Shown here piece by piece: positions 1 through 64,000 of a DNA stretch of 64,000 nt. Numbering within the stretch: the first letter of the stretch is position 1; each line of letters begins with the position of its first letter. The DNA is taken from positions 1 to 64,000 of the forward strand of contig JAHFUX010000003.1 in NCBI GenBank assembly GCA_023264875.1. Reading direction: 5' to 3'. The translations under genes and the position numbers were made by a program. The notes below the pieces were generated by a model that was not told the origin of the DNA, made no database searches, and saw only the letters and a program-made list of their open reading frames with translations. The stretch is from Nitrosarchaeum sp. (lineage in GTDB: Archaea > Thermoproteota > Nitrososphaeria > Nitrososphaerales > Nitrosopumilaceae).

Positions 1-304
1 GTGGAGGAACTACATCTGGACAACCATCTGTGTCTTGAAATCCGTTAACTGTCTCATCTTGTGTAATACAGGAGTCTGAAGAATCTGGAATACCGTCACC
101 ATCTGTGTCAGTTGGTGGAACTATATCTGGACAACCATCTGTGTCTTGAAATCCGTTAACTGTCTCAGCTTGTGTAGGACAGGAGTCTGAAGAATCTGGA
201 ATACCGTCACCATCTGTGTCTGGATCTTGAGCAAATACATTATTTGGCAATAAAATGAATAGTAAAATGAAACCGATTAAAAGTGACTTGGTATTGTTTT
301 TCAT
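1..304 (-). CDS. Secreted protein with tandem TSP3-like Asp-rich ([12 protein letters not shown]) repeats; C-terminus runs off the window
   Basis: Manual reverse translation: [42 protein letters not shown]..., signal peptide then 37-aa (111-bp) repeats; open to the window edge, absent from ORF track. Confidence 0.8.
10..225 (-). repeat. 111-bp tandem coding repeat (37 aa), about two copies visible
   Basis: Near-identical blocks tctggacaaccatctgtgtcttgaaatccgttaactgtctca... offset by 111 bp. Confidence 0.85.
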
Positions 305-410
305 ATTTCTTTACCTATCTTGTGTTTATCTCAATTCCGATATAAAAAACGTTGAGATCATTTCATCCATATTTCGTGAATTTTAGATATTTGTAATAAA
401 AAGTTATGAG

Positions 411-1469
411 TTATTTTCTAGATTTCAAGTGTTTGTGAACTTTGAATCCAATTACAGCTGGTGCTGCAATATACATTCCCAAGTTTAATGTAATTACAGA
501 AATTCCCAATCCTAAGACTTCAGCTTCAGAACCATCATCAGCTAATGTCATAATCGAAAGTGTAGAAATCATAGGAGTGATAAAAGCTCTTACTGCCTCT
601 TGGAACATAGGATGCTCTCTTTCTAGATCAGCAATTGTAGGTGAGAATGAATAGTATAGTTGGTTAAATCCAGTCATAAAAGCCATACCAGATGTAGTAC
701 TCATTACAGTGTTATCTCTGATTTCTCTAAGGAATTGTACTTGAGGAGCCAATTCAGTGCCATATGCAGCAGTTGCAATTAGACATCCTGATTTTCCTTC
801 ACCTGTAGTTTTGACAACTTGACAAATACCATTTACCAATTCAGTTCCTTGACCACAAGTAGGTTCAGGTTCTGGTGTTGGTTCTGGTGTTGGTTCTGGT
901 GTTGGTTCTGGTGTTGGTTCTGGTTCTGGTTCGGATTCAGTAACACATTTTCCATTAATCAAAGTTTGACCAGATGGACATGTTAGTGGTGTTGTATCAC
1001 CACCAGAGATAATATCGCCAGAGCCACCAGTAAATTCAAACGTAATTGTAGATTTTAACCCAGAGAAATTAGCAAGAACGGTATAGTCACCAGGTGCTTT
1101 GAACTGTGGACCATCTGCTTTAAGACTTGTTTGAAAAGAGCCATCAGCATTAGGATGTACTTGAGCTATTGTGACAATATTATTATCTGGTGCTCGAACA
1201 ATAATTGCAACATCACCAGTACTAAGATTTTCAATATTATGTATCATGCCAGTAATAACAACTACACCACCTTGTCCATAGAGATCTTTATCAGTTTGTA
1301 AATTTAGATCATTTTTTGGAGGATCTACAGCATTAACACATTCATTATTTTGCCATACTTGATCAGATTCACAGTCTTCCGGACCTAAAGCATTGATAGT
1401 TCCAACAAAACTATAAGATAATAAAGAAATTACAAATAATGCTAGGAAAGCCCCACGCTTCATTTTCAT
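411..1469 (-). CDS. Secreted/membrane surface protein with Pro-Glu-Thr repeat linker and CLIATAAYG (CFI-box-like) C-terminal region
   Basis: Signal peptide; PEPTPEPTPEP linker; CLIATAAYGTELAPQVQFLREIRDN motif; C-terminal hydrophobic segment. Confidence 0.75.
   Translation of the reverse strand: MKMKRGAFLALFVISLLSYSFVGTINALGPEDCESDQVWQNNECVNAVDPPKNDLNLQTDKDLYGQGGVVVITGMIHNIENLSTGDVAIIVRAPDNNIVTIAQVHPNADGSFQTSLKADGPQFKAPGDYTVLANFSGLKSTITFEFTGGSGDIISGGDTTPLTCPSGQTLINGKCVTESEPEPEPTPEPTPEPTPEPTPEPEPTCGQGTELVNGICQVVKTTGEGKSGCLIATAAYGTELAPQVQFLREIRDNTVMSTTSGMAFMTGFNQLYYSFSPTIADLEREHPMFQEAVRAFITPMISTLSIMTLADDGSEAEVLGLGISVITLNLGMYIAAPAVIGFKVHKHLKSRK
864..932 (-). repeat. 12-bp coding tandem repeat (EPTP/EPEP)
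   Basis: ggttctggtgtt repeated several times. Confidence 0.85.
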
Positions 1470-1523
1470 TTTGAATCAGGTTTGAGGGTATTTATGTATT
1501 CAATGAAATAAAAATTGACCTGA

Positions 1524-4500
1524 TTATACTCGAATTATACCTTTTTTGACCAAGTATTGAAGTGATTTTATAAAGTCATCATCTGAGATTTGATCGCTAG
1601 ACCACCATCTTGCATTATTTTTGATCCAAGCAGGGATTACTCTTTCAGATATTGAATTTTCTTTTGTAGATATAATAATTCTGTCTTTAATCATCTGCTC
1701 CAATCCATCAATAAATTCAGAATCAGAGATAGAGGTAGAAGACCATCGTCTTGCATTGTCTTTAACCCAATCAGGAATATTTTGAGTAGAAACAGTAAAT
1801 GAAACTAGTCCAACATTAGTGTCATCATAAGATAATTGAATTTTATAAACACCTGGTAGAGAATTTTCATTTATTAAAAATGCTGCACGATAACTACCGC
1901 TATTAGTTATAAGTGCAGCAAAATTTTTAACAACACCATCAGGATGCGTTAAAGTTATAGCTAAAGGAATACCCCTTTTATGATTAGCAATACTACCAGA
2001 TAGAATTATTTCTTCAGAGTTGCCCGATGATGGAATTGTAATTTTATTTGTGCTTAGTTGTGGGGAATTTGAAAATTGTGTAGTATATTTATCTCGTAAC
2101 AAACTGAATATGTTCGAATTTCCAGAGACATCTCTAGAGTCATGATATTTTGCATCAAGACTGCCTCCAGCAGTAGAAATTAATTTTGTTCCAGATTGGT
2201 TACAAATCTGGGAAGGCATTTTGAATGTCCCTTCAAACACACCAGTGCTTGGTCCAGTCTCAACTAAAGTAAAACCTGTAGAAGCTAAACCACCATACTC
2301 AATTCCATTTACAGTACATCGTTTATAACGAATATCTTTAATTAAAATCTCCAACAAAATATTTCCATCTTTACCAACAGTATCTACATTTGAAGAAGTG
2401 GGATCATTGTTTACCAGATATATATCAACATTGTCACTTTTCAAATTAAGATCTGAATCTTTGAGAGTAAATGTTACAGGTTGACCAAATCTATAGGTAG
2501 ATGAACTAGTAGATACAACACCTGAATTAGTAGTAATGTCAGATTTAGTAGAAGTTGTTGTGATTACTCCAACGTTATCTAAATCAGAATAAGAAATAGA
2601 AATTCCTTTTTCATCAATTAATCTATTAGTTACAATGAATTTAATTTCATTATCTATTGTTCTTATTGTTTCAATGAAATTAGGATCTAAAATATTGAGT
2701 TGATTGGTTACAGCATATTCAAGAGAACCAACAAAGTTTGATGAGTTATCATTTGTCTCTTCTAATTCAAATCGATAAATGGCGTTGTTGATATCATTGT
2801 CGTTATCAAGTCCAAATGAAAATAAATCAAAAACAATTGGTTGATTATTTGTTTCAGTAGAAATATTTCCTACTCCAGAATTGTTATTAGATGAATCAAA
2901 ATTTATCACAACATATACAGTTCCACTTCTGCTAGATATTGCCTGAATATCGGAATCATCCAGTTGAATTAATCCATGTGAAGAAGATAAATCTCCAGAA
3001 TCAATTATAGTAATAGGTAAAGAACCTAAAGTGGTAAATGAAAGAGTAATTGAAGTATCTGTAAAATCAGTAATTCCAAAATCATTCGTAAAAGATCTGA
3101 GATCATAGTTTAACCAATTGGTCCCATTAGTATTTGAAAGAGAAGTGTTTATGAGAGTAGATCGTAAGTCAGATGCTGAAACTCCGAGATTCAATGATAT
3201 TTGCTCAAAGGGAGAAATGGCTACATTTGATGTATCAATAAATAATCTTGCAGAATTTTTGTCAGGTATAGAGGAATTTGAGGTATCACCGCCAACTAAT
3301 GTTGTGGATGATGAATGAAATTGCACATCATTTGCATTTCCAAGAGTAATTGGATTTCCAATCTCAAGTGTAGGTATAAGAGATGTGTCTCTGAAGACAT
3401 CCAAATCATCTTTAATTCCTGAATTGATGTTTTGATCAGGATCAAGAAGAGATACAGGGAATTTTGTTCCAGGTTTTAATGACTTGGACCCACCACCAAC
3501 AGTCAAGATAGGCTCATTTATTGAAACAGAAGATGTTGAGGAACCGGTAAGAACAGAGACAGATTTTTGATTATATTCTATTTGTCCAGTTTGACCTCTT
3601 GGAGCATCATCGAGAATTGCAATTATAGATTCATCATTATCATCAGCGCTATCAAATATTCCAGAGTTTGGACCACTCTCTACTAAAGTGACAATGTGTG
3701 AAAATGGGTTTCCAGGTATTGCATCATCAACAGAAGTATCAGGTTGCTCATCATTTGAATTTAATTCCATAATATTTCCTAGGGTGATTGAAAGTTGTCC
3801 ATTATCTTGAAAACCCAAATTAGAAAGATACGGAATCAAATTTACTAATCCTGCATTGCCGTTAGCAGAATTAGAACCAGAATCATCATATGCCTGATAA
3901 AAAGTGGCAATTGTGGAATTAATGTTGAATGTCCATGAATCTTCATCAGTTGGATCTTGATTTAATTGAAAATCATTTACAGTTAGAAAAACTTCTGAAT
4001 TCTGTGGATACAGATTTCTATCTATGTTCAGAGAAATATTTGCACTATCATCATATTCAAGAACAACATTTTGTGGATTTCCTCCAGCATTATATTGAAT
4101 TGTCACATCATCAAAAGAAAAGAGCTGGATTAATGGCCAGGCATCTGAGTCTAGCCCAATTTGTCCAGAGGGGATATTTGGATTAGTGTTAATTGATTTG
4201 GCATTTCTTACAACATTATTGAGATTGGTAGAACTTGTGGGTATTCCAGTGCATTGATTAAATGAAGCAGCACCATTTGTAAAACCAGATATACCATTAT
4301 TTCTTGGAACAGCAAAACCATCAGTTTCAGAAAGAGAGATTCCAAAAACAGAGGATGCAGTATCTCTACTACAAAAAACACCAAAGTCTAAACCTTTACC
4401 AGAGGTAGCAGATTGTGTAGAATCCGCTATTTTTGCTTTGTCGATATTTGCAAAATATGCATACCAATTACCATCAGTAGATTGAACCATTCGTAAAGAT

Positions 4501-4730
4501 TTACCATTAAGCGTAACATCAGGTTCACCTTTTCCTTCATCTGTATCGTGAAGATTTGAATCACGAATTACAACTTCAACTACCATAGAACCAGAAAAAC
4601 TATTGTCAAATAGGGAATTTTCAGCCGAAACAAACAGATTTGGGTTACTGGCAGCTTCCACCTGTATAATTGGGATTAAGAACATAGAAGAGATAATGGT
4701 AAGTAAAATGATTGATTTTCTGCGTAACAC
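1524..4730 (-). CDS. Large secreted cell-surface protein with duplicated C-terminal IPxWIKxNARWW module
   Basis: 1068 aa, N-terminal signal sequence, Ser/Asn/Asp-rich beta-type sequence, two C-terminal copies of a ~37-aa W-rich module. Confidence 0.75.
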   Translation of the reverse strand: MLRRKSIILLTIISSMFLIPIIQVEAASNPNLFVSAENSLFDNSFSGSMVVEVVIRDSNLHDTDEGKGEPDVTLNGKSLRMVQSTDGNWYAYFANIDKAKIADSTQSATSGKGLDFGVFCSRDTASSVFGISLSETDGFAVPRNNGISGFTNGAASFNQCTGIPTSSTNLNNVVRNAKSINTNPNIPSGQIGLDSDAWPLIQLFSFDDVTIQYNAGGNPQNVVLEYDDSANISLNIDRNLYPQNSEVFLTVNDFQLNQDPTDEDSWTFNINSTIATFYQAYDDSGSNSANGNAGLVNLIPYLSNLGFQDNGQLSITLGNIMELNSNDEQPDTSVDDAIPGNPFSHIVTLVESGPNSGIFDSADDNDESIIAILDDAPRGQTGQIEYNQKSVSVLTGSSTSSVSINEPILTVGGGSKSLKPGTKFPVSLLDPDQNINSGIKDDLDVFRDTSLIPTLEIGNPITLGNANDVQFHSSSTTLVGGDTSNSSIPDKNSARLFIDTSNVAISPFEQISLNLGVSASDLRSTLINTSLSNTNGTNWLNYDLRSFTNDFGITDFTDTSITLSFTTLGSLPITIIDSGDLSSSHGLIQLDDSDIQAISSRSGTVYVVINFDSSNNNSGVGNISTETNNQPIVFDLFSFGLDNDNDINNAIYRFELEETNDNSSNFVGSLEYAVTNQLNILDPNFIETIRTIDNEIKFIVTNRLIDEKGISISYSDLDNVGVITTTSTKSDITTNSGVVSTSSSTYRFGQPVTFTLKDSDLNLKSDNVDIYLVNNDPTSSNVDTVGKDGNILLEILIKDIRYKRCTVNGIEYGGLASTGFTLVETGPSTGVFEGTFKMPSQICNQSGTKLISTAGGSLDAKYHDSRDVSGNSNIFSLLRDKYTTQFSNSPQLSTNKITIPSSGNSEEIILSGSIANHKRGIPLAITLTHPDGVVKNFAALITNSGSYRAAFLINENSLPGVYKIQLSYDDTNVGLVSFTVSTQNIPDWVKDNARRWSSTSISDSEFIDGLEQMIKDRIIISTKENSISERVIPAWIKNNARWWSSDQISDDDFIKSLQYLVKKGIIRV

Positions 4731-4824
4731 AACAAAAAATATTACTTATCACAAATAATCTTGTCGCATGAATTATCTTCAGAATACTTGTAATACATGA
4801 GAGTAATTACTAAAACAGATAGAA

Positions 4825-6177
4825 ATGTTCATTCAGAGAACAAAGGTTTTACAGATTTCACTATTAGCCATATTTTCCGCATTTATTGTGGAATTAGTTT
4901 TTGGTTTAATTTCTAACAGTCTAGGTCTGATTACAGATAGTGTTCATGCGTTGCTGGACAGTGTTGTTACAGCAATACTGCTTTTGGCAGCTAGAATGGC
5001 AATCAAACCTCCAGATGAAGAACATACCTATGGTCATGGAAAAATTGAATCACTTGGAGGAATGATTGGTGGAATTGCGATTTTTCTAATAGCAGGATTT
5101 TTCATTTATGAATCAATTCAGAGATTACAAAGTCCTCTACCTAGTACATTGCCAGGGGTTTTTGCAATTATTGGTGGGCTATACACAATAGGAATAGATA
5201 TTTTTAGAATAATTCTTCTTCGAAAATCAATTAAAAAAATTGGAGGCACAACTCTCAAAGCTGATTTTTATCATGCGTTTATGGATCTTGGTTCAACAAT
5301 AGTTGCAATTGTAGGAATTGTGTTAGTATCATACGGATTCTATAATGGAGACTTTGTTGCAGCATTAATTCTAGGAGTAGTTTTAGCAATTCTCAGTTTA
5401 AAATTAATTCACAAGACAGCGCTAGAGCTTACAGATATCATATCACCAGAACTTGTAAGAAAAGTAAAAGAAATTGTTGTAAATACAGAAGGAGTAATAG
5501 GAGTTGAAGCAATTCTAATGAGAAGATCAGGGGACACAATATTTGCAGATGTCACAATATCATTAAGAGGAGATACCAGTTTTGATAGAGCACATGAAAT
5601 TAGCAGTATGGTTGAAAACAATATTAAAAATAAAATGTCAAATGCAGTAATCACCATTCATTTTGAACCAGATTGGAAGAATGTCCCTCTAGATGCAAAG
5701 ATTAACGATATTGCAAAAAGTGTAGACGGGGTCAAGGGAGTTCACAATATAATATCTCATAAAACCAAAGGAAAGACATATTCAAATCTACATGTAATGG
5801 TGGATAGAGAAATCAACCTATATTCTGCACATAAAATATCAGAGGTAATAGAACAAAAAATTCAAGAAAACATACCTGAAATAGAACATGTAACTATTCA
5901 TCTAGAACCATTTCTTACGGTTCCAATAAATTTAAACATAGAAGATAAGATCACTGAAGAAAAAATAAGAGGAATTTTAAAAAAATACACAGCAATAAAA
6001 AAAATAGGCCGCATAGTTTCTCTAAATTTTGAAAATATTCTTAAAATTGACATAGATTGTTCATTTGACAAGGAATCATCTATTGAAAAAGTCCACGACT
6101 TAACATCAGAAATCGAACATGTAATAAGAACTCAGATCAAAAATGCAGTAATTACAATACATCCTGAACCTATTTGA
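4825..6177 (+). CDS. Cation diffusion facilitator (CDF) family transporter with three C-terminal dimerisation-like domains
   Basis: N-terminal TM region with SLGLITDSVHALLD and HTYGHGKIE; three C-terminal segments ending V(I)TIHxEP. Confidence 0.85.
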   Translation: MFIQRTKVLQISLLAIFSAFIVELVFGLISNSLGLITDSVHALLDSVVTAILLLAARMAIKPPDEEHTYGHGKIESLGGMIGGIAIFLIAGFFIYESIQRLQSPLPSTLPGVFAIIGGLYTIGIDIFRIILLRKSIKKIGGTTLKADFYHAFMDLGSTIVAIVGIVLVSYGFYNGDFVAALILGVVLAILSLKLIHKTALELTDIISPELVRKVKEIVVNTEGVIGVEAILMRRSGDTIFADVTISLRGDTSFDRAHEISSMVENNIKNKMSNAVITIHFEPDWKNVPLDAKINDIAKSVDGVKGVHNIISHKTKGKTYSNLHVMVDREINLYSAHKISEVIEQKIQENIPEIEHVTIHLEPFLTVPINLNIEDKITEEKIRGILKKYTAIKKIGRIVSLNFENILKIDIDCSFDKESSIEKVHDLTSEIEHVIRTQIKNAVITIHPEPI

Positions 6178-6181
6178 AAAA

Positions 6182-7357
6182 TCAAACCAAGATACTTGTA
6201 AGATACATGATAAGCATTCCAACTCCAATTCCAGATACAATTGATGCCTGTACTAGTTTTTGTTCACTTTGGTAAAGCCATTTCAAAATTACCAGTGCAA
6301 CTTGGAAAATTGCTCCTGCACCTATTGACAAGAATACTATTGCAGTATAGGGAGAATAGAAAAATCCTCCAATCCAAGTACCCAAGATAGCAGGAGAACC
6401 TGCAATTAGACCCAAAATAATTATTTTTGATATAGGGGATTTTGTTTTGGCAAGTGGTGATGCAATGGCAATGCCCTCAGTCGTATTATGGAGTGCAAAT
6501 CCGACAATCAGAAAAGTGCTTAAAGCTACTTGGCCTAAACCGATCGCTGCTCCAATAGCTAGTCCCTCACCCAAATTATGCAGTCCTATTCCAATTGCAA
6601 TCATCAATCCAATAGCAAGTGGTTTGGAAGATGCTGTAAGATTAGTTCTTGAAGTTAGTTTTTCAGCAGAATAGTACAGTCCAAGAAATGACAATAAGGT
6701 AATAGTTATGATGAGTAATTCTCCATTGAAATTAGTAGAGAAATTCTCTTTTGAAACCTCAAATCCTTCGAGCATTGCATCAATACCTAGAAAAACTAAT
6801 AGACCGATGGTTAATGCTAGAAAAAAATTGTATTTATTTTTCCCAATTCTTTTGATAAATGGTAACCATAACAATCCAATCATTACAGGAATAATTCCCA
6901 CATAGGTTCCAATAATAGCAAAAAACCCAGCTAATTTGTAGTCAGATTTGATTGCAGGAGTTGCCGCTTCAATAAATTTATCAAATCTCACACCATCATC
7001 AAGAGTAATTCCAATTGTATATGGTTCTGCTTCATTCCAAGAAAAAGGAATTCTGACTAGTGCAGTTTCAAATCGCTCTAGAGATTTATCAGGCTCTATT
7101 GCAGCAGATTGAATTCGATCATTAACATCTGCCATTGCTATTTTCACAGGAATTGGACCGGTGTTGCGAACTGTAACATGTATTTCAGAATCAACAAATT
7201 CAATTTTTTCTATAGTTATTTCTGGTAAAGATACTCCAAATTCAAGCAAATCAGAACTAGGACCAATTAAATATAATATCATAATAACAAGAAAACCAAA
7301 TGGGATTATTCCACTTGCAATGGTTTTTACCTTTGAGTAGTTTTTCTTAATTTTCAT
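6182..7357 (-). CDS. ZIP-family metal transporter with N-terminal extracytoplasmic domain
   Basis: GLHNLGEGLAIGAAIGLG...ALHNTTEGIAIASPL motifs, multiple TM segments. Confidence 0.8.
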   Translation of the reverse strand: MKIKKNYSKVKTIASGIIPFGFLVIMILYLIGPSSDLLEFGVSLPEITIEKIEFVDSEIHVTVRNTGPIPVKIAMADVNDRIQSAAIEPDKSLERFETALVRIPFSWNEAEPYTIGITLDDGVRFDKFIEAATPAIKSDYKLAGFFAIIGTYVGIIPVMIGLLWLPFIKRIGKNKYNFFLALTIGLLVFLGIDAMLEGFEVSKENFSTNFNGELLIITITLLSFLGLYYSAEKLTSRTNLTASSKPLAIGLMIAIGIGLHNLGEGLAIGAAIGLGQVALSTFLIVGFALHNTTEGIAIASPLAKTKSPISKIIILGLIAGSPAILGTWIGGFFYSPYTAIVFLSIGAGAIFQVALVILKWLYQSEQKLVQASIVSGIGVGMLIMYLTSILV

Positions 7358-8399
7358 AATCTATTCCTGTTTGTGATTTTTGATCTGGGTTATCATTTAC
7401 TAGAAATATTCCAACCCATCCTTTTTCTGAAAATTCTACCTTATGTGCATGAAATAGATATTTTCCGGGATAATCATATTTGAATTCCATGATACCTCTT
7501 TCAGTTTGGGATAGTGTTATCATATCAGTATATGTGGAAGGAACAGTACTAGTACCTGTAGGATAGTAGTTGTACAGATTTCCATGTAGGTGGAAATTAT
7601 TTATTGGATCAAATTCCACCATATTTACAACATAGATGCGAATTAGCTCATTTGTTTTAATTTGGATTGGATGATGTTGGTAATAAAATGGAATTGAATT
7701 AGCAGCATAGAAATTATTTTCAGTATCAAAATCAGTATCAAATCCATTTAGAACCATAACCATTTCATCAGCTGACGGTCTTCCTTCTTTTGGATCTACT
7801 ATGTAAACACCATAAAGACCATGTGAAATATGTTCTTCAAGTGGCATAACATGACAGTGATATGGATGAACTCCCACAGGACCAGCTTCAAATTCATAAG
7901 TAAATTGTCCGCCACCAGGACCCACAGCTTCAAACACACCATCCATCTCAGCTGGATGAATTCCATGAAAATGCATTGTGTGGGATTTTGAGCCATTGTT
8001 GATGAAATGAATTCGAACTAAATCACCTTCAGTTGCACGAATTGTAGGACCAGGGACAGTTCCATTAAAAGTCCAAACATTGTAAAAAACACCAGGCGAT
8101 ATTTCTTGTATTTTATCATCTTCTGCAATTATTGTAAATTCTCTAATTGTTTGACCATTTAATTCAGAGATCCTTCCATAATTAAAATCTCGAAGATATT
8201 TGCCCGGATCGAATTCAACTGTTGAAGCAGTATAAAGTGGATCTAAAACATCTCCAGATGTTTGAATTACTTGACCTGAATGAGTAACAAACACTTTTGG
8301 TTCTAATTGAGCTTCGGAAAATACCGAAAAAACAATAATTGTTGAGACACCAATAATTGCAGATAGCATCAACATAGTAGTTGATCGATTAAGTTTCAA
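7347..8399 (-). CDS. Two-domain multicopper oxidase
   Basis: Copper motifs HTMHFHG, HPYHCHVMPLEEH, NFHLHGN, FHAHKVEF; N-terminal signal/anchor. Confidence 0.9.
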   Translation of the reverse strand: MKLNRSTTMLMLSAIIGVSTIIVFSVFSEAQLEPKVFVTHSGQVIQTSGDVLDPLYTASTVEFDPGKYLRDFNYGRISELNGQTIREFTIIAEDDKIQEISPGVFYNVWTFNGTVPGPTIRATEGDLVRIHFINNGSKSHTMHFHGIHPAEMDGVFEAVGPGGGQFTYEFEAGPVGVHPYHCHVMPLEEHISHGLYGVYIVDPKEGRPSADEMVMVLNGFDTDFDTENNFYAANSIPFYYQHHPIQIKTNELIRIYVVNMVEFDPINNFHLHGNLYNYYPTGTSTVPSTYTDMITLSQTERGIMEFKYDYPGKYLFHAHKVEFSEKGWVGIFLVNDNPDQKSQTGIDYEN

Positions 8400-8429
8400 G
8401 GATAATCAATAAATGTAATTTGTTTATTT

Positions 8430-8453
8430 AAAAGTTAGCCTAGGCTAACTTTT
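8430..8453. promoter_or_regulatory. Perfect 24-bp palindrome AAAAGTTAGCCTAGGCTAACTTTT, putative metalloregulator operator
   Basis: Exact self reverse-complement in the divergent intergenic region upstream of the multicopper oxidase. Confidence 0.65.
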
Positions 8454-8467
8454 TTAGCCTAATCTAA
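8454..8467. promoter_or_regulatory. Related half-degenerate element TTAGCCTAATCTAA
   Basis: Matches TTAG-N6-CTAA pattern of the adjacent palindrome. Confidence 0.45.
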
Positions 8468-8502
8468 ATTTATGAAGTAAAATGAATTCTATAGATTAAA
8501 AA

Positions 8503-8517
8503 TTAGGTTTAAACTAA
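8503..8517. promoter_or_regulatory. Related element TTAGGTTTAAACTAA
   Basis: TTAG-N7-CTAA just upstream of the 8537 gene. Confidence 0.4.
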
Positions 8518-8536
8518 AGAATATCACAAATAGACT

Positions 8537-9040
8537 ATGCAAAAATCAGGCATTCTTTTTGTGATTGTAGGTAGTATAGTAGGCGTGGGAATAATACTAT
8601 CTTTTTATGGAAACCAAGTAATTTTTGAAGACTTGAATAAAGGAGAGGGTCAAGTTAAATTTGCAGAAAATTTGATAATTCCAGTTGAATTAGATAATAC
8701 AGAAACACAAACTGGAATTTATGCAGTTCAGATAATTAATTTTAAAGAAGGAATCACAGCAAAAATATTAGATCCATTTGACAAAGAAATAGAGTCTCAA
8801 TTAATTGATGAAGAAGTTTTTGAAGGACGATTCAACATCACAGTATCAGGAATATACAAACTAGTTATAGAAAATACAAACGAAGAAGAAATCAAAGTCT
8901 TTGGAGTGATAGGACCAGAACCTGATGCAGGTAAGAAATCACTAGGGTTCATTTCCCTATACATTCTCATAATTGGATTGATTGGAATTGTAGGTGTTGC
9001 CATTTATGCAATCAAAAATCGCAAGAAATCTTTTAGTTAA
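8537..9040 (+). CDS. Hypothetical membrane protein, N- and C-terminal TM helices flanking a beta-rich ectodomain
   Basis: 167 aa ORF; hydrophobic N- and C-termini. Confidence 0.7.
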   Translation: MQKSGILFVIVGSIVGVGIILSFYGNQVIFEDLNKGEGQVKFAENLIIPVELDNTETQTGIYAVQIINFKEGITAKILDPFDKEIESQLIDEEVFEGRFNITVSGIYKLVIENTNEEEIKVFGVIGPEPDAGKKSLGFISLYILIIGLIGIVGVAIYAIKNRKKSFS

Positions 9041-9344
9041 GATAACTATCCATTTTTTCCAATCCTTCAATTGTTGCATTAAAGGTATCACTGTTTTCTA
9101 CAATTTGAGTTAATTTTTCAGTATTTGCAGAAAATATAGATTTTCCATTATTAGAATTTTTAAAAATAAATCCATGATCTATTAAATAAGAAAGTCTTTC
9201 AGAAACCTCACTTTCGGAAATAGAAATTTTTTCTGCCAAAAAGGAACATTCTTTTTCACCATCTTCTAATTCAGCTAAAATAGACGATGTAACAGGATCA
9301 AACATACAATCAACCACTTTTTCTCTATCAAAAGTATCATCCAT
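9033..9344 (-). CDS. Winged-helix (ArsR-like) transcriptional regulator
   Basis: FDPVTSSILAELEDGEKECSFLAEKISISESEVSERLSYLIDHGFI HTH-like pattern. Confidence 0.65.
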   Translation of the reverse strand: MDDTFDREKVVDCMFDPVTSSILAELEDGEKECSFLAEKISISESEVSERLSYLIDHGFIFKNSNNGKSIFSANTEKLTQIVENSDTFNATIEGLEKMDSYLN

Positions 9345-9446
9345 TTGTAATCATCAATCTTTATGTGAATTTATAACTTTTCTAAGTAAAAATTGAACAT
9401 GATTTACACCAATAGGATAATTAGTAAAACATTGTAATTACAAATA

Positions 9447-9599
9447 ATGCAGAAATTATGTATTAAAGACACATCAGGAAAAGGAGAACATTGTTTCTGT
9501 ATCGAAATAGATGGTCAAAGAGGAGTAAAGAAGTGCTGCAAATGCAATCAATGGAATGTACAAGGTAAAGACTGGACAGAAGATTCAGACTTTAGATAA
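9447..9599 (+). CDS. Small Cys-rich protein (50 aa), putative metal-binding
   Basis: ATG...TAA: MQKLCIKDTSGKGEHCFCIEIDGQRGVKKCCKCNQWNVQGKDWTEDSDFR; CxC and CCxC; below the ORF-track cutoff. Confidence 0.55.
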   Translation: MQKLCIKDTSGKGEHCFCIEIDGQRGVKKCCKCNQWNVQGKDWTEDSDFR

Positions 9600-9753
9600 A
9601 TTTTAGAATTTAACTCAATATTTCAAATTGGAGGCCAAAATAAGAGATAAAGTGTGAAAATTATAATATTGGACCCATACTGAATCCTTTTGAAACGCAT
9701 CTAATTGACGCCTAGCATGGTTTTTATCGGGGTAACTAAGAATTTTTCAATAC

Positions 9754-10332
9754 TTGAGCACTCAAGAATTTAGACACATTGTTAGGATTGTAGGAAATGA
9801 TATTCCTGGAGCCAAAAAGGCTATTGTGGGATTAACCCAGATTAAAGGGATAGGGTATAATTTTGCCACAGCAATTCTAGATACATTAAAAATTAATACT
9901 AATACAAATATTGGTTTTCTATCTGAATCTAATGTTCAATCAATTGAGAAATTAATTACCAATCCCATAGCAGGAAATTTTCCAGTGTGGTTTCTTAACA
10001 GAAGAAAAGACATTGAGACGGGAGGAAATATGCACCTATTGACATCAGATATTCCTTTTACTTTAAGAAATGATATAGAAAGAGAGAGAACCACCAATAG
10101 TTGGAGAGGTTATCGTCACATGTATGGATTAAAAGTCAGAGGACAGTGTACAAGAACTACAGGCAGAAAAGGAGGTGCAGTAGGTGTGGCCAAAGCTGGA
10201 AAACCAGCTCCTGCACAAGCAGCAGCTGCACCGGCAGCAACAGCAGCTGCACCGGCAGCAACAGCAGCTGCACCGGCAGCAGCAAAACCTGCTGCAGAAA
10301 AGAAAGCAGCACCTGCGGAGAAAAAGAAATAG
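9754..10332 (+). CDS. rps13: 30S ribosomal protein S13 with Ala/Pro/Lys-rich C-terminal tail
   Basis: [27 protein letters not shown]...[27 protein letters not shown] start. Confidence 0.95.
10225..10284 (+). repeat. 21-bp tandem repeat encoding the Ala/Pro/Thr tail of S13
   Basis: gctgcaccggcagcaacagca repeated ~3x. Confidence 0.85.
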
Positions 10333-10341
10333 GTGGATTGA

Positions 10342-10905
10342 GTGGGAGATCCTAAATATCCAAGAAGAATGTGGAGAAAACCAAAGAGACCACTTAATTA
10401 CGAATTAAAAATGGAAGAATTAAAAACTCTTGGTACATTTGGTTTAAGATCAAAAAGAGAATTATGGAAAGCACATACAGAATTATCTCGTGTCAGACAT
10501 CAAGCAAGATCACTGCTTGCTTTGAGACAAGAGATTAGACTAGAAAAAGAACCAATTTTGATGAAATCATTATCAAGAATAGGGTTAGTCAGTAATGAAT
10601 CCACATTAGATGATGTACTTAATCTTCAAGTAAATGATTTACTTTCACGCAGATTACAAACACTAGTATCAAGAAAGTTTGGATTTAAAACACCATATCA
10701 AGCAAGACAGGCAGTAATTCATGGACATATAATGATTGGAGATAGAAAAGTAAACATTCCATCATACATTGTAACATTGGAAGAAGAAAAAAATATTCAT
10801 TTTTCACCAGAGTCTAATATTCCAAGCATGTTAGAAAGTACTAAAAAACCAGAATCAAAACCTGAAATTGATGCAGTAGCAGAGACAACTGAAGCAGAAT
10901 CTTAG
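10342..10905 (+). CDS. rps4: 30S ribosomal protein S4
   Basis: GDPKYPRRMWRKPKRPLNYEL...SRRLQTLVSRKFGFKTPYQARQAVIHGHIMIGDRKVNIPSYIV; GTG start. Confidence 0.95.
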   Translation: MGDPKYPRRMWRKPKRPLNYELKMEELKTLGTFGLRSKRELWKAHTELSRVRHQARSLLALRQEIRLEKEPILMKSLSRIGLVSNESTLDDVLNLQVNDLLSRRLQTLVSRKFGFKTPYQARQAVIHGHIMIGDRKVNIPSYIVTLEEEKNIHFSPESNIPSMLESTKKPESKPEIDAVAETTEAES

Positions 10906-10985
10906 AATAGAAAGATTTTCAATTGAATAATTATAAGAATAGGTTTAACAGTAAATAACCCCTCATATTATCAGATAGATCAGTC

Positions 10986-12746
10986 ATGTGTTCAATTATC
11001 GGTTATTATGGAAATGAAATAGCCGCACCAATAATAGTCAAAGGATTGAGGAGAATGGAATATCGCGGATACGATAGTGTTGGAGTTGCAACTGAATCAA
11101 ATAGTCAAATTGAATTAAAAAAAGGAGTTGGAAAAGTAGAAGAGGTAAATTCTAAGATTCAACTGGATACATTACCTGGAAAAGTTGGAATAGGTCACAC
11201 TAGATGGGCAACTCATGGAAAAGTGACAGATGCAAATGCACATCCACATTCTAGCAATTCTGGAAAACTGGCAATAGTTCATAATGGGATTATAGAAAAT
11301 TTTGAACAACTGAAGAAAGAATTAGAAAAAGATGGATATATTTTCAAAAGTGAAACAGACAGTGAAGTAATAGCAAATCTTCTTCAAAAAAATTATGAGA
11401 TTGCCAAGAATGTTAAAAGTTCAATAATCAAGACGGTTTCAGAATTAAAGGGTCATTATGCATTTGTTGCAATGTTTGAAAATGGACAATTGGCAGCTGC
11501 GAGATTTCATGAACCATTAATTGTTGGAATTGGGAAAAATAGTTATTTTCTCTCAAGTGATGTTTTAGGATTTATTGAACAAACAGATAATGCCATTTAC
11601 ATTGAAAACGGTAATTTTGTCATAATTGACAAAGATAAATTACAAATTTTAGATTTTAATGGAGAAAACGTAAAACAGCAAATTACAAAAGTATCAAAAG
11701 AATTTGCAGATGCATATAAGGGTGATTATGCACATTTTACATTAAAAGAAATTTCAGAGCAGCCAGATACCATATTCAAAGCAGGAGAAAATACAAAAGA
11801 TGCAATTAAAAATACAGCAAATTATATTAAAAATTCAAAGAACATCTACATAACTGGAAGTGGAACTAGTTATAATGCAGCATTGATTGCAAAACAAATT
11901 TTAGCTAAATATGCAAAAATAAAAGTAGATGCAATAATTTCAAGTGAATTACCATTTTCTTCAGATACGATTGAACCAAATTCAACATTAATTGCAATTT
12001 CACAAAGCGGTGAAAGTGCAGACGTATTAGATGCAGTAAGTATTGCAAAAAAAGTAAACTGCAAGGTTATTTCTATAGTAAATTCCCTTACATCTTCTTT
12101 GGCAAGAGAGTCAAATATTGTGATTGGGATGAATTGTGGCCCAGAGATAGGCGTTGCAGCAACAAAAAGTTTTACATCTCAAATGATCATAATATACAAA
12201 ATCACAGAAGAGTTGTGTAATGGAAAATTTGAGATTAGCTATAAAGAAATATCAAAAGCAATTTCAAAAATTCTTGAAAATCATGCTCAAATTAGACACA
12301 TTGCTAAGGAAATTAAAGAAATTTCAGATATCTATGTTCTAGGTAGAGGAATTCACTATCCAATAGCTATTGAATCTGCTTTAAAATTAAAAGAACTGAC
12401 ATACATTCATGCAGAAGGAATACCGGGAGGAGAATTAAAACATGGTCCATTGGCACTTATGGATTCCAATGTATTTGTGATCATAATTAATCCAAATGAT
12501 TCAACATATTTGGATACATTAACAAGTGCTAGAGAAATTAAAGCACGTGGTGCAAAGATCATCGGTATATCAGATGAGAAAAGTGATGTCTATGATTATT
12601 GGATAGAAATTCCAAAAACTAGTGAATTAGCATATCCTATTTCAGAAACAATTCCAATACAATTGCTTTCATATTATGCAGCAATTGAAAAAGACGCTGA
12701 TCCGGACTATCCAAGAAACTTGGCTAAATCAGTCACAGTGAAGTAA
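10986..12746 (+). CDS. glmS: Glutamine--fructose-6-phosphate aminotransferase (isomerizing)
   Basis: MCSIIGYYG N-terminal amidotransferase plus SIS domains; full length. Confidence 0.95.
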   Translation: MCSIIGYYGNEIAAPIIVKGLRRMEYRGYDSVGVATESNSQIELKKGVGKVEEVNSKIQLDTLPGKVGIGHTRWATHGKVTDANAHPHSSNSGKLAIVHNGIIENFEQLKKELEKDGYIFKSETDSEVIANLLQKNYEIAKNVKSSIIKTVSELKGHYAFVAMFENGQLAAARFHEPLIVGIGKNSYFLSSDVLGFIEQTDNAIYIENGNFVIIDKDKLQILDFNGENVKQQITKVSKEFADAYKGDYAHFTLKEISEQPDTIFKAGENTKDAIKNTANYIKNSKNIYITGSGTSYNAALIAKQILAKYAKIKVDAIISSELPFSSDTIEPNSTLIAISQSGESADVLDAVSIAKKVNCKVISIVNSLTSSLARESNIVIGMNCGPEIGVAATKSFTSQMIIIYKITEELCNGKFEISYKEISKAISKILENHAQIRHIAKEIKEISDIYVLGRGIHYPIAIESALKLKELTYIHAEGIPGGELKHGPLALMDSNVFVIIINPNDSTYLDTLTSAREIKARGAKIIGISDEKSDVYDYWIEIPKTSELAYPISETIPIQLLSYYAAIEKDADPDYPRNLAKSVTVK

Positions 12747-13812
12747 AAAGTCGATGATATTCTTTTTCAGATAGTGTTAAAAAATGAGTGGAACCATTTC
12801 CTGTTTTGATCATAGATGCAATAATACTACCACCTGCACCGACACCTTCTTTTGCAAATCCTTGTGAGAATGCTTTTAGTCCTGAAAATTTAGAATTTTC
12901 TAGTCCGGGGTTAACAACGATTACAGGAATGTCTACAATTTCTAAAACAAGAGATGTAAAATTAGCACTGTTATCATTGGAGATGTAAGAAGTGGTTCCA
13001 ATAGCAGTATTTTGTTCATTGAATCCAATTTTTGAAGCAAATGCTAAAACAGCTGCCATTTGGGTACCACCTGCCAACATTACTTTGGTGATTTCAGATG
13101 CGGAACTTAGCATACCAGCTACAAAGGCAATCATAGGATCACCAACTTCAGCTATTACATGATATGGTTTATCGGAAGTTAATCTCCCTAATGCTAGATT
13201 AACAATTTGATTTTTTAATTCAACTGGATTATTTGGAATACTAGAACTTACTTTAGCTTTGAATCCTAATCCTTGTAATACAGCAAGAGCAGTGGTTGTG
13301 CCACCAGGAATACTTTCTCCTATTATCAAACAATCAGTCAAAGATGCAAGACTTCTTCCTACCATTCTTCCATAATCTACTGCCTGAGATACTTGAGAAT
13401 CACTCATTGCAGATTCAACTGAAATGTTTTTCCCATGTACCAAACCAGTGTGGATGAAAGGTAGCTGTGGCGGAATTTTACTTCCAGCATTAATTACAAC
13501 ATGAGGAATACTGCATGACTCTAATGCAGTTTTAGTAAGTAATGCTGGCGTAGGCTTACCATCAGGAGTCATTGGAATTTTATCAATTGTTTTACAATAA
13601 CCATAGTAGAGATATTCAGCATCTGCAGGAGGAGTGAATTGTATTGAATCTTTATCAGCACCGGCAAAGGTAATGCCTGGGATTTCACATGTTTCAGTAT
13701 AAGAAATTACAAGTGAAAATAAAAAATTTCCAGATTTAAGTGTGTCAATAAAATCATGAGCTTTGTTTACATTACCAAAAAATTCAAAATCATCTAAATA
13801 GGTCATGGTCAC
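12733..13812 (-). CDS. CobT-like nicotinate-nucleotide--dimethylbenzimidazole phosphoribosyltransferase family protein
   Basis: LIIGESIPGGTTTALAVL, GDPMIAFVAGMLSSASE, LAGGTQMAAVLAF motifs. Confidence 0.75.
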   Translation of the reverse strand: MTMTYLDDFEFFGNVNKAHDFIDTLKSGNFLFSLVISYTETCEIPGITFAGADKDSIQFTPPADAEYLYYGYCKTIDKIPMTPDGKPTPALLTKTALESCSIPHVVINAGSKIPPQLPFIHTGLVHGKNISVESAMSDSQVSQAVDYGRMVGRSLASLTDCLIIGESIPGGTTTALAVLQGLGFKAKVSSSIPNNPVELKNQIVNLALGRLTSDKPYHVIAEVGDPMIAFVAGMLSSASEITKVMLAGGTQMAAVLAFASKIGFNEQNTAIGTTSYISNDNSANFTSLVLEIVDIPVIVVNPGLENSKFSGLKAFSQGFAKEGVGAGGSIIASMIKTGNGSTHFLTLSEKEYHRLFTSL

Positions 13813-14414
13813 ATCATGTCAACAAATTCTTGTTCAGTTCGCTTTTGCATGACAAGATTAGTTATTTTCTCTTGTCCGATTGTAGATGTTAAAGAATGGC
13901 CATAATTATGGCCAGGATAAAGAATAAGATCATCATTCAAAGAATAAAGAACGTCAAAAAGACTATGATACAATTCTTTTGCACTACCTCCAGGCAAATC
14001 TATACGTCCACAATTCCCTACAAAAAGAGTATCACCAGAAAAAAGTTTTCCATCTCCAATTAAACACATGCTATCTTTAGAATGACCAGGAGTATGTAAA
14101 ACAGTTAGTTTAGAATTCCCAAATTCAATTACATCACCATCTTTTACTGCAATGTCGTGTTTTAATTCAGATTTTTCATGTTGGATTAGTTTTGCATTAG
14201 TTGATTTTATCATTCCTTCATTCCCCAAGGTGTGATCAAAATGATGATGAGTGTTGATAATATATTTTATTTTTAAATTATTTCGTTTGATGATTTGTTC
14301 AATTTGATCAAGATCCCAAGAGGGATCAATTATTATTCCTTCATTGATATCTTCGTCTTCCACAACATATGTAAAATTCTGCATATTCCCAACTTGGATT
14401 TGATGAACTTTCAT
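13809..14414 (-). CDS. MBL-fold metallo-hydrolase (glyoxalase II-like)
   Basis: NTHHHFDHTLG, HTPGHSKDSMCL, FSGDTLFVGNCGR, PGHNYG. Confidence 0.9.
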   Translation of the reverse strand: MKVHQIQVGNMQNFTYVVEDEDINEGIIIDPSWDLDQIEQIIKRNNLKIKYIINTHHHFDHTLGNEGMIKSTNAKLIQHEKSELKHDIAVKDGDVIEFGNSKLTVLHTPGHSKDSMCLIGDGKLFSGDTLFVGNCGRIDLPGGSAKELYHSLFDVLYSLNDDLILYPGHNYGHSLTSTIGQEKITNLVMQKRTEQEFVDMM

Positions 14415-15055
14415 AACACACCCATTTCAGCTTCTGGTGGAATTCCTATTTTTTCAACAAATATTTCACCACACAAATCTCTTCTTTTTTGCATTCCCCT
14501 CTTCATTTTATGAAATGTAACTGTCATGTCACTTTGTACAAAGATATTTGCAGTTTCTCCATTATCAGGATTAACTCCAGATGGAATATCAACGGCAATT
14601 TTAAAGCAATTTGAATCATTAATGTATTTTATTGCACTTGCATATGGTTCTCTTATTTCTCCAGAAATTCCAGTTCCTAGTATTCCATCTATAATTATGT
14701 CTGGAGTAAAATTGAGATCATTCATGCTAGATATCAATTTAACAGAGGGCATTTTTTCCAGTAGTGACCAATTCCATTTACTTTCTTCAGTTTTGATTTT
14801 ATCTGGAGTTCCAAGTAAAACCACTACAACTTTTGAACCATAACCTGCAAGATGTCTAGCCATAACTAATCCATCTCCACCGTTATTTCCCAATCCAACA
14901 AAAATCAAAACATTCTTTGATTCAAGAGTATCAAATTTTTCTGCTAGTCTTTTAATTGCTATAGCACCAGCATTTTCCATCATAAATTTTTTTAAAAAAC
15001 CCATACGATGTCCATTATTTTCTATTTGCATCATTTGTGCTACAGATATTTCCAT
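14411..15055 (-). CDS. nnrE: NAD(P)H-hydrate epimerase (YjeF N-terminal family)
   Basis: GLGNNGGDGLVMARHLAGYG; ILGTGISGEIREPY; DIPSGVNPDNG. Confidence 0.85.
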   Translation of the reverse strand: MEISVAQMMQIENNGHRMGFLKKFMMENAGAIAIKRLAEKFDTLESKNVLIFVGLGNNGGDGLVMARHLAGYGSKVVVVLLGTPDKIKTEESKWNWSLLEKMPSVKLISSMNDLNFTPDIIIDGILGTGISGEIREPYASAIKYINDSNCFKIAVDIPSGVNPDNGETANIFVQSDMTVTFHKMKRGMQKRRDLCGEIFVEKIGIPPEAEMGVL

Positions 15056-15121
15056 AATTAGAATACATTTGAAGTAAAATAAGAGCTTTGGGAAACGATT
15101 TATCCTAGGTTTTATTCCTAC

Positions 15122-15742
15122 ATGAATATGACATTGAAAAATGTAAATCCATCTTTGAATAAAATTGCAAAAGCATTATCAGAAATTCAAGATGCCAGAG
15201 AATTTTTGCTAAAAAATACAAGAGAGATAATAATTCTTTGTAGCAAATCCATCATATCAGTACATAAAGGAGATATGAAATCTGCAAAAAATAATCTAAA
15301 ACAAGCAGATGTGTTGCTAAAAAAATACAAGAAAAAAGCTACACCTGATCTTCGAAGATATATGATTACTCCAGAACAAGAATTTGTTGAGGCAGCATCT
15401 CTAATTGCCATTGTTGAAAAAAATGAAATTCCTTCAGAAAAGCAATTAGATGTAATGCCAGAATCATATGTTTTAGGATTAATGGATTGTGTGGGAGAAT
15501 TAAAACGGATGATTTTTGATAAAATTAGAATTGGGGATATAGATAATGCCTCAAGAGTTTTTGAAATAATGGAAAATTTGTATCTGCATTTGTATCCATT
15601 TTCAATGTATGATAAAATTGTAAAAGAAGCTAGAAGAAAAATTGATGTAGATCGTATTTTAGTCGATGATGCAAGAGGTGCAATCACCGAAGAAAAAAGA
15701 CGCTCTGAACTAATCAAAGCACTAAACAAACTACAAAAATAG
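15122..15742 (+). CDS. Translin-family protein
   Basis: All-helical ~206 aa; REFLLKNTREIIILCSKSI, QEFVEAASL, YVLGLMDCVGELKRM, pattern of archaeal translin-like proteins. Confidence 0.65.
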   Translation: MNMTLKNVNPSLNKIAKALSEIQDAREFLLKNTREIIILCSKSIISVHKGDMKSAKNNLKQADVLLKKYKKKATPDLRRYMITPEQEFVEAASLIAIVEKNEIPSEKQLDVMPESYVLGLMDCVGELKRMIFDKIRIGDIDNASRVFEIMENLYLHLYPFSMYDKIVKEARRKIDVDRILVDDARGAITEEKRRSELIKALNKLQK

Positions 15743-15764
15743 AATTTGTAGAAAATGAAATTAG

Positions 15765-15849
15765 TGCGGGTGATGGGATTTGAACCCACGAACTCCTAAG
15801 AGACTAACACCTCAAGCTAGCGCCTTTGACCGAGCTGGGCGACACCCGC
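15765..15849 (-). tRNA. tRNA-Leu(GAG)
   Basis: Cloverleaf with 7-bp acceptor GCGGGTG/CACCCGC, anticodon loop TTGAGGT, long variable arm, T-loop TTCAAAT. Confidence 0.92.
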
Positions 15850-15901
15850 AATAGAAATTTCTTGAATGGTTTTTATAATCCTTGATTACTTTTTTGTTCG
15901 T

Positions 15902-16138
15902 ATGTTAGTTCCTGTAAGATGCTTTACTTGTGGAAATTTAATTGCGGACAAGTTTGAAGATTATCAAAATAAAGTAAGATCGGGAGAAGATCCAGCTAAA
16001 GGACTAGACTCTTTGGGAATAAGCAGATATTGTTGCAGAAGGATGCTATTAACCACTGTTGAAACTATTCAACAAGTTATTCCATTTTATGAAGCAATAC
16101 AGAGAAGACACCAAGAAGTCCAATCTGAGTTAGAATAG
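15902..16138 (+). CDS. rpoN: DNA-directed RNA polymerase subunit N
   Basis: MLVPVRCFTCGNLIADKF...LGISRYCCRRMLLTTV; start moved from 15866 to the conserved MLVPVRCF. Confidence 0.93.
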   Translation: MLVPVRCFTCGNLIADKFEDYQNKVRSGEDPAKGLDSLGISRYCCRRMLLTTVETIQQVIPFYEAIQRRHQEVQSELE

Positions 16139-16139
16139 T

Positions 16140-17378
16140 TTGCCAAAAATAACCTCCATTGAAGGACGTATAATTTACAATAGTCGAGGAAGCAAAACTA
16201 TCGAAGTTGATATCATATCAGAAAATAAATTTCTAGGTAGAGTTTGTGCACCATCTGGAGCTAGTGTTGGAAAATATGAAGCAGTTAGCTTCCCAAATGA
16301 AAAACCAGAAGAAAGTCTAAGAATATTAAATGAAAATTCTCAAAAATTTATTGGGGCAGAATCATCAGATCTTAAAACAATACATGAGACGCTAAGAAGT
16401 ATTGATCAATCGCCAAATTATTCAAAAATTGGTGGAGCACTAGCATTTGCAGTAACTATTGCATCAATGGAATCTGCTTCAAAATCATTAGACAAGCCAT
16501 TATTTCAAATATTATCATCTGAATCATCTTTTAGGTTTCCATTTCCATTAGGAAATATTTTAGGAGGTGGGGCTCATGCAGGACCAGGAACACCAGACAT
16601 TCAAGAGATTTTGATTTGTGCCATAGGGGCAAAAACAATTAGAGATGCTATTGAAACCAATTTATCAGTTCATAAAGAATTACGTCATGTTTTAGAAAAA
16701 GAAGATCCTAGTTTCACTAATGGGAGAGGAGATGAAGGAGGATGGGCACCAAAATTAGAAAATATAAAGGCATTAGAACTTTCAGCAAAAGCTTGTGAAA
16801 ATTTAGGATTTACGTTGGGAAAAGAAGTAGCTTTAGGAGTTGACTTTGCAGCATCTACTCAGTGGAGTGAAGAAAGACAAAAGTATGTTTATGAAAGAGC
16901 AGGATTTGTCAATTCTTCAGAACAACAAATTGAATTTGCTGCAAATATTATTCAAAAATACAAATTAATTTATGCAGAAGATGCAGTTCATGAAGAAGCA
17001 TTTGATGATATGGCAGAACTAACTGCTAAATTTCCAGACACGTTGGTTACAGGAGATGATCTAATTGTTACCAATAAAGACATTCTAACCAATGCAATTA
17101 ATTTAAAATCTTGTAATGCTGCAATTCTCAAAGTTAATCAGGCAGGTAGTCTTTATGATGCCTTTGAATTTGCCAAAGTAGCAAATCAAAACAATATAAA
17201 ATTAATCACATCACATAGATCGGGAGAATCTATAGATTCACATATTTCTCACATAGGATTAGCAACAAAGTCAAAAATGCTCAAAGTTGGGATAGTTGGT
17301 GGAGAGAGAATAGCAAAACTAAATGAGCTTATACGTCTATCAGAGCATGATTTAATACGCGGTATGGCAGAGATTTAA
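16140..17378 (+). CDS. eno: Enolase
   Basis: Full-length enolase motifs (GDEGGWAP, EDAVHEEAFDD, TGDDLIVTN, SHRSGES); TTG start. Confidence 0.95.
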   Translation: MPKITSIEGRIIYNSRGSKTIEVDIISENKFLGRVCAPSGASVGKYEAVSFPNEKPEESLRILNENSQKFIGAESSDLKTIHETLRSIDQSPNYSKIGGALAFAVTIASMESASKSLDKPLFQILSSESSFRFPFPLGNILGGGAHAGPGTPDIQEILICAIGAKTIRDAIETNLSVHKELRHVLEKEDPSFTNGRGDEGGWAPKLENIKALELSAKACENLGFTLGKEVALGVDFAASTQWSEERQKYVYERAGFVNSSEQQIEFAANIIQKYKLIYAEDAVHEEAFDDMAELTAKFPDTLVTGDDLIVTNKDILTNAINLKSCNAAILKVNQAGSLYDAFEFAKVANQNNIKLITSHRSGESIDSHISHIGLATKSKMLKVGIVGGERIAKLNELIRLSEHDLIRGMAEI

Positions 17379-17385
17379 AATCGCT

Positions 17386-18009
17386 ATGAGTGAACAAACA
17401 GAAACCACAGAAATCAAAAAGAAGATTCTATCCACAGGGATTAGAGTTGGAACTCCAGTTAAAACAAAATTCATGACACCGTTCATTACAAAAGCTAGTC
17501 CTGAAGGACTATACATGCTTGATATCGATATAACTTTAGAAAAAATTAAAACAGCTGCCAAATTCATCAACCGTCTTGGAACCGATAAACTCATTGTATG
17601 TTCTGCCAGACAATATGCAAATACTCCAATTGAGAAATTTTGTGAAATGCTAGGATCTAAAAAATTACTAGGTAGATTCATGCCTGGCACTCTTACTAAT
17701 CCATCCTTACCATACTACATTGAGCCAAAATTGGTTCTAATTTCTGATCCTCAAGTAGATGTACAAGCAATTACTGAAGCTACCAATGCAGGCATTCCAG
17801 TAATTGGAATTTCAAATACGGATAACATTACGTCAAAACTAGATGTGATTATTCCAGCAAACAACCGAGGAAGAAAAGCTCTTGCCACAGTATATTGGCT
17901 ATTGGTTCGTCAAGTTCTCATAGAAAGAGGAGAACTAAAAGAAGATGAATCAATGAAATACGAAATAGATGATTTTGAAACAAAGATAACGGAAGAGGAA
18001 ATAGAGTAA
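17386..18009 (+). CDS. rps2: 30S ribosomal protein S2
   Basis: GIRVGTPVKTKFMTPFI...GRFMPGTLTNPSLPYYIEPKLVLISDP. Confidence 0.95.
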   Translation: MSEQTETTEIKKKILSTGIRVGTPVKTKFMTPFITKASPEGLYMLDIDITLEKIKTAAKFINRLGTDKLIVCSARQYANTPIEKFCEMLGSKKLLGRFMPGTLTNPSLPYYIEPKLVLISDPQVDVQAITEATNAGIPVIGISNTDNITSKLDVIIPANNRGRKALATVYWLLVRQVLIERGELKEDESMKYEIDDFETKITEEEIE

Positions 18010-18842
18010 TGCAAATTAGAACGCCGGCAGTAGCCGGAATGTTCTATCCAAGTGAAAAAAAAGAATTAAAAAAATCCATCAAAGAGTGTTTTTTGCATAA
18101 ATTTGGTCCAGGCAAAATTCCACCATCGAATATTAAAAAGAAAATTTTTGGAGTTATTTGTCCACATGCAGGATACATGTACTCAGGGCCAATAGCATGT
18201 CATTCATTTTATGCAATATCATCAGATGCACCAGAATTATTTATAATAATTGGACCCAATCATTGGGGAATTGGAAGTAGTGTTGCAACAATGAAAGATT
18301 GTAAATGGAATACACCGTTGGGAGATGTGGAAGTAGATTCAGAAGCAGCAGAAGAAATTTCTCACCTATCAGAAATAATTGATATTGATTATTTTTCTCA
18401 CACACGAGAACACAGTTTGGAGGTACAAATACCCATAATGCAAGAAATGTATTCAGATTTCAAAATCTTACCAATATCTATGATTAATCAAAATAAAGAT
18501 GCCGCTAAAGACATAGGACTGGCAATTGTAAAAATTGCAGAAAAAAAGAAAGTCATGATTATCGGTTCTTCAGATTTTACTCATTACGAACAAAATGAAT
18601 TTGCACATGAACAAGATATGGCTTTGATTGAACCAATATTGAAATTAGATGTAAAAAAATTTTATGATGTTTTAGAAGATAGAAATGTAAGCGCTTGCGG
18701 TTACGGAGCAATTGCAACCACTATAATAGCATGCAAAGAATTAGGTGCTACAAAAGGAGAATTGCTCAAATATGCTACAAGTGGAGATATTACAGGAGAT
18801 ACGAGCTCAGTTGTTGGGTATGGATCAATAGTGTTCACTTGA
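18009..18842 (+). CDS. MEMO1 family protein
   Basis: RTPAVAGMFYPSEKKELKKSI, PHAGYMYSGPIA, GPNHWGIGSSVAT, SSDFTHYE. Confidence 0.9.
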   Translation: MQIRTPAVAGMFYPSEKKELKKSIKECFLHKFGPGKIPPSNIKKKIFGVICPHAGYMYSGPIACHSFYAISSDAPELFIIIGPNHWGIGSSVATMKDCKWNTPLGDVEVDSEAAEEISHLSEIIDIDYFSHTREHSLEVQIPIMQEMYSDFKILPISMINQNKDAAKDIGLAIVKIAEKKKVMIIGSSDFTHYEQNEFAHEQDMALIEPILKLDVKKFYDVLEDRNVSACGYGAIATTIIACKELGATKGELLKYATSGDITGDTSSVVGYGSIVFT

Positions 18843-19786
18843 AATCTAAGGCTTCTGCACCTGGAAAGGTAATTCTTTTTGGGGAGCATTTTGTAGTTTA
18901 TGGAGTAAAAGCAATACTGTGTGCAATAAATAAACGAGTTACAGTAAGTGCCAGCAAAATACATGAAAATACAATTTCAATTAAATCAAACATAGGAGAT
19001 TTGAACATACCACCAAATAAACCAATTACCGAAATTAAATCACCATTAAAACCATTTTATTTTTTAGCAAATAAAATGATAGAAAAACATAATCAAAACA
19101 CAGGAATAGAAATACTAGTTCAATCAGAAATTCCTTTGGGAGTAGGTTTGGGTTCTTCTTCTGCTTGTTGTGTTGCAGGTGCAGCAGCTATCTCAAGATT
19201 ATTTTCTGAAACATCAAAAAAAGAAATTCTAGAGTTGGCAATTGAGGCTGAAAGAACTATTTTTCAAAATACATCAGGAGCAGATTGTACTGTGTGTACT
19301 TTTGGAGGTATCATGGAATATGATAAAAAAAATGGATTCTCAAAAATAAATTCAGAACCTAATTTTCATTTAGTAATTGCAAATTCAGAAATAGAACATT
19401 CTACAGAAGCAATAGCTACAAACGTAAAGCAATTCAAAGAAAAAAATGAGGAAAAATTTTCCAATCTATGTAAAGAAGAGTCAGAACTGATCAATAATGT
19501 CCTAGTTCTTTTGAAAAATAATGATTTATCAGGTCTGGGTAAAAATATGTTAAAAAATCAAGAATACTTGGAAACAATAGGCATATCTAATGAAAAATTA
19601 CGTTCAATGATTGAATTGGCCCAAAAATCATCACTTGGAGCAAAAATAACAGGCGCAGGTGGAGGCGGATGCATTATTGCATTAACTGATGAATCAAATT
19701 TAGAAAATGTGGTTGAACAATTTAAAAAGAAAAACTATGAGTGTTTTTCTGCAAAAATTGACTTCAAAGGATTGGATACTTTTTAA
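18839..19786 (+). CDS. mvk: Mevalonate kinase
   Basis: SAPGKVILFGEHFVVYG, PLGVGLGSSSACCVAG, ITGAGGGGCIIAL; TTG start overlapping the upstream TGA stop (TTGA). Confidence 0.93.
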   Translation: MKSKASAPGKVILFGEHFVVYGVKAILCAINKRVTVSASKIHENTISIKSNIGDLNIPPNKPITEIKSPLKPFYFLANKMIEKHNQNTGIEILVQSEIPLGVGLGSSSACCVAGAAAISRLFSETSKKEILELAIEAERTIFQNTSGADCTVCTFGGIMEYDKKNGFSKINSEPNFHLVIANSEIEHSTEAIATNVKQFKEKNEEKFSNLCKEESELINNVLVLLKNNDLSGLGKNMLKNQEYLETIGISNEKLRSMIELAQKSSLGAKITGAGGGGCIIALTDESNLENVVEQFKKKNYECFSAKIDFKGLDTF

Positions 19787-19809
19787 TGGAATGAATATTT
19801 GGTGACAGC

Positions 19810-20562
19810 ATGATTCTAATAAAATTAGGCGGTTCAATCATCACCAACAAAGAAAAGCCATTATCCCCAAGGAAAAAACTAATTGAAAATATCGTTAAAC
19901 ATTTAAAGAAAATAGATGAGTCAATCATAATTGTTCATGGTGGAGGTTCTTTTGGGCATTATTGGTCTGTAAAATATGACATGCATACAAAACCAATGAA
20001 ATACAATACACATGGAGTGTCTATTGTTAAAAATTCAATGATTGAATTAAATAAAATTATTCTAGACACATTTTTAAAAAATAAATTAAATCCATATTGT
20101 CTTCCACCCACAGATTTTATGTCAGGGGATAAACCTATTACAAATAAAATAAAAGAAATTGAAAAAATTGCAGATGCAGGACTAATTCCGATTACTTTTG
20201 GAGATGTACTTTGGCATGGTCACAAAAAAACATACATTTTATCAGGGGATAAAATTATGACACATCTTTCAAAAATTCTAAAACCAAGATTGTGTATTTT
20301 TGCGCTAAATGAAGACGGGTTATACTCTGATCTAAAATCGAAAAAATTAATTCGTGAGGTAAAAGGAGAAAAACTAACTATTTCAAAAAATAATATGGAT
20401 GTTACAGGAGGCATGACAAGGAAAGTTGAAGAAGCAACAAATATTTCAAAGATGGGGGTAGATGTGTTTTTTGTAAATGGTAACAAACCTGAAAGAATTG
20501 TGAAAGCGATTAAAAATAGGAAATTTGAAGGAACAGTGTTTAGAGGAAAGAGAAATGGGTGA
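19810..20562 (+). CDS. ipk: Isopentenyl phosphate kinase
   Basis: Amino-acid-kinase fold: ILIKLGGSIITNKEKP, VHGGGSFGHYW, DVTGGMTRKVEEA; downstream of mvk. Confidence 0.9.
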   Translation: MILIKLGGSIITNKEKPLSPRKKLIENIVKHLKKIDESIIIVHGGGSFGHYWSVKYDMHTKPMKYNTHGVSIVKNSMIELNKIILDTFLKNKLNPYCLPPTDFMSGDKPITNKIKEIEKIADAGLIPITFGDVLWHGHKKTYILSGDKIMTHLSKILKPRLCIFALNEDGLYSDLKSKKLIREVKGEKLTISKNNMDVTGGMTRKVEEATNISKMGVDVFFVNGNKPERIVKAIKNRKFEGTVFRGKRNG

Positions 20563-21196
20563 AGAATATCTTGTTTTAGTTGATAAAGACGACAATCCAA
20601 TTGGATCAGAAGAAAAAGTAAAGTGTCATTTACCAAATGGCAAACTACATCGAGCATTTACAGCGTTATTATTTGATAAAAATGGAAGATTGGTTCTAAC
20701 CAGAAGAGCTAAAGAAAAAATGCTGTGGCCAGGAGATTGGGATGGAACCGTAGCTAGCCACCCAAGAAAGCCTGAAACATATATCTCATCAGCAGAAAGA
20801 AGAATGCCAGAAGAATTAGGCATCACATGTAAGTTAGATTATTTGTTCAAATTTGAGTATCATGTCCCATACAAAGACATAGGCTCAGAAAACGAAATTT
20901 GTGGTACCCTTATTGGAATAGTAAATGATTCAATTCAATTTAAGGTAGTTGAAGATGAGATAGATAAAATCAAATGGATTTCAGCTAAGGAATTACTTTC
21001 TGAATTAAAAAACAACCCAAAAGTATATTGTCCTTGGATGCTAATTGCATTAGAATTATTAGATAAATCAGAAAAATTAATGTTAAAAAAATATGAAGAT
21101 ATTTTATCATTATGGATTAATTCCGAATTGCAAAAAGAATTACAAAAAGCAATTAGAGAACAGATTCCAGATAATAAATGGAGATTAGTAAAATGA
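20555..21196 (+). CDS. idi: Isopentenyl-diphosphate delta-isomerase, type I (Nudix fold)
   Basis: LVDKDDNPIGSEEKVKCH, KLHRAFTALLFD, WPGDWDGTVASHP, NEICGTLIG; internal start in the 20525 ORF. Confidence 0.9.
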   Translation: MGEEYLVLVDKDDNPIGSEEKVKCHLPNGKLHRAFTALLFDKNGRLVLTRRAKEKMLWPGDWDGTVASHPRKPETYISSAERRMPEELGITCKLDYLFKFEYHVPYKDIGSENEICGTLIGIVNDSIQFKVVEDEIDKIKWISAKELLSELKNNPKVYCPWMLIALELLDKSEKLMLKKYEDILSLWINSELQKELQKAIREQIPDNKWRLVK

Positions 21197-22173
21197 AAAA
21201 AACAAAAACAATTGAAAAAAATGCAAGAATTGTCAATGAATATCTAAATTCCAAACTAAAAGGAAATCCCAAAATGCTTTATGATGCTGCAGCACATTTG
21301 ATTATTCATGGTGGAAAAAGACTCAGACCACATATGGTGATCAAGAGTTGTCAAATTTTGGGAGGAAATACAGTAATTGCAATACCAGCTGCCAGTGCAG
21401 TAGAAATGATACACAATTTTACTTTAGTTCATGATGACATTATGGATAATGATGAGATGCGTCATGGAGTGCCTACTGTTCATAAAAAATTTGGAATGCC
21501 TATTGCAATACTAGCTGGGGATGTATTATTTTCAAAGGCATATCAAATAATTTCAGATTCAAAATTATCTAAAGATGCAACAGTTCAATTAGTTTCCAGA
21601 TTAGCAAAAGCATGTGTAGATGTATGTGAAGGACAATTATTAGATGTAAAAATGGCAGAGGAGAAAAGAATTCCATCACAAAAAGAATACATTACAATGA
21701 TTGGAAAAAAAACTGCTGCGCTATTTGATGTATCATGTTCAATGGGAGCGATTTGTGCAACAGGTAATCAAAAAGATATTTCAAATTTATCAAATTTTGG
21801 AAGAAATTTGGGAATTGCGTTCCAAATTACAGATGATCTTATTGGAGTTATGGGGGATCCAAAAATTACAAAAAAACCTGTTGGAAATGATCTAAGAGAA
21901 GGAAAGAAATCACTTCCAATTCTCATGGCAATAGAATTAGCCAAGGGAAAAGATAAAAAAGTAATTCTCAAGGCATTTGGCAATCCAAAAGCAACTAAAA
22001 ATGACCTCAAAAATGCAGTAGACGTAATTCGCTCGCTTGGGATAGAGGTGAATGTAAGGACACAGGCTCTAGAATATGCAGAAATGGCAAAAAAAGCACT
22101 TTCAAAATATTCAGGTTCTGCTAAAACAGAATTAATAGATCTCTTAGATTTTGTAGTAAAAAGGAGTCTATAA
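21193..22173 (+). CDS. Polyprenyl (geranylgeranyl) diphosphate synthase
   Basis: HGGKRLRPHMV, LVHDDIMDNDEMRHG, QITDDLIGVMGD; start could be 21178 or 21193. Confidence 0.9.
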   Translation: MKKTKTIEKNARIVNEYLNSKLKGNPKMLYDAAAHLIIHGGKRLRPHMVIKSCQILGGNTVIAIPAASAVEMIHNFTLVHDDIMDNDEMRHGVPTVHKKFGMPIAILAGDVLFSKAYQIISDSKLSKDATVQLVSRLAKACVDVCEGQLLDVKMAEEKRIPSQKEYITMIGKKTAALFDVSCSMGAICATGNQKDISNLSNFGRNLGIAFQITDDLIGVMGDPKITKKPVGNDLREGKKSLPILMAIELAKGKDKKVILKAFGNPKATKNDLKNAVDVIRSLGIEVNVRTQALEYAEMAKKALSKYSGSAKTELIDLLDFVVKRSL

Positions 22174-22174
22174 T

Positions 22175-23884
22175 TTGGATGAAGAAATAAAAAAAGAAAT
22201 TCGAAAAATAGCACTGCAAAATGCATTTGAACATGAGGGAAAAACTCAGGATAAAATCGTATTAGCAAAAATTCTTGGAACAAAACCAGAATTCAGATCT
22301 AAGGTAAAAGAAATTGTTGGGGATATTGCAGAGATTGTTTATGCAGTTAATCAAATATCATTTGAGGAACAAATAAAAGAAATAGAAGAAAACTTTCCAG
22401 AAATTTTAATTCCAAAAGAAAAAATTGAGGAAAGAGAAGGATTACCTCCATTAAAAAATGCAGAACAAGGAAAAGTCATAACGAGATTCCCACCAGAACC
22501 TAATGGATATCCACACATAGGACATGCTAAAGCAGCTATCATTAATGCAGAATATGCAAAGATGTACGGTGGTAAATTCATCTTGAGAATGGATGATACA
22601 AATCCTGAAGCTGAAAGAATGGAATACCATGCTGCAATTAAAGTTGGATTAGATTGGCTAGGAATCAAATTTGATATCATAAAAAATACTTCAGATGATA
22701 TGGAGTTATTTTATAAAAAAGGAATTGAGTTGATCAATTCTGGAAAAGCTTACGTCTGTACTTGTAAGAGAGATGACATAAGCAACAATAGGAAGGAAAG
22801 AAAAGCATGCAAATGTAGCAGAGAAGACATTAAACAAAATATTCAGGGTTGGGAGAAAATGTTTGACAAGTTTAAACCTGGAGATGCAATCGTGAGATTT
22901 CGCGGGGATATGAAAGCAGATAATGCAGTAATGCGAGATCCAGTATTATTTAGAATAATTGATGAGAAACACTACACATTAGGAAACAAATATCGGGTTT
23001 GGCCAAGTTATGATTTTGCCGTAGCAATTGAAGATAGTAATGATGGAGTTACTCATGCATTTCGTTCTAAGGAATTTGAATTAAGAAAAGAGCTAATTGA
23101 TGCTATTTTAGATGCATTGAATATGCGAAAACCATATCAGGATTTCTTTTCTAGGCTCGAATTCAAAGGAATGCCCATTTCTAAAAGAATCCTCAAACCA
23201 TTGATAGAAGAAGGAAAAGTATCATGGTATGATGATCCAAGATTACCCACTTTAGAATCACTCAGAAGAAGAGGTATTAAACCAGAAGCAATAAAAAAAT
23301 TCATCTTATCTTTAGGATTAACTAAAGCAAATACTCTAGCACCATTTGATGCACTTGAATCATTCAATAGAAAATTTGTTGACGCAGATAGTATTAGATT
23401 ATTTATGGTGAACAAACCAAAAAAACTTACAATTAAAAAATTACCATTTTCATTTGTAGAAATTCCAAATCATCCAATAAGAGATATGGGGAAAAGAAAA
23501 ATCAATTTAGATGAAAATTTCTATATTTCAGGAGAAGATACAGAAAATATCAAAGAAGGCACTAAGATCAGACTATTAGGATTAGGAAATGTCATAATAT
23601 CAAATATCAATGGAGAATTAGAGGGTGAATTCATAAAAGATGGAAACATTACAGACATACAAAAAATTCAATGGGTATCACAAAAAAATGCCCACACAAT
23701 CAAAATTCTCATTCCAAAACAATTGTTTATTGATGATAAATTTAATGAAAATAGTTTAGAAGAATTAGAGGTTTATACAGAACCACATTACTTACAATTA
23801 AAAGATGGCGATGAAATTCAATTTGTCAGATTTGGGTATTGTAGAAAAGATTCACAGAATCAAGCAATTTTTACACACAAGTGA
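22175..23884 (+). CDS. gltX: Glutamyl-tRNA synthetase
   Basis: TRFPPEPNGYPHIGHAKAAIINAEYA class I signature; C-terminal anticodon-binding region; TTG start. Confidence 0.95.
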   Translation: MDEEIKKEIRKIALQNAFEHEGKTQDKIVLAKILGTKPEFRSKVKEIVGDIAEIVYAVNQISFEEQIKEIEENFPEILIPKEKIEEREGLPPLKNAEQGKVITRFPPEPNGYPHIGHAKAAIINAEYAKMYGGKFILRMDDTNPEAERMEYHAAIKVGLDWLGIKFDIIKNTSDDMELFYKKGIELINSGKAYVCTCKRDDISNNRKERKACKCSREDIKQNIQGWEKMFDKFKPGDAIVRFRGDMKADNAVMRDPVLFRIIDEKHYTLGNKYRVWPSYDFAVAIEDSNDGVTHAFRSKEFELRKELIDAILDALNMRKPYQDFFSRLEFKGMPISKRILKPLIEEGKVSWYDDPRLPTLESLRRRGIKPEAIKKFILSLGLTKANTLAPFDALESFNRKFVDADSIRLFMVNKPKKLTIKKLPFSFVEIPNHPIRDMGKRKINLDENFYISGEDTENIKEGTKIRLLGLGNVIISNINGELEGEFIKDGNITDIQKIQWVSQKNAHTIKILIPKQLFIDDKFNENSLEELEVYTEPHYLQLKDGDEIQFVRFGYCRKDSQNQAIFTHK

Positions 23885-24765
23885 GTGAGAAAATTATGAA
23901 GATAGCGCGACTATTCCATGAAAATAGTGAGACATATGGTTTTGTGAAAGGAGATAAAGTTGCAACAAAAGATGAAATAACTTATCAGACAGGAGTTCCA
24001 ATTCCACAAAGCATCAAAGATTTTCTTTTTGATGGATGGTATGATGAAATCAAAGAACAGTTGAATGCTTTGCCATATGAAGAAAATATTTCAAAATTTA
24101 AATTACTAAGTCCAATTCCAAATCCGAATAAGATCATCTGTTTAGCTTATAATTATGTAGATCATGCAAAAGAACAAAATCTGTTACCACCAGAGGAGCC
24201 AGCTATAATTCTAAAGCCAAGAACTACCCTAACAGGTACAGAATCAGACATAGTTTGTCCTGATTTTGTCATTCAGTTGGATTATGAAGTAGAATTAGCC
24301 TTGATAATAGGTAAAAATTGCAAAAATATCAACGAAGAGCAAGCAAAAGAGGCAATATTTGGATACATGATTCTAAATGATGTTTCAGCAAGAGACATTC
24401 AATTCAAAGATAAACAGTTCACTAGAGGAAAAAGTTTTGATACATTTGCACCATCTGGGCCATGGATAACAACATCAGATGAAATCAAAGATCCACAGAA
24501 CTTAAAACTGACAACTAAAATCAATGGAGAGATACGACAAAATTCATCCACAAATAATATGTTTATAAAAATACCAGAAATAGTATCCAAATTAAGCAAA
24601 GTGATGACTCTTGAAAAAGGAGATATCATTTCAACTGGAACTCCTGCAGGAGTAATGTTAAACAAACCAAACGCAGTGTTTCTTAAAAATGGAGATAAAA
24701 TAGAAATGGAAATTGAAAAATTAGGAATTTTAAAAAATACGATAAGATTTGTGAATGAGAATTAG
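23881..24765 (+). CDS. Fumarylacetoacetate hydrolase family protein
   Basis: ICLAYNYVDHAKE, DYEVELALIIGKNCKN, FTRGKSFDTFAPSGPW, STGTPAGV. Confidence 0.92.
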   Translation: MSEKIMKIARLFHENSETYGFVKGDKVATKDEITYQTGVPIPQSIKDFLFDGWYDEIKEQLNALPYEENISKFKLLSPIPNPNKIICLAYNYVDHAKEQNLLPPEEPAIILKPRTTLTGTESDIVCPDFVIQLDYEVELALIIGKNCKNINEEQAKEAIFGYMILNDVSARDIQFKDKQFTRGKSFDTFAPSGPWITTSDEIKDPQNLKLTTKINGEIRQNSSTNNMFIKIPEIVSKLSKVMTLEKGDIISTGTPAGVMLNKPNAVFLKNGDKIEMEIEKLGILKNTIRFVNEN

Positions 24766-25544
24766 CGCAGAAATTTTTGCATTAAGGTAAATGTGATTTT
24801 ATGCTCTAGAGTATGTAAAAAAGGTAATTTCTCTTTAGTCAAGATTTGTATTTTTTTATAATTGTTTTCTGCACTGTAATTTTGTATGTATGAAACAAGA
24901 TCCAAAGTGTTATTTTGAGAACCTGAAAATAAGGTTACAATCAGAGTTTTATCAAAATGTTCTGAATCAGTTATAATTGCAGTTGAAACATCATCAAACT
25001 TGCCTGAAAAAATTATTTTGTTTTGTACTGATAGTGAAAGTAAAGTTTCTTCATCTAAAACTAACCATCTCCACGATTTTACATAATGAGTTGCCGTAGA
25101 ATTTAAAACATTACCAAATTGTATTTTATGACTATTATTAATCTGGGGAGAAAGAGAATAAAAATTCCAAGTTTGAAATATATGATAATTGAGACTTTTT
25201 GCCATTGAAAGAGAGGGTAAATTTTCAGTATCAATAAGCATGAATGAAGATAGTATCTGTTTTTCTTGAGCAAGTAATTCTATATGTCTAACTAGATCTG
25301 AAGCAAAACCTTGTCTACGAAAATTTGAGTTAATTCTGATTCCTTCAATCCATACTTGATTTTTAGAGAAAAATGCATGACATACACCTACAGGATATTG
25401 TTTTTCAATAACTAGTAAATTACCTTCAGATAACCAATAATCCCAAACATTTTGAATATAATCACCCCATGAAAAAGTATCTTTACAAAAACTCAATACA
25501 GAAAATTTATCTGAATTGATTGCGTCTCTTACTATTGTCTCCAT
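24762..25544 (-). CDS. GNAT-family N-acetyltransferase
   Basis: INSNFRRQGFASDLVRHIELLAQ acetyl-CoA loop. Confidence 0.7.
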   Translation of the reverse strand: METIVRDAINSDKFSVLSFCKDTFSWGDYIQNVWDYWLSEGNLLVIEKQYPVGVCHAFFSKNQVWIEGIRINSNFRRQGFASDLVRHIELLAQEKQILSSFMLIDTENLPSLSMAKSLNYHIFQTWNFYSLSPQINNSHKIQFGNVLNSTATHYVKSWRWLVLDEETLLSLSVQNKIIFSGKFDDVSTAIITDSEHFDKTLIVTLFSGSQNNTLDLVSYIQNYSAENNYKKIQILTKEKLPFLHTLEHKITFTLMQKFLR

Positions 25545-25583
25545 ATACGAAAAAATATTAAGAATGACAGACTAAAAACCATA

Positions 25584-25892
25584 ATGGGTAAAATAATAGC
25601 TGGAAAAACTACAGATATTACTCCTGGAAAAATGATCAAGGTTTCTGTGGACGGTAAAGAGATAATGGTTGCAAATATTGATGGTAATTATTGTGCCATG
25701 GATGATTCTTGTACTCATTCAGGTGCAAGTCTTTCAGAAGGAAAATTAGATGGATGTACAGTAATATGCGGATGGCATAAAGCTGAATTTGATTGTAAAA
25801 CTGGTAAATTAGTTAAATTTCCTGCTAAAATCAGAGATTTAGCATCATACAATGTTTCTATAGAATCAGACAACGTATTTGTAGAGATGTAA
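25584..25892 (+). CDS. Rieske-type [2Fe-2S] ferredoxin
   Basis: CTHSGASL...CGWHKAEFDCKTGK (CxH / CxxH). Confidence 0.88.
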   Translation: MGKIIAGKTTDITPGKMIKVSVDGKEIMVANIDGNYCAMDDSCTHSGASLSEGKLDGCTVICGWHKAEFDCKTGKLVKFPAKIRDLASYNVSIESDNVFVEM

Positions 25893-25928
25893 CTATATAC
25901 TTCAAATTTTCAAGAAATGGTGTAAAAA

Positions 25929-26198
25929 ATGATTGATGATAAACAAAACAAAGAAGCAATGAAAGAAGCAATAGAAACACTAAATCAAATTGCTACAAAC
26001 CATTCAACACCCAAGACAATTAAAAAATCTATTACTGACCTGATAGTAGATTTGAATAATGAGGAATATTCACTATCAGTCAGAGCTAACAATACAATTA
26101 GTTTGTTAGATGATGTAACACAAGATCCCAATATGCCTTCATATGTAAGAACACAATTATGGCAAGCAGTCTCAAAGCTTGAAAGCATAAGAGAATAA
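25929..26198 (+). CDS. UPF0147 family protein
   Basis: Small helical: TPKTIKKSITDLIVDLNNEEYSLSVRANNTISLLDDVTQDPNMPSYVRTQLWQAVSKLE. Confidence 0.8.
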   Translation: MIDDKQNKEAMKEAIETLNQIATNHSTPKTIKKSITDLIVDLNNEEYSLSVRANNTISLLDDVTQDPNMPSYVRTQLWQAVSKLESIRE

Positions 26199-26223
26199 AT
26201 CCTATACTATTTTAATCATAATA

Positions 26224-26982
26224 TTGAAAATAGAAGAATATCTAAAATCACTACCAGAAAATATAGTTAGTGGAGAAGATGTCCAGTTACCAGATAAGGC
26301 ATTTAGAGAAATTTTTAATTTTGTAAATTTAGGAAAAAATGATATTTTTTATCATCTTGGATGTGGGAATGGAAGAGGAATTATGTTATCCTTGAAAGAG
26401 TATAATGTAAAAAAGGCTGTAGGTATTGACAATAACCCAGATAAAATCAAACAAGCAAAAGATATTCTAAATCAAGATAATCTTTCAGGAGAGTTAATTT
26501 GTGAGAATATACGAAATGCAGATATTTCGGATGCCACTGTGATTTTGTTTTGGTTTACTAATGAAGAAATTATCAATCACATGATGAATAAATTCAAAGA
26601 TCTAAAACAGAGTACAAAAATAATCACGATTTGGGGACCCTTGCCAGATTGCCTTCCTGAAAAAGTAGAATTTCCCTATATAATTAACCAAATTCCTTTC
26701 AAGAAAGCAAATAGTTTGCAAGAACAATTATTAGAAATTTTTGGAGTCAAATGTATTAGTTTTGTTACTGCGTGGGAATTTGCAGAGAGATATACAAAAG
26801 CAATTAGTACACCTGAGATTGGAAATGACAGATTTTTGACAATAATTCAAACTTTAGTAATTTGGATTAATGCAATGAATTTAGGAGTTGCATGTGGAGA
26901 TAAAATCCCAGATTCCATTCAAACATACATAGACATTATGAAAACACATTTTGATATTGATTTTGAACATCTTTTAAAATAA
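26224..26982 (+). CDS. SAM-dependent methyltransferase (class I, DOT1-like fold tentative)
   Basis: DIFYHLGCGNGRGIMLSLKEYNVKKAVGIDNNPDKIKQAK; TTG start. Confidence 0.7.
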   Translation: MKIEEYLKSLPENIVSGEDVQLPDKAFREIFNFVNLGKNDIFYHLGCGNGRGIMLSLKEYNVKKAVGIDNNPDKIKQAKDILNQDNLSGELICENIRNADISDATVILFWFTNEEIINHMMNKFKDLKQSTKIITIWGPLPDCLPEKVEFPYIINQIPFKKANSLQEQLLEIFGVKCISFVTAWEFAERYTKAISTPEIGNDRFLTIIQTLVIWINAMNLGVACGDKIPDSIQTYIDIMKTHFDIDFEHLLK

Positions 26983-27022
26983 TTGGTGCAACCCTTTTAT
27001 TTTGTGATAATTACATACAATC

Positions 27023-27370
27023 ATGATAGATAAAATAAACATCAATGTATCAGCTGTAGATTATGATAAAACAAGTAAAGCAATAACGCAGCAACTTTAT
27101 CTTTTAGAGGAGATGGTTCATAGTCAAGAAAGCTTTGTTATGACAGATTCAGAATTTGCATTTGGGTGGCATTTTTTTGTTGTAAGTGTTAACAGAGCAT
27201 TAGTGGAAAAACTTGTTGATCAGATGGGATCAGATTTTGATAGACTAAAAGGAAAAGGCATTGAGAAAAAATTTCTCACATGGCTTACAAATAGTTTAGA
27301 AGGTAAAACGCCCCGATTCAAATTAGCTATTAAAGAAGAAATGGAATCAAGCAAGTACGGTATTTTTTAA
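27023..27370 (+). CDS. Hypothetical conserved-type protein
   Basis: 115 aa ORF, no recognised motif. Confidence 0.6.
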   Translation: MIDKININVSAVDYDKTSKAITQQLYLLEEMVHSQESFVMTDSEFAFGWHFFVVSVNRALVEKLVDQMGSDFDRLKGKGIEKKFLTWLTNSLEGKTPRFKLAIKEEMESSKYGIF

Positions 27371-27377
27371 GAATTAA

Positions 27378-27450
27378 GGCCCTCGAGGGTAATCGAAACC
27401 CTGTCCGGGGATCCACAGTCCCCTATACTAGCCACTGTACTACGAGGGCC
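27378..27450 (-). tRNA. tRNA-His(GTG) with encoded G-1 opposite C73
   Basis: Cloverleaf, anticodon loop CTGTGGA, T-loop TTCGATT, G-1/C73 typical of tRNA-His. Confidence 0.92.
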
Positions 27451-27532
27451 ACAAGAATAAAAAATTGGGTATCCTGTAATAATCTTTGATTTTAATATGA
27501 TGAAAATTAGCCTGTAGATTTATTATTAACCA

Positions 27533-27628
27533 ATGAAAATTCTAGTTATGAGATTTTGGTGGGTAGCTATGGCAATAACAATTGGACTCACATGGGTTGG
27601 CGTTAACTACTTACTACCGTGGAAATAA
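27533..27628 (+). CDS. Possible 31-aa single-TM small protein
   Basis: ATG...TAA: MKILVMRFWWVAMAITIGLTWVGVNYLLPWK in an intergenic gap. Confidence 0.4.
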   Translation: MKILVMRFWWVAMAITIGLTWVGVNYLLPWK

Positions 27629-27729
27629 TTTAAAATTCAAGATGTCAAATTATTGATTCTAATGAATTGTTAGAATTTTTATCAAAATAACGATCGCTTT
27701 AAATTTGTTGTAACAAGTTACCATTCAAC

Positions 27730-28755
27730 TTGAAGAAAGGATTTATCGTCAATAGACTGCATGTTGGGAAAAAAAACCCAGGAATAGTGGTGGAAAGAAA
27801 GATAGAAACAGTTCAAGGTAAGAAATTTTTATGGACAGATTTACAAAGTCCAGATAGAAGTGATGTTGAAAAATTAGCTGAGAAATATAGTTTCAACACA
27901 TTAAATATTGAAGACTGTATGACTAAATTTGAGCTTCCAAAATTAGATAGTTATGACGATCATTTCTTTGTAATATTACATTTTCCACCACTCTTACAAC
28001 AACCTGGAAGTTCAAGAAATAGTCAGCTTTCCATATTCATAGGAAAGGATTTTCTAGTAACTGTTCATCAAGGAGATTTAAAACCATTAGTAGATTTAGT
28101 GAATATTTGTAAAAATGATTTGGATCAACATAGAAAAGAAAGATTACTAGAAAAATCATCAGGATATCTACTTCACGAAATAATAGATATTTTAGTAGAT
28201 GATCTATTACATATATCAAGAAAAGTAATTGCTAATTTAGATGACCTTGAGGATGAAGTATTTGATGAAACAAAATCAGTTGCAAAAAGTATTGCCTTAC
28301 TTAGAAGAGAAATCAACATAATGAGAAGAATAGCAAACCCATTAAAAAAATTCGTATTAGAAATTGCTAAAAATATCAAGAGATTTTCAGATGAGGAAGA
28401 TCTTTCATTATATTTTGATGATGTAATTGATCATATTGACAAAGTGATTGAAACTCTAGAAGAATCCAGAGAAACTATGGAGATTTACAAAGATACAGAT
28501 TTCATGCTCAGTACTGAAAAAACAAACAAAATACTTGCGGCATTAACAATAGTTTTTACACTTTCAATTCCCGGAACAGCTATTGCAACATTTTATGGAA
28601 TGAACGTAAATTTACCTGGCGGGATTATGGATATTAATAATATTCCAACGCTTTTAGGACCATATACAGTATTCATAGTAATAATTCTAGCAGCATTAAT
28701 ACCAACAGCATTAATGTTTGTTTATTTTAAAAAACTTGGTTGGATTAATTATTAA
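27730..28755 (+). CDS. corA: CorA-family Mg2+/divalent cation transporter
   Basis: C-terminal two-TM region with YGMNV...P motif after a long helical domain; TTG start. Confidence 0.9.
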   Translation: MKKGFIVNRLHVGKKNPGIVVERKIETVQGKKFLWTDLQSPDRSDVEKLAEKYSFNTLNIEDCMTKFELPKLDSYDDHFFVILHFPPLLQQPGSSRNSQLSIFIGKDFLVTVHQGDLKPLVDLVNICKNDLDQHRKERLLEKSSGYLLHEIIDILVDDLLHISRKVIANLDDLEDEVFDETKSVAKSIALLRREINIMRRIANPLKKFVLEIAKNIKRFSDEEDLSLYFDDVIDHIDKVIETLEESRETMEIYKDTDFMLSTEKTNKILAALTIVFTLSIPGTAIATFYGMNVNLPGGIMDINNIPTLLGPYTVFIVIILAALIPTALMFVYFKKLGWINY

Positions 28756-29127
28756 AAAATAATTTAATCCAATGATTTTTCATGCAGATTAATTTTTACT
28801 TTAGTTAAATCTAGTTTTAAAATATCACGTATTACAATGAACTGAATTTTTTTCACATTATTACAAATATTAAAATAAGTATTGATTGCAAAATTCTTCT
28901 TGAACATAGAAGATAAAAAAGGATCTTCGAGTTAATTTCTTAATTCAATGTAGAATACATAAAATTACATCAAAAGCAGTATTTTTGTCATGTATTGAAA
29001 CTGAAATTCATAAGAAAACAGATTTTTTGAAGTGTAAATTGATATGAATTGAATGATACTGCTTTACCATTTTTTTGTTGTTCTGGATAATGAGCTTAAA
29101 TAAATACAAGATACAATAACCACAATT

Positions 29128-29400
29128 ATGGGAAAAATTAGAATTAGAACAGGTAGAGGCACCGGATCAAAAGAAGTCGATGACGGTGGAAAAGATTGGG
29201 CTGGAGATGCATACAAAAAAGTGCAAGATGAAAAGAAAAAACAGGCAGCAAATAGAATGGTTCACACAGGCAGAGGAACTGGTTCAAAGAGATTAGGAGA
29301 TATGCCAGATTCAAAACCAAGACCATCAACTGAGGGAATGACCAGAATTACAGGTAGAGGTACTGGGTCAAGAAAGAGCACAGATAAAGGACAACAATAA
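29128..29400 (+). CDS. Small basic protein with three TGRGTGS motifs
   Basis: 90 aa; TGRGTGS at aa 8-14, 47-53 and 75-81; nucleotide copies differ only synonymously. Confidence 0.8.
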   Translation: MGKIRIRTGRGTGSKEVDDGGKDWAGDAYKKVQDEKKKQAANRMVHTGRGTGSKRLGDMPDSKPRPSTEGMTRITGRGTGSRKSTDKGQQ

Positions 29401-29467
29401 AAAACCTCAATTTTCATTTTTAAAAATATTATTCTAATCTATAATACGTGAATTATAAATTGTTATA

Positions 29468-30133
29468 TCAAATTCCTGCTTTTAGTTTTTTCCAATCAGA
29501 TAGAAAATTTTCTAGCCCAATATCAGTCAGAGGGTGTTGTAACATTTTATCTAAAACTGCAGGGGGTAGAGTCACAACATGTGCTCCAATTTTTGCTGCG
29601 TCAATAACATGTATTGGATGACGAATACTTGCAACAAGAATCTGCGCTTTAAAATCATCATCTTCATCCTTATAATTATCAAATATTTTCTTAATGTCTC
29701 TAATCAAATTCATTCCATCTTTACCAATATCATCTAATCTGCCAATAAATGGGCTGATATATTTTGCACCGGATTTGGCTGCAAGTAATGCTTGATTTGG
29801 AGAAAAAATCAATGTGACATTTACCGGTATTCCTTCAGATGTTAGATGTTTACATGCTTTCAAACCATCAGGAGTCATAGGAACTTTTACAACAACGTTT
29901 TTACCATATTGACGTAGACGTTTACCTTCTTCAATCATGCCAGAATATTCAGTACTTACAACTTCCAAGCTTACATCACCTTTGATAATTTTTGTGATTT
30001 CTTCCATGATGTCTTTTGGATTACCACCTTCTTTAGACATGAGAGATGGATTTGTTGTAATACCATCTAACAGACCCATGTCGTTGAACTTTCTGATTGA
30101 TTCTAGATTTGCAGTGTCAAGAAAAATTTTCAT
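29468..30133 (-). CDS. tal: Transaldolase (short TalC/fructose-6-phosphate-aldolase-like form)
   Basis: MKIFLDTANLESIRKFNDMGLLDGITTNPSLMSKEG; VNVTLIFSPNQALLAAKSGAKYISPFIGRLDD. Confidence 0.93.
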   Translation of the reverse strand: MKIFLDTANLESIRKFNDMGLLDGITTNPSLMSKEGGNPKDIMEEITKIIKGDVSLEVVSTEYSGMIEEGKRLRQYGKNVVVKVPMTPDGLKACKHLTSEGIPVNVTLIFSPNQALLAAKSGAKYISPFIGRLDDIGKDGMNLIRDIKKIFDNYKDEDDDFKAQILVASIRHPIHVIDAAKIGAHVVTLPPAVLDKMLQHPLTDIGLENFLSDWKKLKAGI

Positions 30134-31104
30134 AATTTTCTACTCCTTATTTCTTTTACTTGTTTTGCTATATTAAAAGATGTTATTCCATGTTTTTCTA
30201 AAAGCAGTGGAATTTCATGGTCTCTAGCAGACTCACCAAACATGTCTTGAGCACCTATTCGTTTTATTGGAACAGGGTATCTTTCAGAAACAGATTCCGC
30301 AACAGCAGAACCCATACCTCCTAAGATATTGTGTTCTTCACAAGTAACTATACCCCCAGTTTCTCGTGCTGCTTTTTCCAAGAGTTCAGCATCAATTGGC
30401 TTTATAGAAAACATGTCTAATACTCTACAGGAAATTCCTTCTTGTTGTAATGATTCAGCTGCTTCAAGTGCCATTCTTACTGTTATGCCACATGCAGCTA
30501 TAGTGCAATCAGAACCATCACGAATTGTAATTCCTTTACCAATTTGAAAATCTTGAGATTCAGAATGAACTATCGGTGTATTCGATCTTGACATTCGCAT
30601 GTAAAATGGACCATATTCATTTGCCATCAATCTAGTTAATTTTGAAACTGCAAAAGTATCAGCAGGTATGAATACACGAAAATTTGGAATTACGCGCATA
30701 ATTGCAATATCCTCAATTTGTTGATGAGAACCACCATCAGGTCCAACAGACAATCCACCGTGAGAGACAACTAATTTTACATTTAGACCTTTTTTGTTTC
30801 CAGAAGAAGGATAAGCAATTCCATTTCTTATTTGATCCACTGCACGTCCAGGCAGAAATATTGCATAAGTACTAGCAAATGATATTTTTCCAGAAGCTGC
30901 AAGACCAGCAGATAGAGAAACTAAATTTGCCTCTGCAATTCCCACATTAAAGAATCTATTTGGAAATATCTTACCAAACCCAGAAGTTTTAAGAGAATCA
31001 GTTGTATCTGCACCCAAAACTACTATGTTTGGATTTTCTCGTCCAAGTTCAATTAGCGTTTTTGAATACTCTGAACGCATATCAGTCATGATTGGAGGGT
31101 TCAA
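30130..31104 (-). CDS. Transketolase C-terminal subunit
   Basis: MRSEYSKTLIELGRENPNIVVLGADTTDSLKTSGFGKIFPNRFFNVGIAEANLVSLSAGLA; VSHGGLSVGPDGGSHQQIEDIAIMR. Confidence 0.92.
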   Translation of the reverse strand: MNPPIMTDMRSEYSKTLIELGRENPNIVVLGADTTDSLKTSGFGKIFPNRFFNVGIAEANLVSLSAGLAASGKISFASTYAIFLPGRAVDQIRNGIAYPSSGNKKGLNVKLVVSHGGLSVGPDGGSHQQIEDIAIMRVIPNFRVFIPADTFAVSKLTRLMANEYGPFYMRMSRSNTPIVHSESQDFQIGKGITIRDGSDCTIAACGITVRMALEAAESLQQEGISCRVLDMFSIKPIDAELLEKAARETGGIVTCEEHNILGGMGSAVAESVSERYPVPIKRIGAQDMFGESARDHEIPLLLEKHGITSFNIAKQVKEIRSRKL

Positions 31105-32768
31105 AGATAACCTGCCTCTTCTGCTATTTTCTTAATCCGCTCTTGTTTTTCACCAACAACATGCAATCCAATCCATTTCTTTACAAGAGCAGAATCTCCT
31201 AATTCATTTGCTTTATCAAGCAAGATTTTTTGTTTTGTTTTGAGAACTTGATTCCTAAAATCCCTTATAGCACCACGTACATCTTGTTTTCCAATAATTG
31301 CGCTACCGCCTACAAAAGATCTAGCGCCATCTACAAAACAAGAACCAATATTATCAAGAGTTACACCACCATCGGCTTCAATACAGCCTGAAAAATTGTG
31401 CTCATTTAGAACAGTATTCAATCTGATCATTTTTCCATGTGTTTCTTCAATGTATTTTTGGCCTGATTTTCCAGGTACAACAGACATTACAATGAGTTGA
31501 TCAAGTGTAGGTATGAATTTGTAAGACCATCCAGGAAGTTCAGTATCTGGATTGATTGCAAGACCTATACCAACTTGGTTCTGTTTTAACAAATCATGAA
31601 TTTCACCAAAGCTTGATTCATCACAAACTTCAACATGAACTGTAATGATATCACTTCCGGATTCAATATAGTCTCTAACATGTTTTACAGGTTCGTTAAT
31701 CATCAAATGAGAATCAAAAGGAATTACAGTTAAAGATCGTAATTCTTGGATTTTTTTATGATCAAAAGTTTTGGTCGGAACAAATTGTCCATCCATTATA
31801 TCAAGATGAATATAATCAGCTCTTCCAGATACACAGCGTTTTATTTCATTTTCCAGATTTGTCATATCACCTGCAATGATTGAAGGGGCAATCATAAACT
31901 GAGAGTCAAGTTCTAAATTAATTATTGGTGATACATCAGAATCTGGAGCTTTTCCATGCCATTGTGGATTATCTTCCATATGTTCAACTCCTTTACCTTT
32001 AATTGTTCTAGCAATAATTATTGAGGGAATACCTTTTGTTGAATTTGCTTTAGTAATTGCAGCATCAATTTGCTCAATTCGGTGTCCATCTATTTCAATT
32101 ACATTCCAACCAAATGATCTCCATTTATCACCAGTTTTCCACCTTGATGCATCTTTCCACATTTCAGAAATGTCATCACCTTCCAGTTTTTCATCTAATG
32201 GCATAATTTTTTCAGTGTAAGAATCCTGTTGGATGAAATTTCTATCTAAAAATGCCGTAAGATTATCTACTTTGTATTTTGCAGCAGTCATTGCAGCTTC
32301 CCATACTTGTCCTTCATCAGTCTCACCATCACCCATTATAGTATAGATATGGTGATTCTTACCATCAGTTTTTGCAGCAAGCGCAACACCTACAGAATAA
32401 GATAATCCAGTACCTAATGAGCCACCACAAAATTCAACTCCTGGACATTTTAGATCAGGATGCCCCTGTAATTTACTACCAAATTTTCTTAAAGTTTCAA
32501 GTTCAGATTCTGGAAAATAACCTGCAACAGCCATGTTTGAAAATAACCCAGGTGCGGCATGTCCTTTAGATAAGATTAATCGATCTCGATCATCCCATTG
32601 GGGATTTTTAGGATCATATTGTAGATGCTTGTAAAATAAACATCCGAGAATTTCAGCCATCGAAAAAGAACCTCCAGGATGGCCAGAACCTGCGCTATTT
32701 GTTGCTTTAATCACTAATTTACGGGCTCGTAGGACATTTTTCTTGATTTGATAATAATTAAGACCCAT
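31101..32768 (-). CDS. Fusion protein: transketolase N-terminal (TPP) subunit + ribulose-phosphate 3-epimerase
   Basis: aa 1-~280 SAGSGHPGGSFSMAEILG...GDGETDEGQVWEA; aa ~292-505 MIAPSIIAGDM...YIHLDIMDGQFVP...DSHLMI...ADGGV...GGSAI; no stop between. Confidence 0.9.
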   Translation of the reverse strand: MGLNYYQIKKNVLRARKLVIKATNSAGSGHPGGSFSMAEILGCLFYKHLQYDPKNPQWDDRDRLILSKGHAAPGLFSNMAVAGYFPESELETLRKFGSKLQGHPDLKCPGVEFCGGSLGTGLSYSVGVALAAKTDGKNHHIYTIMGDGETDEGQVWEAAMTAAKYKVDNLTAFLDRNFIQQDSYTEKIMPLDEKLEGDDISEMWKDASRWKTGDKWRSFGWNVIEIDGHRIEQIDAAITKANSTKGIPSIIIARTIKGKGVEHMEDNPQWHGKAPDSDVSPIINLELDSQFMIAPSIIAGDMTNLENEIKRCVSGRADYIHLDIMDGQFVPTKTFDHKKIQELRSLTVIPFDSHLMINEPVKHVRDYIESGSDIITVHVEVCDESSFGEIHDLLKQNQVGIGLAINPDTELPGWSYKFIPTLDQLIVMSVVPGKSGQKYIEETHGKMIRLNTVLNEHNFSGCIEADGGVTLDNIGSCFVDGARSFVGGSAIIGKQDVRGAIRDFRNQVLKTKQKILLDKANELGDSALVKKWIGLHVVGEKQERIKKIAEEAGYL

Positions 32769-32847
32769 TTCTCAATTACATTGCTTCATAAATTTAATAA
32801 AAATCTACTTCTGCAAAATTTTAATCTGATGGTTACTAAGTGATATT

Positions 32848-33237
32848 ATGCATATCAAAGAAAAAATGCCAGTAATAGTTTATGATAATCAATGTTATTT
32901 GTGTATAAAATTTGCAAAAATGATTGAATTTCTTACAAGAGGTAATTTGACAATGATCGGGCATCATTCGGAATTTGGCATACAACTAAGAAAAACAATA
33001 TTGGGGGAATCAGCATTAGAAATGTTTTGGTTAATAGATGAAAAAACGGCATATGGTGGAAGAGCGGCGCTTTTACCATTGTTAAGAGCAATAATTACAG
33101 CAAATAGAAGACACGTAAACGGAATTAAAGTAAATGAAAAATGTGAGCAAGAATGCAAAACGATAAAGGCTGTTTTTATAAGATCTGCAAGTTTATTCTC
33201 AAATAGTAAAAAAATAGATCTACAACAATCTAAATAG
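32848..33237 (+). CDS. DCC-family (DUF393-like) thiol-disulfide oxidoreductase-like protein
   Basis: PVIVYDNQCYLCIKFAKMIEF motif (YDxxCxxC). Confidence 0.7.
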   Translation: MHIKEKMPVIVYDNQCYLCIKFAKMIEFLTRGNLTMIGHHSEFGIQLRKTILGESALEMFWLIDEKTAYGGRAALLPLLRAIITANRRHVNGIKVNEKCEQECKTIKAVFIRSASLFSNSKKIDLQQSK

Positions 33238-33260
33238 CACATTAAATTCAGATTTTCATA

Positions 33261-34736
33261 ATGATGAAGATAAGAGTAGAAAATCCAAATAATGTGAAAA
33301 AAACAACAATGCTTTGTGGATTTGTCTTAGAAGATTCAGATAAAGTATTGGGATTAGAAAATGTGGATTCTAGAATCATCCCAGCAATAAAACAGTCAAT
33401 AAATGATATGGGTGGAATATTTGGCAAAATAGTGGTCATTCCAACTACAGGTAAAACAGTACAAAGAATACTCTTAGCAGGGTTAGGTAAAAAAGAGAAC
33501 ATCGCTAATGACACCATAAGATTTGTTTCAGGTAAAATTGCTCAAAAGGCTAGAGAGTTAAAACTAAAAGAATTTTCTATAATAACACCTCCAAGTTCTC
33601 TAATTGAGCCTATTTCAGCTGTAGTCCAGATAGTAGAAGGATGTAAAATGTCTCTGTATAAATTTGAAAAATATAAATCAAAAAAAGAAAATAGCATCCC
33701 AGATCTTACAATTTTAGTTTCTAAATCAGAAAAGATTTCAAAAGCAATAAAAATTGCAGAGATTGTTTCGGATGGAGCTATATACACAAAGAATATTGCT
33801 AATTTGCCTCCAAACGAATGCACACCTGCAACATTGGCAAATTTTGCAAGGATCATATCAAAAAAGAACAATATGAAATGTAACGTCATTTCAAAAAATG
33901 ATCTCAAAAAGAAAGGATTTGGTGGAATTACTGCTGTAGGACAAGGAAGTAAAAACGAACCTAAACTGATAATTTTAGAACATAATCGTGGTTCTCGAAA
34001 TGAAAAACCAATTGTATTAGTTGGCAAAGCAGTAACGTTTGATACGGGTGGTATTTCGTTAAAACCTGGTGATAAAATGGATGAAATGAAATTCGATAAG
34101 TGTGGTGGATGTACGGTCATTGGAATAATGAAAGCAGTGTCAGAATTAAAATTGCCAATCAATTTAGTAGGAATTATTCCATCAGTTGAAAATATGCCCA
34201 GTGGAGAATCGTATAGGCCTGGAGACATTATAAAATTATACAGTGGAAAAACTGCCGAGATTTTAAATACAGATGCAGAAGGCAGATTAATTTTAGCAGA
34301 TGCGTTATCTTATGGAGAAAAACAATATTCACCAAAGGCAATTATTGATTTTGCAACATTGACAGGAGCATGCATAATTGCACTAGGTACGAACATAGCA
34401 GGTATGGTTTCAAATAACGATAAACTAGCACAGAAGATCATAGAATCATCAAAAAGAACAACAGAAGAGATTTGGGAGCTACCACTAAATGACGACTATA
34501 TGGATATGATAAAATCAGATGTTGCAGATATGAAAAATGTTGGAATTGGAAGAGCTGCAGGTACCATTACTGCTGCAGCATTCTTAAGAAATGCGATTGA
34601 AAGTACACCTTGGGTGCATATTGATATTGCAGGTGTTGCATGGACACAAGTAGCAACAAAAGATAAGCCTTACAATTCAAAAGGCGCTACAGGTTTTGGA
34701 GTAAGATTAATTTTGGATTACTTACAAAATATATAA
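33261..34736 (+). CDS. pepA: Leucyl (cytosol) aminopeptidase
   Basis: VGKAVTFDTGGISLKPGDKMDEMKFDKCGG; NTDAEGRLILADAL M17 signature. Confidence 0.93.
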   Translation: MMKIRVENPNNVKKTTMLCGFVLEDSDKVLGLENVDSRIIPAIKQSINDMGGIFGKIVVIPTTGKTVQRILLAGLGKKENIANDTIRFVSGKIAQKARELKLKEFSIITPPSSLIEPISAVVQIVEGCKMSLYKFEKYKSKKENSIPDLTILVSKSEKISKAIKIAEIVSDGAIYTKNIANLPPNECTPATLANFARIISKKNNMKCNVISKNDLKKKGFGGITAVGQGSKNEPKLIILEHNRGSRNEKPIVLVGKAVTFDTGGISLKPGDKMDEMKFDKCGGCTVIGIMKAVSELKLPINLVGIIPSVENMPSGESYRPGDIIKLYSGKTAEILNTDAEGRLILADALSYGEKQYSPKAIIDFATLTGACIIALGTNIAGMVSNNDKLAQKIIESSKRTTEEIWELPLNDDYMDMIKSDVADMKNVGIGRAAGTITAAAFLRNAIESTPWVHIDIAGVAWTQVATKDKPYNSKGATGFGVRLILDYLQNI

Positions 34737-34775
34737 ATTCAAAAATACAAATTAGAACAATATAGTTATTGAAAA

Positions 34776-34904
34776 TTAGTAGCCTCTACTGTTTCTATCG
34801 GGTTTATCGATATTTGGATTTCTAAAACCATGTTTATCCATCATGTGATTTAGAAATCGTATATCATCTGAAAACTGTTGTCCACAGACAGCACAATTAG
34901 GCAT
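34776..34904 (-). CDS. 42-aa C2H2 zinc-finger microprotein
   Basis: MPNCAVCGQQFSDDIRFLNHMMDKHGFRNPNIDKPDRNSRGY: C-x2-C-x12-H-x4-H; longer ORF start rejected because it overlaps 5S rRNA. Confidence 0.65.
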   Translation of the reverse strand: MPNCAVCGQQFSDDIRFLNHMMDKHGFRNPNIDKPDRNSRGY

Positions 34905-34967
34905 TGAAATCATAGAATAAATCATAAATTCCATATTAAAAGATTGGTTGAAAATATAATAGAAAAT

Positions 34968-35082
34968 GCCAGCACTGTTGCTTCCCAAGAGCTCTCGCAC
35001 CTTAGTAGCACAACAGCGACATTAGGTTTGACTTCCAAGTTCGGAATGGGATTGGGTCGCACCCTAACGCTATGGCCGGCTT
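34968..35082 (-). rRNA. 5S ribosomal RNA
   Basis: Minus strand GCCGGCCATAGCGTTAGGGTGCGACCCAATCCCATTCCGAACTTGGAAGTCAAACC...; termini pair (GCCGGC/GCTGGC). Confidence 0.9.
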
Positions 35083-35174
35083 GAACAATGTTGACAGATT
35101 CTTATCTATTAAGGTAACGCCCTATTTGAGATAGTTCAAAAGAGGTATAAAGCAAGGAATAATCGAATTACGAC

Positions 35175-36962
35175 ATGACTCACAGAGTTGCAGTACTAGA
35201 CAAAGACCTTTGCCAGCCAAAAAAATGTGGTTTAGAGTGCATAAAATATTGTCCAGTCAACAAATCAGGGGCTGATTGCATCATACTTAACGAAGAAACA
35301 AAAAAAGCCCAGATAGATGAAGATATTTGTAATGGATGTGGCATATGTGTCAAAGTTTGTCCCTTTGATGCAATTACTATTGTTAATTTACCATCTGAAT
35401 TAGCATCAGATAAAATTCATCAGTATGGTCCAAACTCATTTCGATTATACAAATTACCTACACCAAGAAAAGGGGAAGTTGTAGGATTACTAGGCAGAAA
35501 TGGAATGGGAAAAAGTACCGTAGTAAACATTCTTGCTGGAAACTTGAAACCAAATTTAGGAAGATATGAAAACCCTCCAGAATGGGATGAAATTTTAAAG
35601 CATTATGGCGGAACAGAATTAAAATCTCATTTTGAAAAAATTAAAAATAAACAACTTCGTGCATCAATTAAACCACAACAAGTACATCATGTTGCACAAG
35701 CATTTGATGGAACTGGAAAAGAGTTGATGGAAAAATATGATGAGCGCGGAGTATCAAGAGAATTAATCAAAGAATTAGAATTAGAAAATTCGATGGAACA
35801 AAATCTCAAAGAACTTAGTGGAGGAGAACTTCAAAGATTAGCCATAGCAGCTGTTGCATCAAAAGATACAGAATTTTACTTTTTTGATGAACCATCATCA
35901 TATAATGATGTTTTTCAAAGAAAAAGTGTAGCGAGAGTAATTCAAAGTTTATCTAAAATTGGAAAAAGCGTAATGGTTGTTGAACATGATTTAACATTAC
36001 TTGATTTTCTTAGTGATTACATAGAAGTGCTTTATGGCGAACCTGCAGCATACGGAATAGTTTCTAGTGTATTATCAACCAAAATTGGAATCAATGTGTT
36101 TCTTGATGGTTATCTGCCAACTGAAAATGTTAGATTTAGAGACAAGAAGTTTTCTTTTGACGTATCTTCTTCATCTACTGATGAGTTTCAAGAAGGAAGT
36201 GAAATTATGGCATATCCAAAACTAGAGAAAAAATATGCAACATTCTCAGTTACTGTTGAGCCAGGCAGAGTAAGAAAAGGTGAAGTATTAGGGATAATGG
36301 GTGCAAACGCACTTGGAAAAACAACACTGATGAAGATGATTGCAGGTGTTGAAAAACCAAATTTAGGAGAAATTGATAAAAAAATAAAAATTGCATATAA
36401 ACCGCAATATCTTCAAAATGATATTGATGCTGAAGTTATTGCATTACTAGATAAAGCAAATAGTGGTGCAATTGAAGGTAGTCAGGAAGAAGAACAGATA
36501 CTAGAACCATTGAAAATTAAAAAACTATACAATAAATCAGTAAAGAATCTATCAGGGGGAGAATTACAAAAAGTTTCAGTTGCGGCATGTCTTTTACAAA
36601 AAGTAGATCTTTATGCATTAGATGAGCCATCTGCATTTTTAGATGTAGAAGATAGAATAACGATTGCAAAATTCTTACAAAAATTTGTTCGATCATTTGG
36701 AAAAACGGCTATTGTGATAGATCACGACATACAATTAATGGATCTTATATCGGATTCTATGATAATTTTTGAAGGTGTGTCTGGATTATCGGGACATGCA
36801 ACATCTCCAATGCCAAAAGCAGATGCAATGAATAGATTCCTCAAATCACTTGACATGTCATTTAGAAGAGATGAAAGAAGTTTGAGACCACGTGTAAACA
36901 AATTAGCAAGTAGATTAGATAAAGAGCAAAAAAGTTTAGGAAATTTCTATTATAAAAATTGA
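35175..36962 (+). CDS. ABCE1/Rli1 ribosome-recycling ATPase
   Basis: N-terminal 4Fe-4S motifs, twin ABC domains (GRNGMGKST, LSGGELQR; GANALGKTT, LSGGELQK). Confidence 0.95.
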   Translation: MTHRVAVLDKDLCQPKKCGLECIKYCPVNKSGADCIILNEETKKAQIDEDICNGCGICVKVCPFDAITIVNLPSELASDKIHQYGPNSFRLYKLPTPRKGEVVGLLGRNGMGKSTVVNILAGNLKPNLGRYENPPEWDEILKHYGGTELKSHFEKIKNKQLRASIKPQQVHHVAQAFDGTGKELMEKYDERGVSRELIKELELENSMEQNLKELSGGELQRLAIAAVASKDTEFYFFDEPSSYNDVFQRKSVARVIQSLSKIGKSVMVVEHDLTLLDFLSDYIEVLYGEPAAYGIVSSVLSTKIGINVFLDGYLPTENVRFRDKKFSFDVSSSSTDEFQEGSEIMAYPKLEKKYATFSVTVEPGRVRKGEVLGIMGANALGKTTLMKMIAGVEKPNLGEIDKKIKIAYKPQYLQNDIDAEVIALLDKANSGAIEGSQEEEQILEPLKIKKLYNKSVKNLSGGELQKVSVAACLLQKVDLYALDEPSAFLDVEDRITIAKFLQKFVRSFGKTAIVIDHDIQLMDLISDSMIIFEGVSGLSGHATSPMPKADAMNRFLKSLDMSFRRDERSLRPRVNKLASRLDKEQKSLGNFYYKN

Positions 36963-37795
36963 CTCGAATGTTAAAGAGATCATTGGAAAATATACTTACT
37001 TCACAAGAAAGCCAAGAACTAATCTCATCTTTTGATCAGATTGGAGATATAATTATAGTTAGAATTCCTGATTCGTTGCTAACAAAGAAGAAAATCATTG
37101 GTGAAACTCTTCTAAACGAAGTAAAAATTGCAAAGAGTGTTTTTTATCAAGCTTCTGCTGTTGAAGGAGATTTTCGTACCAGAAATTTAGAGATTCTAGC
37201 AGGAGAAGATAAAACAGAAACAGAATACAAAGAATTTGGCTGTAAATTTACAGTGGATGTTGAAAATGCATTTTTTTCACCTAGATTATCTACGGAAAGA
37301 GAAAGAATTGCCAATTTAGTTCAAAATGGTGAAACTATAGTCAATATGTTTGCAGGCGTAGGCATGTTTTCAATTATGATTGCAAAAAAGAAGAAATGTA
37401 CGGTATACAGCATAGATATCAATCCAATTGCAGCAAAACTTTGTGAAAAAAATATAATCTCAAATAAGCTTGCAGGAAACATCATCTCAATAAATGGAGA
37501 TGCATCGCAAGTAATTCAAGAACAATTAGAGAATAAATCAGATAGAACTTTAATGCTTCTCCCTGAAAGATCAGACGAATTCTTAGAGTCTGCAATTAAT
37601 GCAACAAAAAGTGGTGGAATAATTCACTATTATTCTCACATTCATGCAGATAAAAAATTAAATGCGGGAAAACTTTCGGAAGAACACTATTTGCAAGTAA
37701 CTCCAGTTAAATCAGAAATTTTAGGATCGAAAATAGTCAGAGCTGTAGGTCCTAGATACTATCAAACAGTTGTAGATGTAAAGATTTCAAAATAA
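36959..37795 (+). CDS. Trm5-like tRNA (guanine37-N1)-methyltransferase
   Basis: FSPRLSTERERIANLVQNGETIVNMFAGVGMFSIMIAKK, SIDINPIA; TTG start overlapping the upstream TGA. Confidence 0.85.
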   Translation: MTRMLKRSLENILTSQESQELISSFDQIGDIIIVRIPDSLLTKKKIIGETLLNEVKIAKSVFYQASAVEGDFRTRNLEILAGEDKTETEYKEFGCKFTVDVENAFFSPRLSTERERIANLVQNGETIVNMFAGVGMFSIMIAKKKKCTVYSIDINPIAAKLCEKNIISNKLAGNIISINGDASQVIQEQLENKSDRTLMLLPERSDEFLESAINATKSGGIIHYYSHIHADKKLNAGKLSEEHYLQVTPVKSEILGSKIVRAVGPRYYQTVVDVKISK

Positions 37796-37796
37796 A

Positions 37797-38015
37797 TTAA
37801 TTATCTGATGAAATTGATGCAGATGAAGGTTTTGTAGTTGCCATCACATACCCAATCCAAGCTACTACACCAAGTATTCCACCTGCAATCATCAAAATAG
37901 ATAATTGTAATACAATAGGACTCCATTCAGATAGCATTAGCAAATATGCATAAAGAAAGAATGCAGTAATGCATAGTACAAAAATTGTAATCCCCATTCC
38001 TTTACGTTTATCCAT
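37797..38015 (-). CDS. Small two-TM membrane protein
   Basis: 72 aa with two hydrophobic segments. Confidence 0.6.
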   Translation of the reverse strand: MDKRKGMGITIFVLCITAFFLYAYLLMLSEWSPIVLQLSILMIAGGILGVVAWIGYVMATTKPSSASISSDN

Positions 38016-38053
38016 TGAGCTAAAGTTTGGTGTGAGTTATTTATTGGTTTGAA

Positions 38054-38551
38054 CTAGTTTAGTTCAATTGCCATAAGATATGCGTCTTCACCATCACGAT
38101 AATACACACTGAGTTTTTGTCTAATAACAAAACCTAGTTTTTCATACAATCGTACAGCATCATTATTACTACATCGTACCTCAAGATAGAACTCGTCACA
38201 TTTTTTTAGCTTAACGCCATTTACAGATTCTTCAACTAATGCTTTGCCAATGCCTTTTTTTCTATATTCATCAAGAACTGCAATAGATACCACATGGCCT
38301 TTTTTTACAAATCCTAATTTTTTGAAATTAGAAAAACCATATTCAGTTTTACACATTATATATCCAACATGCTTTCCTCCAATTTCTGCAACAATGAAAG
38401 CCTCCGGAATTTCCGCAAGCAGACTTTCATAGAAATAATCAGAATAATGTTCAGGAAGCGTTTTCAGATTGATTTCCATGACTGGAATCAGATCGCTTGG
38501 TTCTGCACGACGTATGTTACAGTCACCTAATTGTCTGAGAATTACTTGCAT
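38054..38551 (-). CDS. RimI/Ard1-type protein N-acetyltransferase
   Basis: NIRRAEPSDLIPVMEINLKTLPEHY; YRKKGIGKALVEESV; LEVRCSNNDAVRLYEKLGF. Confidence 0.88.
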   Translation of the reverse strand: MQVILRQLGDCNIRRAEPSDLIPVMEINLKTLPEHYSDYFYESLLAEIPEAFIVAEIGGKHVGYIMCKTEYGFSNFKKLGFVKKGHVVSIAVLDEYRKKGIGKALVEESVNGVKLKKCDEFYLEVRCSNNDAVRLYEKLGFVIRQKLSVYYRDGEDAYLMAIELN

Positions 38552-38627
38552 AACTAGTATATTTTATTGTCAATATTTAATTTTAAACCACAAAACCATT
38601 TAATGGAAAGAAATAGCCGTAAACAGA

Positions 38628-39734
38628 ATGAGTGATCCTACGCAGGAAGACGTGATTTCCTTAGTCAATTCATTGTTTGAGGTAAATCAGTTCAACAGAG
38701 AAATGTATTCTTTGGAGTTTAGGATCAGTGATCATGATTTTAAATCAAAATTTGAGGATTTAGCCAGAAAATTAGAAAATATGAACTATGTTTGTAAGCT
38801 TGAACAAATGGAAGATGGTAAATATATTATCATTCAAAAATTTACTCCAAAAAAACAAAAGAAGTGGTTAAGCGCATCTTGGACTCCACGAATTTTGTTT
38901 GCAGTTGTCATCACATTTGTAATGATTGACGGTTATTATCGTACTACAGGAACAAATTCCATTATAGATATTGGGGAACCACTAGAAATGGCAGGAATCT
39001 ATACACTTTCACTTTTAGGAATTTTAGGAATTCATGAGTTGGGTCATCTAGTTGCAGCTAAGGCTCACAAACTAAAGACAACATGGCCATTTTTCATACC
39101 AGGATTACCAATTATTGGAATTCCAACCTTTGGCGCATTTATTCAATCGCGTGGATTAACAATTAATCGAGAAATTTTATTTGATGTAGCAATAGCAGGG
39201 CCAATTGCAGGACTGGTAATTACAATCATAGTTTCAATGTATGGTGCATACACTGCACCAATACTACAAGAAAATGTTGCACAAGGACTTTTTGCAGATT
39301 CAAAATTAATGGAATGGAATCAAGGAGAACCATTACTAATGACTGCAAGTTTAGCGTTGTTTGGAAAAGGTGGGACAGGTCATGAAGTAATAATGACGCC
39401 AGTTTTATTTGCAGCTTGGATTGGATTTTTAATCACGTTCTTGAATTTATTACCAGCTTGGCAGCTAGATGGTGGTCACATGGCAAGAACTCTACTTGGT
39501 GCTAAACGTCACAAGTATGCAACAATTGGAAGTATGGCAATTCTTGTTTTGTTAAATTATTGGTTAATGGCAATGTTGATTCTTGTTTTAAGTTCAAAAA
39601 ATCCTAGTGCAACACCACTTGATGATGTTTCCCCATTATCAAAAAATAGAAAACTTGCATACTTGGGTATCATAGGATTAGCTGTTTTGTGTGCACCAAT
39701 ACCATCAAATTTTTTACCTAATTTTTTACCTTAG
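38628..39734 (+). CDS. Site-2 protease (M50) family membrane protease
   Basis: GILGIHELGHLVAAKAH (HExxH) and LLPAWQLDGGHMART, multi-TM. Confidence 0.9.
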   Translation: MSDPTQEDVISLVNSLFEVNQFNREMYSLEFRISDHDFKSKFEDLARKLENMNYVCKLEQMEDGKYIIIQKFTPKKQKKWLSASWTPRILFAVVITFVMIDGYYRTTGTNSIIDIGEPLEMAGIYTLSLLGILGIHELGHLVAAKAHKLKTTWPFFIPGLPIIGIPTFGAFIQSRGLTINREILFDVAIAGPIAGLVITIIVSMYGAYTAPILQENVAQGLFADSKLMEWNQGEPLLMTASLALFGKGGTGHEVIMTPVLFAAWIGFLITFLNLLPAWQLDGGHMARTLLGAKRHKYATIGSMAILVLLNYWLMAMLILVLSSKNPSATPLDDVSPLSKNRKLAYLGIIGLAVLCAPIPSNFLPNFLP

Positions 39735-40826
39735 TAAAACTCTAGCCCCATCCATTACAACTGCAACTTTTTGTCTAGTACCTTGAGTTTTCAGAATATA
39801 ATCCAAAGAGGGTTTGATTCCAGATAAGGAAATCATGTTTAATTTCTTTACATAATATTCTGGAAGAATTGAAACCAACCCAATTTGAAAATTCTTTTGT
39901 ATTTCTGATAAAAATAATAGATCCTCCATTCCAGAAATGTATTTAGTCGGATTTCGAAGTTGATCAAGACTCAGTCTACCCTCAATGTATTGCTGAAGTG
40001 CATCAGAACCCAAGCCAGATTTACATTCTGCTACCAAGATAGATAGACCTCCATTTTGTATTGCACTAGCACAATTCCAAAGAGAGGAAAGAGATTTTCC
40101 AAGATTATCATTACTTGAATCTTTTCCAGTGCTGATTATCATTGATTTGTGGTGACCTATATCTTTGATTGCAAATGATTCTAGAGTTTTTACAGATGAA
40201 ACAGTTTCGGAAGGATGACCTATTGTAAAATCAACAATACCTTGTGAATTTGCCACAATTTCAATTGCCTTAATTTCAAAATTATCAGCAAATTTTTTAG
40301 ATTCATCAAAACTTTCAGTCATTTGTCCAGGTGTAGGAAGATTACTCTTTCTTTTTGCATATGCCGAAAGCATTGATTCCTGACCAAACTTTTTGATTAA
40401 TCTGGTAGAAATTGTTTCATATCCAAATAAACCATCAAATTCCATTTCCCCGACAAAAACAAGATTGGAATTAGAAAGATCAGCGTTGTCAAACTCATTA
40501 ATTGAGCTTCCTTCGGGTAGACCAGATTTTACTAGATTCATTATTTTTTTCTCAGCCAAAATTTTAGGAAACGGTAATGACTTTTGTTCACATGTTATAA
40601 ATAATGATGAGATGATTTTTTGAATAGATTTTGAGTTATGTAAAACTACAAGTTCCATAGGTTTTGTTAAATCAATAGTACTCAGTTTTTCATTGATCGC
40701 TATATCTTCTAAGATTTTACCATCAGAATCAATTTTTTGTTCTAGATTCTCTGCCCGAATATCTAGAACAACATCAGTAATACCATAATTTAACCAGATT
40801 TCAGGCATGATTAATACACAATACAA
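39726..40826 (-). CDS. Hypothetical protein with possible LarA-like C-terminal region
   Basis: LSSLWNCASAIQNGGLSILVAECKSGLGSDALQQYI resembles LarA C-terminal pattern; weak. Confidence 0.45.
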   Translation of the reverse strand: MYCVLIMPEIWLNYGITDVVLDIRAENLEQKIDSDGKILEDIAINEKLSTIDLTKPMELVVLHNSKSIQKIISSLFITCEQKSLPFPKILAEKKIMNLVKSGLPEGSSINEFDNADLSNSNLVFVGEMEFDGLFGYETISTRLIKKFGQESMLSAYAKRKSNLPTPGQMTESFDESKKFADNFEIKAIEIVANSQGIVDFTIGHPSETVSSVKTLESFAIKDIGHHKSMIISTGKDSSNDNLGKSLSSLWNCASAIQNGGLSILVAECKSGLGSDALQQYIEGRLSLDQLRNPTKYISGMEDLLFLSEIQKNFQIGLVSILPEYYVKKLNMISLSGIKPSLDYILKTQGTRQKVAVVMDGARVLLR

Positions 40827-40858
40827 ACCAAAATAAATCCAGTGTAGTTAATTTAGAT

Positions 40859-41464
40859 ATGGAATTTGTAAAAGAGTTTGCAACCTTTTTGCATCAAAAG
40901 GGGATAATAAAATTTGGTAATTTTACACTTGCTAGTGGCAAAAAAAGTTCATACTATGTTGATTTGAGACTAGTTCCTAGTTACCCTCATCAATTTAGAA
41001 CTATGATAAAATATCTGCAAAACAATATTGCAGAAAGTGTGGGATTGGATAGTTTTGATTCTTTAGTATCAGTTCCTACTGGAGGTTTGGTTATTGCATC
41101 AGCATTGGCAATTGAAACAGTTAAGCCATTAATCTATGTAAGAAGCAACCCCAAAGAATATGGAACTTCAAAATCAGTCGAAGGGCAAATTCAGGAAGGA
41201 ATGAAGGTTGTAATGATAGATGATGTTGCAACAACTGGAGGTTCAGTTGTAAATGCAATAAAATCACTAAAAGAAGTAAACATAACAATAGAAGATGCAT
41301 ATGTAATTGTCAATAGAATGGAGGGTGCAGATGAAGCACTAAAAGAATTAGGAGTTAAATTACATTCTATCACCAATATAATACAAATCACACAAGTATT
41401 ACACGAACAAAAACTTGTTGATGACGATACTTTAGAAAAAGTAAGAAAACAGATTAGCAAGTAA
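40859..41464 (+). CDS. pyrE: Orotate phosphoribosyltransferase
   Basis: FGNFTLASGKKSSYYVDLRLVPSYP; VVMIDDVATTGGS PRPP motif. Confidence 0.93.
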   Translation: MEFVKEFATFLHQKGIIKFGNFTLASGKKSSYYVDLRLVPSYPHQFRTMIKYLQNNIAESVGLDSFDSLVSVPTGGLVIASALAIETVKPLIYVRSNPKEYGTSKSVEGQIQEGMKVVMIDDVATTGGSVVNAIKSLKEVNITIEDAYVIVNRMEGADEALKELGVKLHSITNIIQITQVLHEQKLVDDDTLEKVRKQISK

Positions 41465-41468
41465 TTTT

Positions 41469-41533
41469 TGGCAGCTCAGACAAATGCCTTTCAATCATCG
41501 TTCAGATATAACTCTGATTCTTCATCGCAGCCA
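41469..41533 (-). ncRNA. Candidate C/D-box sRNA
   Basis: Minus strand TGGC-TGCGATGA-[guide]-CTGA-ACGATGA-[guide]-CTGA-GCT-GCCA: C, D', C', D boxes in order plus short terminal stem. Confidence 0.55.
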
Positions 41534-41576
41534 GTAAATTTTGTTTGTGCTCATTTTAAAACTAATGGAAATAATA

Positions 41577-41650
41577 TGGGCCCAAAGGGCTTCGATCCCT
41601 TGACTCCCCGGTTATGAGCCGGGTACTCTACCAAGCTGAGTTATGGGCCC
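41577..41650 (-). tRNA. tRNA-Met(CAT) (elongator-type; Ile2 not excluded)
   Basis: Cloverleaf, acceptor GGGCCCA/TGGGCCC, anticodon loop CTCATAA. Confidence 0.88.
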
Positions 41651-41691
41651 TAAGCAGATGGATTTTGCCTTCAGTATAAAATGTTATGAGC

Positions 41692-42324
41692 TCAACAATA
41701 TTCTTCATAACAACTATCAAGCAACAGATTTTGTGCAGATATAGATTTGTCTGCGATATGGATCAAATTATCTGAATCAGTTGATGTTTTTTCAAGAATA
41801 TTTCTCCAAGATGCAGCATGACGAATATCAGCTTCTGTATGAAGTTTAAAGTATTCCGTAGCCTCTTCATTAGATATCCCATAGAATTTTGCTAAGCCAT
41901 CAAGTTTTGTTTGGCTAATTTTAGGAATTTCTTTTTCAAAAGCATACATTGCACATGTCCCACCTTCATAGGTATTCATTAATTCAGATAATTCCAAAAC
42001 AGATTTCCTAGTCTTTTCTAATCCTTCATAGTGAATTAATTCATGTTCAGAAACTCCTAGTTCTCCTGCAAATTTAATCCATGATTTTATGTGAATAGAT
42101 TCCTCTTGTTGGTTATCAATTAATTCACTAATAACAGAATTGGGAGCCTTTTCTATAATAGGAGTCATAAATGATGGGACTGCCTTAACGAGTTGAAAGT
42201 ATTCTTTAGAATAACCAGATAATGAATCAAGAGTTAATTTTCCATCAGACCACATTTGATAGAATGGGTGTTTTAGTAAACTTCTTTCTTCAATCATTTC
42301 ATCAATTCGTTTTATTAGATTCAT
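41692..42324 (-). CDS. TenA/PqqC-like (heme-oxygenase-fold) family protein
   Basis: All-helical; HPFYQMWSDGKLTLDSLSGYSKEYFQLVKAVPSF; EEATEYFKLHTEADIRHAASW. Confidence 0.7.
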   Translation of the reverse strand: MNLIKRIDEMIEERSLLKHPFYQMWSDGKLTLDSLSGYSKEYFQLVKAVPSFMTPIIEKAPNSVISELIDNQQEESIHIKSWIKFAGELGVSEHELIHYEGLEKTRKSVLELSELMNTYEGGTCAMYAFEKEIPKISQTKLDGLAKFYGISNEEATEYFKLHTEADIRHAASWRNILEKTSTDSDNLIHIADKSISAQNLLLDSCYEEYC

Positions 42325-42405
42325 ATCACATCTTCTAATTTACCAATAAAAAATCTTTGTGTGGTTTACAAAAGATTTTATGGACAAATTACCCAATTTT
42401 GTTGG

Positions 42406-42499
42406 GTTCCAGTGGTGTAGACCGGTCAAGCATACTGCCCTTTCAAGGCAGTGATCCCGGGTTCAAAATCTAACGATGAAAATCCCGGCTGGAGCACCA
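42406..42499 (+). tRNA. tRNA-Glu(TTC) with a 15-nt intron in the T-loop and encoded CCA
   Basis: Acceptor GTTCCAG/CTGGAGC-A-CCA, anticodon loop CTTTCAA, T-stem CCGGG/CCCGG; removing 42468..42482 restores T-loop TTCAAAT. Confidence 0.93.
42468..42482 (+). other. tRNA intron (position 59/60), ATCTAACGATGAAAA
   Basis: Forms BHB: CCGGG/CCCGG, 4-bp TTCA/TGAA, 3-nt bulges AAA and AAT, inner TC/GA with TAAC loop. Confidence 0.85.
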
Positions 42500-42542
42500 A
42501 GATTTAATTACTAATGAGAAAGTTTTTTGAATAGGCCCAATC

Positions 42543-43394
42543 TTGGACAGGAAAAATATCGAGATTAATCCTTTACTTGAAACATATAGTAAGTATATCG
42601 ATAAAATCAACCAGGCATTAGATAGAGAATTATCACTATATTCAGAATCAGAATTCATTGAACCACTAAAATATTCCTTGGAGGGTGGAAAACGAATTAG
42701 ACCAATAATCTTAGTTTTGGCTGCCGAAAGTGTAGGAAAAATTGATGATAATACATTAGCAGCGTCATGTGCTGTAGAATTTTTACATATGGAATCTATC
42801 ATACATGACGACATTATAGATAACGAAACAATGCGAAGACAAAAAGAACCATTTCATATCAAATATGGATACAACACAAGTGTACTAACAGGAGATTTTG
42901 TTTTAGGGTTAATTCTTGCAATTTCTTCAAGATTAGACAATGCAAGAATAACAAAGGATTTGGCAACAACAGCAATGCTGATGAGTGAAGGAGAAATGAT
43001 AGAAAGCAGATTAGAAACAAGTGAAGATGTTACTTTTGATGATTATCTCAAAGTAATTGAATATAAAACTGCCACTGCATTTGAAGTGGCAGCAAGAATA
43101 GGTGCAATTATTGCAAATGGTAGTGAGGAAGAAATAGAAGCACTAACAGAATATGGAAAAAATATAGGAATTGCATATCAAATAAGAGATGATTTGTTAG
43201 ACTGGAAGAATGAAGATAAATTATTTAATTTATTAATCAAGAAAAGTTCTGATCCAAGAGATGTTTTCAATAAAATGGAAGAACTTCTAAAAAAATATTC
43301 TGACAAGGCCATAACAAGTTTAAGAAAAATTTCAGATAATGATGCAAAAATGAATTTGGATAATCTTATAAAATTTACAACGTTTAAGGCATAA
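42543..43394 (+). CDS. Polyprenyl diphosphate synthase (second paralog)
   Basis: GGKRIRPIIL, IIHDDIIDNETMRRQ, YQIRDDLLDW; TTG start. Confidence 0.88.
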   Translation: MDRKNIEINPLLETYSKYIDKINQALDRELSLYSESEFIEPLKYSLEGGKRIRPIILVLAAESVGKIDDNTLAASCAVEFLHMESIIHDDIIDNETMRRQKEPFHIKYGYNTSVLTGDFVLGLILAISSRLDNARITKDLATTAMLMSEGEMIESRLETSEDVTFDDYLKVIEYKTATAFEVAARIGAIIANGSEEEIEALTEYGKNIGIAYQIRDDLLDWKNEDKLFNLLIKKSSDPRDVFNKMEELLKKYSDKAITSLRKISDNDAKMNLDNLIKFTTFKA

Positions 43395-44868
43395 TACCTA
43401 AGCTAAGCGTTGGTGCAGCGAGTTCTACAAATTTAATAATTGGATCTGGATATACACCGAATCCTACCAAGAAAACTATTGAAAATATCATGATTGCAAT
43501 TACAGACTTTGGTTCAGATATTCTTTTTTCAGTTTCTCCTTCAAAGTACATTTTTCTTGTGATCCAACCATAGTAAGCTAATGATAAAGCACTGTTTAGA
43601 ACTCCAGCTATTGCAAGCCACGGTGCCCACCATATAGTTGAACCAGCATCCAATGCACCACCAAATAACATTATTTTACTCCAAAATCCAGCAAGTGGAG
43701 GTACACCAGCTAGAGCAAATAATGAGATTACCAATCCAAGTGATGTAATAGGCATTCTTCTACCAAGTCCTTTGAGTTTATCGATGTTAGTTACTGCAAG
43801 CGTGGTTACTATTCCTGTAACTGCTATGAATGCAGCACCTTTCATTACTGCGTGATTCAATATTTGGTATAGAGAACCTTGTAAACCAAGAGAGCTGTAT
43901 GGAGCTACTGCAAGTCCAATCAAAATGTAGCCTGCATGAGCAATACTAGAATATGCTAACATCCTTGCAAGATTCTTTTGCATGATTGCAGCGATGTTAC
44001 CAATGGTCATCGTCATCACAGCGATTATACCAAGAGCTAAAGTCCAATCAAGATTAAGTACAACCATTCCTAAAACAACTATTCGAATTGTCGCTGCAAA
44101 TCCTGCTTTCTTTGTTCCAGCTGCAAGTAAAGTGGTAATTGTTGGAGGTGCACCTTCATAAGTGTCAGGCAACCATTGATGGAAAGGCACCAGTCCCATT
44201 TTAAATCCAAATCCGGCAATAAACATTCCAACAGATAACAATGCTAACGGTAATAACGAAGGATCAAGAGTAGAATAACCCTGAATAACTTCACCAATAT
44301 TTGTTGAACCAGTTAATCCATAGGATAATGAAATTCCATAAACAATAATTGCAGATGATAATGCACCAAACAAGAAATACTTTAGTGCAGCTTCATTTGA
44401 GCTTGGATTCTTTTTCATAAATCCAACAAGAACGTATGTTGGAATGCTCATGAGCTCCCATGCAACAAATAACATCACCAGGTCAGTAGAATATGCTACT
44501 AACACCATACCGATTGTTGAAAGAAGTATTAAGGAATAGTAAACAGCAGGATAGTTCTTTTTTCGCATGTAATTAAAGGAGCCAACTGTAGTGAAGATTG
44601 CAACAATTAGCATCGCGATTGCAAAGAATCCACCAAATGCGTCATCTACAAGTACATCTTCAGAAAACAGAGCAGACGGAAGAATATTATCAGCAAGGAA
44701 TTGATATGCAACATATCCAATTGATGCAATCAATGCAGCAAATGCAATAACTGCATAAAATGAGTTTGAACCTTTTTCTTTTCTGGCAATGCTGATTATA
44801 GGTAACAAAACTCCTACTGTACCAAGTATTGCAATTATTACCAATGGAGTTGAACTGATTTCTAGCAT
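43384..44868 (-). CDS. nuoN: NADH-quinone oxidoreductase-like subunit N
   Basis: Proton-pumping antiporter-like subunit, end of nuo cluster. Confidence 0.9.
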   Translation of the reverse strand: MLEISSTPLVIIAILGTVGVLLPIISIARKEKGSNSFYAVIAFAALIASIGYVAYQFLADNILPSALFSEDVLVDDAFGGFFAIAMLIVAIFTTVGSFNYMRKKNYPAVYYSLILLSTIGMVLVAYSTDLVMLFVAWELMSIPTYVLVGFMKKNPSSNEAALKYFLFGALSSAIIVYGISLSYGLTGSTNIGEVIQGYSTLDPSLLPLALLSVGMFIAGFGFKMGLVPFHQWLPDTYEGAPPTITTLLAAGTKKAGFAATIRIVVLGMVVLNLDWTLALGIIAVMTMTIGNIAAIMQKNLARMLAYSSIAHAGYILIGLAVAPYSSLGLQGSLYQILNHAVMKGAAFIAVTGIVTTLAVTNIDKLKGLGRRMPITSLGLVISLFALAGVPPLAGFWSKIMLFGGALDAGSTIWWAPWLAIAGVLNSALSLAYYGWITRKMYFEGETEKRISEPKSVIAIMIFSIVFLVGFGVYPDPIIKFVELAAPTLSLGIMP

Positions 44869-44881
44869 CTCACATTATCTC

Positions 44882-46960
44882 CTATATCAACAATATCAGG
44901 ACTACAAATAACAATCCTGCCCCAAATACAAATAGATAAGACTGGGTTACACCAGTTTGAGTTCCTTGAACTACTTTGGCACTCCAACCAACTGCTTTTT
45001 GTAATCCATTATTCATTCCATAATCAATAACAGTCTTTTCAAAATATCTGAATACTCCTCTTGAAAGCCATAAGGGAGCTACAACAAAGCACCAATAGAC
45101 AATTGCATTAAGATAAAATCGATTTAGAATAACTTTATGAATAGCAGAAAAGAAAATATTGGAATTTACAAATTTAACAGGATCAACCCATCTGCCAATA
45201 TAGAACACATATCCTAATCCAGTTCCAATCGCAAAAGCAGATAATGATGCAGCGAGTGCAACTGGATTAATTCCATCTAAGAATCCAGGCAATATTGAAT
45301 TTTCAATTTCGTTATGTACAGAATGGATTCCAAATGATTCCTCAAGATAATCTGTAAATAATTCATGTAGTCCGCCTTCAAACGATAAGCCAACTAGACC
45401 AATGGCAATTGTTAGTACTGCAAGAATTCCATATGGTACCCACATAGATAATGATGCTTCATGAATATGATGTCCCTCTTCTTCCATTTTTTGAATATGT
45501 TTACTCTTTGAACCATAGAAGACCAGCCCAAGCATTCGAGTTGTGTAAAATGCAGTTAATATTGCAGTCAATACAGCAATTGCAAATATTGGTATGGTCC
45601 ATTCATGTCCTGATGTATAAATTGCACCAAAGATAGAATCCTTACTCCAGAAACCAGTTGTGATAAACGGTGCACCCATTAATCCAAGACCTGCAGCCCA
45701 CATAAACACATAAGTCTTTTTCATGTTTTTGCGTAATCCACCCATATCAGTCATGAATCTTGAACCAACAACATGCAGTAATGAACCTGCAGCCATGAAC
45801 AATGATGCCTTAAACATTGCATGTGAAATTAGATGAAAGAAACCTGCGGTATATCCGTTAACAAATTGTTGTGATAATCCAGCAATACCTAGGACCATCA
45901 TCATATAACCAATCTGAGAACCAGTAGAGTATGCAAGTACTTTTTTAATTTCAGAATTAACCATACCCTGAAGTCCTAAGAGAAGGGCAGTGGTAGCACC
46001 AACGAGAAGAATTACTTCAAAGAATTGATCTGCTAGAATTCCAGCAGCGCTTAAAGCAAAAACCAACGGTGCCAGTCTCATAACTAGGAAAACACCTGCT
46101 TTTACCATTGTTGCAGCATGAATTAAAGCAGAAACTGCTGTTGGACCAGTCATTGCCTCTAAGAGCCATTCATTTAGTGGGAATTGTGCAGATTTGCCAA
46201 CAGCGCCACCAAATAATAAAATGAATGCAGGTACTAAGAGACCTTGTGCAGACATTGCTGTTGCCCAAGTTGTATCATGCATTAATTCTCTAAATCCAAA
46301 TGTTCCGGCAAATAAAAATATCAAAAGCATACCTGCAATCATCATAACATCACCAACTTTGGTCATGATGAAAGCTTTCATACCAGCATGAGTTGGTGAG
46401 TAATAATCTAAAAGACCAAGAACAGTTCGTCCTTCAGTACCAACATGATCTTTCTTTTTATCACGATACCAAAAGCTGATCAATGCATAAGATGCAAGTC
46501 CTACACCTTCCCAGCCAAAGAATACTTGTAACAAATTATCAGATAATACAATTAATTGCATTGAACCAATAAAGAACAACATCCAGAACCAAAATCTTGT
46601 GATTGATTTATCACCTTTCATGTATCCTGTACTGTAAATCATAATGAGAAATGAAATCCATCCAACTACATTTGCCATAATTATTGAAAGTGGATCAGCT
46701 AATACACCTGCTTTCAAACCAATAGAATCAATCCAAGATATTTGATCATGAATTTCATGTGCTTCCAATGCCATTGGTAATAGAGATGCTGCAGAAAGTG
46801 CACTCATCAAAGCAAATCCAACTGCTGCATATCCAGTTGCGTGTTTTGATATTTTTCCAATTCCCGGTATTATCAATGCAGCAATAAAAGGCAGTATCCA
46901 AACTAACCAAGCACTTGCAGCACCTACATCAAATGGTAAACCTAACACTTCAGTTGCCAT
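44882..46960 (-). CDS. nuoL: NADH-quinone oxidoreductase-like subunit L
   Basis: 692 aa; GWEGVGLASYALISFWY, long C-terminal amphipathic/TM region. Confidence 0.93.
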   Translation of the reverse strand: MATEVLGLPFDVGAASAWLVWILPFIAALIIPGIGKISKHATGYAAVGFALMSALSAASLLPMALEAHEIHDQISWIDSIGLKAGVLADPLSIIMANVVGWISFLIMIYSTGYMKGDKSITRFWFWMLFFIGSMQLIVLSDNLLQVFFGWEGVGLASYALISFWYRDKKKDHVGTEGRTVLGLLDYYSPTHAGMKAFIMTKVGDVMMIAGMLLIFLFAGTFGFRELMHDTTWATAMSAQGLLVPAFILLFGGAVGKSAQFPLNEWLLEAMTGPTAVSALIHAATMVKAGVFLVMRLAPLVFALSAAGILADQFFEVILLVGATTALLLGLQGMVNSEIKKVLAYSTGSQIGYMMMVLGIAGLSQQFVNGYTAGFFHLISHAMFKASLFMAAGSLLHVVGSRFMTDMGGLRKNMKKTYVFMWAAGLGLMGAPFITTGFWSKDSIFGAIYTSGHEWTIPIFAIAVLTAILTAFYTTRMLGLVFYGSKSKHIQKMEEEGHHIHEASLSMWVPYGILAVLTIAIGLVGLSFEGGLHELFTDYLEESFGIHSVHNEIENSILPGFLDGINPVALAASLSAFAIGTGLGYVFYIGRWVDPVKFVNSNIFFSAIHKVILNRFYLNAIVYWCFVVAPLWLSRGVFRYFEKTVIDYGMNNGLQKAVGWSAKVVQGTQTGVTQSYLFVFGAGLLFVVLILLI

Positions 46961-46963
46961 AAA

Positions 46964-48517
46964 CTAAACCCCCAGTACTCCATTCATGTATGGAATTATT
47001 TGATTAAAGAATATGTCAGGATAAATTCCTAGAACTATTGTAAATCCTGCAAGTACCATCATTGGTGCAGTCATATACCAACTTCCTTCTTTAACATTAT
47101 CAAGATGTTCTGGTAGTTTTCCAAAGAAGACACGTTTTAGCATCCAAAGAATGTAAGACATTGTTAACGCAGTTGCAACAAGACCTAAACCAAATGTGAC
47201 GGCTCTAACGGTAGAACCATCTTCAATAGCAGTTTCTAATGCTCCATAAAATAGAGTCCATTCACCCATAAAGCCGCTAGTTGGTGGCACTCCCATAATT
47301 GTCAATGCACCAATCACTGCACAAACAGCAGTTATTGGCATCTTACCAGCTAACCCACCTAGCTGAGAAATATTTCTAGTACCAACTTTAACAATTATAA
47401 TTCCAGCCATCATGAAGAGGATGCCTTTACCAAGTGCATGTGTGACATACATCATCTCAGCGCCAGATAACCCAAGAACAGACATGGAGCCAATTCCAAA
47501 TAGAATGTAACCCATTTGACTGATACTAGAATATGCAAGTAATCGTTTGATATCATCTTGCATTAATGCCATCGCACCACCGTAAATCATTGTAACAAGA
47601 CCCCAAATGTGGAACCAAATTGAAAGGTCGGCAAATGTGTTTGGTAAAAATTCCACAATTAATCTGAAAATACCATAAGCACCAATGCCAATCATTGCAG
47701 GGGATAATAATGCACTAATTGGAGTTGGTGCGGAACCGTGAACCCATGGAAGCCATATGTGGAACATGAATACTGCAAGTTTGACTCCAAGTCCAATTGA
47801 AATTGCAATAGCTGAAAACATCAGAATATTTTGTGGAATTTCTGATTCTTGAATATCTGCAAAGTCAAAACTTCCAATTGTAAGGCCAATCATTAAAAAT
47901 CCTAATAGTAAAACAACGGCACCTGCATGAGTCCAAAACAAGAACATTAAACCGATTTTTCTTCTTGGACCAGCACCCCATAGAGCAACTAAAAAGAAAC
48001 CAGGAATCAACATTATCTCAAAGAATACATAGAATTCAATTAAGTTGGTAGACAGTACAGTACCAAGCATTCCCATTGCAAAGACAAGATAAAGAGCAAA
48101 GTAAAGTCCAGACTTGGCATTAACATAGTTTGAAAGAGAAGAGGATTCAATTATTGTTGAATTACCGCTAGTTGATGTAATTTCGTGTTGTTCTTCCTCG
48201 TATTGTTCATGAAATCTGTGAATCATGTAGGGTTTTGAATAAAGTACCAAAATTGTACTTAGTACGTAAATCATAATAGCAAATGGAGATGCTAAACCAT
48301 CCAATAGGAAACCAAATTCACCGAACTGTTCTGTCCACGGATAATGTTCTTCGGTAGTACCACTTAATGTAGATAGAATAATCAATACAGTAGCATAAAG
48401 CAGAATGCCAAAGGTAAACCACATTGCAGGTGTAGGACCTATTTTTCTTCCAATTATGTATGCAATTGGAGATAATAGTAAAGGCAAGAAAACTGCCTGT
48501 AAAAGTGCATATTCCAT
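46964..48517 (-). CDS. nuoM: NADH-quinone oxidoreductase-like subunit M
   Basis: FFEIMLIPGFFLVALWG, HIWLPWVHGSAPTPISALLS. Confidence 0.93.
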   Translation of the reverse strand: MEYALLQAVFLPLLLSPIAYIIGRKIGPTPAMWFTFGILLYATVLIILSTLSGTTEEHYPWTEQFGEFGFLLDGLASPFAIMIYVLSTILVLYSKPYMIHRFHEQYEEEQHEITSTSGNSTIIESSSLSNYVNAKSGLYFALYLVFAMGMLGTVLSTNLIEFYVFFEIMLIPGFFLVALWGAGPRRKIGLMFLFWTHAGAVVLLLGFLMIGLTIGSFDFADIQESEIPQNILMFSAIAISIGLGVKLAVFMFHIWLPWVHGSAPTPISALLSPAMIGIGAYGIFRLIVEFLPNTFADLSIWFHIWGLVTMIYGGAMALMQDDIKRLLAYSSISQMGYILFGIGSMSVLGLSGAEMMYVTHALGKGILFMMAGIIIVKVGTRNISQLGGLAGKMPITAVCAVIGALTIMGVPPTSGFMGEWTLFYGALETAIEDGSTVRAVTFGLGLVATALTMSYILWMLKRVFFGKLPEHLDNVKEGSWYMTAPMMVLAGFTIVLGIYPDIFFNQIIPYMNGVLGV

Positions 48518-48822
48518 TATCCTTTCAAGCTCCTAAAGTCTGCAATGTCAATATTCTGATACATACGATATGCTACAATAATTAATGAAAGTCCAACTGC
48601 AACTTCAGCTGCAGCGATTGCAATTGAAAATAATGCTAATGTTTGACCACCACTATGTGGTAAGAATCTTCCAAATGCAACCAAGTTAAGATTTGCTGCG
48701 TTGATAATTATTTCAACTGCAAATAACATTCGAATGGCATTTCTCTTTACAGACAAACCATAAATTCCAATACCCAAAAGGGCAACAGATACTAGAACAA
48801 AATCAATCAGTTCGTTGCTCAT
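48517..48822 (-). CDS. nuoK: NADH-quinone oxidoreductase-like subunit K
   Basis: 101 aa; MLFAVEIIINAANLNLVAF...AAAEVAVGLSLI. Confidence 0.93.
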   Translation of the reverse strand: MSNELIDFVLVSVALLGIGIYGLSVKRNAIRMLFAVEIIINAANLNLVAFGRFLPHSGGQTLALFSIAIAAAEVAVGLSLIIVAYRMYQNIDIADFRSLKG

Positions 48823-49324
48823 TTTCTACATCCTCTCTTCTTGCTAAAATCAGTGCACCGGTAACTGAACCTGTTAAGATTAGTGCCATTAAAATCAAAG
48901 CTGGCCAATAATATGTTAGAAAGTCTGCACCAATATTTCTAAAATCAACTGCCGGTTCATCAGTAGTTATTGTTTTGATACCAGAATTCATTATAATTGA
49001 ACCTAATGCAACCATAAAAACTAGCATAAGTGCAATGCCAACAAATTTTCTTCTTTTATCTTCAACTTTCTTGAAAATAAGTTCTCTTTTCACTAGCATA
49101 ACGGTAAACAAAATTAAAACTGCAATAGAACCTACGTAGACTGCTAGTTGGAACATTGCAACAAATGGTGAATCCAAAAGTAAAAAGAATCCAGCAATTC
49201 CACCAAGAGTTCCCATCAAAGCAATCGAACCATAAATTAAAGATCTTAATTCTAGTGCAGCTATTGCAGAGCCAATTGTAATTACAGATAATGCAAGAAA
49301 TATAGCATCAGCCATGTGTTGCAC
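48803..49324 (-). CDS. nuoJ: NADH-quinone oxidoreductase-like subunit J
   Basis: FQLAVYVGSIAVLILFTVMLVKRE. Confidence 0.9.
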   Translation of the reverse strand: MQHMADAIFLALSVITIGSAIAALELRSLIYGSIALMGTLGGIAGFFLLLDSPFVAMFQLAVYVGSIAVLILFTVMLVKRELIFKKVEDKRRKFVGIALMLVFMVALGSIIMNSGIKTITTDEPAVDFRNIGADFLTYYWPALILMALILTGSVTGALILARREDVENEQRTD

Positions 49325-49805
49325 CTCGATCAGTAATTTTTATTTCAGAATCTTGAGAAACAAATGGTTTTACTTGAAGTTGGGCTGGTGTGTAAATCAA
49401 ACCTTCCTTGCTAAATGAAGAAAGTTCATAGTCATTCGTCATGTACAATGCATAAAATGGACATGCATCAACACATAATCCACAAAATACACATTTGCCA
49501 TAATCAATTTGTGGCATGATAGCTTTTTTATTATGTTTGTATTCTTCTGGAACTTTTACCATGGCAATTGCTTCTGCTACTCCCTCACATGCAATGGAAC
49601 ACAGCTGACAGCCAGTACAATGATCATGAAATAACATATGACGGCCTTTATAACCTGCAATTCCGACACCTGTGGAAGGATCAAATTGATAACCATCACC
49701 AACAAACTTTAGTTTCTCTTCAGGATATCGTAATGTAAATCGTTTAATGGCTAAATGCTTAATTCCTGAATTTAATGCCTTGATAATACCAGTAGCTGTA
49801 TTCAT
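49308..49805 (-). CDS. nuoI: NADH-quinone oxidoreductase-like subunit I (2x[4Fe-4S])
   Basis: CTGCQLCSIACEGVAEAI...CVFCGLCVDACPFYAL. Confidence 0.93.
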   Translation of the reverse strand: MNTATGIIKALNSGIKHLAIKRFTLRYPEEKLKFVGDGYQFDPSTGVGIAGYKGRHMLFHDHCTGCQLCSIACEGVAEAIAMVKVPEEYKHNKKAIMPQIDYGKCVFCGLCVDACPFYALYMTNDYELSSFSKEGLIYTPAQLQVKPFVSQDSEIKITDRGATHG

Positions 49806-51103
49806 TACAATATTCCTCCAGGTCCCAAGACTCCAGCGTACAACAAACCGAGTGCTATAAAGATGTTAACGAATGCAAGTCCAATTAGTTTGTACCAACC
49901 AAGACTCAATAACATATCAATTCTGATTCTTGGGAAAACTCCTCGTGGTAATAAAATGAAAAAGATTACTCCTACTGTTTTTAGTACAAACCACAAAACG
50001 CCGTTTAGCATCTCTTGTGAAAATACTGGCAATCCGGGAATTTTAGCAGTGATTGGACCCATTACTATTCCATCAGTGATAATTTCTTCAGGGAAAGGAG
50101 GCCAAATCATTGGTCCAGACCAACCACCAAGGAATAAAACAACAAACAATGCTGCAAATGCATAAAGTTTCAAGTATGTTCCTAATTGAACAAGACCGTA
50201 AATCATTCCAGAAAATTCAGTTAACCAACCAGCAACAATTTCACTTTCTGCTTCTGGTAAATCAAATGGAATTCTTTCTAATTCTGCCAATATCGTAATA
50301 AAGAAAATAATTGCACCAATTGGTAAAAATATAATCCATGGAAAATTAGATTGACTGGCAACAATTTCAGAAAGATTCAGAGTCCCTGTAAGAATCACTA
50401 CCCCCAATAACGAAAGAATCAATGGAATTTCAAAAGACACCATTTGATGTAACGCTCTTATTCCACCAATGAATGGGAATTTACTATTCGAAGACCATGC
50501 AGAAAGAATAGTTATGATTGGAAAGAATCCAATAATTGCAAAGACTGCTAACAATCCAACATCGACATCTGCAACTACCCACCCTGGTGCAACTGGAATT
50601 AATGCGACAAATGCTGCTGCTGTTGCGACAAATATTATTGGAGCCGCCCAGAAAATTGGTTTGTCAGCTTTTGCAGGAATAATAATTTCTTTTGAGAGTA
50701 GCTTTAGTCCATCCCCCATTAATTGTAAGATTCCTTCAAATTTTCCACAGTAAAAAGGACCTACTCTAAGTTGTAATTTTGCCAACATTTTTCTTTCTAT
50801 AAAGATTGTTCCAGCTGCAATTAATGCTGCAAATCCAAATCCAGGGAAAGCAGCAATTTTAAACAAATCAGTAGTCATGAAAGCTTTCAAGATTGGAAGA
50901 GTTCTAGAAGGATCTGCTAACCATGTCAATGCAAGAAACGGTGTAAGTAATTCACCGTTAATTACAGGCATTTCAATATAGAATAAAATTATAAAAACAG
51001 CTGGGAGACCTATTAATACAAAGATAAGAAGTATCCAAAATACATTATCTAAAATAGATTTTACAAATTCGCTAAATTTGAAATTGGGTGCAATGACAGA
51101 CAT
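49805..51103 (-). CDS. nuoH: NADH-quinone oxidoreductase-like subunit H
   Basis: ERKMLAKLQLRVGPFYCGKFEGILQLMGDGLKLLSKE; ERIPFDLPEAESEIVAG. Confidence 0.93.
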   Translation of the reverse strand: MSVIAPNFKFSEFVKSILDNVFWILLIFVLIGLPAVFIILFYIEMPVINGELLTPFLALTWLADPSRTLPILKAFMTTDLFKIAAFPGFGFAALIAAGTIFIERKMLAKLQLRVGPFYCGKFEGILQLMGDGLKLLSKEIIIPAKADKPIFWAAPIIFVATAAAFVALIPVAPGWVVADVDVGLLAVFAIIGFFPIITILSAWSSNSKFPFIGGIRALHQMVSFEIPLILSLLGVVILTGTLNLSEIVASQSNFPWIIFLPIGAIIFFITILAELERIPFDLPEAESEIVAGWLTEFSGMIYGLVQLGTYLKLYAFAALFVVLFLGGWSGPMIWPPFPEEIITDGIVMGPITAKIPGLPVFSQEMLNGVLWFVLKTVGVIFFILLPRGVFPRIRIDMLLSLGWYKLIGLAFVNIFIALGLLYAGVLGPGGIL

Positions 51104-52240
51104 TTATCTATCTGCCTCCACCGGCCAATAATTAAGACTCCAATATACAGCCGGCATGTTTCCGAGTTTTTCCCCTTTGAGAAGATATGGTAATGCAATT
51201 AAGTTTCTAAATGAACCAACACTTAGTTTTAATCGATAAGGTTCAGGTTTTCCATCAGAGACAATATAGCAACCCAATGAACCTCTACCCGATTCTACAC
51301 GCTTGTATACTGAATCAAATCCTTTTCCTTTTGGATTTGGTTTTAGTTTAACTCTAACAGAACCAGACTTTGGCATTTTTTGTAATGCTTGTCTAATTAT
51401 GTTACAGCTTTCCAACATGTCAAGCCATGGAATTTTTGATCTTGCGTAAGAATCTCCCTCATTCATTACATTACTGTGAACATCTAATTCATCATAGACA
51501 TCATATGGTTCCTTCTTTCTAAGATCATAATCAACACCGCTAGCACGAAGAACAGAACCAGTCGTACCTAATCGAATTGCATCTTGACGTGATAAAACAC
51601 CAGTATTAGCAGTTCTAGCAATTAAGATTGGATTATCATAGAAAATTGCTGCATATTCTTTGATTCGTTTTTCAAAATAATTTACTTGTCTTAAACAAAC
51701 ATCTTCAAAGTTTGGTGGCAAATCATTTCTTATACCACCTGGTACAAAATGAGCATGAGTAACTCTAGCTCCTGTCATTTTTTCTAATAGATCAATTAGT
51801 AATTCACGATCACCTGCTGGCCACATAAACATTGTAGAGTGACCTAAGAATATACCATAGATTGCAAGCCAATACATTGTGTAAACACATCTATTCAATT
51901 CAGATGCAATAACTCGAATGTATTTTGCTCGTTCTGGTACTTCAATACCAAGAAGTTCTTCAACCCCTAAAACATACGGATACAAAATATTGCAAGAATC
52001 ATGAATCACTGGTCTTTCTAAATGTGGAATGTTTGTAATGTAATTTCTGTATTCAGCCATCTTTTCCTCACCGCGGTGAACATAGCCAGGATCAGGATCA
52101 CATGCAACAATATAGTCACCATCAATTTGTACAATAATTCTCATATGACCAGAACCGGGATGTTGTGGTCCAACATTGAGAGTCATAATTCTCTCATCTA
52201 CTTTCTGAAGTGCAAGTCCCGGTGGTAATTCGTTATTCAT
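51104..52240 (-). CDS. nuoD: NADH-quinone oxidoreductase-like subunit D
   Basis: LNVGPQHPGSGHMRIIVQIDGD...DPDPGYVHRGEEKMAE. Confidence 0.94.
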   Translation of the reverse strand: MNNELPPGLALQKVDERIMTLNVGPQHPGSGHMRIIVQIDGDYIVACDPDPGYVHRGEEKMAEYRNYITNIPHLERPVIHDSCNILYPYVLGVEELLGIEVPERAKYIRVIASELNRCVYTMYWLAIYGIFLGHSTMFMWPAGDRELLIDLLEKMTGARVTHAHFVPGGIRNDLPPNFEDVCLRQVNYFEKRIKEYAAIFYDNPILIARTANTGVLSRQDAIRLGTTGSVLRASGVDYDLRKKEPYDVYDELDVHSNVMNEGDSYARSKIPWLDMLESCNIIRQALQKMPKSGSVRVKLKPNPKGKGFDSVYKRVESGRGSLGCYIVSDGKPEPYRLKLSVGSFRNLIALPYLLKGEKLGNMPAVYWSLNYWPVEADR

Positions 52241-52242
52241 CT

Positions 52243-52833
52243 CTATCTTCCTTTAATTGCAAAATCCTTTCTTAGCGGTGGTAAATCTGCCCAATCTTCT
52301 GGCAAAAGTAATCTTCGATTATCGGGATGACCTTGAAAGTAAACACCAAACATTTCAAAAATCTCTCGTTCATGAAATTCTACACTATAAAATATTTCTC
52401 GAAGACTAGGAAGTTTTGTTGCATCGTTTCCAGGAATTGGATTTTCTTCTCTTTGTGCTCTTGTTGCCAATACAAGAATTTGTCTTGATAGTGAAGAATC
52501 AGTGTAGGAACCTAAATGATAAACCACTTCAATTTCTTTGTCCTGAGGATAGTCTACACCTGACACAGATTCAGCATGATCAAAATTTAGAACATCTCTT
52601 AGAAATTCAGCTACTTCTTTAATATCATCCCTACCAACATTAATCCTAACTCTATCTGGTTTTACAAATGCTACTTTAATTCTAGTATCAAATTTTTCAA
52701 CAATTTTATCTGCAAGTCCTTTTTCAAATTTTGGTAATTCAATTTCTTTCTCTGATGGAGGACTTGCTTTAGTAGATGCAGGTGTTACATCGGATGTAGT
52801 TTCAATTGGTTCATTATCAGAATCAGAACTCAT
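52243..52833 (-). CDS. nuoC: NADH-quinone oxidoreductase-like subunit C
   Basis: EFHEREIFEMFGVYFQGHPDNRRLLLPEDW; divergent low-complexity N-terminus. Confidence 0.92.
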   Translation of the reverse strand: MSSDSDNEPIETTSDVTPASTKASPPSEKEIELPKFEKGLADKIVEKFDTRIKVAFVKPDRVRINVGRDDIKEVAEFLRDVLNFDHAESVSGVDYPQDKEIEVVYHLGSYTDSSLSRQILVLATRAQREENPIPGNDATKLPSLREIFYSVEFHEREIFEMFGVYFQGHPDNRRLLLPEDWADLPPLRKDFAIKGR

Positions 52834-53357
52834 TATACAAACTTCCTAGCCTTCATTCTCTTGATTTTTTCTTGTAATAACATACATCCTTGAATAAGAG
52901 TTTCAGGTCTAGGTGGACAACCTGGAACATAGATATCTACGGGTAGAACTCCATCAATACCTGGAAGTACGTTGTATGAATCAAAATACAATCCACCAGT
53001 AATTGCACATGCTCCCATTGCAATGACATATTTTGGTTCTGGCATTTGATCATAAACTAAACGGAGACGAGGTGCCATTTTTCTTGTGATAGTTCCCTGA
53101 ACTACAATTAAATCACATTGTCTAAGTGAACCAAATGCCTCAATGATACCAAATCTTTCAACATCATATCTTGGACTAGATGCTGCTCCAAATTCTACAC
53201 TACAACATGCTGTTTCAATATGTACAGGCCAAAGGGACCATATTCTACCCCAATTGATTGCATACCCCAATGGTTTATCAATTGCTTGCTCTAAAATATC
53301 ACCTAACTTTCCAACAAACACATTTGCATTTTGTGGTGTTATCAGATCTTTTAGCAA
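52833..53357 (-). CDS. nuoB: NADH-quinone oxidoreductase-like subunit B
   Basis: SLWPVHIETACCSVEFGA...MGACAITGG...VPGCPPRPE. Confidence 0.94.
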   Translation of the reverse strand: MLKDLITPQNANVFVGKLGDILEQAIDKPLGYAINWGRIWSLWPVHIETACCSVEFGAASSPRYDVERFGIIEAFGSLRQCDLIVVQGTITRKMAPRLRLVYDQMPEPKYVIAMGACAITGGLYFDSYNVLPGIDGVLPVDIYVPGCPPRPETLIQGCMLLQEKIKRMKARKFV

Positions 53358-53397
53358 TATAATCCCTCATTTTCATAATTTTTATTTATATAAAAAA

Positions 53398-53772
53398 CTA
53401 CCATATGTTTCGTCTCCCTGACTGATGTAATGCAAAAGCCATCGCTGCAAACATAATTGCTAAGAAACCAATAATTGGCAAAGTGGCAGATTTTGGGAGT
53501 TCTAAAAGTGCACTTCCCCATGCATATAAGAAAATTGCCATGACATCAAAAACAACGAACATCAAAATGTAAGCATAATACTGCATCATAAAGTGAGTTC
53601 GTCCTTCACCTGATGGGACTTGACCACATTCCATTGGCAAAAATTTAACGGGATTACTTCTTTTTCTAGGAGAAATCATTCTAGAAATTAAAAGTGCAGG
53701 AGCCATTGCTACTACTGCAAATCCAAACATTAACACTACAGTACTATAATTGCCCGCTAATTCCCCGACCAA
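53398..53772 (-). CDS. nuoA: NADH-quinone oxidoreductase-like subunit A
   Basis: PMECGQVPSGEGRTHFMMQYYAYILMFVVFDVMAIFLYAWG. Confidence 0.9.
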   Translation of the reverse strand: MVGELAGNYSTVVLMFGFAVVAMAPALLISRMISPRKRSNPVKFLPMECGQVPSGEGRTHFMMQYYAYILMFVVFDVMAIFLYAWGSALLELPKSATLPIIGFLAIMFAAMAFALHQSGRRNIW

Positions 53773-53881
53773 TTTAGCTTTGAACCCAAGTTTTTCTATA
53801 AAAAGGTATGCACTTTTTTAATGTAAATTTTAGAAAAGCAGTTTTTGAAAAGTACTTAATAGGATAATCACAAATGCGATC

Positions 53882-54346
53882 ATGTCATTAAATATTGGAG
53901 ATATTGCTCCAAACTTTGAACTTCCAGACATAGATCTCAAGATGAGGACTTTGGACGAATTCAAGGGAGGGAAAATCATACTGTCATTCTTTGTTGCTGC
54001 AAGCTCTCCAGTTTGTGAAAATGAGTTGTGTAAGTTTAGAGACTCTTGGAGTGAGATATCAAATCTCGGTGCCCAAGTCGTTGCGATAAGTAATGACGGA
54101 CCATTTGCTAACAAAGCATTTGCACAAAAAAACAACTTAAATTTTCCAATACTGGCAGATTACAATAGTAAAACAATTCGTGATTACGATGTTTTAATGC
54201 CACATCTACTACACATCAAAGATTACAATGCTGCAAAACGTTCTGTGTTTATAATAATGGAAAATGGAAAAATTGGATACAAGTGGGTATCTGAGAGTCC
54301 ATTAAATGAACCGGATTATGAAGAAATTAAAAAATTTCTAAAATAA
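53882..54346 (+). CDS. Peroxiredoxin (AhpC/TSA-Bcp family)
   Basis: IGDIAPNFELPDIDLKMRTLDEFKGGKIILSFFVAASSPVCENELCKFRD. Confidence 0.88.
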   Translation: MSLNIGDIAPNFELPDIDLKMRTLDEFKGGKIILSFFVAASSPVCENELCKFRDSWSEISNLGAQVVAISNDGPFANKAFAQKNNLNFPILADYNSKTIRDYDVLMPHLLHIKDYNAAKRSVFIIMENGKIGYKWVSESPLNEPDYEEIKKFLK

Positions 54347-54359
54347 GGAAGATAATTGT

Positions 54360-54872
54360 TTATTCTATTTCTACAACAATATCGTTTTTAGCTACTGTTC
54401 CACCCACTTTGATTTTGATGGATTTAATAGAACCGTTTTTGTGAGATTTAACAGCAACTTGCATTTTCATAGATTCTAAAGTGCAAATAACATCTCCTTG
54501 TTTTACAGAATCACCTTCTTGAACAGCAATAGAAACAACCTTACCAGGAATTTGACTTTTTAATGTTAGTTGAGTATTAGAAGAACTAGCACCTCCAGAA
54601 TTTTTGAAGACAATTTTATCAAGATCAGTATGCATGTTAAGAGTAATTGGTACATTATCAATAATGAGATTCATTTCATTTGTTGAATTTTCAAGATATC
54701 TTGCTCTATGATATTTTTGATCTAGGACAAATTCAATTCCTTTTGAATCCATTTTTAGAATTTTTATTTGATGCTTAACGGTATTGATTTTAATCACATA
54801 CTCATTGTTACCAAGATTTTCAGCGATTTCACCATCAAATATTTGTTCAATATCTTTTATTTTATAATCCAT
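54360..54872 (-). CDS. accB: Biotin carboxyl carrier protein of acyl-CoA carboxylase
   Basis: C-terminal VICTLESMKMQVAVKSHKNG biotinyl-lysine motif. Confidence 0.9.
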   Translation of the reverse strand: MDYKIKDIEQIFDGEIAENLGNNEYVIKINTVKHQIKILKMDSKGIEFVLDQKYHRARYLENSTNEMNLIIDNVPITLNMHTDLDKIVFKNSGGASSSNTQLTLKSQIPGKVVSIAVQEGDSVKQGDVICTLESMKMQVAVKSHKNGSIKSIKIKVGGTVAKNDIVVEIE

Positions 54873-54878
54873 TTATCA

Positions 54879-56366
54879 TCAATTTAGTTTATTTTTCCAA
54901 GTAGAATTATTAGAAGTAGAATTTTGCACTCTACTCTTAAAATATTCAGAGTAAATAATGGCAGCTGCTAAAGCAGCCTCACTTTTTTCAATTTTTTCTG
55001 TTTTCAAATCTTCTTTTAATCTATCAATAATTTTATATCGGTTTAGAAAGTCTGTAGAAAGAGTTCCATTTTTGTATTCATCGGTGTTAAGAATTGTTTT
55101 ATAAAGTGGTATTGATGTCTCAACACCTTGAATGTAAAAATCATTTAATGCGTTTAACATTCTGGTTCTTGATTCTTCAAATGTTTGACCCCATGTGCAA
55201 AGTTTAGCCATCAAAGAATCATAAAATGGAGACACAGTACAACCAGAATAGAGATATGTATCACATCTAACACTTGGTCCTGACGGAATAGTCACATCAG
55301 ACACAGGACCGGTAGAAGGGGCAAAATCTAAGAATGTATCTTCTGCATTTATTCTACATTCAATTGCATAGCCATTCATTTTGAGATCTTTTTGTTTGAA
55401 TGGAAGTGGTTCGCCATTTGCAATATCTATTTGTAGTTTAACAAGATCTAAGCCAGATACAAATTCAGTAATTGGATGTTCTACTTGTAATCTAGCATTG
55501 ATTTCTATAAAATAGAATTCACCATTATCTGCTCTAAGAAATTCTGCAGTACCAAGATTAGTATAATCAACTGCCTTAGCTGCTTTAACAACTAATTCAC
55601 CAATTCTATCTCTTGTTTCTTGATCAACTATAGGTGAAGGTGTTTGTTCAATAAGTTTTTGATTACGTCTTTGAATTGAACATTCTCTTTCAAATATATG
55701 AACAGCGTTACCATGTTTGTCTCTTGCCATTTGATATTCAATATGTCTAGTTTTTTGAAGAAATTTTTCAACTATTATTGCAGATTTCCCAACTGCAGAA
55801 ATTGATTCGCTTGTAACTGTTTCAAAACCTTCCCGTAATTCTTTATCATTATTTACTAATCTGATTCCACGACCACCACCACCGAAAACGGATTTTAATA
55901 GTACGGGGTATGAAATGTCATTTGCAATTTTTAATGCCTCTTCGACATCTTTTACAAGACCGGGGCTTCCTGGAACAGTTGGGACTTTTGCTTTTAACAT
56001 AGCAGATTTACATTGCATTTTATCACCACAAAGATCCATAGATACAGCAGATGGACCAATAAAATTTATTTTATTTTTTTCACATTTACTTGCAAAGTCA
56101 GAATTTTCTGAAAGAAAGCCATAGCCGGGATGTATGGCATCTGCACCAGAAGATAATATTATCTCAATAATTTTTTCTTGATTCAAATAAGATTTTGCAG
56201 GAGAAGCCTCACCGATATGATATGCTTCTGTAGCTTGTTTGACGTGTAAAGAATTGTAATCTTCATCAGAGTACACTGCTACAGTTTTGATTCCAAGTGC
56301 GTTACATGTTTTAATTACACGTAGAGCAATTTCTCCTCTATTTGCGATAAGAACTTTTTCAATCAT
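54879..56366 (-). CDS. accC: Biotin carboxylase subunit of acetyl/propionyl-CoA carboxylase
   Basis: EKVLIANRGEIALRVIKTCNALGIKTVAVYSDED; FGGGGRGIRLV; EINARLQVEHPITE. Confidence 0.94.
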   Translation of the reverse strand: MIEKVLIANRGEIALRVIKTCNALGIKTVAVYSDEDYNSLHVKQATEAYHIGEASPAKSYLNQEKIIEIILSSGADAIHPGYGFLSENSDFASKCEKNKINFIGPSAVSMDLCGDKMQCKSAMLKAKVPTVPGSPGLVKDVEEALKIANDISYPVLLKSVFGGGGRGIRLVNNDKELREGFETVTSESISAVGKSAIIVEKFLQKTRHIEYQMARDKHGNAVHIFERECSIQRRNQKLIEQTPSPIVDQETRDRIGELVVKAAKAVDYTNLGTAEFLRADNGEFYFIEINARLQVEHPITEFVSGLDLVKLQIDIANGEPLPFKQKDLKMNGYAIECRINAEDTFLDFAPSTGPVSDVTIPSGPSVRCDTYLYSGCTVSPFYDSLMAKLCTWGQTFEESRTRMLNALNDFYIQGVETSIPLYKTILNTDEYKNGTLSTDFLNRYKIIDRLKEDLKTEKIEKSEAALAAAIIYSEYFKSRVQNSTSNNSTWKNKLN

Positions 56367-56372
56367 GTTTAA

Positions 56373-57920
56373 TCATAGATTGATATTTCCATGTTTTCTT
56401 GGAAGTTGCTTTTCTCTTTTGTTTGCAAGCATCTCTAATGCTTTGATTAGCATAGGTCTTGTTTCAGCTGGATCAATTACATTATCGATAGTACCATGAG
56501 ATGCTGCAACGTAAGGATTTTCAAATTTTTCTGAGAATTCACTGATTAGTTGTTTTTTAAGGGCTTCAGGATCATCAGCATTAGATAGTTCCTTTCTGTA
56601 CATAATTTTTACAGCTGCTTCAGCACCTAATACAGCACATCGTGCAGTTGGCCATGCATAATTTACATCTGTTCTTAGATTTTTACTTCCCATGGCTATG
56701 TATGCACCACCATATGCTTTTCCTATTACAAGTGTAATTCTAGGAACAGTGGCCTCACAATAAGCGTAGAGAAGTTTGCTACCATGTCTAATGATACCAT
56801 TATGCTCTTGATTAGAACCTGGCATGTAACCAGGAGTATCTACAAATGTAATAATTGGAATATTGAATGCATCACAAAATCTGATGAATCTAGCTGCTTT
56901 GTTTGATGAGTCAATATCAAGTGCACCAGCAAGATGTAATGGTTGATTAGCTACAATACCAACAACTTTACCATTTAATCTACTATAACCAACAACAACG
57001 TTTGGTGCAAACAATTCATGAATCTCAAAGAATTCATGATTATCAACAACAGATCGAATGATTTCCTTCATGTCATATGGCTGTAAAGGGTTATCAGGAA
57101 TTATATTGATTATATTATGATCGAGTCTGTTTGGATCGTCATCAGTTTTTATTTTTAGTGGCTCTTCGGTATTATTTTGTGGAAGAAAAGAGATTAATTT
57201 TTTAATATAATCCATACATTCGTATTCGTTCTTTACAACGAAATGTGCAACACCACTTTTTATTCCATGTGTCATTGCACCACCCAAGTCATCAAATGAA
57301 ATTTCTTCTCCTACAACAGTCTTTACTACATCAGGTCCAGTTACAAACATAGTTCCTGCTTTGTCAACCATAATAACAAAATCAGTCATTGCAGGAGAAT
57401 ATACAGAACCTCCAGCAGATGGACCAATACTTGCAGTGATTTGTGGAATAACACCAGAAGCTAATTGATTATGATAAAAAATATCAGCAAACCCATCAAG
57501 GCTCATAATTCCTTCTTGAATTCTTGCTCCTCCTGAATCCATTATTCCAATTATAGGACAACCTGTTTTGACTGCATGATCCATCAATTTTGTAATTTTT
57601 TTAGCTCCCATTTGACTTAGTGTACCACCAAGTACAGTAAAATCATAAGCAAAGACAAAGATTTGTCTACCATTTATTGTTCCATAACCACCAACAACAC
57701 CATCGGTGTAGAATTTTTTCTTCTGCATATCATATTCATGATAATGATGAGTTATTAGTGGATCAATTTCAGTAAAAGTACCAGCATCTAATAAAAGATC
57801 AATTCTCTCGCGAGCTGTTAATTTACCTTTATCATGCTGATCTTTAATTTTATCTTGTCCTCCACCTTGTAATGATATTTTATTTCTCTTAGAATACTCC
57901 TCAATTTTCTCGAAATGCAT
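56373..57920 (-). CDS. pccB: Carboxyltransferase subunit of acetyl/propionyl-CoA carboxylase
   Basis: GKLTARERIDLLLDAGTFTEIDPL; DSGGARIQEGI; FVDTPGYMPGSNQEHNGIIRHGSKLLYAY. Confidence 0.94.
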   Translation of the reverse strand: MHFEKIEEYSKRNKISLQGGGQDKIKDQHDKGKLTARERIDLLLDAGTFTEIDPLITHHYHEYDMQKKKFYTDGVVGGYGTINGRQIFVFAYDFTVLGGTLSQMGAKKITKLMDHAVKTGCPIIGIMDSGGARIQEGIMSLDGFADIFYHNQLASGVIPQITASIGPSAGGSVYSPAMTDFVIMVDKAGTMFVTGPDVVKTVVGEEISFDDLGGAMTHGIKSGVAHFVVKNEYECMDYIKKLISFLPQNNTEEPLKIKTDDDPNRLDHNIINIIPDNPLQPYDMKEIIRSVVDNHEFFEIHELFAPNVVVGYSRLNGKVVGIVANQPLHLAGALDIDSSNKAARFIRFCDAFNIPIITFVDTPGYMPGSNQEHNGIIRHGSKLLYAYCEATVPRITLVIGKAYGGAYIAMGSKNLRTDVNYAWPTARCAVLGAEAAVKIMYRKELSNADDPEALKKQLISEFSEKFENPYVAASHGTIDNVIDPAETRPMLIKALEMLANKREKQLPRKHGNINL

Positions 57921-57998
57921 AGATATTGTAGAAAAGAAATCTTCCTATATTAATTTAGTTTGATTTTTTTAGAATTCATTAGAACATGATGTATTATT

Positions 57999-58361
57999 CT
58001 AAAGACATTCATTCAAACCTGATGGTTTTGAATAACCGTTAATGTATGAATTAAGATTCAAGAACAGAAAACTCTTTTTTACAGATTTTTGATAAGAATC
58101 AAAAGAGTTTTTCTCTTCACTACATTTTTTGCATATACATAACTGAGAAACTCTCTGAATATCACAAGTATATTGAAATTCACATTGTGAGCATCCAGCT
58201 AATCCTCTACAAACGATACACTGAAGTTCATTTATTTGAGCACATTTTTCATGTTTCACTCCTAATCCTTTTGCCCACAATCCAATTTCATTTACTTCAA
58301 TTTTTTCATTACAAACAATACAAGTACCTGAAAACTTCATTGGAATTTTTCTCCAGCTCAT
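57999..58361 (-). CDS. Cys-rich zinc/metal-binding protein of unknown function
   Basis: CIVC...HEKC; CIVC...CSQC...CICKKC. Confidence 0.7.
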   Translation of the reverse strand: MSWRKIPMKFSGTCIVCNEKIEVNEIGLWAKGLGVKHEKCAQINELQCIVCRGLAGCSQCEFQYTCDIQRVSQLCICKKCSEEKNSFDSYQKSVKKSFLFLNLNSYINGYSKPSGLNECL

Positions 58362-59524
58362 CGAATTGATTCAATCTCCTTTTCAAGAACATCATCAAAA
58401 GTATCCAATTCTAATTTTAATTTTTTATTTTTTATACAAAATAATACGTATGGAAAACATATTGTAACAAACGTACTTGATGATATATGTAAATTTTTTG
58501 CCATAATAGAAGACAATGCTTTGATTTTTTTTCCATCCCACCTAATACGATTTAAAAGTGACCATGAAAGGTTGTATTGTGCGTATCTTATTCGCTCATC
58601 ATTTTGATACAATCCAATTAGAATTTCATTGAGATAACGTAGTAATCGCCAATTTTGAGTTTTCATAATTTTTCCATAAAGTATATCGGCTTTAGAAATA
58701 ATTTCCAAGAGTTTTGCTAGTGTAGTATTATCTAAATTACTGGTAATAATACTAGAGTAAAAAGCATCGATTTTTAATTTTGGATCAATTTGCATAGAAT
58801 ACAAAACACTTCTAGCTTCATCAAGTGAATTTGCTTTAAAAAACGCATTAACACCATCTTCTACATTTATGTTTTCAAATGCCATTTCTGTTTGAAGATT
58901 AAATCCTGTAACAAGGGATTGTGTCAAATTAATCATAGAGCGAATATCACCATGTGATCTATCAATTACTTTTATCATAGAGCCAGGACTGAGCGTTACA
59001 TTTTCTTTTTTCAAAATATTTTCAAGATATATTTTCAAAAGGCGCGGAGGAATTGGCTTGAAAGATATAGTTTTAACAATTTTTTTTATACTTTTCATTT
59101 TATCGGAAATGTCAGAATTTGCAGCAAGTATAATTGGTACAGTAGGCTCCTTTAAAATTTCAATTAGTGCTTCTGCACCGCCATAATCCCCTCTACCATG
59201 AATTCCATCAACTTCGTCAATGAAAATCATAGGAATTCCCAAAATGCTGACATTGCCTAATACAGGCGAAAGAATTTCATTAAGTCTAGATTTACTTCTC
59301 ACATCACTTGCATTCAGGCCAATCAGATCATATCCAAATTGTTTTGCAGTAAGAAATGCAATTGTTGTCTTTCCAATTCCAGGTGGACCAACTAGTAGAA
59401 GGGGCTTTGTACCTTTTTTCCATTTTGTGAACCATTCAATTATTGAAGATCTAGATTCTTCATTACCAAGCATGTCAGAAATATTCTGAGGCCTATATTT
59501 TTCAGACCACATCAATTCAATCAC
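58358..59524 (-). CDS. rfcL: Replication factor C large subunit
   Basis: WSEKYRPQNISDMLGNEESRSSIIEW; LLVGPPGIGKTTIAFLTA; FIDEVDGIHGRGDYGG. Confidence 0.93.
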   Translation of the reverse strand: MIELMWSEKYRPQNISDMLGNEESRSSIIEWFTKWKKGTKPLLLVGPPGIGKTTIAFLTAKQFGYDLIGLNASDVRSKSRLNEILSPVLGNVSILGIPMIFIDEVDGIHGRGDYGGAEALIEILKEPTVPIILAANSDISDKMKSIKKIVKTISFKPIPPRLLKIYLENILKKENVTLSPGSMIKVIDRSHGDIRSMINLTQSLVTGFNLQTEMAFENINVEDGVNAFFKANSLDEARSVLYSMQIDPKLKIDAFYSSIITSNLDNTTLAKLLEIISKADILYGKIMKTQNWRLLRYLNEILIGLYQNDERIRYAQYNLSWSLLNRIRWDGKKIKALSSIMAKNLHISSSTFVTICFPYVLFCIKNKKLKLELDTFDDVLEKEIESIR

Positions 59525-60636
59525 TTTGGGAGTTTAGATTCAAACTCTGACCATTTATTTGCTTTTTGTAATTGATTATACCAATATTGATTATAATGTT
59601 CAACAGTCAAAAACAAAAATTCTAAAAACTCTGTATGTGAAAATTCTTCAGGCAATAACTTAAGTGCTAAACGAGCATCTTGAAGATACAAATTACTTTT
59701 TTCCAATGTTATTTCAAATCCTTTTTTGACATCATTGGATAATAAAGTGTAATACAATGGCCAAGAAGGTATTTTCACAAATCCATTTTTGATAGAATCT
59801 TCAATTTCATTTCCACATCCAACACCTTCAGCAGCTCTTGCCATTCCCAAATAGAAAATTTCTCCAAGAGGTCTTTCTGCTAAAGCCATGTTTCTTCCTG
59901 CCGTTCCCATCACAGATCGATATTTTTTGTAAGATAGATTCATTTCTTCTTCTGTAATCTTAGTTGGTTTTGATTTTAATTTCTCATCAAGATATTGACC
60001 TATTCGTGCATCTTTGAATCCCTCTTCAAATTCTTTTAGAACTTCATCACCACCTTTAGAAATTTTATCTCGAGCTAATTTCAAAATATAGGGATTCATT
60101 AGTTTGTAATCATCAAGATATTCCAAATCTTCATCTTTGTCTACAATTCTATCCATTGGTTCACTAAGATCAATTGCTAAAATATGACCTTCCACAATAT
60201 CTTGTCTTAACTGAGGATCTTTTTTTCCAGTGTAATTGGAAGCTCCGTCAAATAACGCATTAAATACAGGAAAAGTCATTTTTACAAAATTTGAATTTAA
60301 AATACGAAGCACTCTATCTTTAATCACGTCTGGACTTTCTAATTTTGATTTTATACTGTTGATTTCAGAGGCCTGAAGAATGATTTCAGTAGAACCTACT
60401 TCATTGCCAAATGCTTGTTGTGTTGAATTTGGAGAAAGATCAGATTTGATTTCATGCAAAAGATCTCTAGCAAATCTATCTGCAAAATTTGGAAACTCAT
60501 TTTCTGTTTCTTCTTTGTATTGAGAAAATAATTTGTAACCTTTCGATTTGAATAATCCTTGTTTCATAATTTGTTTTCCAGGTTTTGTACTCATCAAAGA
60601 TTCTTTGCTTACAACAGATTGATCTTTCCCACTCAC
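59521..60636 (-). CDS. Hypothetical protein coupled to rfcL
   Basis: 371 aa ORF overlapping rfcL start by 4 nt; no recognised motif; start might be downstream (MSTKPGK). Confidence 0.65.
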   Translation of the reverse strand: MSGKDQSVVSKESLMSTKPGKQIMKQGLFKSKGYKLFSQYKEETENEFPNFADRFARDLLHEIKSDLSPNSTQQAFGNEVGSTEIILQASEINSIKSKLESPDVIKDRVLRILNSNFVKMTFPVFNALFDGASNYTGKKDPQLRQDIVEGHILAIDLSEPMDRIVDKDEDLEYLDDYKLMNPYILKLARDKISKGGDEVLKEFEEGFKDARIGQYLDEKLKSKPTKITEEEMNLSYKKYRSVMGTAGRNMALAERPLGEIFYLGMARAAEGVGCGNEIEDSIKNGFVKIPSWPLYYTLLSNDVKKGFEITLEKSNLYLQDARLALKLLPEEFSHTEFLEFLFLTVEHYNQYWYNQLQKANKWSEFESKLPK

Positions 60637-60719
60637 ATACGAAGAGCTACTTTATTGTTATTTATGCTTTCAAAACTAGAAAATTTCTTTCACTTAAATT
60701 ACGAAGAATAAAAAAGAAA

Positions 60720-61523
60720 ATGATGGAAGTTATTGAAATTCTTCGTGATGTTTCAAAACGAATTTATAAAAATGTAAAAGATTTGGCAGGTACAGATGAT
60801 GCTGCAGGAGATTTTGGAAGAGGTGCAGGTGGAGATATTTCACGCAATATAGACATTATTGCTGAAAAAACAGTACTAGATTATCTTAAAGAAATTAATT
60901 TTGATTGTGTTGTTTTAGGAGAAGAATGTGGTAGAGTAGAATTGTCTAAAAATCCTAAAGGATTTATCATTATGGACGCAATTGATGGTTCTGCAAATGC
61001 TGTAAGAGGGGTTCCATTTTTCTGTAGTTCATTAGCATTTGCAACGGAAGATAAATTGAGTTCCATTACAGATGGAGTGATAACAAATCTATCAAATGGT
61101 GATATGTATTGGGCATCAAAAGGCAAGGGGGCATATTTGAATGAGTTAAAAATTAAAGTTCATGATAAAGAGCCAATTTACAAAATTATTGGAATAAACA
61201 CTTCAGGTGCAACAGCTGAATTAATGAAGAGATTACAACCAATATTTGAGCAACACAATCACATAAGACATTTTGGTGCAAATGCACTAGAAATGGCCTT
61301 GTTTGCAAGAGGATTAATGGATATTTTTATAGATCTAAGAGATAAAATCAGGATTCAAGATATTGCCGCAGGATACGTGATAGTGAAAGAAGCAGGTGGG
61401 CTACTTTTAGATGCTGATTTGAATCCACTTGATGCAGATCTTAGTTACAAAACAAGAATTTCATTTATTGCAGCAGCAAATCAGAAAATCATAGATGATG
61501 TTATTTCACAAATAAAAAAATAA
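60720..61523 (+). CDS. Inositol monophosphatase / archaeal fructose-1,6-bisphosphatase family
   Basis: VLGEECGR, IIMDAIDGSANAVRGVPFFCSSLAFA, DLRDKIRIQDIAAGYVIVKEAGG; internal start in the 60585 ORF. Confidence 0.88.
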   Translation: MMEVIEILRDVSKRIYKNVKDLAGTDDAAGDFGRGAGGDISRNIDIIAEKTVLDYLKEINFDCVVLGEECGRVELSKNPKGFIIMDAIDGSANAVRGVPFFCSSLAFATEDKLSSITDGVITNLSNGDMYWASKGKGAYLNELKIKVHDKEPIYKIIGINTSGATAELMKRLQPIFEQHNHIRHFGANALEMALFARGLMDIFIDLRDKIRIQDIAAGYVIVKEAGGLLLDADLNPLDADLSYKTRISFIAAANQKIIDDVISQIKK

Positions 61524-61605
61524 AAATTATCAAGTATGAATTAATGTATACCGAAAAAAATTAAATTCTAAATAAAATAGACAATACAAATGATTCTAGT
61601 TTTGG

Positions 61606-62445
61606 CTATCCGTATGATTCGTACTTAATTTCGTAACTTCCATCTTTACGTTTTTCTTCTTTTGTTACAAATCCTTTTGGCCCCAAATATTCAATAACTC
61701 CATCAATCGTACCCTGATATCCACAAATGTAGACTTTGGTATTTGCAGTTGTGATTTCTTCTCCAACCATTTCTTCTAAAGGGGAAACACCATTTTTGTT
61801 TGGTTTGAAGAATGATTCGACTCTACCAACATGACCTGCCCAAGATCGGTTAAAGAATTCTTTTGGTCTACTAATGGCTGCCCTATATTTGAAATTCCAT
61901 TGATCTTTTCCTCTTTCAAGACTCTCACTCTCTAAGTTTGTCAGCAATTCTTTGTAACTTAGCTCATCAACATAACTTGCCCCATGAAGAACAATAATCT
62001 CTCTTGTATCTCCAGTATCATGCAGATGTTTAGCAAAAGCGATAAATGGTGCAAGACCAGTTCCACCGCCAACACAAACAATTCTTCTATTATCAGGTTG
62101 ACCGTTTGGTAATTTATCGTCAATTAATAAAGCGTTACCTGTAGGATCTCCCAAATATACTTCATCACCAACATTTGCATAAAATAATTCAGTTGTAACA
62201 CGACCGGGTAAAGGCTTTCTAACCCATCTAATTACAAATTCGAAATAATCTTGGTTTTCAGGATGTGATGCAATTGAATATGCTCTTCGAACAATCTTTT
62301 GTTCAGATGGTATTGGTAAACCTATGGTAAGAAATTGACCTGTCGTATATTTGAGCATACCATTATTTGGGATTAAACGAATAACAACAAGATCTTCTTT
62401 GAGTAATTGCATGTAAGTAATTTTTGCTTTATGTTCTACTACCAT
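61606..62445 (-). CDS. Ferredoxin--NADP reductase-like FAD/NAD(P) oxidoreductase
   Basis: RRAYSIASHPENQDYFEFVIRW; IVCVGGGTGLAPFIAFAKHL; YICGYQGTI. Confidence 0.88.
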   Translation of the reverse strand: MVVEHKAKITYMQLLKEDLVVIRLIPNNGMLKYTTGQFLTIGLPIPSEQKIVRRAYSIASHPENQDYFEFVIRWVRKPLPGRVTTELFYANVGDEVYLGDPTGNALLIDDKLPNGQPDNRRIVCVGGGTGLAPFIAFAKHLHDTGDTREIIVLHGASYVDELSYKELLTNLESESLERGKDQWNFKYRAAISRPKEFFNRSWAGHVGRVESFFKPNKNGVSPLEEMVGEEITTANTKVYICGYQGTIDGVIEYLGPKGFVTKEEKRKDGSYEIKYESYG

Positions 62446-62689
62446 ACAAAGTAATTTTTGCTACTTTGGATAAATGTATTTCTGTTAAATTTTGATTGTA
62501 GATATCCTCAGATAGACTTGGATCAAATTCATATATAAAAATAAAAAATTTAATTAAACAAGTTGGAAAATAGGGCATTATAACAATAAATGTGACGTAA
62601 ACACTTTTTTTGAACTATTAATGGATTATTCTATTTTTACTAGAGGACATTATCTTTTAATATTTATATCCAGAGATTTGAGGGTAGGC

Positions 62690-62851
62690 ATGGCTAAACT
62701 AAAATGCGCTGATTATGGTTTCGAGTGTGAGTTTGTAGTTGAGGGTCAAATAGAGCAAGTAATCGAAGAATTTGGAAAACATACAGAAGATGTACATGGG
62801 ATAGATTATTCAAAAGAAGCTTTAATGCAATTTATCCTTAGAAAGAAATAA
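62690..62851 (+). CDS. Small DUF1059-like protein
   Basis: MAKLKCADYGFECEFVVEGQIEQVIEEFGKHTEDVHGIDYSKE; start trimmed from 62621. Confidence 0.75.
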   Translation: MAKLKCADYGFECEFVVEGQIEQVIEEFGKHTEDVHGIDYSKEALMQFILRKK

Positions 62852-62912
62852 GATCTATTCATATTTATTAATTCTTTATTATATATTTAGATAAAATAAC
62901 TAACCAAAAAAA

Positions 62913-63989
62913 TTAGATGTAAATTCGTTTCATTGTTTCTTCAAGAATTGGAACTTCTTTATCAATTATTTTTTCTACAGCAGGTACTATACCAGCCCTA
63001 GATTTCACATTTTCTTCATATATCTCAGCAATCTGATCTCTAAATAATAATTTGATTCCTGGAAGTGCAGTTATTCCTTCATCAACGGTTCTTGGATCAG
63101 ATAAATCTAAAATCAATGTACCTTTCTTTTTTTCTTCCATAACCAATTTTATTCTGTCAAAAGTAATTAAGAAATAATCAGAAGTAGTAGCAACAAAGAT
63201 AATATCATACTTGTCAAATCCAGCTAAAACTTCTTCAAATGTAATAGGTTTGCCACTCAGTATTTTAGAAAACCCAGTTGAGCGCTCAAAGGTTTTACTT
63301 GTGACGTCAAATGCAAATCCCTTTTTATTAAGAGTTTTAGCAACCATAGCTGCAGATTCACCTGTACCTATTAACAAAATACGTTTCTTAGCATCCAAAC
63401 CTGCTTTTTCATCTACAATTTTAACAGCCACATCCCCAAGAGAAAGGACATCTTTACTTATTCCAGTTGTTTCTCTAATACGGGTTGCAATTCTGATAAC
63501 ACTTTCAAATAATTTATTCAGAATACTGCCAGATACATTAATCTGTTTTGCATGTGAAAGTGATGATTTAATCTCATTCAATATCTCTTCTTTTCCTACA
63601 ACTACAGAATCCAACCCACATGCTAATCTTAAAAGATGAAGATAGACATCTGTGCTTTTATAAACTTCAAGAGTTTGATCAAAGTGATCAATGTCAATTT
63701 GTTCTAGTTCTGATAGAGATTGCCAAGTTTCTTTAATTTGATTTAAAACAAGTGATTTTCCTTCAGTTCTTCTTCCATCTGGAGTATCTCCTGTTTCCAG
63801 ATTACTTACTGTAAATATTTCAATTCTGCTAGCAGTCTGAATTATTAGACATTCTGCAACGCCGTGGATTTTCTTAAAAGTTTCACATGCAACTTTGAGA
63901 TCTTTAAATCTAAATCTAGATAATGTGTGAAGTGGTATGTTTTTAAAAGTAACTCTTGCATTAATTACATCAAAATTAATTTCACTCAT
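62913..63989 (-). CDS. hemA: Glutamyl-tRNA reductase
   Basis: CGLDSVVVGKEEILNEIKSSLSHAK; RILLIGTGESAAMVAKTL; LSDPRTVD. Confidence 0.93.
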   Translation of the reverse strand: MSEINFDVINARVTFKNIPLHTLSRFRFKDLKVACETFKKIHGVAECLIIQTASRIEIFTVSNLETGDTPDGRRTEGKSLVLNQIKETWQSLSELEQIDIDHFDQTLEVYKSTDVYLHLLRLACGLDSVVVGKEEILNEIKSSLSHAKQINVSGSILNKLFESVIRIATRIRETTGISKDVLSLGDVAVKIVDEKAGLDAKKRILLIGTGESAAMVAKTLNKKGFAFDVTSKTFERSTGFSKILSGKPITFEEVLAGFDKYDIIFVATTSDYFLITFDRIKLVMEEKKKGTLILDLSDPRTVDEGITALPGIKLLFRDQIAEIYEENVKSRAGIVPAVEKIIDKEVPILEETMKRIYI

Positions 63990-64000
63990 ATCATCATCAT

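Follow-up and report, generated by a model that had tools for sequence, protein, structure and literature searches.

Non-canonical introns of archaeal tRNA genes have been described at several positions, and 59/60, in the T-loop, is named among them (PMC4090602). In tRNAscan-SE 2.0, one model was trained on such introns from Thaumarchaeota, of which 107 were reported (PMC8450103). Here, we describe a tRNA-Glu(UUC) gene in the genome of Nitrosarchaeum sp., an ammonia-oxidizing archaeon, located in a 64,000-nt stretch of DNA (the window), whose T-loop is interrupted by 15 nt. We conclude with high confidence that this is a functional tRNA-Glu(UUC) gene with a bulge-helix-bulge (BHB) intron at 59/60 that would be spliced by the endonuclease EndA and the ligase RtcB, and that the intron is probably ancestral to Nitrosopumilaceae and was lost several times. 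No description of this intron in Nitrosarchaeum or Nitrosopumilus was found in the papers searched; the set of 107 very likely includes its orthologues. The initial annotation of the window treated the 15-nt size and the 59/60 position as surprising. This was overrated, because the position is already listed and thaumarchaeal genomes are rich in non-canonical introns.

Structure and detection of the tRNA-Glu(UUC) gene

The gene and its parts are listed in Table 1. The T-loop has 22 nt in place of the usual 7, and the remaining arms are normal. Direct reading and comparison with orthologues bore out the isotype given in the initial annotation, and the coordinates and letters stated there match the sequence exactly. 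ARAGORN missed the gene, and its Rfam RF00005 score was 17.7 bits (threshold, 29). The intron explains this failure of common tools on the only GAA-reading tRNA of these genomes.

Table 1. Features of the tRNA-Glu(UUC) locus (window positions).
Feature	Positions	Strand	Basis
Promoter-like conserved element CAAAAGATTTTATGG, 23 to 37 nt upstream of the tRNA (putative function)	42369..42383	+	26 upstream regions, from intron-bearing and intronless genes
Pre-tRNA-Glu(UUC) with encoded CCA	42406..42499	+	Direct reading; orthologues in the family
5' exon (tRNA positions 1-59)	42406..42467	+	Alignment to intronless orthologues
Anticodon loop CTTTCAA (anticodon UUC at 42442-42444)	42440..42446	+	Direct reading
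T-stem strands CCGGG and CCCGG	42457-42461; 42484-42488	+	Direct reading
BHB central helix, 5' strand TTCA (exonic)	42462..42465	+	Partner 42477-42480; covariation from U55-A to C55-G
5' bulge AAA (predicted cut after 42467)	42466..42468	+	Third base variable in relatives; both exonic A residues invariant
BHB intron, 15 nt, at 59/60	42468..42482	+	BHB conservation; covariation; precise absence in some orthologues
Inner helix TC/GA with loop TAAC	42469-42470/42475-42476; loop 42471-42474	+	Direct reading
BHB central helix, 3' strand TGAA (intronic)	42477..42480	+	Covariation
3' bulge AAT (predicted cut after 42482)	42481..42483	+	Second base variable in relatives; exonic T60 invariant
3' exon (T60 to the CCA end)	42483..42499	+	Direct reading; exon alignment
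A73; encoded CCA	42496; 42497-42499	+	Direct reading
idsA-type polyprenyl synthetase (conserved neighbor, tree marker)	42543..43394	+	PF00348, E value of 1.2e-51

The pairing that the initial annotation reported as a BHB is present letter for letter, with one correction: it is not the minimum-free-energy fold. For the naked T-arm, ViennaRNA favors a structure with a 6x6 internal loop and an AUC/GAU pairing, which lies 1.8 kcal/mol below the BHB. BHB bulges are recognized on the enzyme. When the 63,985 15-mers of the window were placed at 59/60, the central helix formed by chance in 1.8% of them, and the central helix together with a 2-bp inner helix formed in 0.29% (0.06% with Watson-Crick pairs only). 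From one sequence alone, the motif is therefore only moderately improbable by chance and no more than suggestive; it is secure because it is conserved and covaries in relatives.

Judged by eye, a minimum of nine further tRNA genes in the genome seem to contain introns (L067, L069 to L075, and L077), in the D-arm in L072, L073, and L074. Some of these other genes were missed or miscalled by ARAGORN.

Distribution and history of the intron

A pattern search covered 101 relatives and 187 genomes of the family, and some of the genomes in which it had missed the gene were examined with other queries. In the family set, 145 of 187 genomes had a match, about 106 with the insertion and 39 without it (counted as rows). 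In almost all loci, with or without the intron, the tRNA gene lies approximately 45 to 65 bp upstream of idsA, and the intron-bearing and intronless states are orthologous by virtue of this shared linkage. Intron state changes 10 times on a tree of idsA (144 rows), and well-supported branches force at least 4 changes; this is a single-gene tree with a midpoint root, from which gain and loss are indistinguishable. The intron is widespread on either side of that root, in keeping with an old intron that was lost repeatedly. Such a pattern suggests that it was probably ancestral to Nitrosopumilaceae and patchily lost several times.

Among the genomes examined with other queries, the gene at this locus is intronless in five, two, and one genomes of genera g19, g12, and g5, respectively. 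In two g6 genomes and three g9 genomes, the intron is present and the variable loop is shortened by one base. In genus g19 and two g12 genomes, a clearly different intronless tRNA-Glu(UUC) was observed (TTTAGGCCTTTCACGCCTGAG; L080 to L085 and L095). Its occurrence at the same idsA locus in L080 to L085 suggests replacement in place or transfer. In genome G031 (L268), the T-arm and 3' acceptor strand of the intronless tRNA-Glu(UUC) are those of the CUC isoacceptor (TCTCGGGTTCAAATCCCGACGGGAGC), which looks like intron loss by gene conversion; intronless tRNA-Glu(UUC) genes other than this one keep their own T-arm. A contig filed under a Chitinophagaceae metagenome-assembled genome (L186) carries a Nitrosarchaeum tRNA-Glu and idsA, probably through binning contamination.

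An order-wide pattern for tRNA-Glu with A37 matched nothing in other families, because most of them have G37 (TTTCG) instead. With a covariance model (R1), tRNA-Glu genes of other families were found, and same-position insertions were present in two of these families, sometimes in the CUC isoacceptor. One genome (G061) has T-loop insertions in both of its tRNA-Glu genes. Another (G062) has a 15-nt T-loop insertion in tRNA-Glu(CUC) and a D-arm insertion in its UUC gene. The 59/60 site is thus wider than the family and not bound to one isoacceptor. Rows with T-loop or D-arm insertions in tRNA-Glu of other families were L217, L230, L219, L234, L220, and L235.

On a broader reading, the intron would be an old, order-wide feature of tRNA-Glu that was moved or copied between the UUC and CUC genes, and its retention would reflect an effect of splicing on how glutamyl-tRNA is shared between translation and tetrapyrrole synthesis. 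Same-position insertions are seen in both isoacceptors in other families but bring no regulatory evidence, and we consider the proposal very unlikely. The initial annotation had remarked that tRNA-Glu should feed both GluRS and HemA, encoded in the window. Both genes were correctly annotated (HemA is on the minus strand), but their presence is no evidence about the intron, and the genome has an intronless tRNA-Glu(CUC) as well.

Conservation, covariation, and splice sites

The cross-genome comparison of tRNA-Glu proposed in the initial annotation supported the intron, the BHB, and the splice product. We extracted 53 distinct intron-bearing T-arms from family genomes, of which 4 were entered by hand from pattern-search rows. 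The BHB (5 plus 4 bp, with 3-nt bulges on both sides) is intact in all 53, with intron lengths of 14 to 22 nt (mainly 15 or 16) and an intron loop that drifts. Splicing in silico yielded the T-loop TTCAAAT (47 arms) or TCCAAAT (6 arms), and these products equal the T-loops found at this idsA-linked locus in orthologues that lack the intron.

In an alignment of 26 T-arms, 100% of the cells pair. Double-sided changes were found in 13 cells versus 2.4 in shuffles, and 0 of 500 shuffles, which ignore relatedness, reached 13. These changes involve C-G/U-A pairs in the T-stem, U-A/C-G pairs in the central helix, and U-A/C-G/G-C pairs in the inner helix. Variation is limited to a few helix pairs, since the exonic strand belongs to the constrained T-loop. 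The idsA tree shows three changes at base 55, with long branches among the rows involved; where the intron is present, the intronic base paired with it changes as well. The compensation at base 55 was probably not a single event.

Position 55 of the T-loop is normally a near-universal U55/pseudouridine site. A C at this position (TCC for TTC) was observed in tRNA-Glu(UUC) of several genera, with the intron present or absent (L036, L037, L147, L152, L157, L163, and L257 to L266).

The family offers a natural series of about 145 genomes in which a single syntenic locus either has or lacks the intron, with several losses. This series would be useful for testing archaeal tRNA intron loss and the intronic compensation of exon changes in the T-loop.

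In this genome, runs of A (TTCAAAATC...GAAAAT) make four pairs of cuts equivalent, and splicing at other borders could give the same product. The relatives locate the cuts. Among the 53 T-arms, the 5' bulge varies at its third base (A, T, or C) and the 3' bulge at its second (A, G, T, or C), whereas A58, A59, and T60 are invariant. With 5' bulges AAT or AAC and 3' bulges AGT, ATT, or ACT, TTCAAAT is kept only when the cuts fall after 59 and before 60, which makes different borders extremely unlikely. This comparison backs the cuts proposed initially, after nucleotide 2 of each bulge, by which exactly the 15 nt of the intron would be excised. The predicted cuts are consistent with the rule that places intron borders between bulge residues 2 and 3 (PMC4307357).

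Alternatively, the mature tRNA might retain the insertion and so have an enlarged T-loop, given that a continuous hairpin is possible in the naked arm. However, a T-loop of 22 nt would be expected to disturb the elbow formed by the D-loop and T-loop. We set this reading aside as scarcely credible, since the BHB is kept despite the drift in length and loop sequence and since intronless orthologues have a normal T-loop.

Copy number and function of the gene

The tRNA inventory of the genome, compiled by an RF00005 search followed by ARAGORN on the RF00005 loci, contains an intronless tRNA-Glu(CUC) at C27:6071 and no other tRNA-Glu(UUC). A search of the 1.33-Mb assembly (97% complete) allowing 3 mismatches returned one site, so that the second, intronless tRNA-Glu(UUC) named in the initial annotation as the case against an intron was sought and not found. 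Assembly gaps leave a small chance of another copy. Reading of GAA depends on the splicing of this gene, the sole tRNA-Glu(UUC) found. Its exons are almost identical throughout the genus Nitrosarchaeum, and the conserved upstream element suggests that it is transcribed. Because standard detectors miss or under-score it, the gene might be taken for a pseudogene, decayed or damaged by the insertion, with tRNA-Glu(UUC) supplied by another gene. The chance of this is negligible in view of the single copy found, the conserved exons, the covarying structure that the insertion retains across the family, and the upstream element, and we set this reading aside.

Splicing machinery and comparison with known systems

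Two EndA proteins are encoded in the genome, a catalytic alpha subunit (178 amino acids), most similar to the enzymes of Sulfolobus and Aeropyrum, and a structural beta subunit (187 amino acids), which is without the catalytic His by alignment. Both carry PF01974 and PF02778. The alpha subunit has a segment like the crenarchaea-specific loop (GYYGKPIGIPKPKP) that aligns to K44 and R46 of Aeropyrum pernix EndA, residues held important for broad specificity (PMC6379350; PMC12397907). The separate subunits, which the initial annotation had suggested looking for, and the conserved Lys of the specificity loop place the enzyme with the heteromeric (alpha-beta)2 broad-specificity type, the tetramer being predicted; the heteromeric type is the one given for Thaumarchaeota in a review (PMC4090602). 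RtcB (3'-phosphate ligase) is also encoded.

In the transcript, intron and exon would pair as a strict BHB, in which the T-stem is followed by a 3-nt bulge, the 4-bp helix, a second 3-nt bulge, and the 2-bp inner helix. Going by known enzymology, the heteromeric (alpha-beta)2 EndA would cut each bulge after its second nucleotide, and RtcB would join position 59 to position 60, giving the standard T-loop TTCAAAT. The mature, spliced tRNA is predicted to contain CCGGGTTCAAATCCCGG. With its helix and bulges, a normal predicted tRNA after removal, and both EndA and RtcB encoded, the locus has the attributes of an archaeal BHB tRNA intron.

The archaeal non-canonical introns described at 59/60 share the position, the strict BHB, the expected processing by an (alpha-beta)2 EndA, and the short length (PMC4090602), whereas the present case is one orthologous tRNA-Glu(UUC) intron followed across a whole thaumarchaeal family. 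The thaumarchaeal introns treated with tRNAscan-SE 2.0 are of the same lineage and class (PMC8450103); here, distribution, covariation, and losses are laid out at one locus. The tRNA-Glu introns of Sulfolobus tokodaii, cut by EndA in vitro, are likewise non-canonical, are cut between the second and third bulge residues, and show border ambiguity from repeated bases (PMC4307357), but they lie in the D-arm and belong to a crenarchaeon, unlike this T-loop intron. The permuted tRNAs of Thermofilum pendens also have a 59/60 junction and a heterotetrameric EndA (PMC3978253), although their exon order is permuted and the order here is normal. The tRNA-Glu(UUC) intron is real, but nothing in it falls outside the known kind of archaeal intron.
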